From positions 1 to 57,067 of IMG/VR virus record IMGVR_UViG_3300040801_002467: 57,067 nt of DNA; one strand, written 5' to 3'. This DNA is from a virus. Under the pieces are notes generated by a model. It was given only the letters and a program-made list of their open reading frames with translations, did not search any database and had not been told where the DNA came from. The position numbers were made by a program, and so were the translations under genes. This document shows, in pieces, positions 1 through 57,067 of this stretch. The number at the start of each line of letters is the position of its first letter. Position 1 is the first letter of the stretch.

Positions 1-207
1 AGTGACGGTTGACCATCCTGTATCAGCAGCACCTGTTTTGAGATATAGGGAAGGAACGTCGTATCGTAAAAATAACGATCCTATTGGAGCATCATACCCA
101 CTCCCAGAAGAGGGGTCAAACCCCCCTTCTGCTATTAGTACCTGGTCGCCTTCGTCGTTTCCAAGTACGAGTATATTGACGGAAAATCCGTCATCTATAT
201 TTGCCAT
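1..207 (-). CDS. Partial structural-type protein, N-terminal part only
   Basis: An open frame begins with ATG at 207 and runs off the left edge, giving 69 codons without a stop. The peptide is acidic and glycine-rich, starting MANIDDGFSVNILVLGNDEG. It contains a segment (PIGSLFLRYD, then LYLKTGAADTGW) that resembles the short beta repeats of phage tail-fibre and neck-whisker proteins, in which a G-S-(L/I)-(F/Y)-x-R-x-D motif is common; the next gene has the same motif (GSIYMRTDD). It lies directly downstream of that large virion-like gene in the same direction. Function cannot be assigned from this fragment; a fibre or virion accessory role is an inference. Confidence 0.6.
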   Translation of the reverse strand, partial: MANIDDGFSVNILVLGNDEGDQVLIAEGGFDPSSGSGYDAPIGSLFLRYDVPSLYLKTGAADTGWSTVT

Positions 208-236
208 TCTCTAACCCTATATCTCTACTTCAGTTA

Positions 237-1769
237 TTATGCTAAGTAAGTCTTGCTTACACGCTTAATTGTGTAAGTAAGTGCGTTTGCTGGGTTTAGA
301 CTAAATTCTAGATTACCAGCATTAACTGCAACCGTTAGACCAATATTACCAACTGCGGAGCCTAGGTTAAGGACCGAGAAAGTATTATGATCAGCAGTTG
401 TTCCATCTGTTAACGCATGAACTTCAATTGCACGACGTCCGTTGTTTGATGTGCGCTTAACTTGCAAGATCCACTTAACTTCTGTTGCTTCAGTGGTAGG
501 AATTGAATCGATTACGGTTGGTGTTGCTGCTGCAACAGAACCGGTTCCTTCCTCTGTGTCGCTAACAAGGTCGCCAATTACCTGGTTGAACGAATCAAGG
601 GTTTCTTGAACGTTATTACCAGCAGCGGTAGTTGGGCCTAGGTAGCCGCCAGCAGTCCATGCAGACGAATTGTCAATGTCGCCAATGATGCTGTCTAAAG
701 CGTCAATACTAACTGCAATATTCTGTCCGTCGGCAACAATGTAGTCATTGGTGTATGTACGATCACCGATTACGTTATTAAGTTCGTTCAACGCATCAGT
801 TAAATCTAGCGTGCCTGCTGCACCCCATGACATATCATCAGATAGTGCATAGTTGCCACCATCGTTAGTAATTTCTCCATCGCCCATTGCCTGGTCAACA
901 AGATCCAATGCAGCGGTAATGTCTGTGGTTGAGTTATAATCTGGCGAACCAGTAATACGAGTGAAGTCGCTGATTAAGTTATTTTCGGTAAATTGTAATG
1001 TACCGATTGCATCATCAAGTTTGGAAATTGATGTATCAAGCGCGTCACCATCTGTAATCAAATCTTCAGACAAGTAGTCTGGTAGTTTAACGCCAGGGGA
1101 GCCTTTACCGATATAATCACGAATGTATTGTAGTTCTTGAGCGGAACCTGCAGAACCAAACTGAATCCACGATAGGCCGTCAAAAATCCATTGCTGATCG
1201 GCGTGTGCACCTTCGTTAATTAGAACTGCATCACCGTCGGACTCTTCATTTGTGTCTTCGGTTAGTGTCCAGTTGCCGCTGGTACCACCAACGATATAAA
1301 CGTTAGGACCGCCATCGCCAATACCCATCTCAGCAAACAAGATGCGGTCACCGGCAACGATTGGGCCTTGCGCTCCAAGTTGGTCGTCGGCGTTCATGTC
1401 TGCTACAGCGGCAGCAATTGTAGTAAAGTTGCCGTTTGCAGCGGTGTCTAAATAGCGAACTGGTTCACGCCAGGAAACGCCTTGAACAACACTTTCAACA
1501 AACTCTTTCGATGCTGCGATTGCCCATTTATCAGCACCAGAACCTGCAGTGTGCTTCCAATATAGTTGTAGTTTATTAAGCGCCGCATCGATTGGTGTAC
1601 TACCATCAGTAGTATCGTCGGTGCGCATGTAGATAGAACCTTGTGGCGCGTCGTTTTCAACTTGACGGTTGCCTGGAACTCCTACACCTTGTAGAATGTA
1701 TGCATTGCTGGTAAGGTCATCGGTCTGGATGTCAATACCGCGTGTTAAACGAAATAGATCTAAACTCAT
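237..1769 (-). CDS. Large virion/tail-fibre-like protein with internal repeats
   Basis: The product is 510 aa, starting at ATG 1769 behind a good Shine-Dalgarno (AGGAGAAAAAC). It is acidic and rich in Asp, Gly, Thr and Ala. Near residues 45-52 it has the fibre-like GSIYMRTDD motif, and between about residues 230 and 400 it has several repeats of roughly 45-50 residues ending in a variant of LDxxIGDL. The last about 110 residues look like a separate beta-rich head domain. Such repeats are typical of shaft domains in marine T4-like phage fibres. It is transcribed with the two flanking structural-type genes. A receptor-binding or fibre role is an inference from composition and repeats; there is no enzyme motif. 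Confidence 0.6.
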   Translation of the reverse strand: MSLDLFRLTRGIDIQTDDLTSNAYILQGVGVPGNRQVENDAPQGSIYMRTDDTTDGSTPIDAALNKLQLYWKHTAGSGADKWAIAASKEFVESVVQGVSWREPVRYLDTAANGNFTTIAAAVADMNADDQLGAQGPIVAGDRILFAEMGIGDGGPNVYIVGGTSGNWTLTEDTNEESDGDAVLINEGAHADQQWIFDGLSWIQFGSAGSAQELQYIRDYIGKGSPGVKLPDYLSEDLITDGDALDTSISKLDDAIGTLQFTENNLISDFTRITGSPDYNSTTDITAALDLVDQAMGDGEITNDGGNYALSDDMSWGAAGTLDLTDALNELNNVIGDRTYTNDYIVADGQNIAVSIDALDSIIGDIDNSSAWTAGGYLGPTTAAGNNVQETLDSFNQVIGDLVSDTEEGTGSVAAATPTVIDSIPTTEATEVKWILQVKRTSNNGRRAIEVHALTDGTTADHNTFSVLNLGSAVGNIGLTVAVNAGNLEFSLNPANALTYTIKRVSKTYLA

Positions 1770-1796
1770 GTTTTTCTCCTGATTAGAATAAGTTTA

Positions 1797-2564
1797 TTAT
1801 AGTGGTAAAGTCGGAACCCTCATTACACTTACGGTTAGTGGATTCACCTCGTTATTCACTATATTTAGCTGGACATCCGGACCAGAATATACCAAGTTTG
1901 GTTGGTATTTAATGCGGTCGCCAATTAAAGCATAGTGAGTATGGTCCACGGAATTGTCAAGGAGCTTAAACGCTCCTAAAACCTCCGACGATGCAAAATT
2001 TCCGTTGACATTATCGACAGCGGAAATAATGAATTTTAGACTCAGGTTCCCTGCGGGAACTATTGAATATAATGCAACAGTTGAACTTGCAGGGATTGTT
2101 ATTGTAGCATAATCATGTCCACCACCACTTAGTGGTACATACCCTGATCCATCCCATCGATATATAATGTTAGTATCAGCAGCAATATAAATTGTTTCAG
2201 TTTCGCCAACTGCTGGGAACGACCCAGCATCAGTGTACTCTAAAACTTCATCGCTGACACCACTAGCGTTTAGTGGTACATAGGTGCTGCCATCCCAGCG
2301 ATATATAATATTTGTATCTTCAGCAATGTATATTACATCAGCTGCGCCAGGTGCTGGGAAGTTGGTTATACTAGGAAAAGAATCAACGTTGTCATTGCCT
2401 GCACCACCTGCGCCGCAGCCAGCAATTAACTCGCCGCCAGGCAGCCCGTTGTATTTGTAAATACACCCGGTTTCAATATCATAGAATAGATAGGTTTCCT
2501 CACCGATATATTCGGTGCGGTCCATCTGTACTAACGACCCTTTGATCTTTCGTATAAAGGCCAC
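1797..2564 (-). CDS. Virion structural protein with two WDGSxYVPL repeats
   Basis: The product is 255 aa. The start is GTG at 2564, supported by GGAAGG four bases upstream. Two nearly identical blocks, about residues 70-98 and 118-146, each read as IYIA(E/A)DTNIIYRWDGS followed by (T/G)YVPL. This tyrosine-tryptophan-aspartate repeat is widespread in phage fibre and baseplate proteins as a short beta-hairpin. The C-terminal about 100 residues are beta-rich and may form the exposed domain. It is adjacent to the 510-aa fibre-like gene and probably co-transcribed. The exact virion location is unknown. Confidence 0.6.
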   Translation of the reverse strand: MAFIRKIKGSLVQMDRTEYIGEETYLFYDIETGCIYKYNGLPGGELIAGCGAGGAGNDNVDSFPSITNFPAPGAADVIYIAEDTNIIYRWDGSTYVPLNASGVSDEVLEYTDAGSFPAVGETETIYIAADTNIIYRWDGSGYVPLSGGGHDYATITIPASSTVALYSIVPAGNLSLKFIISAVDNVNGNFASSEVLGAFKLLDNSVDHTHYALIGDRIKYQPNLVYSGPDVQLNIVNNEVNPLTVSVMRVPTLPL

Positions 2565-2574
2565 TTAACCTTCC

Positions 2575-2961
2575 TTAATCTGACTCGTGATCGTCAGCAA
2601 TAAAATGAGCTGCCAATGCTGCGTTTTTCTTTGGGTTTATTTCTTCTACTGTGTTTTTAGAACAACTACCAGTCAAACCAGCCATTGATTTTAATGCTTG
2701 TAACTCGTCCTCTGGATCTGCTGCATAATCGCAGGAACCATCATCGGTTGCAAAATCATCAAACTTCTCGGTATTGTTGTCAACACCACTCACCTTCTTA
2801 AGCAATTCGTGCTTTTGCTGTAATGGTGAAATCATTGTTGCTGTGTCGGTGTTGTCTGTATTGTCTACCGGGACTGGCGATAACTCGGCTTGCGGTGCTT
2901 CTGCTGCGTCTTTTTGATCAACAAAATCGGCCACTTTTCTTAATAAATCACTGATGCGCAT
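2575..2961 (-). CDS. Acidic protein of unknown function, late gene
   Basis: The product is 128 aa and very acidic, with an N-terminal amphipathic segment (MRISDLLRKVADFVDQKD) followed by a low-complexity Asp/Asn/Thr region. It has three cysteines but no recognisable zinc or catalytic motif. A T4-type late promoter element TATAAATA lies on the same strand at 2982-2989, about 20 bases before the ATG, with AAAGGA and CAGG between, so late expression with the structural genes is expected. I do not recognise the family. An internal head or scaffold-associated role would fit its composition but is speculative. Confidence 0.55.
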   Translation of the reverse strand: MRISDLLRKVADFVDQKDAAEAPQAELSPVPVDNTDNTDTATMISPLQQKHELLKKVSGVDNNTEKFDDFATDDGSCDYAADPEDELQALKSMAGLTGSCSKNTVEEINPKKNAALAAHFIADDHESD

Positions 2962-2981
2962 ACCTGAATCCTTTTATTGTG

Positions 2982-2989
2982 TATTTATA
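2982..2989 (-). promoter_or_regulatory. T4-type late promoter -10 element TATAAATA
   Basis: A perfect copy of the T4 late consensus TATAAATA on the minus strand, between the gene at 2985-3374 and the acidic protein gene starting at 2961. The expected start point is about six bases downstream, leaving a short leader with an AAAGGA ribosome site. Confidence 0.65.
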
Positions 2990-3374
2990 CAAATCGTGGC
3001 GTTATACTGTTTGTCGTCGATTGCAAATTTCCAGTCCAAGAATCGCTTAAATTGTGTGTTTTTAGTTCATTAATTCTATCCCGCAAGATCTCATAAAATG
3101 AATCAACTTCCCCCTTAAAGGATCCAAGTAATTTATCGATTGCTTCTAGGCAAAACGTCCAGTTCCGTTGATGGTAATTCCGTATCAACGCTTGGTGTAT
3201 TCGAATTTTTGCATCAATGTGTGAAAGCTCATTTAATTCCAGATGGTCTCTATCTATAACACAATATGATTTTACTTTTCGATCATTATTAATCTCAACG
3301 GTGTCCAATTCTAACAATAAATATTTCGAACGCACTGCGTCAAAGTTGTTATCTGTGTCAAACACTATGTACAT
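2985..3374 (-). CDS. Hypothetical protein, divergent from the plus-strand gene
   Basis: The product is 129 aa, with ATG at 3374 preceded by a clear AGGAG. It is predicted to be soluble, mixed alpha/beta, with a central helical stretch around residues 50-110. There is no motif I recognise. It is the first minus-strand gene left of the divergent intergenic region 3375-3416 and faces away from the degenerate phosphoesterase gene. The intergenic region holds two TATAAT-like hexamers on the plus strand. Confidence 0.5.
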   Translation of the reverse strand: MYIVFDTDNNFDAVRSKYLLLELDTVEINNDRKVKSYCVIDRDHLELNELSHIDAKIRIHQALIRNYHQRNWTFCLEAIDKLLGSFKGEVDSFYEILRDRINELKTHNLSDSWTGNLQSTTNSITPRFV

Positions 3375-3390
3375 AGGTATACTCCTTTAA

Positions 3391-3415
3391 TATAATAATT
3401 ATGCGATGATATAAT
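3391..3415 (+). promoter_or_regulatory. Candidate plus-strand -10 elements for the phosphoesterase-like gene
   Basis: TATAAT occurs at 3391-3396 and again at 3410-3415, just before the ATG at 3417. A weak -35 candidate (TGTACA, 3369-3374) is 16 bases before the first. No Shine-Dalgarno precedes 3417, so a very short leader is likely. The evidence is only sequence resemblance. Confidence 0.35.
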
Positions 3416-3416
3416 A

Positions 3417-4187
3417 ATGACAATAACTTTTGACTTAATTAGTGATTTATACCTAAACGACATTGATGATTTTTCCTGGGAAGGAAAAAGTACGTCTCTA
3501 TTTTGCATAGTGGCAGGAAACATTTCCGCTGACCGAGATGTTCTTTTTGAATTTCTAGACGAACTTAAAGATTATTATGAATGTGTGTTTTTTGTAGATG
3601 GTGAACTAGAACATAAATCATTTAACGGAAACTTTGCCAAAAGTTATAAAAATCTCGAAGAAGGGATTGATGAAATTGACCGTGTGGTTTTTATGCACGA
3701 AAATATAATCGTGTTAAATGGCGTCACGTTAGTTGCAACCAACGGATGGACTACCTTTGATTTTGGTGGGCGAGTGGGGGTGGACGAGAATATTCGGTTC
3801 TTAACCGAGAGAGGAATTCTTGACGAAGTGCATGCTAACGAAATTTTTAAGATGGCTATTACAGACCAGCATTATATGTACAATAGCATCGAAACCTGTC
3901 AGACATTAGAAGATTGTGAAAATATAATTGTCATTACAAATACAGTGCCGGTTAAAGATTTTATCGAGCATCGTGACGAATATGCCGGAACTATTCTAGG
4001 TGATATTTCCGGAAATACTGGACTTGTACAATGCTTAACAAATGACAAGGCTAGTAAAGTAAAGGCTTGGATTTTTGGCAAGTTTGAAGACGAGTTGGAC
4101 TTCGTGAAGAACAACATTCGATATGTAAGTAATCCAGGCAAAGGAAGAAGCCTGGATACTTATTTTCCCAAAAGGATATCTATTTAA
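3417..4187 (+). CDS. Degenerate calcineurin-like metallophosphoesterase (probable pseudo-enzyme)
   Basis: The product is 256 aa and one of only two plus-strand genes in the window. Its layout follows the bacterial single-domain metallophosphoesterase family block by block, but the metal ligands are replaced. The SDLH block reads SDLYL (residues 9-13). The AGD block reads VAGNIS. The GNHE block reads DGELE. The VTHHAP block reads VITNTVP. The GHTH block reads IFGKFE, and the terminal VSNPRG block reads VSNPGKG. Only the first Asp (D10) survives. Loss of the His, Asp and Asn ligands should abolish two-metal catalysis. It overlaps clpS tail to tail by four bases. A binding or decoy role is an inference; an undetected alternative chemistry cannot be excluded. 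Confidence 0.65.
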   Translation: MTITFDLISDLYLNDIDDFSWEGKSTSLFCIVAGNISADRDVLFEFLDELKDYYECVFFVDGELEHKSFNGNFAKSYKNLEEGIDEIDRVVFMHENIIVLNGVTLVATNGWTTFDFGGRVGVDENIRFLTERGILDEVHANEIFKMAITDQHYMYNSIETCQTLEDCENIIVITNTVPVKDFIEHRDEYAGTILGDISGNTGLVQCLTNDKASKVKAWIFGKFEDELDFVKNNIRYVSNPGKGRSLDTYFPKRISI

Positions 4188-4483
4188 GATTCCTTTTCAA
4201 TTTTGATTTGTAGCGGATACCCGTTCTGGCGGGCTTCAACAGTCACTTCAATTCCTTTTTGTTCTGCAATTTCAAATGGAAGAACCGCTACAACAGCCGA
4301 ACCTTCATTATGAATTTGGCTAGCGATCTTTTCTGCTGTCGAGGTTGCATACGAAAAATGAACCTCTAAACTTTCAATAACAAATTGCATGCTAGTTTTA
4401 TTATCGTTAACATAAACAACTTTATACATGGGCGGTGCAGCAAGATCTACACGTGGCTTAATTAAAGTTCGAGTTTGTGCCAT
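4184..4483 (-). CDS. clpS: ClpS, Clp protease adaptor (N-degron recognin)
   Basis: ClpS binds proteins with bulky hydrophobic N-termini and delivers them to the ClpAP protease. The 99-residue product is full length for the family. An in-frame upstream ATG exists at 4546, but ATG 4483 has AGAGGAAAAG at the right distance. The ClpS core PPMYKVVYVNDNKTSMQFV is clear. Residues equivalent to E. coli Asn34, Asp35, Met40 and His66, which form the N-degron pocket, are present as N26, D27, M32 and H58, and the C-terminal NGYPLQ...EKE matches the family. It sits beside hsp20 and near clpX. The usual partner is ClpA, which is not in the window, so it probably works with host ClpA or modulates its substrate choice. 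Confidence 0.85.
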   Translation of the reverse strand: MAQTRTLIKPRVDLAAPPMYKVVYVNDNKTSMQFVIESLEVHFSYATSTAEKIASQIHNEGSAVVAVLPFEIAEQKGIEVTVEARQNGYPLQIKIEKES

Positions 4484-4561
4484 ACTACTTTTCCTCTGCT
4501 GTTGTAAGTATTTAGTGATTGTACTTGGTTTTTGTTCCAAGTACAACCACTTTTTACACCG

Positions 4562-4984
4562 TTAGGCTACTTTAACTTCGATTTGCTTTGGTTTTAGAGC
4601 GTCTGGAATGATGCGCTCTAGATAAACAGTTAAAATGCCGTCTTTAACAACAGCACTCTGTACCTCAACATAATCGGCTAAGTTAAAAACTCGCCTAAAC
4701 TTTCGAGCAGAGATTCCATGATGGAGATAGTTGCGTGTATCGGCTTCCGTTTCGTTTTTCTCGCCCAAAATTACCAACTCACCATTTTGGGTTGATACAG
4801 TAATTTCGTTTTGAGTGAAGCCAGCAATGGCCATCTCAATTTCATACTTGTCGTCGCCTGTTGCGACAATGTTGTATGGAGGATAGCTGGTTGCGTTAAC
4901 ATGCTCAACTTGGTCGATCATGCGGCTTAAACGGTCGATACCGATAGAATTACGGAAGAAGGGGGTTAAATCGAGTCTTGTCAT
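4562..4984 (-). CDS. hsp20: Small heat shock protein Hsp20 / alpha-crystallin family
   Basis: The product is 140 aa, the normal length for IbpA-like chaperones. It has a short N-terminal arm (residues 1-33), an alpha-crystallin domain (about 36-125) with the family signatures YEIEMAIAGF and GELVILGEK, an RxFNLADYVEV strand, and the GILTVYLER block. It ends in a short tail. Such proteins hold unfolding proteins for later refolding and are frequent in marine T4-like phages. The start at 4984 follows AAAGGAG. The roughly 80-base leader contains a strong hairpin (5015-5044) and a late-promoter-like element (5060-5067). Confidence 0.9.
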   Translation of the reverse strand: MTRLDLTPFFRNSIGIDRLSRMIDQVEHVNATSYPPYNIVATGDDKYEIEMAIAGFTQNEITVSTQNGELVILGEKNETEADTRNYLHHGISARKFRRVFNLADYVEVQSAVVKDGILTVYLERIIPDALKPKQIEVKVA

Positions 4985-5014
4985 TTTGTTTCTCCTTTAA
5001 TAAGCAAGAATCTA

Positions 5015-5044
5015 ACGTAGAAACCCTATTAGGCATTTCTACGT
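5015..5044 (-). promoter_or_regulatory. Stem-loop in the hsp20 5' leader
   Basis: A perfect 9-base inverted repeat, ACGTAGAAA (5015-5023) and TTTCTACGT (5036-5044), encloses a 12-base loop that can itself pair CC with GG. It lies between the probable start point and the ribosome site of hsp20. It has no U-run, so it is not an ordinary terminator. A role as an RNA stability or thermosensing element is possible but unproven. Confidence 0.45.
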
Positions 5045-5059
5045 ATATACTAAGACAAA

Positions 5060-5067
5060 TATTTATG
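5060..5067 (-). promoter_or_regulatory. Late-promoter-like element CATAAATA upstream of hsp20
   Basis: CATAAATA on the minus strand, a one-base variant of the T4 late consensus, overlaps the last codons of the upstream glycosyltransferase gene and lies about 76 bases before the hsp20 start. Confidence 0.45.
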
Positions 5068-5662
5068 CTAAAAGTTTTCTCTTTAGAGCAGATAACTGCA
5101 AATTATCTTCTCCGGTTGTCTTTTTGTGATTGCCGGATTCAAACTTATACCAGATATATCCGACTGTATTAATGTATTGAAAATCGGAAACGCTTGCTAC
5201 ATGGGCACAAATAATTTGATCAGACAAACTTCTAAATTTATGGGTCCACGTTATCTTTTCAATTTGGTTTAATATGGGCATTAAAATACTACGCCGCATA
5301 ACTAATAACGGATGGACCGGAACTGATCTTGATAGATGCCACTCTTTACTCCAATTATGTTTTTGGTAAAGTAAAGTTGATCTACCGTTTTCTTTTATAA
5401 CTTCACTATTGGTATATACACCAGCTAATTTAGGATTCGCTTCTAAAGTATTTAGACATTCGCCAAATGCTTCAGGCACTACTTTGTCATCTGGATCCAT
5501 GTACGAAACGTATGGTGCTGTCCCGACCCTAAAAGCATTGATTCTCGCCTGCAAAACATTGCCAACTATTCCTGGCATATGATAAACATTAACATATGGC
5601 AATGAGAAATCGTTTAATCTTAATACCTCGTCATCGAGATGTAATACGTGAACATCAATCAT
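5063..5662 (-). CDS. Compact GT2-like glycosyltransferase
   Basis: The product is 199 aa. The signature is YVSYMDPDDKVVPEAF at about residues 52-67, matching the GT-A fold nucleotide-sugar-binding DxD motif (DPDD) of family 2 glycosyltransferases, followed by the typical strand in which the acceptor side begins (AGVYTNSEVI). At about 200 residues it is shorter than a usual GT2 domain, and the N-terminal beta-alpha unit is abbreviated. It starts six bases after the rpsU stop. Phage GT2 enzymes modify DNA bases or host or virion glycans; which applies is not visible here. Confidence 0.65.
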   Translation of the reverse strand: MIDVHVLHLDDEVLRLNDFSLPYVNVYHMPGIVGNVLQARINAFRVGTAPYVSYMDPDDKVVPEAFGECLNTLEANPKLAGVYTNSEVIKENGRSTLLYQKHNWSKEWHLSRSVPVHPLLVMRRSILMPILNQIEKITWTHKFRSLSDQIICAHVASVSDFQYINTVGYIWYKFESGNHKKTTGEDNLQLSALKRKLLA

Positions 5663-5667
5663 TACAC

Positions 5668-5871
5668 TTACGTGCGAGTTAATTCAGTATCTCTAAGGTA
5701 TTTCTTCCATCGCATTTTAGCAGCGGCTTTGGCGCGATTTTTCCGTACGGACGGCTTTTCGTAGTGCTGTCTTTCACGAAGCTCTAATAATGCTCCGTTT
5801 GCTTGTACTTTTTTCTTCCATTTTCGAAATGCTTTTTCGAAATTATCGTTATGAACTATTACCGTTGGCAT
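5668..5871 (-). CDS. rpsU: Ribosomal protein bS21
   Basis: The product is 67 aa and full length. It is highly basic, with the bS21 pattern: an N-terminal strand ([20 protein letters not shown]), then [19 protein letters not shown] and a C-terminal basic helix [12 protein letters not shown]. bS21 sits on the 30S platform near the anti-Shine-Dalgarno end of 16S rRNA and affects initiation. Phage-encoded bS21 is known in aquatic phages and can replace the host subunit. The gene overlaps the clpX 3' end by 23 bases. An AGGAGG lies 14 bases upstream of the ATG, stronger but farther away than usual, which could make its translation sensitive to bS21-containing ribosomes. Confidence 0.92.
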
Positions 5872-7039
5872 GTTGTTGATTTAATCCTCCTCTTTTTGCG
5901 TCAACAGGTATATTTATTTGTTTTTTGGTTATTCTGACATTATTAACGTTTTCTTTCTGATACCGAACTACATTATACATATACGGCAATAACGTTTTTT
6001 CCATAATTGCTCTTAATGCTCTTGCTCCTGTTTTTTGCTTCATTGCTTCTTCAATAACTTGTTGCACTGCATCTTGATCAAATTCTAACTGAACTTTACT
6101 ATAATCAAATAAATGTTTATACTGATCTAACAAATTATTTTTAACTGTTGTTAATATGCTAGTCATATCTTCTTTAGTTAATTCTTGTACTTCTGTTATT
6201 ATCGGAAATCTTCCTACAAACTCTGGTATCAATCCAAATTTCACTAAATCCATAAATGATGGATCAACATTTCCGCTATTTAAATTACCACTGAAACCAA
6301 TTCTTGTATTGCTGCCCCTTTGCTTTTTAATTTGATCTAGCCCGACAAATGCTCCCGAAGCAATAAACAAAATATTCGAGGTATCAATATCTACGGTCTT
6401 ATCGGATTTTTTTGCAACTGGAACTTGGTATACTGACCCTTCAACTAATTTCAATAGAGCTTGTTGCACGCCCTCTCCTGACACATCATGACCGACATTA
6501 CTTTCTGAATTCTTACGGGCGATCTTATCAACTTCGTCTATAAACACAATACCTCGTTGTGCTAGTTCTACATTCCCATTGGCTTTTTGTAATAATTTCG
6601 TTAGAATTGTGTCTACATCTTCGCCGACATACCCTGCCTCAGTTAAACATGTTGCATCGATAATAACAAAAGGTACTTCGAGATAATCCGCAATAGTTCT
6701 AGCTAATAATGTTTTTCCAGATCCCGTCGGGCCCAATATTAATACATTGCTTTTATCTAAAAATACCTCAGGTGAATTCAAACGTTTATAATGGTTTGAA
6801 ACTGCAACCGATAGTACCATTTTAGCATAATCCTGGTTAACTACATATTCATCCAGGTACTCTTTAAGGCTAACAGGATCAACGTCGTTGATACAATCTT
6901 TGTTTGCGGTTAGTAGTTCTTTTTTTAGAATATCTGTACATAACCCAACGCATACATTGCATATTGCCACGTCGTCGCCAACAATTAATTTCTTAACCTC
7001 AGTATGACTAGTTCCACAAAAACTGCATTTTCCGGACAT
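5849..7039 (-). CDS. clpX: ClpX, ATP-dependent unfoldase of the Clp protease
   Basis: The product is 396 aa, slightly shorter than E. coli ClpX. Visible features are the C4 zinc-binding domain (C5, C8, C27 or C30, C34), Walker A GPTGSGKT (103-110), pore-1 loop GYVG (136-139), Walker [10 protein letters not shown] (about 164-172), the ClpP-docking IGF tripeptide (247-249), the FVGRFP arginine region and sensor-2 GAR (338-340). The RKH loop of bacterial ClpX, used for substrate choice, is missing: the segment at about 205-216 reads [10 protein letters not shown]. No clpP is present, so it should dock on host ClpP. The start has AAGGAG. Clustering with clpS, hsp20 and rpsU suggests a proteome-remodelling module. 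Confidence 0.93.
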
Positions 7040-7042
7040 TGT

Positions 7043-8782
7043 TTACTCCTTAGATAGCAATGATTCAATTTTCTTTCTTTCAAAAGTATTTAAGAGCTCT
7101 GGGTTATACTCGTTGCTCCCTATTTTGTCAATTAACGCCAATATATAACTTTCTGAATATGCGGTCTCTGCTAACAAATTCTTATCAATTAAGTCCCATG
7201 TTGCACCATTAAATCTGTATAATCCCGTCGGCTGCTGGTCAATTCTTAAAAATAACTGCCCCTCGGACACCATTCCAGGAAACCCCTCGCCAAAATTAAC
7301 AGGTGCTTTTAAATTTAGTTTCAATTCGGGGTGACTTGTTAATAATGCTTCGATTCTATGTACTTTTCCATTAAAGTTTACATAGTCGTCCGCTACCCGA
7401 GTTAAATGAATTTTATTTGTTATCTTCTCAGTAGGCCCGAGCGGATTAGCATAATCAAGTGGTGGGTCATTTTCATCTATAATATCTACAACCGGATCAA
7501 TATTTTCATTTTTCTTAATTTGATGTGTGGGACCGGTACTATGATATTCTTTTTCGGCCCGCTCAACTTCGTCGTGCACCATTTTCTTCAATGACTTTTC
7601 CGCCCGGGATAGTTCAAACGAATGTTGCGATGCTATTAGTAGTAAAACTGCCAATGGATCAAATATAAAAATGATTAAAACGATAACCCAACGAACTGCC
7701 TCTTCGAGTAGGTTTTTATCGACCTGGTCAGAATATATAAACTCTGCAATATACTTTATTGGTCCAACTTCTGCCTCTAGCTTTCTAACCTGTACCTCAA
7801 TTACTGCTTTATTTTCTAGTAATTGATCTAACGTATCGTTTGCTTGGTTGATTATATCAATTTGCTTTGTTAAATCTGCATCAATGTCTGTACGAGAAGT
7901 AGTTCCAAGTTGATCTTTGAGCCTGGCAATTAATTGGTTTGATTGTTGTATTTCTGTTTCAACGCGGTCACGAATTCTTTCTATTTCGGCTTGTGCTGCA
8001 TCTCTAGCTGGCGACCCTGCTTCTTTAATACGGTTGATTTCGTTTTGTGCTGCTAATCTTTTTTCTTGCTGTAGACGACGGAACTCTTCAATTTTTGTTG
8101 ATGTGTTGCTTCCTAATTTTCCGTCAACTACTGCACCAACTATCGATTGGGCAGTTCTAACATCGTTTGTCTCTAGTGCTTTTTGTAAATTGTTTAATGC
8201 AGCATCTACCGCAGCAATTTGATTTGTATATGTTAATACACGATCGCTGATTTTTGCATCTTCAAGCTCAATAATTTTTAGTTCGGCATCGATTGCTGGT
8301 TGTACACGGCTATATGCTGTACTAATACGCTCTTGCTCACGATCAATTTGCACCTGCAAACTACTATCAACGCCGCCTGTGTTATTTTCTAAATTAGTTA
8401 ATCGTTCTTCTGCTCTGGCAATAATTGCACGTTGTCGCGCAATATCACTTTCAATCCTTTCAACTTGCGCTATATTTTCGTTTGTAGCTGCGGTTTGTTC
8501 AACATGACTTTTTGACAAGAAGCCAAAAATACCCATTGACGTTAAAAACATAACGCCAGCGGTAGCTGTTATTAGCAACCATTTTAGCCATTTTAATTCG
8601 GTATTCCAGTGTTTATGCAACCAGACAACTGCAACTAGTTTACCAATTTCGATTGCAACGCCCATTATAATAATGGCGGTTGCTTCGGCGGGGAAAATTG
8701 CAACAAGACCCGTCACGCTGTAGTAGATTGCTACAGATGACAGAAATAGAGCCGACACTAGAGTAATTAAGCTAAAAATCAT
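7043..8782 (-). CDS. Membrane-anchored coiled-coil protein
   Basis: The product is 579 aa. The N-terminal about 90 residues hold three hydrophobic segments (about 3-28, 33-55 and 68-90). These are followed by a long charged coiled coil (about 100-330), a further membrane segment (about 362-385) and a soluble C-terminal region. That region contains an FLRIDQQPTGLYRFNGATWDLID block resembling phage fibre repeats. Proteins of this build recur in marine T4-like phages as uncharacterised coil-containing proteins. It precedes clpX by three bases and follows the small membrane protein gene. Its location in host membrane or virion cannot be decided. Confidence 0.55.
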   Translation of the reverse strand: MIFSLITLVSALFLSSVAIYYSVTGLVAIFPAEATAIIIMGVAIEIGKLVAVVWLHKHWNTELKWLKWLLITATAGVMFLTSMGIFGFLSKSHVEQTAATNENIAQVERIESDIARQRAIIARAEERLTNLENNTGGVDSSLQVQIDREQERISTAYSRVQPAIDAELKIIELEDAKISDRVLTYTNQIAAVDAALNNLQKALETNDVRTAQSIVGAVVDGKLGSNTSTKIEEFRRLQQEKRLAAQNEINRIKEAGSPARDAAQAEIERIRDRVETEIQQSNQLIARLKDQLGTTSRTDIDADLTKQIDIINQANDTLDQLLENKAVIEVQVRKLEAEVGPIKYIAEFIYSDQVDKNLLEEAVRWVIVLIIFIFDPLAVLLLIASQHSFELSRAEKSLKKMVHDEVERAEKEYHSTGPTHQIKKNENIDPVVDIIDENDPPLDYANPLGPTEKITNKIHLTRVADDYVNFNGKVHRIEALLTSHPELKLNLKAPVNFGEGFPGMVSEGQLFLRIDQQPTGLYRFNGATWDLIDKNLLAETAYSESYILALIDKIGSNEYNPELLNTFERKKIESLLSKE

Positions 8783-8789
8783 ACTCTAG

Positions 8790-8797
8790 TATTTATG
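8790..8797 (-). promoter_or_regulatory. Late-promoter-like CATAAATA seven bases before a start codon
   Basis: CATAAATA on the minus strand ends seven bases before the ATG at 8782. No Shine-Dalgarno lies between, so a transcript from this element would be almost leaderless. It belongs to the set discussed in the findings. Confidence 0.5.
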
Positions 8798-8834
8798 GGG
8801 TATTCTTTTATTAGCTGACGAATTATATCGGGTT

Positions 8835-9050
8835 TTAATACCCGTGCGTTTTTACATGTCGCCTATGTAAAACCTCGATTCGATACCACCAAAAAACCGA
8901 GATTACTGCAAACATTATGATTGCTACATTCCAGCCAAATAGCCACCAAACTAGCAAAAATGCAACAACTCCAGGACCAAAATAAAAGACCAGTATCATT
9001 GTTAGTATTACTAATACTGTGTCTTTAACTCGAATTTCGGTCTTAACCAT
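8835..9050 (-). CDS. Small two-span membrane protein
   Basis: ATG at 9050 follows the DNA ligase stop by one base and gives 71 aa. A GTG at 9080 would extend it into the ligase frame and is less likely. Two strongly hydrophobic segments (about residues 11-33 and 36-56) rich in Val, Phe and Trp are followed by a basic tail, consistent with a hairpin in the inner membrane with cytoplasmic ends. No family is recognised. A holin is conceivable given size and topology, but there is no endolysin beside it, so this remains open. Confidence 0.5.
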   Translation of the reverse strand: MVKTEIRVKDTVLVILTMILVFYFGPGVVAFLLVWWLFGWNVAIIMFAVISVFWWYRIEVLHRRHVKTHGY

Positions 9051-9051
9051 T

Positions 9052-10404
9052 TTAAATTTTTTCGCCAGCTTCCATACCACGAAAACGAATAAATCTAGGG
9101 AACCTCAACGAATATGTTCCGTCCTGGTTTTGAGTAATTACGTCGGCTTTAATTTCGACTACCTGGCCCAACAGATTATCTTTATTTTGCCAGAATGTAT
9201 CTCGATCATTGTCAGTAAGCCCAGAGCCAACATTTGTTTTAATTAGTTGACCCTGATCGACCCCCTCGCAAACCAACGCACCTAGCCGTCCTTTATTACG
9301 TCCAGTTCCTTCCTCAACACCAACGATTGTTAAATCTACAGTAATATTTGGTTTCCATTTAAGCCAGGAGGTGCTCCTCTTACACTGGTACGGAGCATCA
9401 ACGTCTTTAACCATAATGCCCTCATATCCTTTCGCTACCATGTCAGTTGCGAATCGATGCATGACATTCTGTCCTTCGGCTGTATCTAGATTTACTTGCA
9501 GTCCTTCAACAATCCTGATATTTAGATTTCTACTATTAATGCGATTGCGCATTTTGGCCAAATACTTTAAAGAACGTATTCTTTGCGCAACATTCCAACG
9601 ACCTTTCTTGAAATCTTTAAGATGGATTATATCGAAGATTGAGTAAATCGCATCAGACGTATCAACATTAACCTTTCGCTGAGCTTGCTTCATTAGTGCT
9701 TGAAAGTTCTCGCTAATGATTTCACCGTCAAGAACAAAATCCTGCGACTCGTCTAAGCCTTCGTCGGCGCGAACGAACATTGCAATATTACTTCTGAGAT
9801 GTTCTTCTATCAGTGGGAAATTTAATAATGCTTTGCCGTTACGAGAAAATAGCTCAACTTTATTAGTTCGAGGGCTAAAAATAGCCAGACAACGAATGCC
9901 ATCAAATTTTGGCTCTAATATTTTCTTACCTCTGAGTTTTTCCTGGTGCTTAGTCGAGTCAGAAGCCAACTGGCATTCAAATACAGGAATTTCGTATTTG
10001 GTCCCTTTAAGGATCTTATTAAAGGTTTTGATAGTTGCGCCTACTCGCAGGTCTTTAAGCATGACCGGGCGCAACAAAGTTTCCCAAACCTCAGTATCAA
10101 AAAGATAGGACACTTGCTCAACATCGACCTCAGCATCATTACCGGTGACTACCCGCATTGATAGACGGTCCAGTAGGACGAAGAACTCGTTAAACGGATT
10201 TTCTTTTCCCGTTAATCCAGAAATAACAGGCACCCGTTTAAAGTTATAAACCATAAATGGATTATATGCTCGATATACGCAAGACAAAAAGATATCTGCG
10301 TCTTCAGCGCCTAATGTTGCTGCGCTTAGAGCCTGAGCAATAACCTCTTCTTTGTGTTTTCTGGAATTGCTTTCGTTTAATTTATAAATCCACTGATGGG
10401 CCAT
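9052..10404 (-). CDS. 30: ATP-dependent DNA ligase (T4 gp30-like)
   Basis: The product is 450 aa, close to T4 gp30 (487). The N-terminal helical region (1-140) is followed by the adenylation domain with motif I EPKFDGIR (catalytic Lys at residue 166), motif III DGEIISE, the EGIMVKD motif and motif V WLKWKP, then an OB-fold with GRLGALVCEG and VGSGLTD. It seals nicks in replicating phage DNA using ATP. A sigma70-type promoter lies directly upstream (10440-10468), implying early expression independent of the structural gene before it. Confidence 0.95.
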   Translation of the reverse strand: MAHQWIYKLNESNSRKHKEEVIAQALSAATLGAEDADIFLSCVYRAYNPFMVYNFKRVPVISGLTGKENPFNEFFVLLDRLSMRVVTGNDAEVDVEQVSYLFDTEVWETLLRPVMLKDLRVGATIKTFNKILKGTKYEIPVFECQLASDSTKHQEKLRGKKILEPKFDGIRCLAIFSPRTNKVELFSRNGKALLNFPLIEEHLRSNIAMFVRADEGLDESQDFVLDGEIISENFQALMKQAQRKVNVDTSDAIYSIFDIIHLKDFKKGRWNVAQRIRSLKYLAKMRNRINSRNLNIRIVEGLQVNLDTAEGQNVMHRFATDMVAKGYEGIMVKDVDAPYQCKRSTSWLKWKPNITVDLTIVGVEEGTGRNKGRLGALVCEGVDQGQLIKTNVGSGLTDNDRDTFWQNKDNLLGQVVEIKADVITQNQDGTYSLRFPRFIRFRGMEAGEKI

Positions 10405-10439
10405 TTTTACTCACTTGGTTGTCAAATACTCTTACAAGT

Positions 10440-10468
10440 ATTATACGATACTCTAATTATTAGGTCAA
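10440..10468 (-). promoter_or_regulatory. Sigma70-type promoter of DNA ligase
   Basis: On the minus strand TTGACC (10468-10463) and TATAAT (10445-10440) are separated by exactly 17 bases, five of six and six of six matches to consensus. It lies in the only gap between the 551-aa structural gene and the ligase, about 35 bases before the ligase ATG. Confidence 0.75.
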
Positions 10469-10470
10469 GT

Positions 10471-12126
10471 TTAATTTGGATTGATTGACGAATCTGAACC
10501 AACACCAGCGGCGTTTAATTTTGCCAAATTCCGGCCTTCTCGTAGTGCAGCAACTAACGACTGACCTGCATGCGTTGTTTGATCTGCTACCAGTTCTAGT
10601 AATTCGGCTTGTTCGGTTTTGGTTGCAAGTATACCCAATGTAGATGCAAAAGCCATTGCTGCCTTCTTAGATTCGGTAGAAAGGAACGCAGACCCATTAT
10701 AGATTTCTGCATCAGTTAGTGCAGTTTCTTCTCTTAGTATTTGAGCATTTGATGCATCCATTGCTTCGGTCCAGGCTGCAACCTCATCCGGATACTCTGT
10801 TTCCATATATGTCTTAGCATCCGCCAGGAACCCCTCCATCGTTGGTACATCAGCAGCGCCACCGAGCTCGGTTATAACATCATCATATGCATCCGAAACA
10901 TCTCCGTAATCAATGTCGCCTGCGAGTGATAATAATGTGGTGTAGGTATCTGTATGAACATATCCAGCTACCGTACCAATTACATCTTTAAAATAATAAC
11001 TACCGTTCTTATTTGTACCTTTTGCAAATTCAGAATTTAATTCATTTGCGGCGGTTTCATCCATTGCAGATGTTTGTGAATTTATTGCAGAAAGACCAGT
11101 ATTCAGCTCTATACCTTTGGCTTGTTCACCTAGGGCCTTGGGTGTTATGTCTGTTATCTTTTTAATTTGTTGTAATGCCATTGCAAAAGCATAGTTTGCT
11201 TTAGCAACATCCTCTGGCATGAACGCAGAATTGCGTGTCTTCAATGATGATACATACGGTGCTACACCATTATTGATATAAATGTTTTCTGGGGCACCGT
11301 TATGCATTGAACGCAAGGTGTTAAATGATTGCGGAAACAACTTTTTAGTATTCATCAAATCAGATAATCTAACTATTCCTTGTGTTTCTATTTGCAATAC
11401 CAACAGAATATCTTCTAATTTTTTACCGGTAATCGTCGTGGATACATCATACACTGCTCGTTGATTTGCCGGAGACAATGAACCGTTAGAAACAACCTCA
11501 GATATTAAATTACTTAACTGAACATTCCTGGCTACAAATTCTTGTTCTAAAGTATTAATCATGTTTGTTCCAACCAATACTTTAAACAGCGAATCCGGAG
11601 TACCGTAATTAGACAACGTTGAGAAATCAATTAATATACCAGTATTAACTAAATCCTGACCAAACTTTTGGGGGTTGGTGGAAACCAACGATATATTACC
11701 AGTTGACAACTCATCCATAGACGTGAATGAATTTTTTGCAACTTTAGAACCATTGGCGGCACTGTTAACAATCTCGTTGATAGTGCTAACGTGTCCAGCC
11801 GCTGCTTGAAAATGTGCAACAAATCTACTTTGTTGGGTAGGCGGCAATACTTTATCTGCCCATGTTGTTATTGCACTTCGCAGAGAAGTTCCTGCAGAAA
11901 TTAAGTCGTGCGTGCCGGGTATCGCTAATACCGCGGCCTTTAACTGATCTTTCTCTGCATTTGACAAAGTAGAGGCATCAATATCCGCAAGCAGTGCATC
12001 AGTTTCACCAATCATCGGCAACGCTGCAAATTCATTCATTTTATCAACTAACTGTTGATTGATTTTAAATGCAGAATTTTGTACAATTCCATTGCCTGCG
12101 GCCATTTGTAATGGAGTAAATGCCAT
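10471..12126 (-). CDS. Ala/Ser-rich virion-type protein, unknown function
   Basis: The product is 551 aa, rich in Ala, Ser, Thr and Asn, mostly helical with low charge and without signal peptide, membrane span or enzyme motif. It starts two bases after the PAAR gene stop and is the last gene of the run nrdA-nrdB-grx-Lsm-like-PAAR. Its size, composition and position next to a PAAR tip protein suggest a virion (tail or injected) component. A T4 counterpart is not apparent. Confidence 0.5.
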   Translation of the reverse strand: MAFTPLQMAAGNGIVQNSAFKINQQLVDKMNEFAALPMIGETDALLADIDASTLSNAEKDQLKAAVLAIPGTHDLISAGTSLRSAITTWADKVLPPTQQSRFVAHFQAAAGHVSTINEIVNSAANGSKVAKNSFTSMDELSTGNISLVSTNPQKFGQDLVNTGILIDFSTLSNYGTPDSLFKVLVGTNMINTLEQEFVARNVQLSNLISEVVSNGSLSPANQRAVYDVSTTITGKKLEDILLVLQIETQGIVRLSDLMNTKKLFPQSFNTLRSMHNGAPENIYINNGVAPYVSSLKTRNSAFMPEDVAKANYAFAMALQQIKKITDITPKALGEQAKGIELNTGLSAINSQTSAMDETAANELNSEFAKGTNKNGSYYFKDVIGTVAGYVHTDTYTTLLSLAGDIDYGDVSDAYDDVITELGGAADVPTMEGFLADAKTYMETEYPDEVAAWTEAMDASNAQILREETALTDAEIYNGSAFLSTESKKAAMAFASTLGILATKTEQAELLELVADQTTHAGQSLVAALREGRNLAKLNAAGVGSDSSINPN

Positions 12127-12127
12127 A

Positions 12128-12415
12128 TTACTCTCCTACACAAACATTTGGGCTAGAATCTGCTCTTTTGTGACCACATGTATCGATATCGTTAACATGT
12201 ATAACTGGGCGATTTTCAACAAACACGGTAGAACTTCCGCCTTGCGTTTGTGCGTTGCAGTGTGATCCACAACCTGGTGATCCACAGCATGGATGAGAGG
12301 TCACCGATTGATTAGGTATCATCACATTCCGGTTATTGATAAAAACAGTCGCGGCACCACCAAGGGCAACGCCGCCCACTACATTTGCATCGCCTTGTCT
12401 AATAGCATTTGGCAT
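12128..12415 (-). CDS. PAAR-repeat baseplate spike tip protein (T4 gp5.4-like)
   Basis: ATG 12415 gives 95 aa; longer forms would overlap the preceding gene. The start MPNAIRQGD, the glycine-rich turns (GGVALGGAATVFINNRNVM and GGSSTVFVENRPV) and the paired His/Cys residues (SHPCCGSPGCGSHC, DTCGHK) match PAAR proteins. These form a small metal-bound cone that caps the central tail spike and pierces the outer membrane. T4 gp5.4 is 97 aa. A CTAAATA element ends four bases before the start. Its presence directly behind the reductase genes is a layout oddity. Confidence 0.85.
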   Translation of the reverse strand: MPNAIRQGDANVVGGVALGGAATVFINNRNVMIPNQSVTSHPCCGSPGCGSHCNAQTQGGSSTVFVENRPVIHVNDIDTCGHKRADSSPNVCVGE

Positions 12416-12419
12416 TAGG

Positions 12420-12427
12420 TATTTAGC
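12420..12427 (-). promoter_or_regulatory. Late-promoter-like GCTAAATA before the PAAR gene
   Basis: GCTAAATA on the minus strand ends four bases before the ATG at 12415 and overlaps the end of the upstream gene. It differs from TATAAATA at two positions. It would let the PAAR gene be transcribed late although it sits inside a metabolic gene run. Confidence 0.35.
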
Positions 12428-12725
12428 CGGTAATGATCTTCTTCGTTGGCGCAACTATCCCGGTCACTGTCCTGATATAAGCAGTTTCGGCATCACTTTT
12501 GGTCTTACCATACGTTAAAATTCCAGTCCACTGTAGCGGAAAAACTTCTTCTTCGGTCGTTAATAGCATTGGAATCATTTGTGGCCCTTCGGGCGTAATC
12601 ATTAAGATCACTGGTTTATCAACCCATACACTATCGTCGTCGTTTTTTGATACTTTTGCAATAATCTCATCTCGGTTGTTTAATTTAAACGAATATACCG
12701 ATCCTTCATGTAGTTTTTGTGTCAT
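12423..12725 (-). CDS. Small beta-rich protein, Sm/Lsm-like pattern
   Basis: The product is 100 aa. The N-terminal half reads as a small barrel: YSFKLNNRDEIIAKV, then VDKPVILMITPEGPQMIP and WTGILTYG, spaced like the strand pattern of Sm/Lsm proteins. This is pattern similarity only. It overlaps the glutaredoxin gene by four bases and the PAAR gene follows. If truly Lsm-like it might bind RNA, but a structural role is equally possible. Confidence 0.45.
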   Translation of the reverse strand: MTQKLHEGSVYSFKLNNRDEIIAKVSKNDDDSVWVDKPVILMITPEGPQMIPMLLTTEEEVFPLQWTGILTYGKTKSDAETAYIRTVTGIVAPTKKIITG

Positions 12726-12961
12726 GCTAACCTTCTAATCTCTTCTTCAGTTAAGTACATTAATTGCTGTACTGTTGTATCAATGTGTTTGCCTTCGGCA
12801 TACAATTGAGGGACAGATTTATGCCCTTCGCTAATAAGAAAGGTTCGAGCTGTGTCGTTTTTCTCGATATTAACTTCCATAAAGTCAATACCCCTTGTTT
12901 CTAATACCTTCTTCATTTGTACACACTTAGGACAGGTGGTTTTTGTATAAATTGTAATCAT
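12722..12961 (-). CDS. Glutaredoxin (NrdH/Grx type)
   Basis: The product is 79 aa, full length. The thioredoxin-fold start MITIYTKTTCPKCVQMK carries the redox site CPKC (residues 10-13), and the cis-proline block KSVPQLYAEG is present near residues 48-57. It should reduce the C-terminal cysteines of ribonucleotide reductase. The gene overlaps the nrdB stop by four bases, so both are translationally coupled. T4 also has a reductase-linked glutaredoxin (nrdC). Confidence 0.88.
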   Translation of the reverse strand: MITIYTKTTCPKCVQMKKVLETRGIDFMEVNIEKNDTARTFLISEGHKSVPQLYAEGKHIDTTVQQLMYLTEEEIRRLA

Positions 12962-14079
12962 AATGTTAAACCTTTAAATGTATCTTCGTCAACATCTTGT
13001 TTTGTGCCACCAACAATATAAGATGACAACTGTACTTCTTGTGGTGCAACCTGTACTTCGCTTCCAGCAATCCATTTCTCAGTCCACGGTAGTGGGTTTG
13101 ACCCACCATTAAATGGACTATCAATTCCAACAGTAATCATACGCTTATGCCCAATCCACTCAATATAATCTTTAAGCAATTGTGCATTGAGACCGATAAT
13201 AGAACCGTCTTTAAATAAAAAGTCTGCCCATTCTACTTCTTGTTTAATTGCTGCTAAAAACATATCTCGAACTGCATCTTTACATTCTTCTTGAATTTTA
13301 ATAAAGTCAGGATCGTCCTTTGGCAATAGTTTAAGTAGAGTTTGTGTAAATGCTAAATGCAAGTTCTCGTCACGGCAAATGAGTTTAATAATCTTAGCAT
13401 TGCCTTCCATCTTCTTTAATTCAGCAAATGCCCACGAACATGCAAACGATACATAGAATCGAATACCTTCTAAGATGTTAACTGAGTTAATTACCATCCA
13501 GATTTTCTTCTTTAGCTCATACAAATCAACCACAAGCTTCTTGCCGTTAACTGTATGCGTTCCCGGACCTAACAATTGATAAGCCAGGCCATAATTGTAT
13601 AGGTCATCATAGTGTTCAGTAATTGCATCAGCACAATCAACAATTTCTTTTATATCTAATAATTCATCAAATATTTTTGCTGGGTCAGCGTAAACATTTC
13701 GAATGATATGAGTGTATGATCGCGAATGTAATGCCTCGTTCTGTGTCCACAATACTAACCAGTTTTCAACTTCTGGTAAAGACGTCAATGGTAATAACGA
13801 GAGCGACGGAGCTCGACCCTGTACAGAATCCAATAGCGTCTGTCGTTTTACATTAGAAGTAAAGATATGCTGACCATGTTCGGTTAACTCTTTAAAGTCT
13901 TTACTATCACGAGAGATATCAACTTCAGTTGGCTGCCAAAAGAAGCCAAGCTGGCGTTCAGTTTGACGATCAATCTGTTTGTACTTCATCGTATCATAAC
14001 GCTGAATGTCAATCGAACCGTCTAGAAAGATCTTACGCTTGGTATGATCTGTTTTGTTAATTTGAAATACACTACTCAT
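12958..14079 (-). CDS. nrdB: Ribonucleotide reductase class Ia, beta subunit
   Basis: The ATG at 14079 overlaps the nrdA TGA (ATGA), giving 373 aa; E. coli NrdB is 376. Diiron ligands are visible in TQNEALHSRSYTHI (Glu, His) and CRDENLHLAF (Glu, His). The tyrosyl-radical Tyr is kept in HSRSYTHI, equivalent to E. coli Tyr122. The subunit makes the radical using oxygen, so the phage synthesises deoxynucleotides aerobically. The neighbouring redox genes (glutaredoxin here; ferredoxin, its reductase and hemerythrin elsewhere in the window) could support cofactor reduction or oxygen handling. Confidence 0.96.
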   Translation of the reverse strand: MSSVFQINKTDHTKRKIFLDGSIDIQRYDTMKYKQIDRQTERQLGFFWQPTEVDISRDSKDFKELTEHGQHIFTSNVKRQTLLDSVQGRAPSLSLLPLTSLPEVENWLVLWTQNEALHSRSYTHIIRNVYADPAKIFDELLDIKEIVDCADAITEHYDDLYNYGLAYQLLGPGTHTVNGKKLVVDLYELKKKIWMVINSVNILEGIRFYVSFACSWAFAELKKMEGNAKIIKLICRDENLHLAFTQTLLKLLPKDDPDFIKIQEECKDAVRDMFLAAIKQEVEWADFLFKDGSIIGLNAQLLKDYIEWIGHKRMITVGIDSPFNGGSNPLPWTEKWIAGSEVQVAPQEVQLSSYIVGGTKQDVDEDTFKGLTL

Positions 14080-16361
14080 ATCGCACAACTCTCACAAATT
14101 TCTTCTTCAGGTTTATCTTCCCCAACGATCTTATCAACGTCAACTTCGCCCTGGCCGTCATATGTATTTAGATAGTACAACTGCTTACCACCAAACTTGT
14201 AAAACATCAATAAGTCTTTAAGCATAACGCTCATTGGGATTTGTTCGTCTTCAAAACATTGGGGGTTATATGAAGTGTTTACAGAAATACCTTGATCGAT
14301 ATATTTCTGTAATACGCACATAATCTTTAGGTACCCTGCAGGACTTTTTTGATCCCACAATAATTCATACTTGTTTTTAAGTCGACGAAATTCTGGCACT
14401 ACTTGTTTCAGAACGCCATCTTTACTTTGTTTAACAGATACGAAGTTCCTGGGAGGTTCTACACCGTTAGTAGCATTGGCAATCTGTGATGAGGTTTCAG
14501 AAGGCATTAATGCCATTAAGGTGGAGTTCCTTATACCAGTTTCTTTTATCTGTTCACGCAGCCCGTTCCAGTCAACATATTCTGTAGGCTTTACTAACTC
14601 GTCTACTTCTTTTTTGTAAGTATCAATTGGTAGCAAACCTTTACTATATTTTGTTTCGTGGTTTCCGGGGCATCCGCCAAAGTCTTTAGCAAGGTCTGCA
14701 CTAGCCTTAATAAGGTAATAAGACCAATGCTGTGCCCACTCGTCAACAAGTTCCAAGGCAGAATCGTCACTATATCGAACATTATGTTTCGCCAAGAAGT
14801 ACGCCAAATTGATAATACCTATACCAATTGGTCGACGTAGTTCTGTAGCTATTTGCGCGGCTTTGACTGGGTAGTTCTGATAAGACAACAAGGCATCTAG
14901 ACCACGCACAGCTAGTGTACATGCTCTTTCCATGTCTTGCGGCTTGCGGAATGTTCCCCAGTTTATTGCTGAGAGAGTACATAACGCAATTTCCCCGTTC
15001 TCATCATGAATATGGTTTAACGGTTTGGTTGGTAAGTCAATCTCAGAACAAAGGTTGGACATATAGATCGTGGCTAGTTCTTCTAAGAATGAAGAATGCG
15101 TGTTAGCATGATCTACATTCATTAGGTAAATTCGACCAGTATCTTTACGTTCCTGCATAAACATGGAAAATAGCTCTAATGCAGGAATAACCTTTTTACG
15201 CAAACGATTGTTTCGCTCTGCTTTTTCATACAACTCTCGGAACTTATCTTGGTCTTTAAAAAATGACTCATATAACTCCGGGACATCTGCTGGCGAGAAT
15301 AATGTAATATTCCCACCTTCTATTAATCGTTCATACATTAAACGATTAAACTGTACGCCATAATCCATAAAGCGTACACGATTCTGATCAATGCCTTTAT
15401 TATTTTTTAATACAAGCAATGTTTCTATTTCTAAATGCCAAATTGGATAATATAAGGTGGCACTACCTTTTCTGATACCGCCCTGCGAACACGAGTTAAC
15501 CGCAGACTCAAATAATTTAAAATATGGAGTTAACCCTGTATGATATGCCTGTCCGCCGCGAATGGGAGATCCTAGTGCGCGAATCCTTCCTGCGCCAATA
15601 CCAATACCAGCACGTTGCGAAACATACTTAACAATTGCAGACGTTGTTGCGGTAATCGAATCTAACGAATCGTCGGACTCAATTAATACACATGACGAGA
15701 ATTGTCTTTGTCCGGTTCGTACCCCTGCCATAACTGGCGTTGGTAGAGAGATTTCGTGTGTACTGATTGCATCATAATATTGTTTTGCCCAATGCAATCT
15801 AACTTCTTTTGGATAACTAGAGAATAGAATTGCTGCAATTAAAGCATAGGCGACTTGTGGGGTTTCTAGAATTTCTCCAGTGACTCGATTTTGTACTAGA
15901 TATTTGCCACGCAATTGTTCCATGGCAATATATGTTAGATGTTCATCACGCTCGTGCTTAATAAACTCGTTAATGACATCCCATTCGTTATCATCAAACA
16001 TCTCGCCAAGCTCAGCATCATAGAACCCAGATTTAATATTTTTCTTTACTAAATCTTTAATATGCCATGGTGTAAAACTACCATATACTTCTTTTCGCAA
16101 ATGATATGCAATTAGTCGCCCGCCGACAAATTGGTAATTTGGTGTTTCCTCGGAAATTAGATCCGCCGAGGCCTTAATTAATGTTTCTTGAATTTCAGAC
16201 GTCTTAATCTTATTATAAAATTGTAAATGACTTCTCAATTCTACTTCAGAAGCAGAGACACCAGTAATGCCTTCTGTTGCCCAATATACTACTTTGTGGA
16301 GTTTTTCAAGATCAAGTGGTTCCACACGACCATCACGCTTGGTCACTAGGATTTCGTTCAT
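14076..16361 (-). CDS. nrdA: Ribonucleotide reductase class Ia, alpha subunit
   Basis: The product is 761 aa, the same length as E. coli NrdA. Present are a short N-terminal ATP-cone region (about 1-95), the FSSCVLIESDDSLDSI block with the first active-site Cys, NLCSEIDLPTKPL with the radical Cys and Glu, ALCTLSAINWG with the second Cys, the LYYLN tyrosine pair for radical transfer and the C-terminal redox tail CESCAI. The tail cysteines are two residues apart rather than four as in E. coli. It is the first gene of the nrdA-nrdB-grx run and reduces NDPs to dNDPs. Confidence 0.97.
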   Translation of the reverse strand: MNEILVTKRDGRVEPLDLEKLHKVVYWATEGITGVSASEVELRSHLQFYNKIKTSEIQETLIKASADLISEETPNYQFVGGRLIAYHLRKEVYGSFTPWHIKDLVKKNIKSGFYDAELGEMFDDNEWDVINEFIKHERDEHLTYIAMEQLRGKYLVQNRVTGEILETPQVAYALIAAILFSSYPKEVRLHWAKQYYDAISTHEISLPTPVMAGVRTGQRQFSSCVLIESDDSLDSITATTSAIVKYVSQRAGIGIGAGRIRALGSPIRGGQAYHTGLTPYFKLFESAVNSCSQGGIRKGSATLYYPIWHLEIETLLVLKNNKGIDQNRVRFMDYGVQFNRLMYERLIEGGNITLFSPADVPELYESFFKDQDKFRELYEKAERNNRLRKKVIPALELFSMFMQERKDTGRIYLMNVDHANTHSSFLEELATIYMSNLCSEIDLPTKPLNHIHDENGEIALCTLSAINWGTFRKPQDMERACTLAVRGLDALLSYQNYPVKAAQIATELRRPIGIGIINLAYFLAKHNVRYSDDSALELVDEWAQHWSYYLIKASADLAKDFGGCPGNHETKYSKGLLPIDTYKKEVDELVKPTEYVDWNGLREQIKETGIRNSTLMALMPSETSSQIANATNGVEPPRNFVSVKQSKDGVLKQVVPEFRRLKNKYELLWDQKSPAGYLKIMCVLQKYIDQGISVNTSYNPQCFEDEQIPMSVMLKDLLMFYKFGGKQLYYLNTYDGQGEVDVDKIVGEDKPEEEICESCAI

Positions 16362-16370
16362 TCTATCCTC

Positions 16371-16790
16371 TTATTTTAATCTATTTTTGAAAAAGTCGCC
16401 TTCGATACGACTTTTTACATTTGGAACATCATCGTATTCGATTTGTCCTGGCTGATCGTTCAAAATATAACGTTCATTATTTACGCTCACGACATAATAG
16501 TTATCTGTTTGTATAATGTCGGCACTTTTAATTTCAGGATGTTCCAATAGATACAAAGTATACACAATTCCAAGGCATTTTGCAATATCACAGAAGGTGT
16601 TGTCGGCCAAAAGATCCCACGGAAGTGGCCAATCTTCGTAGTCGGCAGGATGGAGATAGTGATTGGTTAGTGGAGCACGAGCCCACCAGTCGTGAACCAA
16701 ATGTAATGCATCTTCGAGTGAATGATTTAAACATTCTGCTCGAAGATTATTCCATTCTAGTAGAAGATCCTCAAATGTATTTGGCCACAT
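16371..16790 (-). CDS. Conserved phage hypothetical protein, Trp-rich
   Basis: The product is 139 aa. It is unusually rich in tryptophan in the first half (VHDWWARAP, then DWPLPWDLL) and ends with a strand-rich region. The ATG overlaps the stop of the tailspike gene upstream. I recognise this as a type of small protein common in T4-like aquatic phages but know no function. It lies directly before nrdA in the same direction, so it may share its transcript. Confidence 0.55.
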   Translation of the reverse strand: MWPNTFEDLLLEWNNLRAECLNHSLEDALHLVHDWWARAPLTNHYLHPADYEDWPLPWDLLADNTFCDIAKCLGIVYTLYLLEHPEIKSADIIQTDNYYVVSVNNERYILNDQPGQIEYDDVPNVKSRIEGDFFKNRLK

Positions 16791-18364
16791 TAATCTAAAC
16801 GAACTATCGAATAATGTACAACAGCCGGATCGCCTGTATTATTAACCTGGAAATTTACTTCAGTGTTAGCATTAACACCAACATGATCAGCTTCGATGAT
16901 AACTCCCAAGTCTGCCGATTCGGTATAGCTATCGTCAAATGTCACACCAGCACTGTCATTAGTGACCACCATAACACCATTCCGTATATTCGTACCGCGT
17001 CGAATTGTATAGTCAACTTTAAATGTTGTACTAGCCAATGACTGTATTGTAAATAAATTTCCTGAGGTATTATTTGCTAAGTTTGAAATTAATCCCGTTT
17101 CTCTGCTATAAACTCCTAACTTTATTGCATGGCTTGAGTCTAAAGCAATGCATGAGGTCCCGTTGATTTCTATACGTGGATGTATTAAATTTTGCGCATC
17201 GTTCCGTTCAAACAAATCACCAATTGAAACATTTCCTTCATTCTCAAATTCAACAATCGGAGTTATAGGTGAGCTACCAAAGTTATTACCTACATTGTAA
17301 AATACATTAAATGCAGAAGAATTTAACCTAACGTTTCCTACTATAATGCCCTGGGTCGCAATGTTATCAAAAATTGTACGCGATATATTGATACCATTTG
17401 GTCCGGTTCCGACTGGCATAGTACCAATCTCAGCACCGCGATAATGGAAATTCATTTTACCATTTTCAAACTGAATGCCTTTACATTCGTGTTGCACTTC
17501 AAGTCCATACGTGGTACCGCGTGTTATTGTTTTGTTAATAGTAATATCGGCTGGACGTATTAGGTTTGTACTAATTATTCTAATTGCTGCGGACCCAGCA
17601 GTAGCATCCTGAAGTTGACCAACTGGCAGCGGACCTTGTATATCAATGTATGCAAAAGAACTTTTTGTTAAGCTATCTAATACCAAGATTGCATTCGCCT
17701 CAGTTGACTGGAATCCCATGTGATAAACCTCAACTCCAGTTGGTGGGGTTGCTCCATTGTTGCCCAAGTTAATTCCAGTCTGATGCAATGTGTCACTGGT
17801 AATTACACAATATGGAGCGACGGTGGTACCACCGTCGGGACTAACATATTTAACAATAGAAGAAGTTAACCCGTCTCCAATGATCCTGGCGTGTGGTGGG
17901 ATTTTAATAAAGTCATTAATGACATAAATTCCTGCAGGGAAATAAAGAGCGCGGCGAGTTTCTACGTTGGTCTGTCTGCAGAAAAGTTCATAAAATGCTC
18001 TATTAATTGCGTCAGTGTCATCAGTTATGCCGTCGCCTTTAGCACCAAATGATAATACACTAACTCTTTCATCAAATCTTTCTTGTAATGATCGTACAAC
18101 GTCGTCGTCGGTTTCACCAGTTTTAACAATGTATCCGGCTCTTGCACCCTTATAAGTGTAAGTTGATGCGAGCCCTAATATATCACTAAATTCTGTTAAG
18201 ATTTCAGTATTGCCAATAACAGGTGCGCCATCTTCAATTAATCCGTTGCCGATAAACAAACGGCGTTCATCTAATGCCCACCCAAACTCGGCACCTGCTA
18301 ATTGAGGTAAGTTCTCAATTAATCCTTTTCTGTGTGTAATACGACTGATTTGTAGAATTGCCAT
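16790..18364 (-). CDS. Tailspike with right-handed beta-helix (pectate-lyase-like)
   Basis: The product is 524 aa. The N-terminal about 50 residues (ITHRKGLIENLPQLAGAEFG, then RRLFIGNG) match a virion-attachment module seen in many phage fibres. At about 107-121 the beta-helix entry motif FGAKGDGITDDTDAI marks the Pectate_lyase_3 fold, followed by PAGIYVI and repeated beta-helix coils, with a C-terminal domain (about 440-524). Such proteins bind or cleave surface polysaccharide. Catalytic residues cannot be assigned by eye, so the enzymatic role is unproven. Confidence 0.8.
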   Translation of the reverse strand: MAILQISRITHRKGLIENLPQLAGAEFGWALDERRLFIGNGLIEDGAPVIGNTEILTEFSDILGLASTYTYKGARAGYIVKTGETDDDVVRSLQERFDERVSVLSFGAKGDGITDDTDAINRAFYELFCRQTNVETRRALYFPAGIYVINDFIKIPPHARIIGDGLTSSIVKYVSPDGGTTVAPYCVITSDTLHQTGINLGNNGATPPTGVEVYHMGFQSTEANAILVLDSLTKSSFAYIDIQGPLPVGQLQDATAGSAAIRIISTNLIRPADITINKTITRGTTYGLEVQHECKGIQFENGKMNFHYRGAEIGTMPVGTGPNGINISRTIFDNIATQGIIVGNVRLNSSAFNVFYNVGNNFGSSPITPIVEFENEGNVSIGDLFERNDAQNLIHPRIEINGTSCIALDSSHAIKLGVYSRETGLISNLANNTSGNLFTIQSLASTTFKVDYTIRRGTNIRNGVMVVTNDSAGVTFDDSYTESADLGVIIEADHVGVNANTEVNFQVNNTGDPAVVHYSIVRLD

Positions 18365-18373
18365 TTATATTCC

Positions 18374-18616
18374 TTATATTAACTTTGCTACTAACTTAGC
18401 GAAGTCAATTAATTTTTCTAATTTAATTTTAGTTTCTAATGTTTGAGATGCTGACTTAACTCGTGCCAGCTCAATTGCATCTTTAATTAATTCTTTATGC
18501 ATCCCGGAACTTATTTTTCCTGTAGCATAATCTTCGTTGATTACACTAATTTCTTTAGCAACGTCAGCAACAAATTTATCATTGTCGGCTAAGAATTTTT
18601 TGATTTCGGCGCTCAT
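18374..18616 (-). CDS. Small helical hypothetical protein
   Basis: The ATG at 18616 has GGAG at seven bases; an ATG four codons earlier has no ribosome site. The 80-aa product is helical and lysine-rich with heptad-like hydrophobic spacing (residues 8-80), so it may be a coiled coil. It directly follows the lipoprotein gene, which would fit an accessory pair, but it has no signal sequence or membrane span and no recognised family. Confidence 0.5.
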   Translation of the reverse strand: MSAEIKKFLADNDKFVADVAKEISVINEDYATGKISSGMHKELIKDAIELARVKSASQTLETKIKLEKLIDFAKLVAKLI

Positions 18617-18628
18617 ATGTTTCTCCAA

Positions 18629-19024
18629 TTATCTTTTCTTCTTAGGCAAAACTTTTACCATCTCGCCGATCTTAGACGATAACAACTCAGTTTTACGATT
18701 GCAATATACAACATTATGTTCGCTTTTATATACTTCTTGCATTTCAACAATGTCGTTTGCAATAATATCTGCAATTTTTGATACCTCGGCATTGTTTGGT
18801 GTATGCATTGCATAAACCTTTACTACCTGAGTTTCTGTGTACATTTGAGATAACTGATTGTTTATATCTGCTAAAGTGCTAACCTCGCACGATTTATTTA
18901 ATTGCTGCGATTGCACATACAAACGGACCCACATTTCGTACTCATTGTTGTCGTACTTTTGTGGTAAAATTCCACATCCAGTTAATAGCACCGCAGAAAT
19001 TAGTATCGTTAAAGATATTTTCAT
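18629..19024 (-). CDS. Predicted lipoprotein
   Basis: The product is 131 aa. It begins with a short basic N-region (MKIS), a hydrophobic core (LTILISAVLL) and a lipobox LTGC, so Cys17 should be lipidated and the protein tethered to a host membrane. The mature part is helical with two further cysteines and a basic end (KKKR). Phage lipoproteins of this size include outer-membrane spanins and superinfection-exclusion proteins, but it is neither proline-rich nor next to an inner spanin. CATAAATA ends five bases before the ATG. Confidence 0.65.
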   Translation of the reverse strand: MKISLTILISAVLLTGCGILPQKYDNNEYEMWVRLYVQSQQLNKSCEVSTLADINNQLSQMYTETQVVKVYAMHTPNNAEVSKIADIIANDIVEMQEVYKSEHNVVYCNRKTELLSSKIGEMVKVLPKKKR

Positions 19025-19029
19025 AAGTG

Positions 19030-19037
19030 TATTTATG
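19030..19037 (-). promoter_or_regulatory. Late-promoter-like CATAAATA five bases before the lipoprotein start
   Basis: CATAAATA on the minus strand is followed by five bases and then the ATG at 19024. There is no Shine-Dalgarno, so the mRNA would start at or very near the start codon. Confidence 0.55.
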
Positions 19038-19710
19038 CTGTATAGTATTCTTCAACGCGACGCCACCACTTGCGTCGATACTCATCCCACTTCTTACCCT
19101 CAAGTATAAATTCCTGATACTCAAAAGCTGCCGAGCACATTAACACCACCCCTTTTCGTATATTTGTACCATATACTTCATTGTGTGCCTCAGCGTATGC
19201 GGTCAATTGTATATAATAATCCTCTACACGTTCTTCGCTTTTGGGTTTGTTTGTTTGCTTGTAATCCATGATGGCAGGATCACCTTTATGCACGCCTACT
19301 AAATCTGTAGTACCAGCATATACCTCAGGGAAATATAAGGGAACTTCCATGCCCCACACTTCATCTACATGACAGAGTCCATTGCGGACTATTTGATCTG
19401 CCATCTTATTCGCCTGTTGCGCATAAGGATTGGTCCCTGGGACCGGTAGCACGCGCCCGTCCTTTACATAATCTTCAAGGTACTTGTGCATACGAGTACC
19501 TCTGTTAGCTGCTTCTGTGGTGATTTCTTGCGCTTTCTGTTTACCGACAGCCTTTCGCCAATTTGCTAAGGCTTCGCGTACTTCTTGTGGTTTTGTTTTG
19601 TCAAGGATTGTTGTGACACTTGGAACTGCGCCAAATGGCGTGTCATATAATCGTTGGCCGTTTATTTGTTTGCGTGGGACTGGCTTATAGTCAAATTTTT
19701 CTACAAGCAT
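19033..19710 (-). CDS. PD-(D/E)XK-superfamily nuclease
   Basis: The product is 225 aa. The core matches phage RecB-like exonucleases: helix with RGTRMHKYLEDYV (about 69-81), then the acid-bearing strand EVYAGTTDLVGV (about 130-141) and the DYKQTNKPK motif (about 150-158), in which Asp and Lys are catalytic. A QLTAYAEAHNEVYG helix follows. Related proteins occur in T4-like cyanophages. There are only two cysteines, so there is no Cas4-type iron-sulfur cluster. Its ATG overlaps the fdxA stop codon, so the two genes are translationally coupled. Confidence 0.8.
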   Translation of the reverse strand: MLVEKFDYKPVPRKQINGQRLYDTPFGAVPSVTTILDKTKPQEVREALANWRKAVGKQKAQEITTEAANRGTRMHKYLEDYVKDGRVLPVPGTNPYAQQANKMADQIVRNGLCHVDEVWGMEVPLYFPEVYAGTTDLVGVHKGDPAIMDYKQTNKPKSEERVEDYYIQLTAYAEAHNEVYGTNIRKGVVLMCSAAFEYQEFILEGKKWDEYRRKWWRRVEEYYTA

Positions 19711-20039
19711 TATTCACCACGATCTAATAGTTTTCTTTTATCTGGAACACCATTCCAAATATCAGCATCTTCAGGACGCTCACCAATTTTGGTAATAACC
19801 GGCCATTTTTTAGATAGTTCTGCATTAATTGCAATAAACTCTTCCTGATCTTTTGGAAGATCTTCTTCTGCAAATATAGCATCTGCTGGGCATTCTGGGA
19901 CGCAAACCGAGCAATCAATGCATTCAGCAGGATCAATTACTAACATGTTTGGGCCAACATGAAAGCAATCAACTGGGCAAACTGTAACGCAATCTTGGAA
20001 TTTACATTTAATGCAATTCTCGCCAACAATAAAAGCCAT
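19710..20039 (-). CDS. fdxA: 7Fe ferredoxin (FdxA / ferredoxin I type)
   Basis: The product is 109 aa, full length. Cysteines at 9, 12, 17, 21, 25, 40, 43, 46 and 50 match the positions in Azotobacter ferredoxin I, giving one [3Fe-4S] and one [4Fe-4S] cluster. The long C-terminal tail (AELSKKWPVI, DADIWNGVPDK) is the FdxA-specific extension. Sequence character is beta/gammaproteobacterial. It has a near-consensus sigma70 promoter and an AAGGAG site of its own. The window also encodes a ferredoxin-NADP reductase of the class that partners this protein in Azotobacter. Its electron acceptor in the infected cell is unknown. Confidence 0.95.
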   Translation of the reverse strand: MAFIVGENCIKCKFQDCVTVCPVDCFHVGPNMLVIDPAECIDCSVCVPECPADAIFAEEDLPKDQEEFIAINAELSKKWPVITKIGERPEDADIWNGVPDKRKLLDRGE

Positions 20040-20061
20040 AATTCACTCCTTAATGGTTTTT

Positions 20062-20090
20062 ATTATAGCAAAATATTAAACAGTTGTCAT
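20062..20090 (-). promoter_or_regulatory. Sigma70-type promoter of fdxA
   Basis: On the minus strand ATGACA (20090-20085) and a perfect TATAAT (20067-20062) are 17 bases apart, in the 47-base gap between the hemerythrin and fdxA genes. AAGGAG follows 7 bases before the fdxA ATG. Confidence 0.72.
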
Positions 20091-20491
20091 TTATTTTGGA
20101 GACGAGTTTTTAATATTCTGGCGTACTTCATATCTTCGACCATAATATGATACTCCCACCAGTCTATTAGATATTTTTGAAGACCAAGAGGATTGCATGC
20201 TTTTCCTTCAAGTTGATCTATTAGAACATTTGTAATTTTTTGTCGCATTTTGTTATGATATAATATATGCGAGATCGAGTTAACTTTGTCGCCCAACGAC
20301 CTAATCAGATCTTCTTCGGCTGTAAAATGTTCATGTATAAAATCCACCAACCGTTTCAAAAAACTTGTTATTATTTCTTTACTTTCATCGCCGGTAAAAC
20401 TATCCAACTCGTTAATCAGGGACAGAATAACTTTATGCTGTTCGTCCATAAGAGGATGATGGACCGAAAAACGATCGTCCCAAGTGTACAT
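20087..20491 (-). CDS. Bacteriohemerythrin (diiron oxygen-binding protein)
   Basis: The product is 134 aa, a single four-helix domain. All seven diiron ligands are in place: H19 (DEQHK), H55 and E59 (HFTAEE), H75 and H79 (SHILYH), H115 and D120 (HIMVED). The N-terminal W-D-D-x-F-S-V opening is also family-typical. Such proteins bind oxygen reversibly and act in oxygen storage, delivery or sensing. It is cytoplasmic and has no fused signalling domain. It lies just upstream of fdxA in the same direction. A link to oxygen-dependent NrdB or to protection of iron-sulfur proteins is an inference. Confidence 0.9.
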   Translation of the reverse strand: MYTWDDRFSVHHPLMDEQHKVILSLINELDSFTGDESKEIITSFLKRLVDFIHEHFTAEEDLIRSLGDKVNSISHILYHNKMRQKITNVLIDQLEGKACNPLGLQKYLIDWWEYHIMVEDMKYARILKTRLQNK

Positions 20492-20493
20492 AG

Positions 20494-20847
20494 TTATATG
20501 TCAAGTTGACGTTTTGCCATCTTTTTAACAGTTTCGCGAGCCTTATCAACTGTCATGTTGGCATTGGCATCAATATTCCGTTTTCCATGGAATACAATTT
20601 CTTCAGCATTTACATCTTTAATAATATTTTTAAGATCGCCAGACTGTGCTAAATCCATTAACGTTTCGGGTGTTAGGCTTAGACCCATTTTATTGGCAAT
20701 ATGTATAAATGCATTAGTTGAAAGGCGTGATTCGGTATCTGCATCAGCAGATCGATCGGCAATTAATTGACCGATCGCAGCCAATGTTTCATCGTTAGAA
20801 TTTGATTCGTCCTCACTAACGATATTTAGAAGATCACGCATATTCAT
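20494..20847 (-). CDS. Conserved phage protein, possible capsid-targeted
   Basis: The ATG at 20847 lies one base after the stop of the next gene upstream; a second ATG at 20841 is possible. The product is about 117 aa. It starts MNMRDLLNIVSEDESN, and the MRDLLNIVSE part resembles a T4 capsid-targeting leader ending in a gp21-type x-E cleavage site. The middle contains a helical block (STNAFIHIANKMGLSLTPET). Similar proteins recur in T4-like aquatic phages. Function is unknown. Confidence 0.5.
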   Translation of the reverse strand: MNMRDLLNIVSEDESNSNDETLAAIGQLIADRSADADTESRLSTNAFIHIANKMGLSLTPETLMDLAQSGDLKNIIKDVNAEEIVFHGKRNIDANANMTVDKARETVKKMAKRQLDI

Positions 20848-20848
20848 T

Positions 20849-21175
20849 TTAAAATTCTTCGTCTTCTGAATCGTCGCCTTCAAGCATACTAATTACAGTT
20901 GAAATACTGGTGTCGCGACTCATGTATCCTGACTCGTCTCCCAAGATATGAACCTTTAGTGGTGCAATAAGGTATGCATCTAAATTTGGATACTGGTCTG
21001 GCAACTCGGAACGAATAATACGAACCAAGTCATCTAACAGTTGCGCCATTTCTTGTTGAATCTGTTCAACTTCCTGGGCTGCCTCGTTATACTCTTCCCT
21101 AACCATGCGATATGGTGTGTCAAAGCTCTCTAATAATGTTCTAAATGTTTTAGGATCTTTGATGTTATCGCTCAT
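20849..21175 (-). CDS. Acidic hypothetical protein
   Basis: The product is 108 aa. An N-terminal coiled-coil-like helix (about residues 20-60, rich in Glu and Gln) is followed by a compact region and a strongly acidic tail (GDDSEDEEF). It overlaps the upstream gene by four bases. No family is recognised. The acidic tail resembles those of scaffold-associated or nucleic-acid-mimicking proteins, but this is weak evidence. Confidence 0.45.
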   Translation of the reverse strand: MSDNIKDPKTFRTLLESFDTPYRMVREEYNEAAQEVEQIQQEMAQLLDDLVRIIRSELPDQYPNLDAYLIAPLKVHILGDESGYMSRDTSISTVISMLEGDDSEDEEF

Positions 21176-22071
21176 CGTTTTTCCCTTCCTAAATCCATTA
21201 ACTCTTCGTCCTCAGGCTCTTCTTCAAAGTCAAGGTCAAAGTCCTCGTCGCCTTCGTCATCCATATCAGCATCAACGTCTAAATCAAGATCTGCATCTAC
21301 GTCCATCTCACCATCAATGCCATCTAAGTCTAAATCGCCAGTACCAACAGTCTCATCGCCAGTTAGCATTGCTACTGCATTAGTTAAATCGGTACGTGCC
21401 TGCTCTAATGCACCGGTCAACGATTGTAGCGAGGATAGAACTGCATCATTAAATTGTGTTGCAGTGTCAACACCCATTTCCTTACGGATACCGTCTTGTA
21501 ATGCTGGAAGCTCTTTGTACTGAATATCAGCAAACTTCTCAATCATATCCTGGACCTGATCAGCAATATCTTGTGCCGCCAATACAACCTGTGCGCTATC
21601 AATTTCGGCTTCGTTTAGCTGACGACCTTGCATACGCTTGTTTTCAACAATTCGCTTAATAAACGCAATTGCGGTTTGCTGATTTTCTAACACACGCTTG
21701 AGTCCTGCGGAGACACGAAGACTTTTCACTTCGTTTACGCTTAAAGAACCGCCCGCAGCAACTTTCTTTAAGGCTTGTACATAATTTGATTTCATTTGTG
21801 GTTCCTGTTTGTTTTCTGATAAAAGTTCATTTATACGCTTTGCGGTGGCCTCTTTAACCATTGTCATTTTAATATACAATGGATCTGTCTCGCTACGTTG
21901 GATCCCGTTCTGATTTTTATATTCATCAATTGATTTTAAAACGTGACTCAGGAGTCGTTTTGACTCGGTCAATCCAAGCGACGATATCTTATATTTTTTG
22001 CCAAACTGTTTTCTAATCAGTTCGCTTATTGTCGCACTATCGACGTCTTTAGTCAATTCCTGCAAATTCAT
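21172..22071 (-). CDS. Helical protein with long Asp/Glu tail, possible scaffold-like
   Basis: The product is 299 aa. Residues 1-220 are predicted helical and carry alternating charged segments. Residues about 245-299 are almost entirely Asp, Glu, Gly and Leu with repeated DLDLD and DVDAD patterns. Helical bodies with extreme acidic tails are typical of prohead core proteins such as T4 gp22, but the similarity is compositional. It overlaps both neighbours by a few bases and is part of a tightly packed unit of four unknown genes. Confidence 0.45.
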   Translation of the reverse strand: MNLQELTKDVDSATISELIRKQFGKKYKISSLGLTESKRLLSHVLKSIDEYKNQNGIQRSETDPLYIKMTMVKEATAKRINELLSENKQEPQMKSNYVQALKKVAAGGSLSVNEVKSLRVSAGLKRVLENQQTAIAFIKRIVENKRMQGRQLNEAEIDSAQVVLAAQDIADQVQDMIEKFADIQYKELPALQDGIRKEMGVDTATQFNDAVLSSLQSLTGALEQARTDLTNAVAMLTGDETVGTGDLDLDGIDGEMDVDADLDLDVDADMDDEGDEDFDLDFEEEPEDEELMDLGREKR

Positions 22072-22528
22072 AATGGGATCCTTTAACTTTTATATATTTA
22101 GCACGATTAAGACGTTTTTGTAATTCGTCTTTTAAGTATTTAGAAATTTTTACATCTTCGTCCAGTTTAATCACTATTATAGATCTTGTGTCAGGATCAA
22201 TGTCATTCTGACTCAAAATATAAATCTTATTTTGTACATCAAACTGTTTACGTTGATACTTTACATCAAAACCATAGATTTCATACGCAAGGTCCCGGTT
22301 GTTTGCATTTAACGCCATACAAAATGCAATGGCATTTCGTGACGTCATGAAATTATAATGGTTTTCAGACCATTCGTCATATACTGACCAACCAATGCCA
22401 TTTTGTTGTTTAACAATAAATCTATTAGAAACCCTGTATCCATTTCCATGTGGTATTATGGTATGGTCGTCTTGAGTCTCATACGCTAATTGCTTTACCT
22501 TATTTCGAAGTTTTATAAAATTAGTCAT
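22049..22528 (-). CDS. Hypothetical protein
   Basis: ATG at 22528 gives 159 aa; a longer frame begins in the previous gene. The sequence is basic and mixed alpha/beta, with a central block (GYRVSNRFIVKQQNGIGWSV) that reads as a beta-sheet, then an Ala/Asn helix and a Lys/Arg-rich end. I do not recognise a family. It overlaps the preceding gene by eight bases and the following one by 23, so it belongs to the same transcript. Confidence 0.45.
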   Translation of the reverse strand: MTNFIKLRNKVKQLAYETQDDHTIIPHGNGYRVSNRFIVKQQNGIGWSVYDEWSENHYNFMTSRNAIAFCMALNANNRDLAYEIYGFDVKYQRKQFDVQNKIYILSQNDIDPDTRSIIVIKLDEDVKISKYLKDELQKRLNRAKYIKVKGSHYEFAGID

Positions 22529-22928
22529 AATCGTATATTTCAAAAAATGTATTTTCATCTATTTCAATTAGCGACGAAAGTCCGCTGCTTTCATTCAACC
22601 CGGTTATCATTGGTATAGATTGGCAATCGTCCTTAAGCAACTTCAACTTATCGCCCTGACTTGCAAAAACCTCGTCAAATCCTATATCAAATTCGATTAT
22701 CCAAAAGCTATCTTGTTTATAACTTTTAATATTTAACGGTTGTGTGCGCAAAGAAACTACTTGTATTATCGTTTCCCAATTACTCTGTTGCTTCCTGGCC
22801 TTGTTCCATTCGTCTTTTGTTTTAAAAACGCGCCCGTTGATTTTGATGGGGAATATATCTAATCCAGGTTTTCGTAGTACATTGGTGTGCGTTATGTCAA
22901 ATTTAGTTTTAATCTTAATATGTTGCAC
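22521..22928 (-). CDS. Conserved T4-like phage protein of unknown function
   Basis: The GTG at 22928 is preceded by GGGGGA at five bases, better than the TTG further upstream. The product is 135 aa. It carries the block IKIKTKFDITHTNV at the start and a central QQSNWETIIQVVSLRTQPLNI, a pattern I recognise from many T4-like phages with no known role. The end is acidic. It follows a strong bidirectional terminator (22971-22991), so it must start a new transcript or be read through. Confidence 0.6.
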   Translation of the reverse strand: MQHIKIKTKFDITHTNVLRKPGLDIFPIKINGRVFKTKDEWNKARKQQSNWETIIQVVSLRTQPLNIKSYKQDSFWIIEFDIGFDEVFASQGDKLKLLKDDCQSIPMITGLNESSGLSSLIEIDENTFFEIYDYD

Positions 22929-22970
22929 ACAGTCCCCCAAATAATATATGTACTTATTCGGGCAAAAGAA

Positions 22971-22991
22971 AGCCCAGTATAAAACTGGGCT
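22971..22991. terminator. Bidirectional intrinsic terminator
   Basis: AGCCCAG (22971-22977) and CTGGGCT (22985-22991) form a 7-base GC-rich stem with a 7-base loop. It is followed by TTCTTTTT on the plus strand and by TTCTTTT on the minus strand. For the minus-strand genes it closes the unit ending with the 98-aa protein at 23018. Confidence 0.8.
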
Positions 22992-23017
22992 TCTTTTTGT
23001 ATATCAACAGTGTTAAA

Positions 23018-23314
23018 TTAGATTGCAAATTCAGCAAGTGTTAACCCAGTTTCAGTGGCAATTTCTGCTACTGTCTGACCACCAACACCTTCGATAATCA
23101 TATTAACTTCTGTATCACCTGTTCCAAACTCACCAATGATTGTCACGCTGTGACGCTGCTGAAGTGCAGCGACTGCATCATTAAGTTCTGGCCAATTAAT
23201 CTTGCCATTAACTGCTGCTGGTGCTGCTGCTAATGTAACAGTTACACCTAATACATCACGACCGATGAACTGACCTGCTTCTACGAAGCCATTTACTTTT
23301 GTTACGCCTGGCAT
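23018..23314 (-). CDS. Small beta-rich hypothetical, single-gene unit
   Basis: The product is 98 aa, rich in Val, Ala, Gly and Thr, starting MPGVTKVNGFVEAGQFIGRD. The predicted strand content and lack of charge suggest a compact virion accessory protein (for example head decoration), but no family is recognised. It has a strong AAGGAG and is followed by a terminator, consistent with high expression as a short transcript. A CTAAATA motif lies about 35 bases before the start. Confidence 0.5.
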   Translation of the reverse strand: MPGVTKVNGFVEAGQFIGRDVLGVTVTLAAAPAAVNGKINWPELNDAVAALQQRHSVTIIGEFGTGDTEVNMIIEGVGGQTVAEIATETGLTLAEFAI

Positions 23315-23385
23315 AATAATCTCCTTAATTGATTTGGCTTTTGCCTTACTATTATTTAGTCAAAATTGAAAAAATTCAATCTACA

Positions 23386-25329
23386 TTACGCATTCTTAGC
23401 AAAGTTTGCCCTGCTAAATCGCATACGATCAACTAACTTAATATTGCCCTGATCTGTACCCGCTACATAACCTTCGTGTCCCTTTTCGCCGCCGACACTT
23501 GCTTGTACGCTTCCACCGTGGCGATCTAGCTGATTAACTATATCTGTTTTGGCTCTGGTTAGAATTACAAAACTTTGAAATATTGCAGCCAATCCTTGCT
23601 TATGTTCTTTAATATGCTGCTCCATTCTTTCTAGCTTTTGATCGGTAGTAAAACTTGGAAGCCATTTAATGAATCCCGATGCCAGATTGTTAAAATTCCC
23701 CTCACTTACTTTAGCATTAATATAACGCTTCATGAGTTTTGGTAGATCTGTAATTTTTAGCATTCTTAATGTATCGGGTTTTAATAACGCATCAATTTCG
23801 TTTGCATATTGCAAAACCGCTTTAATTTGTGTCTGATATTTAGATGAAACTTTTACCTGAGGTTGATCGCTAAAATATGGATCAACTTGCAATACAGACT
23901 TAACTTTATTAAGACTGTCTACAATATGCGATACAGGATGTGTGCTGCCCTTTTCGTCTATATAGGTATGTATCGCAACCCCTACTTCAGTTTGTGCAAT
24001 ACGTTTTCCTAGTTCACCATTGACATCAACACTATATGTTACTGTGTTTGGAGTAAACACCCACTGATCGCCTTTCTTTGCAGGCTTTTGTCCGTATAGT
24101 AAATCTGCCCATACATATCCTTTAAAACCAGTTGGTATACATTTCTCTAACAACGGAAATAACTTAGCATATAATGCAACTAGCTCTGTACGATCGCCTT
24201 GGCGCATACTCATAATTCGTTCAATGTCTTTGGCGCTTGTTGCACGCCCATCGTAGCCTTTGGCTGCAAATCCAGACTTGTCAGTAAGTACAAATTGCCC
24301 TTTTTCGTTACGGCCATATATAATAGCTGGTTTGCCGTCCCACTTAATTGTAACGGCTTTTGTATCATTACTCAGCGATTGCAATGACTGCATTGCTCGA
24401 ATAATTCCGCTTGATCCTTCTTCAAAGACCAAGTCCTCAGGATGCTCAATACGTGCACCTTCAAGTAAAATTCCTTCGAATAAAAAATCCGATTCGGTTT
24501 CTAAAATTTTATCTCGCAACCGGGCTAGAAAATACTCGTCGGTATCGTTACTTTCGTTTACGGTTGGTGCGTTTGGCATTGGCAGAGTAACACCATAATG
24601 TTCTGCTAACGTGGCAGCGGCTTCACCAAGCAGTTGCTCAATTTTTTGTGGGTCGCTTTTATATTTCTTGTAAACAAAATCCAAAATACTTCCTACACTA
24701 CTAAGAGTCTTGGCTGTTGCACCAGGTAATAGTTTTTTAGCAATTTCGTCTGGGTTTTGAGAAATAATTTTATCGGTGCCTCGATCCAGTAGCCCATTTA
24801 AATAGCTCCATTTCAGCCCTTGCGCTTTAGCTATAGATGCCATAATAATATGACGATGTATACCTTTATATTCCCCTGGTTCCCCACGCATGCTCCATGA
24901 CATAAACTCTGGATTACCAAACATTAGATCTAACTGAGCATATGACGGTTCTAAATTATTGTATATGATTTCACCACGCTCATTACGTATCGGTAGTTTA
25001 AAATGTACGTTAGTACCAGACATTGCTACCCAATCCTTTGGGTTAAGTCCTTTACTTTTTGCCCAGGTGCGAAGACGATCTGCTATTTCTTTGCGATCAT
25101 ATTTTGATGCATCTACAGCTACGTCAATATCTCCCGAGGTGTCTTTTTTACCAGTGGTTCCTAGCCATTGGTTTAATCTAAATCCTAGTATTTCTTCGAC
25201 CATGGTTAGAGATGCTTCGATATAGTTTTTATCTATGCGTGTGGTCACTGGACGCTTGTTTGCGTCTTTAAAGACATTGCCGCCTTCAAGTAATCTCAGA
25301 AATATTTTTAAATCGTAATTGTATTCCAC
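23386..25329 (-). CDS. Fusion of a pol-beta-type nucleotidyltransferase and a KxDG (ligase-like) domain
   Basis: The GTG at 25329 follows the stop of the previous gene by one base and gives 647 aa; a TTG three codons earlier is possible. The N-terminal third has the nucleotidyltransferase pattern WLGTTGKKDTSGDIDVAVD (about 55-73) with D-I-D metal ligands, and a third Asp in QLDLMFG near 134. The C-terminal half begins near LLEGARIEHPEDLVF and has IKWDGKPAIIYG (Lys at about 329) and KGYVWADLLYG, as in covalent nucleotidyltransferases (ligases, capping enzymes). It matches a conserved phage family that I recall as DUF6267. The start contains LRLLEGG, a possible prohead-protease site. The substrate is unknown. 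Confidence 0.65.
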   Translation of the reverse strand: MEYNYDLKIFLRLLEGGNVFKDANKRPVTTRIDKNYIEASLTMVEEILGFRLNQWLGTTGKKDTSGDIDVAVDASKYDRKEIADRLRTWAKSKGLNPKDWVAMSGTNVHFKLPIRNERGEIIYNNLEPSYAQLDLMFGNPEFMSWSMRGEPGEYKGIHRHIIMASIAKAQGLKWSYLNGLLDRGTDKIISQNPDEIAKKLLPGATAKTLSSVGSILDFVYKKYKSDPQKIEQLLGEAAATLAEHYGVTLPMPNAPTVNESNDTDEYFLARLRDKILETESDFLFEGILLEGARIEHPEDLVFEEGSSGIIRAMQSLQSLSNDTKAVTIKWDGKPAIIYGRNEKGQFVLTDKSGFAAKGYDGRATSAKDIERIMSMRQGDRTELVALYAKLFPLLEKCIPTGFKGYVWADLLYGQKPAKKGDQWVFTPNTVTYSVDVNGELGKRIAQTEVGVAIHTYIDEKGSTHPVSHIVDSLNKVKSVLQVDPYFSDQPQVKVSSKYQTQIKAVLQYANEIDALLKPDTLRMLKITDLPKLMKRYINAKVSEGNFNNLASGFIKWLPSFTTDQKLERMEQHIKEHKQGLAAIFQSFVILTRAKTDIVNQLDRHGGSVQASVGGEKGHEGYVAGTDQGNIKLVDRMRFSRANFAKNA

Positions 25330-25330
25330 G

Positions 25331-26362
25331 TTAAGCAACCTTAATTTTATACAAGTTAAGTTTCTGATTAAACTGTATTGAACCGTTTTTCATTCGACTT
25401 ATGCCGCGATCGTTTAATAACTTAATCAATTCTTCGGCTTGTTCTTCTTTTTCATAAAACGTTTCGAGTTTGTATCCTAACCCAACGTCGCTAAAAAGCC
25501 ACCATTCGCCGTTCTGCGTTAGTGCTACATAGTTCGACGGGGACCCATCTTCGGCTTTAGGTATAACAGCAACCTCGACCGCGCCGGCATCTGGGACTGG
25601 AATTGCCGGCATGCTAGTAGGTTCTATTTCCTTAAGAGACGAAGACACTTTTAAATAATTTCTTTGAATCTGCTGATCTGTCAAACCTTTGTTTAATTCT
25701 GCAAACATAGGTTTCAATAAATCGACGATTTGTTTTTTTACATTTTCCCTATTAGATAAATTTGTTATTGATACAATTTTATCAATGGTATCTCGAAAAG
25801 ATACATATTGTTCGTCATAATGTTTAAAAACACCATTTTGCAAAAATGTTGTTATTTTCTTAATCTTAGCTGAATGGCTTTCGTTGCTGTCTTCACGAAC
25901 TGTTCCATATAATAGATTAATCAGACTGTCCGAAACTTGATTAATTACCTCGCGCGAGCTTACTTCTGGTCTACGTCCACGCTCTGACTGGTCAAGAGCT
26001 GTTCGCAATGCCTTAAAGACAAGCGGCTGAATCTCTGCTCTAATATTAGAATCTAGTATTTTTGCTTGGTTGCGGTGTATTGTTGCAGCTAAGTCGCTTA
26101 AAATACTTTCAACGGAACTATGTTTCGGATCAAGCCGGGTAGCGGCCTGGAACTTTTTATTAATTATTTCGGATATATCTTCTTGTGATAACAGACCGCG
26201 TTGATACTGTTGCCGATGATGTGCTAATTTATCAAATACTTCTCTAGCTAACGATCCGGTAAAGATCTTAGCCGCTTTTTTTGCCCGAGCGTCGTAGTCT
26301 TTTGCTAATTTTTGAGCGTGTCGGTCGACATCTGCTTCAACAATTATTTCACTGGCTCTCAT
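25331..26362 (-). CDS. Capsid-targeted protein with MRASEIIVE leader
   Basis: The product is 343 aa. The first ten residues, MRASEIIVEA, resemble the capsid-targeting sequences of T4 internal proteins, which end in a gp21 protease site (I/L-x-E). The body is helical (about 15-240) with many charged residues. The C-terminal about 90 residues form a distinct small alpha/beta domain (YVALTQNGEWWLFSDVG). It overlaps the upstream gene by 14 bases and sits directly before the nucleotidyltransferase fusion gene. Its destiny inside the head is an inference from the leader. Confidence 0.5.
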   Translation of the reverse strand: MRASEIIVEADVDRHAQKLAKDYDARAKKAAKIFTGSLAREVFDKLAHHRQQYQRGLLSQEDISEIINKKFQAATRLDPKHSSVESILSDLAATIHRNQAKILDSNIRAEIQPLVFKALRTALDQSERGRRPEVSSREVINQVSDSLINLLYGTVREDSNESHSAKIKKITTFLQNGVFKHYDEQYVSFRDTIDKIVSITNLSNRENVKKQIVDLLKPMFAELNKGLTDQQIQRNYLKVSSSLKEIEPTSMPAIPVPDAGAVEVAVIPKAEDGSPSNYVALTQNGEWWLFSDVGLGYKLETFYEKEEQAEELIKLLNDRGISRMKNGSIQFNQKLNLYKIKVA

Positions 26363-26597
26363 CGACCCTTCCTAAACTACGTTTGAATTTGCCCGGATCT
26401 CTATTTTTAATGCTATTCAGTAGTTTTCGGGTTAGATTTTCTGCATCCTCATCTGAATAGGTTTCTGAGATTAAATCCAGCAGATTAATAGCCGACGCAA
26501 TGATATTCTCCGCTCGGCTTTCTATTAGATACTTAGTATCTCTATTAATGTGAATGTTTTCTAGTTCTTCCAGAATACTACGTGTTCGTTTTTGCAT
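26349..26597 (-). CDS. Small helical hypothetical protein
   Basis: The product is 82 aa, highly charged and helical throughout. A perfect TATAAATA (26626-26633) lies about 29 bases before the ATG, so this gene probably opens a late transcript that continues through the capsid-targeted and fusion genes. No family is recognised. Confidence 0.5.
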   Translation of the reverse strand: MQKRTRSILEELENIHINRDTKYLIESRAENIIASAINLLDLISETYSDEDAENLTRKLLNSIKNRDPGKFKRSLGRVDESQ

Positions 26598-26625
26598 AAT
26601 AATCTCAGTTAGATATTATACACTA

Positions 26626-26633
26626 TATTTATA
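26626..26633 (-). promoter_or_regulatory. T4-type late promoter TATAAATA
   Basis: Exact consensus on the minus strand in the 49-base gap between the helicase gene and the 82-aa gene, leaving a leader of about 22 bases. Confidence 0.65.
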
Positions 26634-26646
26634 GTTTAACAAACAT

Positions 26647-28056
26647 TTAGTCTTGAAGATTTCCTAGCAATTTCTTTAGTTTTGCACTCTTTACATCAGC
26701 TTTTACGTTGCCGACCTCTTCATCGTCTTCTGTGCGAACCGTTGATCGAGTTTTGATTGAATTCATAATATTACTGCTAATATTCGCTCCAGTGTTTGGT
26801 GAAGATTCATCACCGGACGGTAGCCCTGGGTCGACAATACGCAATGTATCTACATCAAAATCTAGATCGATTTTCTGTCCTACGCCAGCGGATGAACGTG
26901 TCTTCATTAGCTGCAATTGATACTTGCCGCGTTCTCGCATTGCACGAGAGGTAAAGATACCAAACACGTTATCAGCGGTGTTAATTTTGGAAATACCACC
27001 TGATATATGTGAGTGGTCAAATTCAATTTCTTCAACAGCAGAACGGTTTAGCTGTGATGCTGTTACCATTATTACATTTAGTTCTTTTGCTAAATTACGC
27101 AGTTCTTCCGAAACGTATTTGTCCTTTACGAACAGATCGTTCGGTGATACTTTAGCAGTCACAGGCATAAGCAAATCTAAATAATCGACACACATGAAAT
27201 CAACTTTAATTGTATGCTGAATTTCTAATTCTCGAATATATGCGCGTATATCATTTACCGTTGATTGCGCTGGCAAATATTTAATACGGAATTTTCCTGA
27301 TTTCTTAGACGCAACCCTTACTTTTAAGTCCACGTCGTCGATATTTTTAAATATTGATCGACTTGGTAAGCTCGTTAGCATCGAGTCAATTCTCATTGAA
27401 CACAACCCCTCAGATAACTCTAAGGTAATGAATACTCCATTCAGCCCTGCCCCAACCCAATTTACTGCTAGATTTTGCATAAACAGAGATTTACCAGAAC
27501 CAGAGCCACCTGCGAATATTTGCAGCTCGCCGCGATTGAACCCACCATATAACTTTTGATCCATACTTGGCCAGCCGGTGGACACCTGACCATTATTATC
27601 TTTAATCGCCGAAAGTCGACCTTTCGGGTCAGCAAAGTAGTCGGTTCCCATATCTTTAGTTAAACTAATTTGTACTGCATCTTTAATTAGCTTTTCAACT
27701 GGAGAGAAATCTCCCTTCTCTAATAAGTCGGCGCATTTCATTATTGCACGTTCTAATTCTTTCTGTTTAGTAAATGCTTCAAACTCTTCTAAAAACCAAT
27801 CAGTGTGCCCATCATTAATAGAGTCCGGCAATTCCTCCAATGCATACCCAGTCATCGCCTTAACTTGTTTACGTTCAGGCAATGTATGATATTTTTGTGC
27901 ATGTTTATGCATGAACTCTGCAACTGGTCGTAAGTTCTGCGTGAAGTTCTCCGCATTAAAAATGTTTTGCACTCGCACATAATTCTGCGCATCATGCATC
28001 ATCATTTCTAGGAATAACTTTTGTATTTCAGTCGTGTATTCTAAAACCTTCGGCAT
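26647..28056 (-). CDS. 41: DnaB-type replicative helicase (T4 gp41)
   Basis: The product is about 469 aa from ATG 28056; a TTG at 28062 has AGGAG at a better distance and would add two residues. The N-terminal domain (about 1-150) is followed by a RecA-like domain with Walker A AGGSGSGKS (about 184-192), the VFITLELSE block, Walker B FMCVDYLDLL and the VTASQLNR motif. It unwinds DNA 5' to 3' at the fork, together with primase gp61 encoded just upstream with overlapping frames. The C-terminal tail (about 415-469) is low-complexity. Confidence 0.95.
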   Translation of the reverse strand: MPKVLEYTTEIQKLFLEMMMHDAQNYVRVQNIFNAENFTQNLRPVAEFMHKHAQKYHTLPERKQVKAMTGYALEELPDSINDGHTDWFLEEFEAFTKQKELERAIMKCADLLEKGDFSPVEKLIKDAVQISLTKDMGTDYFADPKGRLSAIKDNNGQVSTGWPSMDQKLYGGFNRGELQIFAGGSGSGKSLFMQNLAVNWVGAGLNGVFITLELSEGLCSMRIDSMLTSLPSRSIFKNIDDVDLKVRVASKKSGKFRIKYLPAQSTVNDIRAYIRELEIQHTIKVDFMCVDYLDLLMPVTAKVSPNDLFVKDKYVSEELRNLAKELNVIMVTASQLNRSAVEEIEFDHSHISGGISKINTADNVFGIFTSRAMRERGKYQLQLMKTRSSAGVGQKIDLDFDVDTLRIVDPGLPSGDESSPNTGANISSNIMNSIKTRSTVRTEDDEEVGNVKADVKSAKLKKLLGNLQD

Positions 28057-29050
28057 CTGCAATTTTTCTCCTAATCATGGCATTCACTGCCATCTGTATT
28101 TTTATTTTATTGTTTTCTTTAGCGTGTAATATACTGAGTAAACTTCCCACCTTGCCATAATACCTAACAGCGTCATTTACATCCTTAATATTATTGTCCC
28201 AATTTGGAATACTAACGTAAAACCCTGCATCAATGGCGGGTTGAATTATTTGCAATCCTGCTTTATCTTGATCAGGAACAACAATTACATCTTTTCCAGT
28301 TCTTCTAAGTTGAAATATTTGCTTCTCGTTCAATTCATTGTGTAATACAGCAACCCCGCTGATTGATATAGCATCAAACACCCCCTCGGTCACAATAATA
28401 TTTTGCCAAGAGGGGTCTTGCATTTGCATACCAAAAATAAACCCTTCTTGTTGGTGTTCATTTACATACTTTGGTGTTCTATCATCTAAATATCGAGAGG
28501 TCCAACCAACAACTTGTTCATTATGGTAATATGGAATAATTATTCTCGTTTTATTTCTTCCTGTTTCGCTTGGTGTGACATAAAACGGATAATCTGTAAT
28601 TGTTAAGCCTCTCTCATTTTGCAAATATGAAAGAAACTTTTTATCGTGTTCGGTTAACGTGCGGGCGGCATAAGGAAGTGGATATTCGTTAAAAGATAAA
28701 GAATAAAGAGCGGCATATTCACGATCGTGTTCTCGATCATGAACAATATCCATATATTGCTTATTGCGAATACTCTCTAAATTTATTCTTTGAATTTCAT
28801 CTTCCGGAACGCCTAACCAAGATAATAACTTTTTGGTTTTTAAACTAAGTGTTTGACCCATAACAAAACGAGTCTTAAACCCGCAGTTAAAGCAATGGTA
28901 AGACCAATTTTCGCCATCGAGAATTACGCCGCCACGTTTACGTTTATCGCGAGATTCACCTTGATGCACGCAGCAAGGTGCATTAAACGTCCACCAACCG
29001 GACGGTGTTTTCCTTGCGTTCTGCGGAATATAATGCAGAATATCTAACAT
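28028..29050 (-). CDS. 61: DNA primase (T4 gp61)
   Basis: The product is 340 aa, the length of T4 gp61 (342). A CHC2-type zinc ribbon is visible (CCVH..., then YHCFNCGFK, residues about 25-58). The TOPRIM core has VTEGVFDAISISG (about 220-232) and VVPDQDKAG (about 257-265). It makes RNA primers on the lagging strand with gp41. The 5' end coincides with a sigma70-type promoter whose -10 lies six bases from the ATG. Confidence 0.94.
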   Translation of the reverse strand: MLDILHYIPQNARKTPSGWWTFNAPCCVHQGESRDKRKRGGVILDGENWSYHCFNCGFKTRFVMGQTLSLKTKKLLSWLGVPEDEIQRINLESIRNKQYMDIVHDREHDREYAALYSLSFNEYPLPYAARTLTEHDKKFLSYLQNERGLTITDYPFYVTPSETGRNKTRIIIPYYHNEQVVGWTSRYLDDRTPKYVNEHQQEGFIFGMQMQDPSWQNIIVTEGVFDAISISGVAVLHNELNEKQIFQLRRTGKDVIVVPDQDKAGLQIIQPAIDAGFYVSIPNWDNNIKDVNDAVRYYGKVGSLLSILHAKENNKIKIQMAVNAMIRRKIADAEGFRIHD

Positions 29051-29805
29051 TAAAACATTATAGCAGAGTCTAACTTTTCTATCAAGTAGTCTGCTATAAC
29101 ACGATGGCCGAATTCGTTAGGATGAAGTCCTTTAGCCAGTAAGGGTTGCTTGCGTGGTTTATTTCGAATTACCAGGATTTCCATCAATGACGTCGAATCT
29201 AGTAGAGTTGGTAATTTTGGTTCCCTTGTTTGCGCTAACACATTGAATTGTAGCATAGGAATATTATATCTAGCGGCTGCACCGTCAAACAATCTAACAC
29301 AATCTGAATAGTTCAACTTCTGAGCAGGGGTGCAATCACTTAATGTCATATACATTTTATGTAATTTCCTCCACTCGTCTTGATACGGTTCATCTTTAAT
29401 ATCAATAGATTCTTTGAGCCAGGTCGAATGTATATACTGGCGCTGTAGTGTTCGTTCATCACTAAGTGAACTATCTTGGACTTGGTGGTATGGATTGTAC
29501 CAACTCATTCTTGATTCATCAGTTAATCCAACTAAAACCAAAGATTCTTGTTTTTGTTTTTCGGTAGTATGGTCTAACCACCAACTAAAGTGCCAGCCCA
29601 TTGAACGTAAGCTAGCCCCAGGGTAAGCCATACAGGTATACTCTAAACCATAATGCTTAGCAATTAATCCTGGATACGAATGCTGTTCCCTATATGAATC
29701 GTTTGCTCGGTCATAAGCAGGAATATTTGCATTAGCCAAAGATGGGTCCAAAAGCTCGTCGCCATAGGTCCAACTACACCCAAAAGAAACTAATTTTTTA
29801 ATCAT
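29050..29805 (-). CDS. SGNH/GDSL-hydrolase-like protein
   Basis: The product is 251 aa. It opens with VSFGCSWTYGDEL, the block-I position of SGNH hydrolases with Ser at residue 11 (GCS instead of GDS). It contains YPGASLRSMGWH in the region of the block-II Gly and a C-terminal LHPNEFGHRVIADYL with the His. This is the pattern of a phage family that I recall as DUF6071. Such enzymes de-esterify sugars or lipids; the substrate here is unknown. The gene abuts primase (one-base overlap). Confidence 0.65.
   Translation of the reverse strand: MIKKLVSFGCSWTYGDELLDPSLANANIPAYDRANDSYREQHSYPGLIAKHYGLEYTCMAYPGASLRSMGWHFSWWLDHTTEKQKQESLVLVGLTDESRMSWYNPYHQVQDSSLSDERTLQRQYIHSTWLKESIDIKDEPYQDEWRKLHKMYMTLSDCTPAQKLNYSDCVRLFDGAAARYNIPMLQFNVLAQTREPKLPTLLDSTSLMEILVIRNKPRKQPLLAKGLHPNEFGHRVIADYLIEKLDSAIMF
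29057..29085 (-). promoter_or_regulatory. Sigma70-type promoter at the primase start
   Basis: On the minus strand TTGATA (29085-29080) and TATAAT (29062-29057) are 17 bases apart, inside the 3' end of the SGNH gene. The expected start point falls at the primase ATG (29050), predicting a leaderless transcript for primase and helicase. Confidence 0.68.
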
Positions 29806-29806
29806 A

Positions 29807-30556
29807 TTATCGATATTGTATTAAATCAATGCTGCCGGCTGTGTTATTTGTCACTGCTAATCTTATATATGGGTGGTGACCAACAACGTTGAAATTTACT
29901 GGGTTTGTTTCTAGTACAAAGTTAAATGATTGTATAACGTACCATTGATTGTCATTGCTAGTTGCTCCTTGAACCTCAATGTCTCCCGTGAATCCGGTTA
30001 ATGTTAATACGAATGTATGCAGAGAGTTATCTTCGGTCTCAAGTATGCTAGATACGTAATCTGGGGCTGGTAGCAACTGTGGAATTGATAAGGTTCCAGA
30101 CTCAACAAATCGTGGCATTATGCTATCTAATATATCGATGTTGCCTCGTGCTCCAGAGTAATCGTCAACGTAAACTGGTTCGTAAGGACGGCCTGTTTCT
30201 ACGCGCTCAATTGAAAAATGCGCGTATTGCGGAGTAATTTTATCTAGTTCGCTTTCGGTTAAAACCAATTTCATTTGCCCGCGTTCTTCGTTTACTGACG
30301 CGAGTAATTTTTCTAAGAGCAAGCGTTCGCCTTCGCGGTCAATGAGCCTACATGTAAATTCCATGCCTGTGACATCAACCGGTTTCTGGTCCTGGTTTAC
30401 AAATTCAATTAAGATTTGGTTATCGGTGCCTCTATGCGCTTTAAGGTTTTTTGTATACACTTGCTGATACCTTCTAGTGTGAACGATCCCGCCGCCTGTA
30501 TCCAATAAGATTACACGGTGTCGTTGGTGATATAAATACATTTTGGTAGAGATCAT
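29807..30556 (-). CDS. Virion structural protein, BppU-like N-domain
   Basis: The product is 249 aa from ATG 30556; a second ATG at 30541 is possible. A beta-rich domain (about 40-140: LIEFVNQDQKPVDVTGMEFTC, then GQMKLVLTESE, then YAHFSIERV) resembles the upper-baseplate protein N-terminal fold common in phage tail proteins. The second half (about 165-249) is another beta domain. Similar proteins occur in marine T4-like phages as virion components. CATAAATA lies five bases before ATG 30556, and the start region is shared with a divergent plus-strand gene. Confidence 0.6.
   Translation of the reverse strand: MISTKMYLYHQRHRVILLDTGGGIVHTRRYQQVYTKNLKAHRGTDNQILIEFVNQDQKPVDVTGMEFTCRLIDREGERLLLEKLLASVNEERGQMKLVLTESELDKITPQYAHFSIERVETGRPYEPVYVDDYSGARGNIDILDSIMPRFVESGTLSIPQLLPAPDYVSSILETEDNSLHTFVLTLTGFTGDIEVQGATSNDNQWYVIQSFNFVLETNPVNFNVVGHHPYIRLAVTNNTAGSIDLIQYR
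30531..30538 (+). promoter_or_regulatory. T4-type late promoter TATAAATA on the plus strand
   Basis: Exact consensus in the plus direction, 28 bases before the ATG of the gene at 30567. It lies within the first codons of the divergent minus-strand gene, so the two transcripts overlap at their 5' ends. Confidence 0.65.
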
Positions 30557-30561
30557 AGCTA

Positions 30562-30569
30562 TATTTATG
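30562..30569 (-). promoter_or_regulatory. Late-promoter-like CATAAATA facing left
   Basis: CATAAATA on the minus strand ends five bases before ATG 30556 and overlaps the start codon of the plus-strand gene. Confidence 0.55.
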
Positions 30570-30944
30570 GATTATACATTGTTTGATAAACTGTCTGAAA
30601 AATACCCGTTCTTGACGGTTTGTCGCTATGCCGAAAGCGAATACGTTGGCATCGTACAAAATTGCGACAGCACCATAACCACCATCTATGACTTTGGAGC
30701 ATTAATTGATCCGGCCATGAAACTAAAGTTTTTAGAATTAGGCGAAGTTTGGTGGTGGGAATCAAACCGAAGCATTCCAATTAATATTTTTTTACGTGGC
30801 GAGTGGGACATATTCAAACCGTGTTTGCGAACGTTTAATAATAAAAGTCTAGAAGTATTAATTGGCCCAACCACTAGTTTAAGTCAATTATCTGCATCTA
30901 AGCGTAAAAGAAAATCAATCACCCTTGTCCGCAAGATGGACTAA
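30567..30944 (+). CDS. Conserved phage hypothetical protein on the plus strand
   Basis: ATG 30567 gives 125 aa; a TTG eight codons earlier is less likely. The protein has a Trp-rich centre (LGEVWWWESNRSIPINIFL) and a basic end (KRKRKSITLVRKMD), a pattern I recognise from several T4-like aquatic phages without known function. It has its own TATAAATA. Its 3' end overlaps the GT10-like gene on the other strand by 30 bases (convergent). Confidence 0.6.
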   Translation: MDYTLFDKLSEKYPFLTVCRYAESEYVGIVQNCDSTITTIYDFGALIDPAMKLKFLELGEVWWWESNRSIPINIFLRGEWDIFKPCLRTFNNKSLEVLIGPTTSLSQLSASKRKRKSITLVRKMD

Positions 30945-31973
30945 TTTCTCTAACTCAAGTTCCGCGGCGACATATGCAGTTTTGTATATTTCGGTCATTA
31001 AGTTTCGATTATGCTCTACGATTTCTTTAATTTTTTCTTGTATTGCTTCTTGCGGTGCAGCAATTAATAATTCTGCAGAGTTTATTGCTGCTTTAATTCG
31101 ATCGGTTGGGTCTGCAATTTCATCATAGCTTTCATCTACTATGCCGTCGAATGTCCTAAACCCAAGTGTCCGCAATCTACGCAAATAGTGCCTACCAGAA
31201 ACAACTATAAAAAGCCGACCGGCAATTAACGGCTTTGCAACTTTTTCTGTAAAAAAAGAAAATCTATTTTGGTTATCAGTCTCGCAAACCAGACTGTATG
31301 CTGATTTATTGTAAACCTTCAATGGTATTATTTGAGATGGGCGAGTTTCGTATCCTAGATATGATACCTTGTCTCTTGGATCATCGCTTTTTTGTATATC
31401 ATCTTCCCACCAGTCCGATTCGGTTTCTACTGCGCCACTATAAACAGAATGCGTTTCCAAAAATGATGACTGTAAGTATAAATCTTTATTTTTGGAGCTA
31501 TCAATTAAAGTCTTAACTAACTCCCGATGGGGTTTTTTAGTTCCATACAATACCTCAAAAAGAAACGGCTTGCTTCCCTTATCTAATTGTTCAACTAAGA
31601 ATGACGGGCGACTCGCATATAACCGAAAGGTATCATAGAACCAAAACAGATCAGGATTTGTATTGTATCCTTCGGCTATTCCATTTACATATGAGCTTGC
31701 GTTTTCCTTTGTAGAAAGATATGACAGTACATTTAATACATCTAAGTTTACTTCAACCGATCTAAATATTATATGATCTATATCTTTTATTTTCTCCAGG
31801 ATAGCAATAATCCTATCTGAACTATCTTGTTCATATGTCATTTCAACTATTGCAAACTTTGCAATTGCCTTGCTTTCCAGAAATGAATCTATATCGCGGT
31901 ATATACAAACACCTGGATGTTTTGGCAATGTCAAAGATATCAAATAATAATTACTTAAAAAAATCGATATCAT
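30915..31973 (-). CDS. GT10-like (fucosyltransferase-fold) glycosyltransferase
   Basis: The product is 352 aa. The region at about 230-290 (SLVCETDNQNRFSFFTEKVAKPLIAG, split here only by description) contains the signature of GT-B family 10: an acidic stretch, F-x-T-E-K-x-x-K-P-L-x-A-G, then FIVVSG. It is followed by LRTLGFRTFDGIVDESYD. The N-terminal half is poorly conserved. Phage members probably transfer sugars to phage or host surface structures. It overlaps the mini-DnaE gene by four bases. Confidence 0.6.
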   Translation of the reverse strand: MISIFLSNYYLISLTLPKHPGVCIYRDIDSFLESKAIAKFAIVEMTYEQDSSDRIIAILEKIKDIDHIIFRSVEVNLDVLNVLSYLSTKENASSYVNGIAEGYNTNPDLFWFYDTFRLYASRPSFLVEQLDKGSKPFLFEVLYGTKKPHRELVKTLIDSSKNKDLYLQSSFLETHSVYSGAVETESDWWEDDIQKSDDPRDKVSYLGYETRPSQIIPLKVYNKSAYSLVCETDNQNRFSFFTEKVAKPLIAGRLFIVVSGRHYLRRLRTLGFRTFDGIVDESYDEIADPTDRIKAAINSAELLIAAPQEAIQEKIKEIVEHNRNLMTEIYKTAYVAAELELEKLVHLADKGD

Positions 31974-32530
31974 GATTCATTTACTATATTCATATGTAAT
32001 CCTACGAGGGTAGCATAAGCAATCCCGTGGGCTTTTTTAAAACTATACTCGCCATCAATTTTATCCCAAATAGTTTCTGCCATCACTTTCCATGGTTTAC
32101 CTATTAGGTGTTTCTTTGAAGGCCTAATAGCCGCCAGAAACATTGCCATGCGTGGAATTGAGTCTGGCATACACTGTTTTATTTCGCGAGCGTAATTTGC
32201 TATATGAATTATTTGTTTGACAAATTCTTCGTCATCTAATCGATGCCATGGCGGTTCTGTATTTAATAAGTGTAAATAGTGTTCTTCGTCACGAATAAAT
32301 TGGTATACAAAAACGTTTAGTAGGTCTAGCTTAAAATAGCCGCGAGCATCGGCGTCTTTATAGTGTAATGCCGATGCACCCAACGCTGGGTCGTATGGAA
32401 TTGGCTGGACATAAACGCCCGAGGCATGCCGTTCGGGATTCCCGGAATGTATTTTTCTAGCAGGGATATGTTTTATCAACTCGAGAATTTGATTTCGGTC
32501 CGCAAAATCAATGTCAATGTCTGCTGCCAT
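31970..32530 (-). CDS. Miniature DnaE-like protein (C-family polymerase palm signatures)
   Basis: The product is 186 aa; DnaE is about 1,160. Four DnaE signatures occur in the right order. ADIDIDF (3-9) equals PDFDVDF, carrying the first two catalytic Asp (D4, D6). HASGVYV (35-41) followed by GYFKLDLLNV (64-73) equals HAGGVVI...GLVKFDFLGL, with the third catalytic Asp as D69. FLAAIRPSKK (131-140) equals VALFRPGPL. FKKAHGIAYA (164-173) equals FNKSHSAAYA. The PHP, thumb and most finger regions are absent. It lies in a replication neighbourhood beside a gp62-like gene. Polymerase activity cannot be assumed; a replisome decoy or a reduced enzyme are both possible. Confidence 0.7.
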   Translation of the reverse strand: MAADIDIDFADRNQILELIKHIPARKIHSGNPERHASGVYVQPIPYDPALGASALHYKDADARGYFKLDLLNVFVYQFIRDEEHYLHLLNTEPPWHRLDDEEFVKQIIHIANYAREIKQCMPDSIPRMAMFLAAIRPSKKHLIGKPWKVMAETIWDKIDGEYSFKKAHGIAYATLVGLHMNIVNES

Positions 32531-33234
32531 TACCAGTTTCCTGCAATTAATAGACTTTTTAAGTAGTCTGCTTCATCTTTACGATTTGCTATTATAGTAT
32601 TCCACGCCGACGGATCAATGTATTCCCAAACACCATCTAAGTAATTACCTTCAAGAGTGGCAAGACGTTTTTGACCATTCTTACTCATATACAAAATCCA
32701 TGGGCTAACTTTTCCGTTCTGTATTGCATAAACTAAACTTAGGTCTGTCATGTATCTTAGCATAACGTGAGAGGGCATATTCTTTTTCTCAGCCCACACA
32801 ATACTATATTTTATCGCCCGCTCTAATGCATCCACCGCCGGCTCTTCTCGTAAGTATTCTATGAAAAATTTGTTATACTGTTGATCACTTGCCCAGCGAT
32901 CAACAGGTATGTTTTGTTTTATTAACCATTGCAAAAATTGGTCTGCTGCAATAATCTTACTATTATAGCAATACTCACCAAACTTAATAAACGCTTTATA
33001 GTAAGGACTTTTTTCAAAAAAATCAAAACTGTATTGCTTTAATGAATTTAGCTGAGTGCGATAAAACTCATTGAATAGGTGTAGTGATAACTTAGTTGAT
33101 TTTTCTTCTCTCAACAAAACTCGTTTTTTCTTTTCACAAAGATGCTTTTCAAACGCCACTTGTTGTTTATATTGCTTGTTACAATACTCACAACGAAGAT
33201 TTTCGTTTGCTTGATTTTTGTTGTCCGTGTCCAT
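32530..33234 (-). CDS. Zinc-finger protein of unknown function
   Basis: ATG 33234 gives 234 aa. Residues about 15-37 form a small zinc finger (CEYCNKQYKQQVAFEKHLC) of the C2H2/C2HC kind. The rest is helical and aromatic-rich with no further motif. Proteins with this N-terminal finger are seen in other T4-like aquatic phages beside replication genes. It overlaps the gp62-like gene by 47 bases and the mini-DnaE gene by one base, so the three are probably made together; interaction is possible but untested. Confidence 0.6.
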   Translation of the reverse strand: MDTDNKNQANENLRCEYCNKQYKQQVAFEKHLCEKKKRVLLREEKSTKLSLHLFNEFYRTQLNSLKQYSFDFFEKSPYYKAFIKFGEYCYNSKIIAADQFLQWLIKQNIPVDRWASDQQYNKFFIEYLREEPAVDALERAIKYSIVWAEKKNMPSHVMLRYMTDLSLVYAIQNGKVSPWILYMSKNGQKRLATLEGNYLDGVWEYIDPSAWNTIIANRKDEADYLKSLLIAGNW

Positions 33235-33673
33235 CAATGAATTCTTTTAATTCTTTCTTACTTATTAGTTGGCTAAGGGCAGCGGCGTCATCGTCTTTCA
33301 TATTTGGAAATAACTCTTTGAGTTGAGCCTTCATTGGATTTGCATCCTTTTGCAATTTAATCCACTTATGTTTTTGATTTCCGACACCTGGGCTTACCGC
33401 AGTTAATAATAACCACATAAGTTTTCTATGATCTTTTTCTAGTGTAAGAGGTATATCAAAAAAATGTTTGTTTACACATAAGTTGGTATTGCGCAAATAA
33501 TACTCTGCAATATCTGCACTGCTGCTTTCAACGGACGACATCCAGCGGTTTAGTGTAAAGAATGTTATTGCCTTTTTTTCGTCATCACTAAGTGAGTCAA
33601 AGTATTCTCGATCTTTACGATTAATCGCTGGCAAAACATCTTTAAATAAATCAAGTTTGTATTCCTTTGCCAT
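33188..33673 (-). CDS. 62: Clamp-loader small subunit-like protein (T4 gp62-like)
   Basis: The product is 161 aa; T4 gp62 is 187. The shared pattern is an AINRK motif near residue 18, a middle segment of aromatic helices, and LLLTAVSPGVGNQKHKWIKLQ (about 88-108), matching the gp62 block LMAAVP...YGKWAKL. The C-terminal helical region ends basic. gp62 joins gp44 to load the sliding clamp gp45; neither is in this window. The match is by eye and of moderate strength. Confidence 0.6.
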   Translation of the reverse strand: MAKEYKLDLFKDVLPAINRKDREYFDSLSDDEKKAITFFTLNRWMSSVESSSADIAEYYLRNTNLCVNKHFFDIPLTLEKDHRKLMWLLLTAVSPGVGNQKHKWIKLQKDANPMKAQLKELFPNMKDDDAAALSQLISKKELKEFIDGHGQQKSSKRKSSL

Positions 33674-34173
33674 TACCAGAGTTTCCCATAATCAATTACT
33701 TCACAATTTCGAGAAATGTCTTTAATAAAATAAACGACTCTGGGTTTATCACCATCATCAATAGGAACTGCTAAAAACTGGCCATTTTTAAGTTTTGGTG
33801 CGTACCAATTAACTTCGCTATAGACATCAACAATTTCAATTGGCAAAAATGTTGGAGAAAAACTTGTTCGGCTATTAAATTCAAAGACGTTAAAGTCTCG
33901 ATCGTTTATAGAAGTCAATGGCAATGTTTCTAGATCGCCAACCTCCTCTTCCCCAATGATTACCTGCCAATCAACCGGCATCTTAATTTTCTGATCACCA
34001 ATTTTCAATACAAGTGCAGGGCTTGTAAAACTTTCCAGGAAGATTAAAGGAATGTATTTGAAATCAGGCTCGTCTGGGTTTGAGTTATCCAGTATTGCAA
34101 ATCGCAAATCATCAATCTGCTCCGGCAGGGTATTTAATTCAAAACAAGTGTTATCAAGTGTATGGATTCTCAT
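33673..34173 (-). CDS. Conserved phage hypothetical protein
   Basis: The product is 166 aa, acidic and beta-rich. The central DFNVFEFNSRTSFSPTFLPI and the end VVYFIKDISRNCEVIDYGKLW resemble a family common in T4-like aquatic phages. No role is known. A sigma70-type promoter (34180-34208) precedes it with the -10 only six bases from the ATG, and it leads a transcript through the gp62-like, zinc-finger and mini-DnaE genes. Confidence 0.55.
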   Translation of the reverse strand: MRIHTLDNTCFELNTLPEQIDDLRFAILDNSNPDEPDFKYIPLIFLESFTSPALVLKIGDQKIKMPVDWQVIIGEEEVGDLETLPLTSINDRDFNVFEFNSRTSFSPTFLPIEIVDVYSEVNWYAPKLKNGQFLAVPIDDGDKPRVVYFIKDISRNCEVIDYGKLW

Positions 34174-34179
34174 GTAAGT

Positions 34180-34208
34180 ATTATATACTATATGTTATAT
34201 AACGTCAA
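34180..34208 (-). promoter_or_regulatory. Sigma70-type promoter at 34.2 kb
   Basis: On the minus strand TTGACG (34208-34203) and TATAAT (34185-34180) are 17 bases apart. The -10 ends six bases before the ATG at 34173, so the predicted start is at the ATG itself. Confidence 0.7.
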
Positions 34209-34671
34209 CTATTGCTTTAGGTAAAGGGCCCGGATATGCTTTTCTCATCATGGCCGATTTTCCAGCGCGTCGACCACTACTAAAAACATAAATCTCTCTT
34301 TTGCTTAACTCTCCGAATAACTTAGTTGCCCTGGTGTCTCTTAGTTTAAAAAACGTTGCATACTTGGAGTTGACATAGGCATATACATCGAACCGTACCG
34401 ACATGTTCCACCTTTGTTGCCAATCATACATTGGTACTTTATCTAAATAAACAGCACCACCTACTGAGTTTTCAACTGTTTCAAAAAGCAAATCGTCAGA
34501 TCGGACTAAATCCATAACCTTATTATATAAGTTTTCATTTGTTGAACCAGTTTGATGTAGTTCTCGTTCAGCCATCTTAAACGATTGTGTTTCCCAGAAT
34601 TCACCGATCTTGATACGGGTCCCGGGGCCGAGTATACCCTTTGTAGGCAGCTTCACTCTATGTAAACTCAT
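34195..34671 (-). CDS. Member 1 of a tandem small-protein family
   Basis: The product is 158 aa. The segment at about 65-112 (ETVENSVGGAVYL..., FDVYAYVNSKYATFFKL) is shared with the genes at 34891 and 35259: (A/T)-(V/I)-(E/Q)-N-(S/C), a tyrosine strand, then VY(L/A)...(A/I)T(Y/F)(F/W)xL(K/R). A C-terminal GRRAGKSA looks like a P-loop but has one residue too few between the glycines. Function is unknown. Confidence 0.5.
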   Translation of the reverse strand: MSLHRVKLPTKGILGPGTRIKIGEFWETQSFKMAERELHQTGSTNENLYNKVMDLVRSDDLLFETVENSVGGAVYLDKVPMYDWQQRWNMSVRFDVYAYVNSKYATFFKLRDTRATKLFGELSKREIYVFSSGRRAGKSAMMRKAYPGPLPKAIVDVI

Positions 34672-34907
34672 TTTTGCAAAGTCCTAAAAGTCACTAACGC
34701 CGGATCGACTTTAACCAAGTTCTTTGCACGACGGTGTGCAACCTTTGGTTTTTTTGCTTCAACTCTAACCACCCGGACATTTGAATCAGTAAAACCCATT
34801 ATTTTATACAATGAGACCGACGGTTCACCAACAGTATTCCAGGCAGTAACTACATAGTCGCCAATTTCTAAAGGTTGGCCGAAAAAATCTTTATTTGGTG
34901 TATCCAT
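34668..34907 (-). CDS. Small KOW-like basic protein
   Basis: The product is 79 aa. EIGDYVVTAWNTVGEPSVSLYKIMGF reads like a small beta-barrel (SH3/KOW-type), followed by a basic stretch (AKKPKVAHRRAKNLVK). It overlaps the preceding and following genes, both members of the tandem family. No function is known. Confidence 0.45.
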   Translation of the reverse strand: MDTPNKDFFGQPLEIGDYVVTAWNTVGEPSVSLYKIMGFTDSNVRVVRVEAKKPKVAHRRAKNLVKVDPALVTFRTLQK

Positions 34908-35271
34908 ACTTCAATGTCCAATATGTGGCGTGTTCCTCTTTAAGATAAACACCAATTTTAATAGTAACCTCGTCGAGACTACGTTGTCTCCTTTGAAAAT
35001 ACAACCCATCAAAAGAATTCTCAACTGCCCATCTTGTTCTTTTGTCTCTCATAGTAATATCACAAAGATACTTTGTGAACTCAGAGTCTGCATTAAATTT
35101 ATCTAATTCAAAAACATTAAATCTGAATCTGTTGACCCAAACAAGAATCCACTGATCAGATTCGATTTCCAATGGGTGCATACGGTGACATTCAGTAATT
35201 GTGTCACGGTAAGAGGGCACAGAATTCAAATTAACTTTCGGTACGCGGATTATTGGATCTAACTGTTGCAT
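34891..35271 (-). CDS. Member 2 of a tandem small-protein family
   Basis: ATG 35271 gives 126 aa; a TTG at 35283 would add four residues. The C-terminal half (TRWAVENSFDGLYFQRR, then VTIKIGVYLKEEHATYWTLKYG) aligns with members 1 and 3, including the AVENS and ATYWTLK positions. The N-terminal half has a strand-rich region (WILVWVNRFRFNVFEL). It overlaps its neighbours at both ends. Confidence 0.5.
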   Translation of the reverse strand: MQQLDPIIRVPKVNLNSVPSYRDTITECHRMHPLEIESDQWILVWVNRFRFNVFELDKFNADSEFTKYLCDITMRDKRTRWAVENSFDGLYFQRRQRSLDEVTIKIGVYLKEEHATYWTLKYGYTK

Positions 35272-35621
35272 TTGAGTCGCCAAAATGTAATTTGTTCGTC
35301 GGTTAAATATACCTTGGCTATTAGTTTAACAGAAAATGCATAATTGTCAAAGGATTTGAAAATATAAACAGTCTCGTTTAAGCAGTTTTGTATTGCCCAA
35401 GTATTCGCTGAGGTGCCCAGGCCAACCTGTATTACTTCTGAATCGTGTATTGACAGATCGTTAGTCTTTGGACGGGCAGGGCTCTCAATTGACCAATGGG
35501 CGGCAACCTCTGCTTCAAATAAACAAGTACGATTGTAAACTTGACCATCCTCAATTACATGAGGAATCATTGTTTGATTAATTCTTAACTTGAGCATTTT
35601 GAATATATTACCACTGCTCAT
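35259..35621 (-). CDS. Member 3 of a tandem small-protein family
   Basis: ATG 35621 gives 120 aa; a longer frame would run into the reductase gene. The C-terminal block (NTWAIQNCLNETVYIF, then VKLIAKVYLTDEQITFWRLKC) matches members 1 and 2. All three lie within 1.4 kb in the same direction, interrupted only by the KOW-like gene. The family is unrecognised. Confidence 0.5.
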   Translation of the reverse strand: MSSGNIFKMLKLRINQTMIPHVIEDGQVYNRTCLFEAEVAAHWSIESPARPKTNDLSIHDSEVIQVGLGTSANTWAIQNCLNETVYIFKSFDNYAFSVKLIAKVYLTDEQITFWRLKCNS

Positions 35622-35647
35622 AATACTTATCTCATCTTTTGTTAAAA

Positions 35648-36382
35648 TCACTTCGAAACAAAAGCACGCTCTATTAAAAATTCTCCCGGTTCGCGCAACG
35701 ATCCTAATTTCCACCCATTGTCTTTAAAGTATTTTTCCATATCTTTTACGAATTCTGTTGACCCACAAATCATTGCTCGGTCAGATTTGGGTGTCCACAA
35801 ATCAATGTTAACGACCTTAAAAAGTTCGCCGCTGTCAATGTGTTGCGTAATTCTTCCTTTCTTGTATAAAGACTCTGGCTGTCGAGTGACTGTTGGATAA
35901 TAAAAGAGATTGTTAATGTTCTTAATTTCTTGCTGGTATGTTAGTTCGTCTTCTTGCCGTACGGTATGCGTTAAAATTACTTCGTCAAATTGACTAAATG
36001 TTTCACTATCTCTTACGATGCTCATAAAAGGAGCAATGCCCGTGCCAGTTGACAATAACCATAATCTTTTGCCGGGCTTTAAACAACGAACCATTAACGA
36101 TCCGACAGGACGATCAGCAATCTCAACCTCGTCCCCAACATTAATTCGGCTCAACGGATTTGTGAACTCTCCATCCGGCACTTTAATAGAATAAAATTCC
36201 AAGTAAGGTACTGATGCTGGGCTAGCAATTGAATAGGCGCGCATTAAATCTGATGCTAATGCTGGCAACCCAATCATAGTAAACTGCCCAGGTATAAATT
36301 TATAGTCTGGGTTTTTCGTTGTGGTAAAGCGAAATAGCTTATCGTTGAAATGTTCGACTGTTAGAACTGTTTCGATATTCAT
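35648..36382 (-). CDS. fpr: Ferredoxin-NADP(+) reductase, bacterial FPR type
   Basis: The ATG at 36382 overlaps the uvsW TGA and gives 244 aa; counted with two residues more upstream, FAD-binding RAYS is at 50-53, the NADP(H) motif STGTGIAPF at 113-121 and MICGS at 206-210. The C-terminus GEFLIERAFVSK has the AFVxK ending of subclass I bacterial enzymes from Azotobacter and relatives. It moves electrons between NADPH and ferredoxin. FdxA, encoded at 19.7-20.0 kb, is the known partner type. Full length and all cofactor motifs suggest an active enzyme. It is translationally coupled to uvsW. Confidence 0.92.
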   Translation of the reverse strand: MNIETVLTVEHFNDKLFRFTTTKNPDYKFIPGQFTMIGLPALASDLMRAYSIASPASVPYLEFYSIKVPDGEFTNPLSRINVGDEVEIADRPVGSLMVRCLKPGKRLWLLSTGTGIAPFMSIVRDSETFSQFDEVILTHTVRQEDELTYQQEIKNINNLFYYPTVTRQPESLYKKGRITQHIDSGELFKVVNIDLWTPKSDRAMICGSTEFVKDMEKYFKDNGWKLGSLREPGEFLIERAFVSK

Positions 36383-37839
36383 TTCCAATTAACCTTCTCA
36401 ATCTTAAATGGGTATTCTGCCTCTCTATAAAACTGCTTACGTTTAGTTAGATGACGTTTAGCAAATTTACAAGTCGAAGTAATGTCCCAAATCTGCACAA
36501 AGTCTTTATCCTTTGCAATACGAACACCGCGGCCGATACTTTGTATAACCCTTACAAACGACTTGCCAGGTTCAATAAGAACCAGGTTAAAGATCCTAGG
36601 GATATTAATACCGACTGCTGCCACACCGTATGTAGCCACGATAATTTTATTGTTAGCCGTTGCAATTTCATCGTAATGCTCTTTTCGTTGTGTTGTTTTT
36701 GTAGCACCAGAAACAAATACAGCCAAGTCGCCCATTCTACTTACTAGTTCTTTTCCTGCACTAACACGATCAACCAATACTAGGGTATTGCCGGATTCTG
36801 AAATGTCTAATATAGTTTGTGCAATATGATCTAGTCTATTGGTATCCGATAAGAGATACTTTAGTTCAGCCTGATATTGTTTGAACTCAACATGGTCGAT
36901 TAGCTGTAATATATTTACATGGCACTCTGCCAGAATACCTTTCTTTTGTAGTTCCGCAGCGGTGACCTGACCAACAACATTTCCAATACTAACCTGCAAT
37001 GACTTAAATTCAAAATCTTCTTTTGGGATCGTGCCAGTTAGTCCCCAGCGAATTGGAATATGAGCAAACGGTCCGGTTAACATTCCTTTTAGTGCATCGG
37101 CCTTGGCGCTATGTACTTCGTCTACTATAACACACACCACGTCTTCTAAAAATTCATGTATAGTAATATCTGCTTCGCCGTCTTTCGTTTTCTTAAAAAG
37201 GTTATTCAAACTTTGCCATGTGCAGATAGTATGTTGATGCCCAAACTCTTTGCGGCCACCATAGTAAACGCCAACGTCTAATTGTAGGTTTCGATAATCT
37301 TCTTCAGTCTGTGTTACCAGAGACTTATTCGGAACAATAACAATCGATCGACCATATTGTTCAACAGTATAACTTAGTGCAGCCGTAACGATTGTTTTGC
37401 CTGCGCCGGTTGCTACTTCTTGGAGGCTTTGTGGATTATTCAAGAAGTTATCAATAACTTCAAGTTGGTGGTCACGCAATAAGATGGGTTGGCCAGCTAG
37501 CGTATGTTTGTCGGGCCAGGTAATATGAGCGAACGAGTCCTCAACTATTTGTTGGAATGAGAAACTCGTTTGGTAGGTTCTACGATCGTCGATCGCTAAC
37601 TCATACCCTTCGCTTATTAATGTCGGGACAATCTCATCAAGGAGATTAATGTAGGTTGAACCACCGAGTTGGAAGAACCCAACCTTGCCATCCCAGCGGC
37701 CGAGCTTAACTGCGGGAAGGTGCCGAGCATAAGGCACCTCATACTTAAACTTATTGGTAAGTTTTCGTCTGGTATCGAGATCAAGACCAGTAATTTTTAC
37801 ATTTACTTCATCTTTTATTAGTATTGTTGCCGGTTTCAT
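36379..37839 (-). CDS. uvsW: UvsW, SF2 recombination helicase
   Basis: The product is 486 aa (T4 UvsW about 500). The N-terminal DNA-binding domain (1-110) has LPAVKLGRWDGKVGFF. The helicase core has LRDHQLEVID (Q region), Walker A ATGAGKT (about 142-148), the DEVH box (VIVDEVHSAK), GLTGTI (motif III) and QSIGRGVRI (motif VI). It reverses forks and unwinds R-loops, switching the phage to recombination-dependent replication. The next gene downstream is fpr with ATGA coupling, an unusual neighbour. Confidence 0.94.
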   Translation of the reverse strand: MKPATILIKDEVNVKITGLDLDTRRKLTNKFKYEVPYARHLPAVKLGRWDGKVGFFQLGGSTYINLLDEIVPTLISEGYELAIDDRRTYQTSFSFQQIVEDSFAHITWPDKHTLAGQPILLRDHQLEVIDNFLNNPQSLQEVATGAGKTIVTAALSYTVEQYGRSIVIVPNKSLVTQTEEDYRNLQLDVGVYYGGRKEFGHQHTICTWQSLNNLFKKTKDGEADITIHEFLEDVVCVIVDEVHSAKADALKGMLTGPFAHIPIRWGLTGTIPKEDFEFKSLQVSIGNVVGQVTAAELQKKGILAECHVNILQLIDHVEFKQYQAELKYLLSDTNRLDHIAQTILDISESGNTLVLVDRVSAGKELVSRMGDLAVFVSGATKTTQRKEHYDEIATANNKIIVATYGVAAVGINIPRIFNLVLIEPGKSFVRVIQSIGRGVRIAKDKDFVQIWDITSTCKFAKRHLTKRKQFYREAEYPFKIEKVNWK

Positions 37840-38965
37840 TTATAATTATGTGTTTAACCATTGGTATATTGTCCCAGGCACGGTGCCACGTAGTAATGAC
37901 ATGGTCCAGTGACAAATATGATATAACTGCATTACACTGTCCCGACCTAAAATAATCGAGATGGTCTACAGTAATTGCATCTACCCAGACATGCTTCCTA
38001 TCTGGATCGTATTGCCCAAGAAGATCGTTGGCTGCCTTGCCGATGATCATTGCTGTTTTATTTGTTGCAGCAAAATAATCAAATAACCTACGTGCATCAT
38101 CGGCATCTACTTGGACCGGCGAGTTCCAGGTGGTTACCCTCATCATATCTTGCATACATTCGTCAATGACACTCGGGGGCAAAATCCCAAATCGTGAACA
38201 AAGTTTTTCTACTTTAGCCAATGATATGTCATTAAAATTATACTTATTCAATGCGTCGTGCAGGTTCTCATTGATGTTGTTAATGTAAATCCTTCCGTGG
38301 ACAACATGCGCCCGCACCTGCCAAAGGTCTGGGTCTCCATACGTTCCTTGCAACAAAGACATCAATTTGTCGGCGCCTGGACCGATTGTTAGTCCGTGTT
38401 TCTTTGCAAAGTAATACAACTCTCGAAACAAATACGGATGGTATGGTCCGTGCCATGTGGCTGCTTCACTATTCCATAAAAAATCATATTTTGCTTTGTG
38501 GTTGTTACCAAAATAATGACTATTGTTCAGAGTCTTAAAGAAATGACCTTGGTCGTCGTGCAGAATTGCTCTCAGTTCATCAATAACATGCTTATTGAAA
38601 TAAAACGACAGTACCACCTCTGTTTTTCCATTGTTTGAGACAATGTCTAAGACTGAGTTGGTCAAGATTTCCTCTCGGGAACGAATTCCATTTTTCCAAG
38701 GCAAGGAAAGGATATCTTTGTAATTAATACCCTGCTTCTTGAGTTGCTTGCGGTATTTGTGAATGAGTTTTTCCCAGAGTTCGTTCTGACCCTCACTTAG
38801 TTGACGGTCCTTACTCAGATATTTCATCCAAATATCACCCAGGAATTTAGCATCATATCGGTTAGTGCTGATTCGAGGACCAACTAGCTGCCGATGAGCT
38901 TCATCACGAGTGTAGACTGTTACGTCCGGTATCTGGGGATTCACTCTAGGAAATACCAGTGCCAT
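37808..38965 (-). CDS. Conserved protein linked to uvsW, probable replication/recombination factor
   Basis: ATG 38965 (with GAGG upstream) gives 385 aa; the longer frame would cross the terminator at 38987-39005. It starts MALVFPRVNPQIPDVTVYTR and contains HKYRKQLKKQGINYKD. It matches a phage family I know by pattern as a neighbour of UvsW with no proven function. The 3' end overlaps uvsW by 32 bases, so the two are co-translated. No helicase motif is visible. Confidence 0.55.
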   Translation of the reverse strand: MALVFPRVNPQIPDVTVYTRDEAHRQLVGPRISTNRYDAKFLGDIWMKYLSKDRQLSEGQNELWEKLIHKYRKQLKKQGINYKDILSLPWKNGIRSREEILTNSVLDIVSNNGKTEVVLSFYFNKHVIDELRAILHDDQGHFFKTLNNSHYFGNNHKAKYDFLWNSEAATWHGPYHPYLFRELYYFAKKHGLTIGPGADKLMSLLQGTYGDPDLWQVRAHVVHGRIYINNINENLHDALNKYNFNDISLAKVEKLCSRFGILPPSVIDECMQDMMRVTTWNSPVQVDADDARRLFDYFAATNKTAMIIGKAANDLLGQYDPDRKHVWVDAITVDHLDYFRSGQCNAVISYLSLDHVITTWHRAWDNIPMVKHIIINETGNNTNKR

Positions 38966-38986
38966 TCTTGCCTCACGAATAAAAAG

Positions 38987-39005
38987 GAGGCCCGATATGG
39001 GCCTC
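38987..39005 (-). terminator. Intrinsic terminator of the AAA ATPase cassette
   Basis: GAGGCCC (38987-38993) and GGGCCTC (38999-39005) form a 7-base GC stem with a 5-base loop; on the minus strand it is followed by CTTTTTATT. It ends transcription after the AAA ATPase gene. Confidence 0.82.
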
Positions 39006-39064
39006 AACAATTGGGTGTCTACAGGAGTTCAACATGGAAATAACAGCCACCCAAATCTTAAATC

Positions 39065-40081
39065 TTACCGAGCACCTTTCATGCAAGTGGTCTCGGCCAG
39101 TCGCTTCCAGCGCTCAGGGCTGAGCTTGACCAGGTCAGCGATCTTCGTAGCCATACGCAGCGAGATCTCGTTAAGCCGAGCCTTGTTATCGAGCATGAAC
39201 TCAATAACCTGATCTCCCTCATTGTTCTGGAAGTGGTAGTGATCGAACAATGCACCGGTGCGATGAATCTGCTTAATACGCAAGATCTTGTCGCGCTCAG
39301 TATGCATAGCCGTGTCAATGTAGTGACAGCGTGACCTCAGCGCAGCCAGGTGATCCTGGAGCTTCTTGCTGCGCACGTTATCGAAGTTAACGTTCGTGAT
39401 GAAGATAACCGAACCACGGAACTCGAAACTGTTCGGAATGTCTTCTTTGCGCAGGTAGCTCGAGTCGCTGTTCCAGTAGAGCTTACGACGCTTGCCGCTG
39501 TCGAGCGCGGCCTTCAGCAGGTTCAGCGCAAGCTCATCAAACAGGATGCTGTCGCAGTCGTCAAACACGAGCACGTTATTCGGGTCGCTGTACTTATACA
39601 GCGTCGTGTACAGACCGATCGGAGTCATTGCACCTTTAATAACCTCGTAGGTTGGTGCAACGTCACGAATCTTCGTAAACAGGTCAGCCTTCTCAAGCTG
39701 AGCAGTGATGCCGTAGGACTTGCCTACACCAGGAGGGCCGCTGACAATCATGCCGCGGATGTTGCCGCTCATTGCAGCTCGAGTCATCTCCTCCATGATG
39801 TCGAAGCGCTCAGCGATACGCTCCATAACAACCTCGTCAGGCTCTTCTGCTACTGCCTTCCGAACAGGAGAAGCAGCCGGGAAGTCCGAACCGGGCTCGT
39901 ACACGACATCGTCGGGGGAAACAGTGATACGGATCTTGTCCTGGTCGCCACCAATTACGCCATTGGGGCGAACAGTAATAAAGTGGCCCTTGGCCCCTTC
40001 TTTCACGTCTTTCACCATCTCGAAAGTCTGGTGAACAACTTCTTGGCCCCGATACGAGCCATTCATAATCGTAACAAACAT
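39065..40081 (-). CDS. AAA-family ATPase in a GC-richer cassette
   Basis: The product is 338 aa. The N-terminal beta-rich about 80 residues are followed by a AAA+ core with Walker A GPPGVGKS (about 116-123), Walker B NVLVFDDCD (about 168-176), a sensor-1-like FITN, and an arginine-rich region (LRSRCHYID). It differs from the gp44 clamp loader in its N-terminal domain. The gene is clearly richer in G and C than its neighbours and uses GC-ending codons. It has two consensus promoters, AGGAG and its own terminator, so it looks like an independently acquired unit. The role is unknown. Confidence 0.8.
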   Translation of the reverse strand: MFVTIMNGSYRGQEVVHQTFEMVKDVKEGAKGHFITVRPNGVIGGDQDKIRITVSPDDVVYEPGSDFPAASPVRKAVAEEPDEVVMERIAERFDIMEEMTRAAMSGNIRGMIVSGPPGVGKSYGITAQLEKADLFTKIRDVAPTYEVIKGAMTPIGLYTTLYKYSDPNNVLVFDDCDSILFDELALNLLKAALDSGKRRKLYWNSDSSYLRKEDIPNSFEFRGSVIFITNVNFDNVRSKKLQDHLAALRSRCHYIDTAMHTERDKILRIKQIHRTGALFDHYHFQNNEGDQVIEFMLDNKARLNEISLRMATKIADLVKLSPERWKRLAETTCMKGAR

Positions 40082-40117
40082 TCGAACTCCTGATTCAGTT
40101 TGTCTATCTATGTGCGT

Positions 40118-40146
40118 ATTATATGCATTGCTTAGGCATCTGTCAA
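40118..40146 (-). promoter_or_regulatory. Perfect sigma70 promoter, proximal copy
   Basis: On the minus strand TTGACA (40146-40141), a 17-base spacer and TATAAT (40123-40118): both hexamers match consensus fully. It is followed by ACGCACATAGAT, a block shared with the distal copy, and by the AGGAG of the AAA ATPase gene. Confidence 0.88.
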
Positions 40147-40185
40147 ATACAGTGTTGCCGTCTGCTTTGCTTAATTTATGTGCAT

Positions 40186-40214
40186 ATTATAGCGATTGGG
40201 GAGGCAATTGTCAA
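40186..40214 (-). promoter_or_regulatory. Perfect sigma70 promoter, distal copy
   Basis: On the minus strand TTGACA (40214-40209), a 17-base spacer and TATAAT (40191-40186). Spacers share TGCCT and CAAT with the proximal copy and both are followed by the block A(C/T)GCACATA, so the two look like a duplicated module 68 bases apart. Confidence 0.88.
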
Positions 40215-40276
40215 GCCATTTTTAGTAATTAAAAGTACGAATTTTGGTGACGTAAGTCATTGATCTTAAAATGCAA

Positions 40277-40299
40277 AAACCCGCAAATTTTGCGGGTTT
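40277..40299 (-). terminator. Intrinsic terminator after the 156-aa structural gene
   Basis: AAACCCGC (40277-40284) and GCGGGTTT (40292-40299) form an 8-base stem. On the minus strand it follows the gene ending at 40326 and is followed by TTTTTGCAT, and it isolates the AAA ATPase promoters from upstream transcription. Confidence 0.8.
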
Positions 40300-40325
40300 G
40301 TTAAATATTCTTAATTAAGAATGAA

Positions 40326-40796
40326 TTACATGTTTCCTGGAACACCTGCTGGCAATGGACGCAAGTTCCAGTTCATTGATGCTGTTTGGCCATCCTCAAG
40401 AATAACGTGCCATGTACCGGTGTTTTCTGCGGGATCCTTAATTAATGGTTCGCCTTCAATGATAATTTCCGTCTTAACATCAATGCCCCAGTTTGCCACG
40501 AATTCGTCGAGATCGTCTGGATTAACCTTGTTGACTGAATACGTCACTAACAGCATAGACCCGTCTGTTATCTGAATAACCGATGGTAGAGCAGTATCAT
40601 GCACGGTATCGTCTACTTCAAACTCAAACAAGACATCTGATTCAGTGACCACTGGTTGTGTCCATGGTTCAAAAGCTTCAGTCGATGCAGTAACCGGCCC
40701 GTTGAATACCTCGGTACCGTTCATTGATGCTACTAAATTTGCTTGTCCGGATTCAGCGTATGCTTTTCCGATGATTCTAACTGTTCGTGTACCCAT
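40326..40796 (-). CDS. Beta-rich virion-type protein
   Basis: The product is 156 aa, with GGAG eight bases before the ATG. It opens MGTRTVRIIGKAYAE and is rich in strand-forming residues, with a hydrophobic Trp/Pro-rich end. Proteins starting this way recur in marine T4-like phages and probably form part of the virion, though no counterpart in T4 is known to me. It ends 27 bases before a terminator. Confidence 0.5.
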   Translation of the reverse strand: MGTRTVRIIGKAYAESGQANLVASMNGTEVFNGPVTASTEAFEPWTQPVVTESDVLFEFEVDDTVHDTALPSVIQITDGSMLLVTYSVNKVNPDDLDEFVANWGIDVKTEIIIEGEPLIKDPAENTGTWHVILEDGQTASMNWNLRPLPAGVPGNM

Positions 40797-40814
40797 TTAT
40801 ATGCTCCGTAAATT

Positions 40815-41099
40815 TCAATGATACTTCTTTGTAATCTTATTTAGCCGTTGGACTAACTTACTAATTGGATTAACACGCTTTGTCTTTCTTGTCTTGCGAC
40901 TTTGTTTTATTTTTGTACGCTGTCGTGTTTTTTTCATGCGTTGCATCTGGGCAACATTTGGTGAGGCAGAACAATCACCAACTGACGGTACTGTCCGTCC
41001 TTCTCGTGGACCAGATTCGCAACGCCAAAATCTCTTCATTCCGCTTTTTGTGTGCTTCCATACAGTTCGGTGTTCTGTAATAAATTCGCTTGCTCTCAT
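40815..41099 (-). CDS. Basic capsid-targeted protein
   Basis: The product is 94 aa. The leader MRASEFITE resembles T4 capsid-targeting sequences ending at a gp21-type site (I-T-E, then H). The mature part is very basic (RQRTKIKQSRKTRKTKR) with a Cys-containing FWRCESGPREGRTVPSVGDC block that is common in aquatic phages. It should be packed with the DNA in the head and may be injected. CATAAATA lies five bases before the ATG. Confidence 0.6.
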   Translation of the reverse strand: MRASEFITEHRTVWKHTKSGMKRFWRCESGPREGRTVPSVGDCSASPNVAQMQRMKKTRQRTKIKQSRKTRKTKRVNPISKLVQRLNKITKKYH

Positions 41100-41104
41100 A
41101 CTAC

Positions 41105-41112
41105 TATTTATG
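41105..41112 (-). promoter_or_regulatory. Late-promoter-like CATAAATA five bases before a start codon
   Basis: CATAAATA on the minus strand, five bases, then ATG 41099. No Shine-Dalgarno is in position. It overlaps the stop region of the methyltransferase gene. Confidence 0.55.
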
Positions 41113-41114
41113 AG

Positions 41115-41888
41115 TTATTGCTTCCCATAATCAATGGCGGCTTTGTTCAACCAGGGCAAAATCAGATCTTTTTGCCTTATATGACCTGTTAGATTTATGC
41201 TACGTTCTACACTCGCTGGCAGCAATTCTAACTCAATTAAATCATAGTATGTTGTAATTCTGGGGTCCAATGGACCATGTTCGCTCTTATAAACTACTGC
41301 GTTAATCCACGGATCTTCTGGGTTTTTTAAAAAGAACCCACTTTTGCAATCAAATCCAGAAACAGCTAACATATGAATCATGCTCACCAACGAATAGTGA
41401 TAATAAACTCCGTTATGTTGTTCAAATTCTTGTTTGTTATAAACAATATTTGTTGTTTGCGGGACCATTAATGCTAACATGCCACCAGGCGTTAACATTC
41501 TATGAAAATTTCGCAAAGTTGCTAACGGATTAAGAGCGTATTGAAATGCATTATGACACCAAACGATATCAAAATGTTTTGGATCGTGATAGGTTTCTTC
41601 AAAATCCCAACGACGATAGGTTATATTTGGATAATGCCGTGCTATTGATAACTCTGGCATTATATCCATACCAACACAATCAATATTCAATGGAACAGGG
41701 GCATCGTCTCTGGTGGTGCGAGTTGCCCACCACTCGAGATCTAATCCGGCGGGTCCGCAGCCTACATCAACCACCGAGTCAACCGACATCATAAAATCAT
41801 CGTACTCAAACAGTGCATTTAGTGTTTGCAAAGAATGGCTATGCGATTCCTGTGCCGACGAAAACATTATTGGAAAATCATACATCAT
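41115..41888 (-). CDS. Class I SAM-dependent methyltransferase
   Basis: The product is 257 aa. The SAM-binding motif VVDVGCGPAGLDLEWW is at about 38-53, with the acidic motif II (GMDIMPE), the FDIVWCHNAFQYA motif IV region and the LTPGGMLAL motif VI. The substrate cannot be predicted; there is no DNA-methylase DPPY motif. The ATG overlaps the uvsY stop by four bases. It may act on small molecules or glycans. Confidence 0.8.
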   Translation of the reverse strand: MMYDFPIMFSSAQESHSHSLQTLNALFEYDDFMMSVDSVVDVGCGPAGLDLEWWATRTTRDDAPVPLNIDCVGMDIMPELSIARHYPNITYRRWDFEETYHDPKHFDIVWCHNAFQYALNPLATLRNFHRMLTPGGMLALMVPQTTNIVYNKQEFEQHNGVYYHYSLVSMIHMLAVSGFDCKSGFFLKNPEDPWINAVVYKSEHGPLDPRITTYYDLIELELLPASVERSINLTGHIRQKDLILPWLNKAAIDYGKQ

Positions 41889-42340
41889 ATTGTTGCATCC
41901 TCGAGCCCAGCGGTTCTTAATTTAGTAATATGTCCCAATTGCCATTGTTTGGAATCGAGACCCTTAATAACGCCCAGGAATCGATTTCGAAGCAACGCAA
42001 CCTCATTAACCAATATCTCGTAATTAATTACTTCGTCCTCGGCATCAGCATATTTTTCAGCGTCGCGACTAGTTAACGCTCTAGCATAACTTTCGAGATA
42101 TTTTTTAAAGTGTTTCTTTTTAATCTTTCGCAACTCAAGGTTGAGATAATTTAGTACCGCCTCAATTTCCTGCAATTGGCTAAAACGATGTTCGGTAATT
42201 CCTGGCAAATCTCTTAGATTTTTTTCGATGTTGCCATAGATCGAACACTCTTTCTTTGCATCCAGAATTTCATTCTCATACTGATCAATAAAATCAGTTA
42301 GCAATGAAAGATCTCGAGTTACTTGATTATATCTGATCAC
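41885..42340 (-). CDS. uvsY: UvsY recombination mediator
   Basis: The product is 151 aa (T4 UvsY 137) from a GTG start at 42340. It has the family pattern NIEKNLRDLPGITEHRFSQLQEIEAVL, shown here in part (LPGITEHRFSQLQEIEA), plus SRDAEKYADAEDEV and the end LRTAGLEDATI. UvsY displaces gp32 and loads UvsX on ssDNA; uvsX and gene 32 are 2-4 kb away. It overlaps the radical SAM gene by 14 bases. Confidence 0.85.
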   Translation of the reverse strand: MIRYNQVTRDLSLLTDFIDQYENEILDAKKECSIYGNIEKNLRDLPGITEHRFSQLQEIEAVLNYLNLELRKIKKKHFKKYLESYARALTSRDAEKYADAEDEVINYEILVNEVALLRNRFLGVIKGLDSKQWQLGHITKLRTAGLEDATI

Positions 42341-43511
42341 GTATGCCTAACCAATGCAAAAAACTTTCAGGTAAAAACTGTAGTGACAAATCGTTTCTTC
42401 TTTTCTGATATTGAAGTAAAAACTCTTTTAAGGTTAGACGTTCTTCTTCTGTCGGTTGATAGTTTAACGACTTTTTTATTTTTTCCTGCAGATCTATTGG
42501 GAAAATATCTAAATCTTCAACTATCAAGTTTTTTGAGTCATCGTCTAATATTCCGGCCTTCATAAATGTTGGTTCCATAGCAAAATACGGCAATATTTTT
42601 TGATTCTCATATTTTTTATAGAATTCAGAAAAATTTAAAATGGTCAAATTACTTAATGTACTACGGAACGAAAAATCTAATCCATTTTCAATTAACTGAT
42701 TAATTCGTGATTGTGTTAATTCCCAAGTGATTCCATAACGATTAAATTCTGCGTACTTTCCAGTATTTTCTACACTAACTCTTAACTCAATATTTGGATT
42801 TTCCTTCATTCTGGAAATCAATTTATCAAATTTTTGCTGGCTTGTATTCAATCCGGTTGATAACTGTATAGTTTCTATATTTTTATTTTTGTTTGCTAAT
42901 TCCAAAATATCATCAAAAAATTTGTTAAGTAACGGCTCGCCGCCGGTGATTACAATTTTTTTAACTTTAGGAATTAAACTAAGGATCTCGGATTCTAATA
43001 ACTTATACTCAGGCTGGTTAATAATATTTTTCTGTAAATTGTTAACATCATAATCCCGAGACTGTCTATTAAATCTCTCATCCACATAATGTGTAAATTC
43101 GTAATTGCCGAACTTATCTAGTTCAGTAGACCACCTGGTGCTATATTCACGACAACAATACGAGCATGCACAATTACAGTCTCTAGTTAACAATAACTCT
43201 AGCACTTCTGGATCTGTGCGAACCGAGGTATGCGACCGAACACTCCCATTATATATGTCCCGTTGGCTTGGTGCACCGAAGTCTTCGGCTTTCCAGCAAT
43301 TTGCTTCGCAACGATCAGTCCTTTCGTTGCGAAGCATTTTTTCCCTATCGGACACATCTTCAGGAATGTTAAATATATCGCCCGGTGTGGTTTCTATTCG
43401 TTTAAAATCAATAGGAACCGATTTCGTGGCACAACAACTTAACGTGCATTTATTAACTGCATCAATTTTTAGATATTTAAACTTATTGTTGCAATAATAG
43501 TCACGAGCCAT
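42327..43511 (-). CDS. Radical SAM protein (twitch type)
   Basis: The product is 394 aa. The [4Fe-4S] motif CNCACSYC (CX3CX2C) lies near residue 112-119 and the SAM-binding ITGGEPLLN near 188-196. Extra cysteines in the N-terminal part (CTLSCC, CEANC) could bind an auxiliary cluster, as in twitch or SPASM enzymes. Such proteins are frequent in T4-like phages beside recombination genes, with unknown substrate. The NADPH-FPR-FdxA pair of this phage could provide reducing power; this is an inference. Confidence 0.8.
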   Translation of the reverse strand: MARDYYCNNKFKYLKIDAVNKCTLSCCATKSVPIDFKRIETTPGDIFNIPEDVSDREKMLRNERTDRCEANCWKAEDFGAPSQRDIYNGSVRSHTSVRTDPEVLELLLTRDCNCACSYCCREYSTRWSTELDKFGNYEFTHYVDERFNRQSRDYDVNNLQKNIINQPEYKLLESEILSLIPKVKKIVITGGEPLLNKFFDDILELANKNKNIETIQLSTGLNTSQQKFDKLISRMKENPNIELRVSVENTGKYAEFNRYGITWELTQSRINQLIENGLDFSFRSTLSNLTILNFSEFYKKYENQKILPYFAMEPTFMKAGILDDDSKNLIVEDLDIFPIDLQEKIKKSLNYQPTEEERLTLKEFLLQYQKRRNDLSLQFLPESFLHWLGIRDQI

Positions 43512-43517
43512 TATGAA

Positions 43518-43754
43518 TTATCCAAAATCTAATTCGTCTTCGTCGTCATAATCATCATAGTCATCGATATCTGCATATTCTTTCAGTGCCTTCTTAACAT
43601 CAATGTCAATTGCATACTCGGCTAAAACTTCGGCTGAGATACCATTTTCAATTAAAACATGCACAAAGTCATCGGCCGCAGCTTCAATATCTGTCCCGAT
43701 TAGGTGATGCTTTAATGCTTGCCAAATTTCTAAACAAACTTCAACGTCCAACAT
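43518..43754 (-). CDS. Small acidic hypothetical protein
   Basis: The product is 78 aa with AGAAGGAG before the ATG. The first about 55 residues are helical and the end is almost purely Asp, Glu and Tyr (DDYDDYDDEDEL). It lies between the radical SAM gene and uvsX. A DNA-mimic or regulatory role is imaginable but unsupported. Confidence 0.5.
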   Translation of the reverse strand: MLDVEVCLEIWQALKHHLIGTDIEAAADDFVHVLIENGISAEVLAEYAIDIDVKKALKEYADIDDYDDYDDEDELDFG

Positions 43755-43816
43755 CTTCTCCTTCTAAATTTATTTTGTATATATCAAAAAAGATGTTGGC
43801 GTTGATTTTATAATGC

Positions 43817-44899
43817 TTATTCATTATCCGTTGCATCAATAACTTCAGAGTCATCTTCATTAATAATAGGGGTAGCCTCGGTACGGGTTGACATATCATC
43901 CATAAGTTTATCTAAGCACCCTTCCTCGTTGCGTTCCCATGCCTTACGGAACATCAATAGTTCCTCGCCGTCTTGTAAAGTATACTTCAGCCTATTGCCG
44001 GTTTTTGTTAGTAAACCTTTCTTCTCGGCCAAGTCGACCAATCCACTATACGGATTCATTCCAGTATCGTATGGGATCTTAACTTGCACTGACTCAAATG
44101 GTTTTGCATAACGTGTTTTCATCACCTTACAAGCGGCACGAATACCACGAACATCAGTAATCTTATTACCGTCGTCATCTTCTTTTAGCTTCAACTTCTT
44201 CATTGCAACAACAATTGACGAAGCATAGATAAAGCCTTGACCGCCCGAGATCTTGTCGTCTGGGTCGAACATATCCTGCGATGCGTATGTGTGATTCGTT
44301 GCTACCAATCCGACGTTATGGCTGCCAAACATGTTAACACAGTTACGAACTAGTGCCGTTAACGCTTTTGGTTTACGGCCGAGGTCGCCTTTCATATCGC
44401 CCTTATTGAATTGGTCAACATCCGTTGGTGTGAGCAGCATGCCGAGTGAATCTATTACAAATAAAACTTTAGGCCGCTCATTTTCAGCTAAATCACGATA
44501 GTCTTTCATAAACGTTGAAATTGTTTTTGCAACATCGTCGATCATTGCCATTGATAACTTGAGAAGTTTATCTTCGCTCGTATCAACATTCAAAGCCTGT
44601 AGCCATTGCTCATCGAGAGCGTTTTCGCTATCGATTAATACTACAAAAATACCTTGTTCTTGTGCCGCTTTAACAATGTTGGCTGAACAAAAGTATGATT
44701 TGCCGGAACCGGATTCGCCGGCAAAGACAGTCACCTTACCAAGCGGTACACCTTTGTGAAAGTCACCACTGATAAGATAGTTAAGTGCATAGTTGCCTGT
44801 AGAGACCCAATCTGTTGGGTCATTAAATCCAATTGCCAGGCCGTCAATTGATTTTGTTATCTCTTTCCTAAATTTAGAGACATCAAAGGGTTTAGACAT
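43817..44899 (-). CDS. uvsX: UvsX, RecA-like recombinase
   Basis: ATG 44899 (GGAG upstream) gives 360 aa; T4 UvsX is 391. Walker A GESGSGKS (about 61-68), VLIDSEN, Walker B VLFVIDSLGML (about 138-148) and the DNA-binding loops are present, with an acidic tail. It forms filaments for strand exchange with UvsY and gp32. The gene is separated from gene 32 by a strong terminator, so it has its own transcript start or depends on read-through. Confidence 0.95.
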   Translation of the reverse strand: MSKPFDVSKFRKEITKSIDGLAIGFNDPTDWVSTGNYALNYLISGDFHKGVPLGKVTVFAGESGSGKSYFCSANIVKAAQEQGIFVVLIDSENALDEQWLQALNVDTSEDKLLKLSMAMIDDVAKTISTFMKDYRDLAENERPKVLFVIDSLGMLLTPTDVDQFNKGDMKGDLGRKPKALTALVRNCVNMFGSHNVGLVATNHTYASQDMFDPDDKISGGQGFIYASSIVVAMKKLKLKEDDDGNKITDVRGIRAACKVMKTRYAKPFESVQVKIPYDTGMNPYSGLVDLAEKKGLLTKTGNRLKYTLQDGEELLMFRKAWERNEEGCLDKLMDDMSTRTEATPIINEDDSEVIDATDNE

Positions 44900-44925
44900 T
44901 TTAAAACTCCAAGACAATAAACAAA

Positions 44926-44948
44926 CGCAGGGCGAGTCTCGCCCTGCG
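44926..44948 (-). terminator. Terminator between gene 32 and uvsX
   Basis: CGCAGGGCGA (44926-44935) and TCGCCCTGCG (44939-44948) form a 10-base GC-rich stem with a 3-base loop; on the minus strand TTTGTTTATT follows. It ends the gene 32 transcript and resembles the strong site behind T4 gene 32. Confidence 0.85.
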
Positions 44949-44962
44949 TAATTACAAGAATA

Positions 44963-45970
44963 TTACTTCTGACGTGAGCGAATCATCGCTAGAAGCTCGG
45001 CAGCTTTGTCATTTTTAGGTTCTGCTGCGTTATCGTCTGCAGGTTCCTTGCGACTCGTTGTTGCCTTGTTTCTAGCGTCGACTGTGTCGTCACCATCGTC
45101 ATCTTCTTCCATACGAGGCGTTGGCTTTGAAGATGCCTTAGGTGCTGCATCGCTATTGTGGTTAGCGGTGTCATTCGAGGTCCGTTGAATCCCCGGTGGT
45201 GTATAAAAGGACCCCCAACGGTCTGGGTCATACGCTTCGCCCTCTACCGACGCTTCAAACATTTCAACAATAACCTTCAAATGCTCTTCATTTGGTTTTA
45301 CTGGTAAGAAATCTTTGAGGTTAAAAAGACCATGCTCGTCAATTGCTGCTAGTTCTTCATCTGTTAACTCAGACTCTTTTCGAGCCCACGAAGAATTTGA
45401 ATAGTCAGCATATCCACCTTTGGAAGTTTTAGAAATACGGAAATCTAAACCGTGTACTTTGTCGGTAGGTAGATGTTCAATTTCTGGATCGAGTAAACTA
45501 TTCTTGATCAGCGTAAAGATTTGCGGCGAAATAATGAATCGACGAATTGGATTTTCTGGGGTAACGTCGTCAGCCAGTGGATTTTGGCGCACGAAACCTT
45601 GGAACAGGTATGAGCGTTTCTTCCAGTATTTACGTCCCATTTCTTCCAGCGAGGGGTCCTTGAACCAAGTACGAACCTCGTTTAATACCGGACACTGTTC
45701 GCCGTACATTTCCATACACGGAACCTGAACATAAACCGTTTTATTGCTTGGGTCGCCCTTAATCCCATTGAATGGGAATTTGAACATCAACCGCTCGACC
45801 CAGAAATAGGGGTTATTTGGATCAGCATCCTCTAAAAGACGAACAATTGCTGTGTCACCTTCGTTAATGTTCCAATGTGGGTAGATTGCGTTCGGTTCAG
45901 AACTAAAGTTTGATTGTTTCTTTTCTTCTTGTGCCTTAAGACGGGCACGGATATCTGCTAATGAGGCCAT
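44963..45970 (-). CDS. 32: Single-stranded DNA-binding protein gp32
   Basis: The product is 335 aa (T4 301). The N-terminal self-association region (DIRARLKAQEEKK) is followed by the OB-fold with an aromatic and Cys-containing core (YVQVPCMEMYGEQCPVLNEV, then KKRSYLFQGFV), and an acidic, low-complexity tail (MEEDDDGDDTVDA) before a short helical end. It coats ssDNA in replication, repair and recombination. The leader has an inverted repeat (46019-46035) and an overlapping upstream ORF (45958-45996), candidates for autoregulation. Confidence 0.93.
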   Translation of the reverse strand: MASLADIRARLKAQEEKKQSNFSSEPNAIYPHWNINEGDTAIVRLLEDADPNNPYFWVERLMFKFPFNGIKGDPSNKTVYVQVPCMEMYGEQCPVLNEVRTWFKDPSLEEMGRKYWKKRSYLFQGFVRQNPLADDVTPENPIRRFIISPQIFTLIKNSLLDPEIEHLPTDKVHGLDFRISKTSKGGYADYSNSSWARKESELTDEELAAIDEHGLFNLKDFLPVKPNEEHLKVIVEMFEASVEGEAYDPDRWGSFYTPPGIQRTSNDTANHNSDAAPKASSKPTPRMEEDDDGDDTVDARNKATTSRKEPADDNAAEPKNDKAAELLAMIRSRQK

Positions 45971-45996
45971 AATGTATTTCTCCTATATAATGCCAT
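45958..45996 (-). CDS. Overlapping 12-codon upstream ORF at gene 32
   Basis: The sequence TACATTATGGC occurs at the gene 32 start and again 26 bases upstream, creating a second ATG (45996) in another frame. That frame encodes MALYRRNTLWPH and stops 12 bases inside gene 32. Its ribosome site is weak. Translation is unproven; it could be chance or a translational control element. Confidence 0.25.
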   Translation of the reverse strand: MALYRRNTLWPH

Positions 45997-46018
45997 AATG
46001 TATAAGCCCAAACACCAA

Positions 46019-46035
46019 ATACAGATATACTGTAT
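46019..46035 (-). promoter_or_regulatory. Inverted repeat in the gene 32 leader
   Basis: ATACAG and CTGTAT (46019-46024, 46030-46035) flank a 5-base ATATA. It sits in the untranslated leader, where T4 gp32 binds its own mRNA; a comparable operator role here is an inference. Confidence 0.35.
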
Positions 46036-46047
46036 CTCGCGTAATTT

Positions 46048-46055
46048 TATTTATC
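46048..46055 (-). promoter_or_regulatory. Late-promoter-like GATAAATA upstream of gene 32
   Basis: GATAAATA on the minus strand, one base from the T4 late consensus, about 78 bases before the gene 32 ATG and just downstream of the terminator of the preceding gene. Confidence 0.4.
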
Positions 46056-46073
46056 ACAGTTAATTGAGAAATT

Positions 46074-46113
46074 AAAAAACTGTACGATGCTATTATATGC
46101 TAGCATCGTACAG
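46074..46113 (-). terminator. Strong terminator after the 560-aa gene
   Basis: A perfect 13-base stem, CTGTACGATGCTA (46080-46092) and TAGCATCGTACAG (46101-46113), with an 8-base loop, followed on the minus strand by six T residues (46079-46074). Confidence 0.9.
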
Positions 46114-46130
46114 AATTCAAGAGATTTGAG

Positions 46131-47813
46131 TTATCTAGATAGGAGGTAATTAGTCTTTTGTAAAAGTGCATGAAGATCGGATTCAACGACCGAAAGAACA
46201 TCTTCACTTTCGTTTGTATCCTGTAGGCTCTGAATAACTTCTGTTATTGCGTTGCAAATTTCATCAAAGTCATCATCCGGATGCATTCCTTTATCAATCT
46301 GGATTTCATTGAATGCATTTTGTAATATACTCATTTCTTTTTCGCTAGGCTGAAAGCCAATTGTCTCTGCTAGCAAGTCATATACCGAAACCAAGTCGTC
46401 CGATATGGCATTACGCAACTCAACACTTAAATTTTCTAAACCGTATGTTTCATTATAGTTTTCTTCTAGCCGTTTATCCATAATTTTATTAGCAGAAGCA
46501 TATAAATGTTGGTCATTATCGGCGTCTAATTCATTTTCGCACGATTCTTGTGTTTGGCGTGGCGAAATTCTCGAAACCAAGTCAGGCATGTTTCTCCGAA
46601 CCCAATTCATAACAGTTGGGCGGGCATCACCATCTGGATATTCTTTTGCATCATCTTGCAATGCATCAAACAAGGTATCATCACCAATTACATCATATAA
46701 CTGGTCAGTCACGTTTATTGCATCTATTCCGTATGGCTGTTTTTTTGACATAAAGTCACGCAATTGTTCGATTTTTTCATCGGTATTAGGTAAAGACCAG
46801 GATCCTTCGGTCACGTCGTCGGCCCAACTTTCAAATTCACTAATTTCTTTCATTTTGTTTGTTCCTAATAAATCATCATCATTACTACTAGATGCGGCTG
46901 CGGTTGCAATTCTCGCTAATAATGGCAAGGCTTCGTCAATCTTTGAATTGATTGATTTTTGTGTAAACAACTCTCGTATACGATTAACTTCGGTTTCTTC
47001 AACGGTAATATCGGCAGGAGACCAATTTTCTAAGTATGTGTGGTATCCACGGCGGCCTGTAATGTTTTTTAACTTTTTACGCAAACTCACGTAATGATGT
47101 TTTCCGGCTTCAATTACGTTGGCTGTTTCTTCGTCTGCTTCCATAACACCAGAGCGGCGTACAAACCCGGACAATGTATGAATATCCTTAACCATTTCTG
47201 TTATATGTGAACCAAATATATCGTACGGGTTGCCACCTTCTGTGACGTGGCGTGCCATGGCGCGAGCACCCATCAACGACTTAAACGGTAATTTAAATCT
47301 CTCGCCGTCGGCATTTTCAACATAAATGGACTCAATATTATAATAGCGTTTTTCATTCTCACCAATTGGTCGAGTGTGTTTAATAATTATACGAGCGTTG
47401 CCTTGCGGTGAATACGATGTTTTCTTTGATCCATAGTACCCTTCAAATAGTCCTTCATTAATTGCTGCCATTCCTTGCATTGAGTATTTTAATTTACTAA
47501 TATCTTGTAGTTTAAAACCTAATAGGTTGCGTTTTGCAAACATACGAAGCTGATATAAAAAATTCATCCAATCTTTTTTATCAGCAGATTCCATTGACTG
47601 GCCAACGTTATCTCCATAAAAGATTTCTAAATCTCCGTTAGAGTTTATCAAAATTACAACCGTGCCGTAGTCTTTGCCGTTAGTTTCAAAATTAAAACTA
47701 AACATATCTGCGGAATTAACATCACTGATTTCTTTTCCTTTAGCATCGAGTGTTTTTACTTCAAAATCCTTAGATATTAGTAAATTAAAAAGATCTTGGG
47801 GTACGTTTTGCAT
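46131..47813 (-). CDS. Conserved phage protein, probable virion component
   Basis: The product is 560 aa. The central region (FKLPFKSLMGARAMARHVTEG, shown in part as LPFKSLMGARAMARHV) is a block I recognise from many T4-like aquatic phages, without known function. It contains several x-x-E-G sites (AINEG, LFEG) like prohead-protease targets. The C-terminal half is acidic and helical. A CTAAATA element lies five bases before the ATG, in line with late expression, and a strong terminator follows. Confidence 0.5.
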   Translation of the reverse strand: MQNVPQDLFNLLISKDFEVKTLDAKGKEISDVNSADMFSFNFETNGKDYGTVVILINSNGDLEIFYGDNVGQSMESADKKDWMNFLYQLRMFAKRNLLGFKLQDISKLKYSMQGMAAINEGLFEGYYGSKKTSYSPQGNARIIIKHTRPIGENEKRYYNIESIYVENADGERFKLPFKSLMGARAMARHVTEGGNPYDIFGSHITEMVKDIHTLSGFVRRSGVMEADEETANVIEAGKHHYVSLRKKLKNITGRRGYHTYLENWSPADITVEETEVNRIRELFTQKSINSKIDEALPLLARIATAAASSSNDDDLLGTNKMKEISEFESWADDVTEGSWSLPNTDEKIEQLRDFMSKKQPYGIDAINVTDQLYDVIGDDTLFDALQDDAKEYPDGDARPTVMNWVRRNMPDLVSRISPRQTQESCENELDADNDQHLYASANKIMDKRLEENYNETYGLENLSVELRNAISDDLVSVYDLLAETIGFQPSEKEMSILQNAFNEIQIDKGMHPDDDFDEICNAITEVIQSLQDTNESEDVLSVVESDLHALLQKTNYLLSR

Positions 47814-47818
47814 AATTC

Positions 47819-47826
47819 TATTTAGT
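47819..47826 (-). promoter_or_regulatory. Late-promoter-like ACTAAATA five bases before a start codon
   Basis: ACTAAATA on the minus strand, five bases, then ATG 47813. It differs from TATAAATA at the first two positions. No Shine-Dalgarno is present at a normal distance. Confidence 0.4.
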
Positions 47827-47858
47827 TCCTTGTTGTGACAGTTCTCAATGCATACTTA

Positions 47859-49427
47859 TCAAAATATAGCAATAAATGGCATTGGCTCTAATACTTCGTC
47901 TGTATAATCTCTTAGATGATTTGAAATATCTTTGTGATAATCTTTTAGTACCTGCATCATTCTAACAGCTAAAAGAGAACTCATAACCAAGTCGTCCGTT
48001 TCGCCCGGCTTTGCTGCATACGAAGTTCCAACTGCAACAAAATTTTTCAGTTCCGATACCAATGGTTTTGAGTTTATTTTCATTCGTTTACTTTCAACCA
48101 ATACTTTAAATTTTGAGCATGCCGCAATTTTTGATTTGTTGGTTGTATTAAACCCTTTTCTGTATAATCTCTGTGCACCTGCACGTTTTGGTTCAGACAG
48201 CATCATTCCAGGAATATTATGCTCGCCATATTCGTTTAAACTTATTAATGCAGCTTCGCCTATAGTATTGTTTTCAATACTATAGTATATCGAATTTTGA
48301 TCTGCAATTATCTCGTTGAGATGTGTTATGATATCAGCCAAAATACGAATTTGTGTTGGGGTATCTGTTTTGTTGTGTTTCCACTCGGCAATTTGCTCGG
48401 TTGTGTTAGCATCAAACACCTGTATAGCTGCTGGATCTCCGCCTGTTCCCAAACTAGGATCAAGCGCGACAACATATATATGTCCAGGAGTTGGTTCTTT
48501 ATACCATCTAACTTGCCCGGTCCTTTTAAAAGGTTCGATACCTTCGAGTTCAATTAAATGGGTAGCGCCAATTAACGTTTCATCGTAAATTAAGAATTCG
48601 CACTCGTGTTCACGGCGGAATCTTTCATCGCCTATACGACCGCGTTCTTCGGCAGCCCACTTATCATCTCTATCCGGATGATCCTGCCAACGGGCTCTAT
48701 ATGCTTTAAACCCGTTGACGCCTAGTGGCGTTGGGTTGCCGTATTCATCCTCGCATTTGTTAGCTTCTTTCCAAATCAACGCAAACTGATCTTCGTCCGA
48801 GTTTGGTGTTGAAGTAATAATAGCTTTACCACCTGTTGCTAGCGTTGGAGAAATGGATGTCCAGAATTCTTTAGCAACTGATGGTCTGACGAATGCAAAT
48901 TCGTCCAAATATAATAAGGTAATAGACATACCACGGCCGGTATTTTCAGTTGTTGCTTGTGATACAATACGCGAACCATTGTCGAATTCAATGGATCCTT
49001 TATTATAACTAACTACGCCTGCTCGAATGTGATCCGGACATAACTCATATGCATATCGAATGCGCTGCATGATTTCTTGCGCACCACTATATTTGTGTGC
49101 TGCAATTAAAATAGTTGAGTCTGGTTTAAACATTGCATACCATAACAGGTAGCCGGCGGCCGTGGTGGTTTTACCAGTCTGGCGTGGGAGTAAATTAATA
49201 CCAAATCTATAATGATGATAATTATCAACCAGTTCTACCTGATACGGGAACGGTGAATATTTTAGTTTACCTTTAGTAGGATGTTGTATGAAGAAAAAAT
49301 TACTCAAAAAGTAATGTGGTCCCGAATCGGCATCTGCGCACTGCGCAAAATCATAGATATGCTGCTCACTAAAATTTGTTTTTGAGTGAGCCCGCTTTAT
49401 TAAAACACCATCAAGCGATTTGGACAT
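47859..49427 (-). CDS. 17: Terminase large subunit gp17
   Basis: ATG 49427 gives 522 aa (T4 610). The ATPase domain has FPYQVELVDNY, the Walker A variant LLPRQTGKTT (about 76-85), Walker B LLYLDEFAF (about 171-179) and the STPNSDED coupling motif. The nuclease domain has VVALDPSLGTGGDP (about 320-333), with further acids in YYSIENNT and the end TDDLVMSS. It pumps and cuts DNA into heads. The small subunit gp16 is 4.3 kb away rather than adjacent. Confidence 0.94.
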   Translation of the reverse strand: MSKSLDGVLIKRAHSKTNFSEQHIYDFAQCADADSGPHYFLSNFFFIQHPTKGKLKYSPFPYQVELVDNYHHYRFGINLLPRQTGKTTTAAGYLLWYAMFKPDSTILIAAHKYSGAQEIMQRIRYAYELCPDHIRAGVVSYNKGSIEFDNGSRIVSQATTENTGRGMSITLLYLDEFAFVRPSVAKEFWTSISPTLATGGKAIITSTPNSDEDQFALIWKEANKCEDEYGNPTPLGVNGFKAYRARWQDHPDRDDKWAAEERGRIGDERFRREHECEFLIYDETLIGATHLIELEGIEPFKRTGQVRWYKEPTPGHIYVVALDPSLGTGGDPAAIQVFDANTTEQIAEWKHNKTDTPTQIRILADIITHLNEIIADQNSIYYSIENNTIGEAALISLNEYGEHNIPGMMLSEPKRAGAQRLYRKGFNTTNKSKIAACSKFKVLVESKRMKINSKPLVSELKNFVAVGTSYAAKPGETDDLVMSSLLAVRMMQVLKDYHKDISNHLRDYTDEVLEPMPFIAIF

Positions 49428-49464
49428 AATATTACTTATCGATTCTAAAAATACTAAACACAAT

Positions 49465-49485
49465 AAACCTGCCGAAGCAGGTTTT
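49465..49485 (-). terminator. Terminator with TTCG loop before gene 17
   Basis: AAACCTGC (49465-49472) and GCAGGTTT (49477-49484) enclose CGAA on the plus strand, so the RNA of the minus strand forms the very stable C(UUCG)G tetraloop. It lies between the 71-aa gene and gene 17. The U-run is short, so attenuation or mRNA end protection is also possible. The 66 bases to its right (49490-49555) hold no gene that I can see. Confidence 0.65.
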
Positions 49486-49555
49486 GTCTCACTTTAATCA
49501 GGGTAGCGAATCCGATTGGGCAGATAGCGCCGACGGTCCCAAGGAGGGATTCTTA

Positions 49556-49771
49556 TCAGATCAATCCGTGACCTTTTAGTGTACGAGTAGCATTTTTCAT
49601 GATTGTATTCCAGACCTGGGCGCTATTACCATAATTGGTATTGCGTAAATATTCCGAGACATTTCTTACTAAATCATCAACAATTTGTTGGATTTCGTCA
49701 TTGCTGGTTGCAAATTCTGAACTCTCGTTAATTTTTTCTATCTGTCTTTTAATGTATTCTAAATCGTCCAT
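49556..49771 (-). CDS. Small helical hypothetical protein
   Basis: The product is 71 aa, helical and acidic, with an INESSEF site near residue 14. It overlaps the preceding capsid-targeted gene by one base and belongs to the run of internal-head candidates. No family is recognised. Confidence 0.45.
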   Translation of the reverse strand: MDDLEYIKRQIEKINESSEFATSNDEIQQIVDDLVRNVSEYLRNTNYGNSAQVWNTIMKNATRTLKGHGLI

Positions 49772-50121
49772 TATCGTGGGTATCCTTTGAATCCTTGTGT
49801 TGGGCTTTTAGAGTTTACTTCTTCTGGTTCCTCAGATCCTTGTTTCATATGCTCTTTAAACGGAACGCCTAGTTTAGCAAACGCCTTCTTTACCATTTCT
49901 CGTTCTTCATCAGTATATGTTACTACCATTGGCAGCTTAGTTACCCAAGAATACGCATCAATGTCGTTCATTTCTTCTGGAGCACGCCCAATTAATATTC
50001 CGGCACGATATAAGTCATAGAAGCCATCCGGTGTATATACAATACCCGGACTGACTTTTTCTTGCGCATTAAGTGGTTTCCCCCTCTTGCGCCCCTCATT
50101 AACGAACTCTTTTGCTCGCAT
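49771..50121 (-). CDS. Capsid-targeted protein with MRAKEFVNE leader
   Basis: The product is 116 aa. The leader MRAKEFVNEG fits the capsid-targeting pattern with cleavage after V-N-E. The body has SWVTKLPMVVTYTDEEREM and ends GFKGYPR, a family I recognise from many marine T4-like phages. It should be packed in the head. The gene begins one base after the previous gene ends. Confidence 0.6.
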   Translation of the reverse strand: MRAKEFVNEGRKRGKPLNAQEKVSPGIVYTPDGFYDLYRAGILIGRAPEEMNDIDAYSWVTKLPMVVTYTDEEREMVKKAFAKLGVPFKEHMKQGSEEPEEVNSKSPTQGFKGYPR

Positions 50122-50655
50122 TTACTTGCTGCTTCTCCAAATGTCAGAGTTCTTTAGTCGCTTGGTTGTGCCGAACGCAATAGCAAAATCGCTCATGCGA
50201 TAGAACATCGTGTTTTTGTAGAGAAAGACAGGGGTCATTTTATCTGATCCGTGTGGACCTGCAGAAATTTGCCCCATTGGCTTAATGCCTGGCAACTGTT
50301 GGATATAGTTCCACGCCATATCGACCATTCCCTGCTGCTCGCCCATCTTCTTGAGCATAGCTAGTTGCTTTTTAGACATACTCTGTGCGAGATGCTTGTA
50401 CTCGCGATTTGGAACAGTGATATAGTTTGGGTCTTTGTACTGTGCGCTGTCGCCACGTGTCCAACGACTTGAGCTACCCGACATAACCTCAAACGGCGAC
50501 CACCCTAAATCGCGGCCAACTTCTTTACTCATTGGCGATGGGCCAACCATCTCTGTAAACTTTTGATTAAGAGCATCAACGATTTCTTGGGCAGCTTGTC
50601 GAATGCCCTCATTGATAGGCTTGCGACTCTCTACAATGATTTCAGACGCTTTCAT
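50122..50655 (-). CDS. Capsid-targeted protein with MKASEIIVE leader
   Basis: ATG 50655 gives 177 aa; the longer frame lacks support and would hide the leader. MKASEIIVES fits the capsid-targeting pattern. The body has SPFEVMSGSSSRWTRG and helical segments (KHLAQSMSKKQLAMLKKMG). AGAAGAG precedes the ATG, which overlaps the stop codon of the 828-aa gene. Function inside the head or in the injected cell is unknown. Confidence 0.55.
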   Translation of the reverse strand: MKASEIIVESRKPINEGIRQAAQEIVDALNQKFTEMVGPSPMSKEVGRDLGWSPFEVMSGSSSRWTRGDSAQYKDPNYITVPNREYKHLAQSMSKKQLAMLKKMGEQQGMVDMAWNYIQQLPGIKPMGQISAGPHGSDKMTPVFLYKNTMFYRMSDFAIAFGTTKRLKNSDIWRSSK

Positions 50656-50656
50656 T

Positions 50657-53143
50657 TTATCTCTTCTCACCTCTCTCGCCAAATGCTTTATATAGGTTAA
50701 AGAAGCTCTCAACTTCGTCTAGTGGAGCTCCGGCGCGCTTACTTTCGCGCATGCCCATCTTTTCTTGTGCATAAGCTGCAACTTCGTCTTTGTATTCGTT
50801 CCAAACTCTTTCTTCTTCCATACCAGAGCCAGTATCCCAACGGCCTTCAAGACCCAGGATTTCATCGGCTAAGCCGCTCGCTGCATCACTGTTGCCTTCT
50901 GCCCAAGCCATTAGCTCGCGTGGATCGTATGCTGCTAAAATTCTTTCAAATTCGTTCATGTTGCTTTCTCCAATTGATTCTTTATTGTGTTGCTTCCATG
51001 CTGTAGCATACAATACCTCTTGCCAGCGATCACCGTAACGGTCTTTGAACTCTGCTTTACGATCTTTAATCCAGTCTTCCATGCCCGGAGGTGCTTTTTC
51101 ATTTACTTGGCTTTCACCCATTTGCTTTTGGTTAACGTATGCAGCGACCTCGTCTTTAAGTTCACGCCAAACACGTTCAAACGCCATGCCACTGCCAGTA
51201 TCATCATATCCCATAAACTCAGCTAAATCTTGGTCTAACTGTTCTGGATAATTACTACCACCGCTCGCCCAATTCTGAAGAGCATTAAGTGGGTAATCTT
51301 GTAGGATAATATCTAATTCACTCATTTGTCCTTCGTTAGCAGTCATAACATTATCGCCCGGATATTCCTTACGATATTGTCGCTTCTGGCCATTTAAACC
51401 TTTAAGTGATGTACCATGTGTAACAGCTCTTACTGGCGCCACTTTTTCGTTTGGGGTGTTAGCATGCATTGTATCGCGCTCTTCGCGGTATTGCATTAAC
51501 AATTCTTCACCTTCTGGATCATAGTCTGGCTCCATTGAAACCGGAGCAGGTTCCATGTCCATTGGGATGGTGTCACCATAATATGAATCACTCAACCCTG
51601 CCATCTTCATTAAGTCAGAAAGTAAAGCGACGTGTTCATCTGTTCCGGTTATTGTAATAGTATCATTTTGTGGCTCTTCAGGATTTTCTGTTTTTGTAAC
51701 CGTGATATCTTCTAACAAGCTATCAAGAGCCTTATTATAATCTTCGTATACAGTATTATTATAAAGATCAGCTAATTCAATATCACTCATATGAGCATTG
51801 ATTGTCTTGCCGTCGGCACTGCGGATTACTTTACAGAAAAAGCCAGTTTTACTGATATCAGTTAAAACACCTGAGCGATCTGTTCCTTGATCTTGGAATA
51901 AGACTGGAACTAAAACAACTCTTGTTCCGCGCTGTAAACGCTCGCGATGCTCTGGATTCTCATAATCAAACGGAACTAAGTCTGGGTTGATATCAGGAGC
52001 AGGTGCTTCGAAGTCATCATAGGCGCCAAATGCCTCAACAATACCTTTATTAATAAGATCTGTTGGGTTAAACTCAACTTCTTCGGTCTTGATCTTGACA
52101 TAAACATTGCCTTCGTGCACCAATGTCACTTTGCCTGTTTGCCCTGCCCAATTTTTGATACCTTCTTTGACTTGTACTGTATCGCCTGGATTAAAATATT
52201 TAAACGATTCAGTCATATCATCGTCGGCTAAATCTGTAATTTTTTCAGGATCAGGATCAGGACGATTTAATTCTGTACGATTTACACTCATAAATTTTTG
52301 TGCATCTTGTGGATCGTCAAATGCCTTAACTACTTCGTCGCCTTCGTCGCCGCCAGTGACATAAGTTTTTCCACCTTGTGTGAATTTTTGCGCGACTTCT
52401 TTAACACGACCCAATTCTTTATCAGTGTGCGGAGAATACTTAATATAAACTCTCTCGCCTTCTCTTGTACGAACCGGAATCTGTCCACTAACGTCGTCTT
52501 TAACTCGTTGCGCTAATTCATACTGCTTTGAACTATCGATTCCATATATGCTCATAAAAGTAACTAAGTTCATATGTCCTTTTGAACCACCTTCGGCATC
52601 GTATATAAAAACCAACGGGTTGGAACGGGTTGTTACTTTATCGCCTATATATGGAGCGGCTTCGTTAGCTTTCATGTTACCCTTGGGTGTTAGTCCGTAA
52701 CGCTTTTTAAGTTCGCGATCAATTACCTTAGTTTGAAAATCGCCTGGTGAATGTGGGGTAGCATCGTCGCCTTGCTTACGACGTAGACGTAATAATGTCT
52801 CATCGTCATACTCAGCATGACGTGCTTTAATCTCGTCTGGATAAATGCCGTCGCCCCATCCTTTCAAACCACGCTTTACCCATTTAGCTGCCTTTTGTAG
52901 TTTGCTTGGGCCTTCTTCCAATTCATCACTATCATCTAATTCGCGCTCCATGCGTCCCCATTCGTCGTCAGAATCACCAAGGCGTGTTGCGGCCGCCATA
53001 TCCATTTCGTCGTTATCGTAGGATGATTCAATGGCCGTTATAGTCTCTTCTAGCTTGCTCTTCATTGCTCGACCAGTTGGTTCGGGCGTTTCTTTAGCGA
53101 CGTTGTTTAGTCGATTTAAAATGTCATAAATGTTGTTGCTCAT
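50657..53143 (-). CDS. Large acidic multi-segment protein, possible internal-head polyprotein
   Basis: The product is 828 aa. A roughly 75-residue unit is duplicated near the C-terminus: MSELDIILQDYPLNALQNW... (about 610) and MNEFERILAAYDPRELMAW... (about 725), each ending with an (A)AY(V/A)xxKMGESQ/R-type site. A KOW-like stretch (FNPGDTVQVKEGIKNWAGQTG) is near 320. There are many x-x-E sites followed by G, S, A or K (LEEG, ANEG, VNEK, ANEA). The APPGMEDWIKDRKAEFKDRYG block is common in T4-like phages. Position among leader-bearing genes suggests a head protein cut by the prohead protease; this is an inference. Confidence 0.5.
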   Translation of the reverse strand: MSNNIYDILNRLNNVAKETPEPTGRAMKSKLEETITAIESSYDNDEMDMAAATRLGDSDDEWGRMERELDDSDELEEGPSKLQKAAKWVKRGLKGWGDGIYPDEIKARHAEYDDETLLRLRRKQGDDATPHSPGDFQTKVIDRELKKRYGLTPKGNMKANEAAPYIGDKVTTRSNPLVFIYDAEGGSKGHMNLVTFMSIYGIDSSKQYELAQRVKDDVSGQIPVRTREGERVYIKYSPHTDKELGRVKEVAQKFTQGGKTYVTGGDEGDEVVKAFDDPQDAQKFMSVNRTELNRPDPDPEKITDLADDDMTESFKYFNPGDTVQVKEGIKNWAGQTGKVTLVHEGNVYVKIKTEEVEFNPTDLINKGIVEAFGAYDDFEAPAPDINPDLVPFDYENPEHRERLQRGTRVVLVPVLFQDQGTDRSGVLTDISKTGFFCKVIRSADGKTINAHMSDIELADLYNNTVYEDYNKALDSLLEDITVTKTENPEEPQNDTITITGTDEHVALLSDLMKMAGLSDSYYGDTIPMDMEPAPVSMEPDYDPEGEELLMQYREERDTMHANTPNEKVAPVRAVTHGTSLKGLNGQKRQYRKEYPGDNVMTANEGQMSELDIILQDYPLNALQNWASGGSNYPEQLDQDLAEFMGYDDTGSGMAFERVWRELKDEVAAYVNQKQMGESQVNEKAPPGMEDWIKDRKAEFKDRYGDRWQEVLYATAWKQHNKESIGESNMNEFERILAAYDPRELMAWAEGNSDAASGLADEILGLEGRWDTGSGMEEERVWNEYKDEVAAYAQEKMGMRESKRAGAPLDEVESFFNLYKAFGERGEKR

Positions 53144-53733
53144 CTTTTTGCCATGTCCTTTTTTGCTGGTCGCTTAACTTTTGATAATGGACTGTTTACA
53201 TCTACTTTATTATCAGTATTAAACTTTGCCGGAGGTGTTTTTTCGCCAGCAATTTCAAATTTTGTACTTGCAGCGTTTTGTACGATATCTTTAAACCCTT
53301 CGGAATATTTTGTTGATGCCGCTTTTTGTTCTTTTGTTTGAGCAGGATAGTCGGGGGTTTCGAGTTTTGCTTTATCGGTTTGCTCAACACCTTCAAGTTC
53401 TTTAGTCATTGAGTCATCATAATCTTTGCTCAATACACGAACACGATTTGGGTCAAACCCTTGCATACGAGCTAACTCAACAATTTGTTCAGAACTAGCT
53501 GGGTAATTTAATGTAATATCAAAAATATGAATTTCTGTATTTTCTAGACCTGGAAAACCAAATGGATCTTTTACAATTGGTGTTTTCTTTGGGTCTGTAC
53601 AACCTTCAATATCAAACTGCTCTAAAGCACGTTTGAGATTTTTGAATTGATCGGTATCAAGCTCACCTGCAACTTTGACTCGATATTCAAACATCTTTTT
53701 TGATTCTGTTAAATATTCGTTAAACGACTTCAT
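53140..53733 (-). CDS. Capsid-targeted protein with MKSFNEYLTE leader
   Basis: The product is 197 aa. MKSFNEYLTES closely resembles the T4 leader MKTYQEFIAEA, with cleavage expected after L-T-E. The body has VKVAGELDTDQFKNLKRALE and FGFPGLENTEIHIFDITLNY, a conserved family of T4-like aquatic phages. The C-terminal third is Lys/Thr-rich and disordered. CAGGAG precedes the start and AATAAATA lies 24 bases upstream. Confidence 0.6.
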   Translation of the reverse strand: MKSFNEYLTESKKMFEYRVKVAGELDTDQFKNLKRALEQFDIEGCTDPKKTPIVKDPFGFPGLENTEIHIFDITLNYPASSEQIVELARMQGFDPNRVRVLSKDYDDSMTKELEGVEQTDKAKLETPDYPAQTKEQKAASTKYSEGFKDIVQNAASTKFEIAGEKTPPAKFNTDNKVDVNSPLSKVKRPAKKDMAKR

Positions 53734-53757
53734 TATAGTGCTGCTCCTGGCATACAG

Positions 53758-53765
53758 TATTTATT
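53758..53765 (-). promoter_or_regulatory. Late-promoter-like AATAAATA
   Basis: AATAAATA on the minus strand overlaps the gp16 stop region and lies 24 bases before the ATG at 53733, with CAGGAG between. Confidence 0.5.
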
Positions 53766-54249
53766 TGTTTTTGTTATTTTTATCCTGCTCATTCTTTTTC
53801 AAAATTTGTTCTAACAATTCGTTTCGATCTAATACACTTCCAGATACCGTCCCCACTGGATCTGAACCACTGTCTGCTTCCAATTTTGCTTGCTTTAGTT
53901 GCAATTCAATCATCTTTAATTTTTTATTAATTTTGGCTGTTTTAGCTGTGATTGCATGACCTAGGAAGTTTGATGCTGTACTAAGTATTTCTGCCGAGAA
54001 GCGTGCTTCAACATTCATACCTAAGTCTACTAAATCTTTATATGTATTCTTAGCCAAGTCGGCCAATTCGTCCATTTCAGCATCTGATGCTTCTAAGCCT
54101 CGAACTGCTGGCAAGGCCGATTCGATTTTTTCGAGAGATCCCATTGCTTCTAATTCAATCACGTCGTGAGAATTATTATCAGATTGAGGACTATCTTGTG
54201 GGGTATCTTCTTGCGGAAGATTAAAAAATTCTTCTAGTTTACTCGTCAT
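53761..54249 (-). CDS. 16: Terminase small subunit gp16
   Basis: ATG 54249 gives 162 aa (T4 164). The pattern LEKIESALPAVRGLEASDAEMDEL (here in pieces) and YKDLVDLGMNVEARFSAEI with LGHAITAKTAKINKKLKMIELQ is that of T4-like gp16 from aquatic phages. It forms the ring that recognises DNA for packaging and regulates gp17. The Lys/Asn-rich end is disordered. AATAAATA ends five bases before the ATG. Confidence 0.85.
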   Translation of the reverse strand: MTSKLEEFFNLPQEDTPQDSPQSDNNSHDVIELEAMGSLEKIESALPAVRGLEASDAEMDELADLAKNTYKDLVDLGMNVEARFSAEILSTASNFLGHAITAKTAKINKKLKMIELQLKQAKLEADSGSDPVGTVSGSVLDRNELLEQILKKNEQDKNNKNK

Positions 54250-54254
54250 ACGAG

Positions 54255-54262
54255 TATTTATT
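54255..54262 (-). promoter_or_regulatory. Late-promoter-like AATAAATA five bases before gp16
   Basis: AATAAATA on the minus strand, five bases, then ATG 54249. It overlaps the last codons of the gp4 gene. No Shine-Dalgarno is in position. Confidence 0.5.
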
Positions 54263-54689
54263 TGCGGAAAATATCTTTCTCTGTTAAAATACGAAAGCCT
54301 ATACCGTGCTTCTTTGCCCAACGACGAGCTTGTTCCCACTTTGCATGGTTAATAGCAACTGTTGCTCGCATATTAGCGCTCGTTTTACCTTCAACCATTG
54401 CTTGTTTCAAAGGTTTGATCTCGATCAGTTCTGTAATGATACGATTTGCTTTGTCGCGATATCTAATTAAAAAATCCGGAACATATACTGTTTGCTTTCC
54501 ACTAAGTGGATGTCTATATGGGATTCTCATTGGTTCCGACGCCCATTCTAATATGTTTTTGTTATCATCGCAAAACCGCATAAAATGTAATTCCCACGAC
54601 GACCTATAAGTTGGAACGCCAACCCCGACATACTTGGTTGGGTTTTTTGGATGAAATTTATCCCTGGCCCAATTTGGTTTTTTTGGCAT
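54258..54689 (-). CDS. 4: Head completion protein gp4 (PD-(D/E)XK-type)
   Basis: The product is 143 aa (T4 gp4 150). The conserved opening (KFHPKNPTKYVG, YRSSWELHFMRFCD) and the nuclease-like VPDFLIRYRD...ELIEIKP block are visible; Asp and the Glu-x-Lys are the usual catalytic positions. gp4 acts on the packaged DNA end or portal so that tails can join. The protein overlaps the preceding gene by one base. Confidence 0.85.
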   Translation of the reverse strand: MPKKPNWARDKFHPKNPTKYVGVGVPTYRSSWELHFMRFCDDNKNILEWASEPMRIPYRHPLSGKQTVYVPDFLIRYRDKANRIITELIEIKPLKQAMVEGKTSANMRATVAINHAKWEQARRWAKKHGIGFRILTEKDIFRK

Positions 54690-55057
54690 TATATCAACAC
54701 GTTTCTAGCGGCATAGAAATTTGGCTGCACTATATTTTTAACACCTAATAGTGTGGCTGGTGATCTGGTGCCATTTAAATAATACGCAATGGTGGCTGTT
54801 AATTCAATGCCGTCACGTCCTTTGAGTGACTCAACAATTTCTAATACAGGAATTGCTGTTTGACGAGATACTTGATACACCGACATAGTAAAGTTTTCGG
54901 CGGCAGTTGGGTCTTTCATTACCTTCTTAAAATATGAAAGAACATAATCATATTCGTTTGCGCTAACAACTATTTCCAAATCTAAAAATTCATCAATCAG
55001 TCTGATATTTTTACTATCATCAAATTGCATATCATTTAATGTATTAGATGCACTCAT
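54689..55057 (-). CDS. Conserved structural-cluster hypothetical protein
   Basis: The product is 122 aa. It has a helical block (YVLSYFKKVMKDPTAAENF) and the end TLLGVKNIVQPNFYAARNVLI, a family I recognise between tail and head completion genes in aquatic T4-like phages. Overlaps of one base with both neighbours show tight coupling. Function is unknown; a tail-completion role is a guess from position. Confidence 0.55.
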   Translation of the reverse strand: MSASNTLNDMQFDDSKNIRLIDEFLDLEIVVSANEYDYVLSYFKKVMKDPTAAENFTMSVYQVSRQTAIPVLEIVESLKGRDGIELTATIAYYLNGTRSPATLLGVKNIVQPNFYAARNVLI

Positions 55058-56172
55058 TAATCATCACCTTGTTTTGGCGTTGCGGCTTTATTTCCATTAC
55101 CCTTAAAGAAATCTCCAATCTTCGGGAATGATAATCCTGGTCCGTGTGCTGTTGAGTTTCCTTTCCCGGCACCTGTTAGCAATATACGTCCTTGTTTTAA
55201 CGCTTCTGTCTTCAACTCTTGTTTAGCAATCTGCGAGAACGATAATGGGGACTTCTTAAATGTAGTTATCGAGCGCCCTGCTTTTTGTATAGCGCCCAGG
55301 AAGTTGCCTGACGCTAAATCCGACGCTGCACCTGTTATCGCATCTAATGCACCACCTTCACCTAATATAGATGCAGTAGAACCTGGTTTGCCGAGAGGAC
55401 CAGGTTGTGTATCATAACGCGATGGGTCGGCAAAGCCATCAACTCCATCTGCCACTCGTCCTTTTGCATACTTGACGGCTTCGTAACGAAGTGTTACGCT
55501 ATGCTCCATTGTTCCGGTTGTTTGACTATAATCATATGTATCGTGCCGCCACGACGTGATCATTGGATTAATTAATGTATATAATACATAATTACCACGA
55601 CTAAATCCATATATCTTAATATCGCGGAAAAATGCTGGCTTAACTATACCGTTCGGACTAGAAGTTGTTAAACCCCAATCCTTTTGCACCTTCTCGGGAT
55701 TGTATAAATCGCGACCATGATACCCCTGACTCTGACCAGCTACATATTCATAGGACGGATCTGCAAAGTAATAATTGTAATAGTTATACCATAAAGAGCG
55801 CACGTTATCGCTTGAGTCGTCGTGCAATTTAATTTCAACTGGTTGGTATTGAATTCTATTATGAACTAATCTTTTTCGGTTATACTGGATATATTCTTGT
55901 GTATCTATCTCATAGGATGGTAAAGTTACAGATTTTACCAATGCACCAACAAGGCCACGGTCAGAGGATGGCGATGCTGCTGGATCTGTTAATGTAAAGT
56001 AAACATGAAATAGAAACTTTTGCTGCGGAGCTAATGCATAGCTATCCGAGCGAAATAACTTTGATGCATGAGTGTAATCGCGAAGGTTTTCGGAGGAAAA
56101 AAATCCTCCGGCGACCTGCTCTAGAAAACTACTCCCTGCATCGAGTTTTCCAATCTTATCGAAAAAACTCAA
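55057..56172 (-). CDS. Tail-tube-fold baseplate protein (gp48/gp54-like)
   Basis: The product is 371 aa and the only usable start is TTG 56172, after AGGAT. Residues about 50-245 contain tube-like strands (KFLFHVYFTLTDP, VKSVTLPSYEI, VEIKLHDDSSDNV, SVTLRYEAVKYA), as in gp19. An extra C-terminal region is rich in Gly, Ala and Lys (about 255-371). This fits proteins that nucleate the tail tube on the baseplate. Which of gp48 or gp54 it represents cannot be decided. Confidence 0.65.
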   Translation of the reverse strand: MSFFDKIGKLDAGSSFLEQVAGGFFSSENLRDYTHASKLFRSDSYALAPQQKFLFHVYFTLTDPAASPSSDRGLVGALVKSVTLPSYEIDTQEYIQYNRKRLVHNRIQYQPVEIKLHDDSSDNVRSLWYNYYNYYFADPSYEYVAGQSQGYHGRDLYNPEKVQKDWGLTTSSPNGIVKPAFFRDIKIYGFSRGNYVLYTLINPMITSWRHDTYDYSQTTGTMEHSVTLRYEAVKYAKGRVADGVDGFADPSRYDTQPGPLGKPGSTASILGEGGALDAITGAASDLASGNFLGAIQKAGRSITTFKKSPLSFSQIAKQELKTEALKQGRILLTGAGKGNSTAHGPGLSFPKIGDFFKGNGNKAATPKQGDD

Positions 56173-56177
56173 AGTTA

Positions 56178-56795
56178 TTATCCTGTAACTACGTCGCCTA
56201 GTGTACGGCCAACATCTGTACCAAGACCAGAGCCAAGTGGTGTTTGTAATGCGTTGTCAAATGCTAGGGTTAATGTAATAGTAACCGGATCCGAGCTTGC
56301 ATAATCTACGTCACCATAGTTAACTGAGTTTAGATAACAACCATATAGTTCCCATGATTCTAATACACGAGGCTCGTGTGCACCGTTGCCGCCATCTAGC
56401 ATTTCTAAACGAGTAATAAACTTATAGTCAATACCAGACGAAGCCGATGACTGCTCCATGAAATCAAATTGCTTCTGTAACTGCTCGCCAACTAACTTGG
56501 CTACTGCACCGGATGCATCATCACGGATTACTACATCAATATTTGCCCAGCTTGGTTTACCAGCTAATTTGATACGGGAGTTATAAACATCGATTGTAAC
56601 TTCGTCAAACGTTGGGTTTGGACGGCCTGCCGATACAACCTGTTTAGTTAGCTCGGTGCGAGGAGTCGACACCCCTAAGTTTTCAAAAACTACACGGAAT
56701 CGATACTTTAACTTTGGCATTAACAAGCCTTGCGTCGAGGACGATTGGTCGCTTGATAATGGCGTAGTCATTCTTGTTAATGATGAAACTGACAT
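56178..56795 (-). CDS. 19: Tail tube protein gp19
   Basis: The product is 205 aa (T4 163). LLMPKLKYRFRVVFENLG, the RPNPTFDEVTIDVYNSRI block and YGCYLNSVNYGDVDYASSD are typical of T4-like tube subunits. A longer N-terminus and C-terminus than T4 are visible. It polymerises inside the sheath gp18, encoded just upstream. TAGGAG and a CATAAATA late promoter precede it. Confidence 0.92.
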   Translation of the reverse strand: MSVSSLTRMTTPLSSDQSSSTQGLLMPKLKYRFRVVFENLGVSTPRTELTKQVVSAGRPNPTFDEVTIDVYNSRIKLAGKPSWANIDVVIRDDASGAVAKLVGEQLQKQFDFMEQSSASSGIDYKFITRLEMLDGGNGAHEPRVLESWELYGCYLNSVNYGDVDYASSDPVTITLTLAFDNALQTPLGSGLGTDVGRTLGDVVTG

Positions 56796-56819
56796 ATTAT
56801 TTGTCTCCTAATATGTTAT

Positions 56820-56827
56820 TATTTATG
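56820..56827 (-). promoter_or_regulatory. Late-promoter-like CATAAATA of gp19
   Basis: CATAAATA on the minus strand between the gp18 terminator and the gp19 start, about 24 bases before the ATG at 56795, with AGGAG in the leader. Confidence 0.6.
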
Positions 56828-56842
56828 CTTTTGGTCAGTCAC

Positions 56843-56868
56843 AAAAAAGCCCCTTGCGGGGCTTTTTT
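56843..56868. terminator. Bidirectional terminator between gp18 and gp19
   Basis: GCCCC (56849-56853) and GGGGC (56858-56862) with a TTGC loop, flanked by six A and six T residues so that U-runs follow in both directions. It ends the gp18 transcript on the minus strand. Confidence 0.88.
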
Positions 56869-56886
56869 GGTTAGTAGGCTTATTGT

Positions 56887-57067
56887 TTAGCCGTTAGGGT
56901 TGCCACTTATCTCACCCGTATTCTTTATTCTGACCGGGATATAAATGAACTCTACTGCTTTAACTGGTTCGATAGCAATATCAATCCACAACTCGTTACG
57001 ATCAATACGTGCTGGAGTATTGTTTGAACGGTCGCAAACTACCGCATAGTCATACAGTCCACGCTTG
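56887..57067 (-). CDS. 18: Tail sheath protein gp18, C-terminal end
   Basis: The last 59 codons and stop of a gene entering from the right edge. RGLYDYAVVCDRSNNTPARI followed by ELWIDIAIEPVKAVEFIYIP is the conserved C-terminal domain of T4-like contractile sheaths. It lies directly before gp19 as in T4. Confidence 0.9.
   Translation of the reverse strand, partial: KRGLYDYAVVCDRSNNTPARIDRNELWIDIAIEPVKAVEFIYIPVRIKNTGEISGNPNG

Follow-up and report, generated by a model that had tools for sequence, protein, structure and literature searches.

The 186-residue protein encoded on the minus strand between positions 31970 and 32530 of the window (the whole stretch of DNA analysed, a 57,067-base virus record that is a fragment of a genome) probably serves T4-like jumbo phages as the C-terminal subunit of a minimal accessory DNA polymerase of the C family that is encoded by two genes. 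We infer the association of the two subunits, their activity and their role. The protein, called here the C unit, would make up the second half of a greatly reduced DNA polymerase core of the bacterial type, which in large phages appears to be distributed over two genes; the product of the other gene is called the N unit.

Homology of the C unit to Pol III alpha

The C unit and its motifs are located in the window as follows (the basis of each assignment is given in parentheses):

31970..32530, minus strand: predicted C-terminal unit of a split minimal Pol III alpha-like polymerase, 186 aa (ORF, phrog_11778, hhalign, AF2, Foldseek)
32504..32524, minus strand: ADIDIDF metal-binding motif; D4, D6 (D8) correspond to E. 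coli D401, D403 (D405) (by motif; E. coli PDFDVDF at 400)
32417..32428, minus strand: H-x-x-G (HASG, H35-G38), corresponding to E. coli H511-G514 (HAGG) (hhalign)
32315..32335, minus strand: FKLDLLN (residues 66-72); K67 and D69 correspond to E. coli K553 and D555, the latter being the third catalytic Asp (hhalign)
32114..32125, minus strand: RPSK (residues 136-139); R136/P137 correspond to E. coli R639-P640 (hhalign)
32012..32041, minus strand: FKKAHGIAYA (residues 164-173), corresponding to E. coli FNKSHSAAYA, which starts at 756 (colinear in profile alignments)

The reading frame lies near the middle of the window, starts with an ATG at 32530 and has a stop codon ending at 31970. The 186-residue frame described in an earlier, sequence-only reading of this DNA does exist, but it has to be read on the minus strand: the plus strand of 31970-32530 contains stops throughout. 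The ATG and the stop codon of the upstream zinc-finger gene overlap by one base (TAATG), resembling the arrangement in translationally coupled operons. The four motif blocks were found in the order in which they had been reported, i.e. ADIDIDF (residues 3-9), HASGV (35-39) followed by FKLDLLNV (66-73), AAIRPS (133-138) and FKKAHGIAYA (164-173).

When the single C-unit protein was compared with Pfam, NCBIfam and PDB sequences, no match above threshold was obtained, and a search with the C-unit profile returned weak, colinear pieces of E. coli DnaE. The case for DnaE therefore rests on hhalign, PHROG and structure. Over its whole length, the C unit matched PHROG 11778, a family annotated as 'DNA polymerase' (E 1e-51), and its FKKAH segment matched phrog_405, a 1190-position phage DNA polymerase family (E 7.5e-4). 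An hhalign comparison between 60 C-unit relatives and nine DnaE sequences (E. coli DnaE and eight diverse phage DnaE sequences) yielded E 2.1e-6 and aligned residues 30-139, a confident span that is shorter than the full chain, with E. coli 506-642. The best E value obtained with 20 column-shuffled control alignments was 0.069.

The AlphaFold (AF2) model of the C unit had a mean pLDDT of 92.7. When this model was compared with the PDB by Foldseek, the top 15 matches were all bacterial Pol III alpha/DnaE-type (C-family) polymerases, with probabilities from 1.00 down to 0.54, and the matches below rank 15 were noise. The best E value was 3.7e-4; the TM-scores were moderate (0.39-0.61), and the highest value was obtained with 3e0d, a ternary complex of the Taq enzyme. 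Matches above noise in the viral library were likewise DnaE-type polymerases where they had names. The resemblance of the C unit to the DnaE palm and to part of the fingers is thus beyond chance and represents genuine homology, and the C-family relationship that had been proposed was borne out by profile comparison as well as by structure prediction.

Residues D4, D6, D8, H35, G38, K67, D69, L71, R136, P137, K139, H168 and Y172 were identical in 87 of 87 distinct C units. Counterparts of the three catalytic aspartates, D4, D6 and D69, had been recognized before, and all three are among these invariant positions; D4 and D6 were equated with D401 and D403 by motif (E. coli P400-DFDVD-F406) and not through an end-to-end hhalign alignment. 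Judging from the fold match, the three residues would converge in one site. The length of the C unit is kept at 180-215 aa in the 87 distinct sequences, and the loci coding for it number at least 588 in IMG/VR viral contigs, those for the N unit at least 556.

The PHP, thumb, beta-clamp and OB domains are absent, as had been noted previously. The chain of 186 residues stops after the FKKxH..YA helix and has no PHP, clamp-binding or OB regions, and in place of the thumb there are 26 residues between D8 and H35, as compared with approximately 105 in E. coli (D405-H511). Similarly, about 27 residues lie between RP and FKKxH, as compared with about 116 in E. coli, and the TYG..YQEQ and LRRAMGKK finger motifs (E. 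coli 680-715) are missing. Also absent from the C unit is the palm GS motif (GxGRGS), located ahead of the DxD strand in DnaE. The claim that the protein contains all DnaE catalytic signatures was therefore too strong, because the GS motif is carried by the partner (see below), and neither the N nor the C chain contains anything equivalent to the thumb or to the finger segments with YQEQ and LRRAMGKK. As a consequence of the latter, binding of dNTP or of primer-template may fail.

The N unit, a probable partner encoded by a separate gene

In the search of nine complete relatives with PF07733, one match above the family cut-off was found in each (9/9), with E values from 8e-13 to 1.4e-8. The N units of these phages are 169-183 residues long. 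The last ~75 residues (109-183) align without gaps with E. coli 318-392 (hhalign E 2.8e-9) and contain counterparts of E. coli E328, R362-G363-S364, S368 and F391; GxGRGS was present without exception in the 86 N units compared. A structure search with the AF2 model of the N unit placed Pol III alpha first. Independently, the record annotators had labelled one or both units as Pol III alpha in several phages. Examples of the N and C genes in one complete phage are gp373 and gp411 of RaK2, and XAI94149 and XAI94078 of PAC2.

The N unit ends with '..EFL(K/N)', which is equivalent to the '..RFL' located just before 'NPERVSMPDFDVDF' in E. coli DnaE, and the C units begin with 'PDIDID' or 'TDIDID'. 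Taking into account that one chain ends at FL(N) and the other starts at (P)DIDID, the DnaE palm has been divided at one point, with almost nothing lost. Neither a full DnaE elsewhere in the nine relatives, where the PF07733 matches above cut-off were the N units alone, nor an N+C fusion of sufficient length among the 173 unit sequences collected was seen. The palm that had been described as free-standing thus has its N-terminal half encoded by a separate gene in every complete relative examined.

No N unit was found in the 57-kb window, either with PF07733 or with a profile made from the N units. The distance between the N and the C gene is 14-224 kb in the nine phages and approximately 43-108 kb in three closer IMG/VR relatives. 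With such spacing, and with the C unit near the middle of a 57-kb fragment, the missing N unit is expected; for the phage represented by the window we infer, rather than see, this gene.

The two units occur together in the great majority of the phage records listed. Using tblastn at E 1e-8, a C unit was detected in 63 phage records and a phage-type N unit in 60; among the first 60 matches listed for each, 59 records were common to both. The record with only a C unit among the matches listed was a 109.5-kb assembly, and the record with only an N unit may be one of the three further C records outside the 60 listed. The N-bearing IMG/VR contigs longer than 250 kb that were tested also contained the C unit (4/4), and three contigs of 54-159 kb did not. 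Mean identity among the nine phages was 43% for the C units and 34% for the N units. The distance matrices of the two units were correlated over the nine phages (r 0.71), a value that is no evidence of contact between N and C because shared descent gives the same.

Genomic surroundings of the two units

The gene content of the window is that of a T4-like jumbo phage, with genes for a DnaB-type helicase, a primase, UvsW, a UvsX-like recombinase and ribonucleotide reductase. The neighbourhood of the C unit was compared across 89 C-unit loci, and the following conserved neighbours were found in the window:

32530..33237, minus strand: C2H2-type zinc-finger protein (phrog_11058, 6.4e-46; weak zinc-finger matches), present in 83/89 C-unit loci
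33188..33673, minus strand: conserved neighbour, phrog_11758, present in 78/89 C-unit loci
30570..30944, plus strand: small conserved gene of ~124 aa downstream of the C unit, present in 86/89 loci and always on the strand opposite to the C unit

UvsW, primase and helicase genes are nearby in many of the 89 loci. The small gene at 30570-30944 is on the strand opposite to all of its neighbours, and its product is 60-67% identical among the closer relatives. In the window a further gene (30915-31973, minus strand) is inserted between the C unit and this opposite-strand gene; it encodes a 352-aa protein with no Pfam or PHROG match, a homologue of which was found in only 7 of the 89 related loci. 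The 166-aa gene at 33673-34173 (minus strand), near the UvsW cluster, shows ~67% identity across 64 related loci and is therefore more conserved than the polymerase unit.

The neighbour at 33188-33673 had been called gp62-like. When it was compared by hhalign with gp62 of T4, Aeh1, PhiW-14 and Sf20, only E 0.38 was reached, no gp62 match was found for it in PDB or PHROG, and comparison of the genes that follow gp44 in the relatives with T4-type gp62 gave no support either. By eye, the pattern of this phrog_11758 protein is loosely gp62-like, and a distant relation may exist.

The N unit belongs to a different cluster, which also contains genes for PhoH, a GroES-like protein and a clamp-loader ATPase of the gp44 type. 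A family B polymerase was present in 11 of 12 relatives and a DnaQ-type exonuclease above cut-off in 7 of the 12. These observations suggest that the split unit is accessory to the replicase and does not replace it.

Some other genes of the window are worth recording. An FAD/NAD oxidoreductase of the ferredoxin-reductase type is encoded at 35648-36388 and a ferredoxin with a DUF3470 tail (FdxA-like) at 19710-20039, both on the minus strand; in another locus (L172), the gene after gp44 likewise encodes a ferredoxin whose start is similar. The oxidoreductase and the ferredoxin possibly constitute a phage redox pair, perhaps serving ribonucleotide reductase. A phage ClpX-type ATPase with the ClpX zinc finger (5849-7039, minus strand) and a radical SAM protein adjoining the UvsX-type recombinase (42327-43511, minus strand) were also identified.

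Possible function and comparison with known systems

In the two-subunit polymerase that we favour, the C unit would supply the metal-binding residues D4, D6 and D69 together with a much shortened fingers/template-binding segment, and the part of the palm that comes before these elements, including the nucleotide-binding GxGRGS loop, would be supplied by the N unit (~175 aa, encoded elsewhere). Together the chains would form one palm of ~360 residues that has no thumb and no PHP, OB or clamp-binding region. In this palm, the three Asp residues of C and the GRGS loop of N would be brought into a single two-metal active site, and the remaining finger helices of C might grip the template or the nucleotide. 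Such a pair could serve the phage as a second polymerase, additional to the family B replicase, that fills gaps, repairs DNA or finishes strands.

That neither set of catalytic residues varies speaks for an active enzyme. With finger and thumb elements missing, its reaction may or may not be ordinary templated DNA synthesis. We put forward only tentatively the more specific proposal that two unlinked chains of ~180 residues, thumbless and lacking YQEQ and LRRAMGKK, are a working templated polymerase that is widespread in jumbo phages and has a role or substrate unlike that of the family B replicase.

Alternatively, the pair could transfer nucleotides without carrying out template-directed DNA synthesis, as would an enzyme with this palm that adds nucleotide tails or makes a ligand. 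Many nucleotidyltransferases other than polymerases have a pol beta-type palm. In the phage pair, the metal-binding residues and those of the GS motif do not vary, and the DnaE elements that hold template and primer, namely the finger motifs and the thumb, are missing. We consider this unlikely, as FKKxH..YA and RPxK, which are finger elements of DnaE, have been kept and are nearly or fully invariant, and the location of the C genes beside UvsW, primase and DnaB helicase and of the N unit near gp44 points to DNA replication. It is quite unlikely that the fold has been retained without activity, in a structural or regulatory subunit of the replisome or in a decoy of the host polymerase. Large parts of DnaE required for processive synthesis are indeed missing and the phages already own a family B polymerase, but a structural role would not need all of the catalytic Asp residues, K67 and GRGS, which are invariant over deep divergence. 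The decoy and the template-independent readings that had been offered earlier gained no positive support. That the 186-residue C unit alone is a free-standing minimal polymerase is very improbable: the single-chain model is confident and the partner is absent from the window, but the window is a fragment, and in all complete relatives the GS motif completing the palm is on a separate protein. The shortness of the C unit relative to DnaE might suggest a full-length DnaE gene in decay, but this can be dismissed in view of the maintained length (180-215 aa), the active-site residues invariant in 87 sequences and the at least 588 coding loci.

If active, the two-subunit polymerase would show how little of Pol III alpha suffices for nucleotide addition, would offer a simple two-protein system for ideas on the origin of C-family polymerases, and would account for the second, bacterial-type core kept by jumbo phages that have a family B replicase. 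Few template-directed DNA polymerases would be as small, and it would be the first member of the C family shown to work as a heterodimeric palm. Dozens of cultured phages are known to have both genes, and for some of them the recorded host is E. coli K-12, which makes the system testable.

The sequence-only reading had regarded the protein as a possible new polymerase form. Such a form had already been described: in an in silico study, Iyer et al. 2021 (PMC7824862) reported that group 2.2 jumbo phages have a minimal Pol III alpha split into two, encoded by distant genes, with an N-terminal NTP-binding half and a C-terminal half binding Mg and template, alongside a family B polymerase. They suggested cooperation in the synthesis of one strand or in repair. 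The C unit appears to be the same thing, as matched by description and not by accession. No experimental or biochemical study published after this prediction was found in the open literature searched. The window protein is a further member of the kind described there, with the extra 352-aa gene (30915-31973) inserted beside it. The present analysis adds where exactly the palm is divided, which residues are invariant, how often the two units co-occur, in which gene clusters they lie and which DnaE elements are missing from both. In earlier genome papers, truncated Pol III alpha proteins were noted in CBB and Atu_ph07; gp316 of Atu_ph07 is the N unit, and CBB_328, with 172 aa, has the length of an N unit.

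The members of PHROG 11778 (RaK2 gp411, PA5oct, Phosso 437 and Atu_ph07 gp74) are 34-45% identical to the C unit over the whole length. They have its active-site residues and mostly similar neighbours, and differ only by divergence and by flanking insertions. E. coli and Taq DnaE share with the C unit the DxDxD, HxxG, KxDxL, RP and F(N/K)KxH..YA motifs in this order, as well as the fold. They differ from it in size (1160 residues versus 186) and in the location of the GS motif, which in the split system sits on the partner.

In cyanobacteria, one DnaE is made from two distant genes with the help of a split intein. A split intein was considered for the phage units and rejected, as these end and begin directly at the palm sequence, leaving no room for intein segments. 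In contrast to the cyanobacterial enzyme, the phage protein is minimal throughout, and its division is inside the palm, just before DxD.
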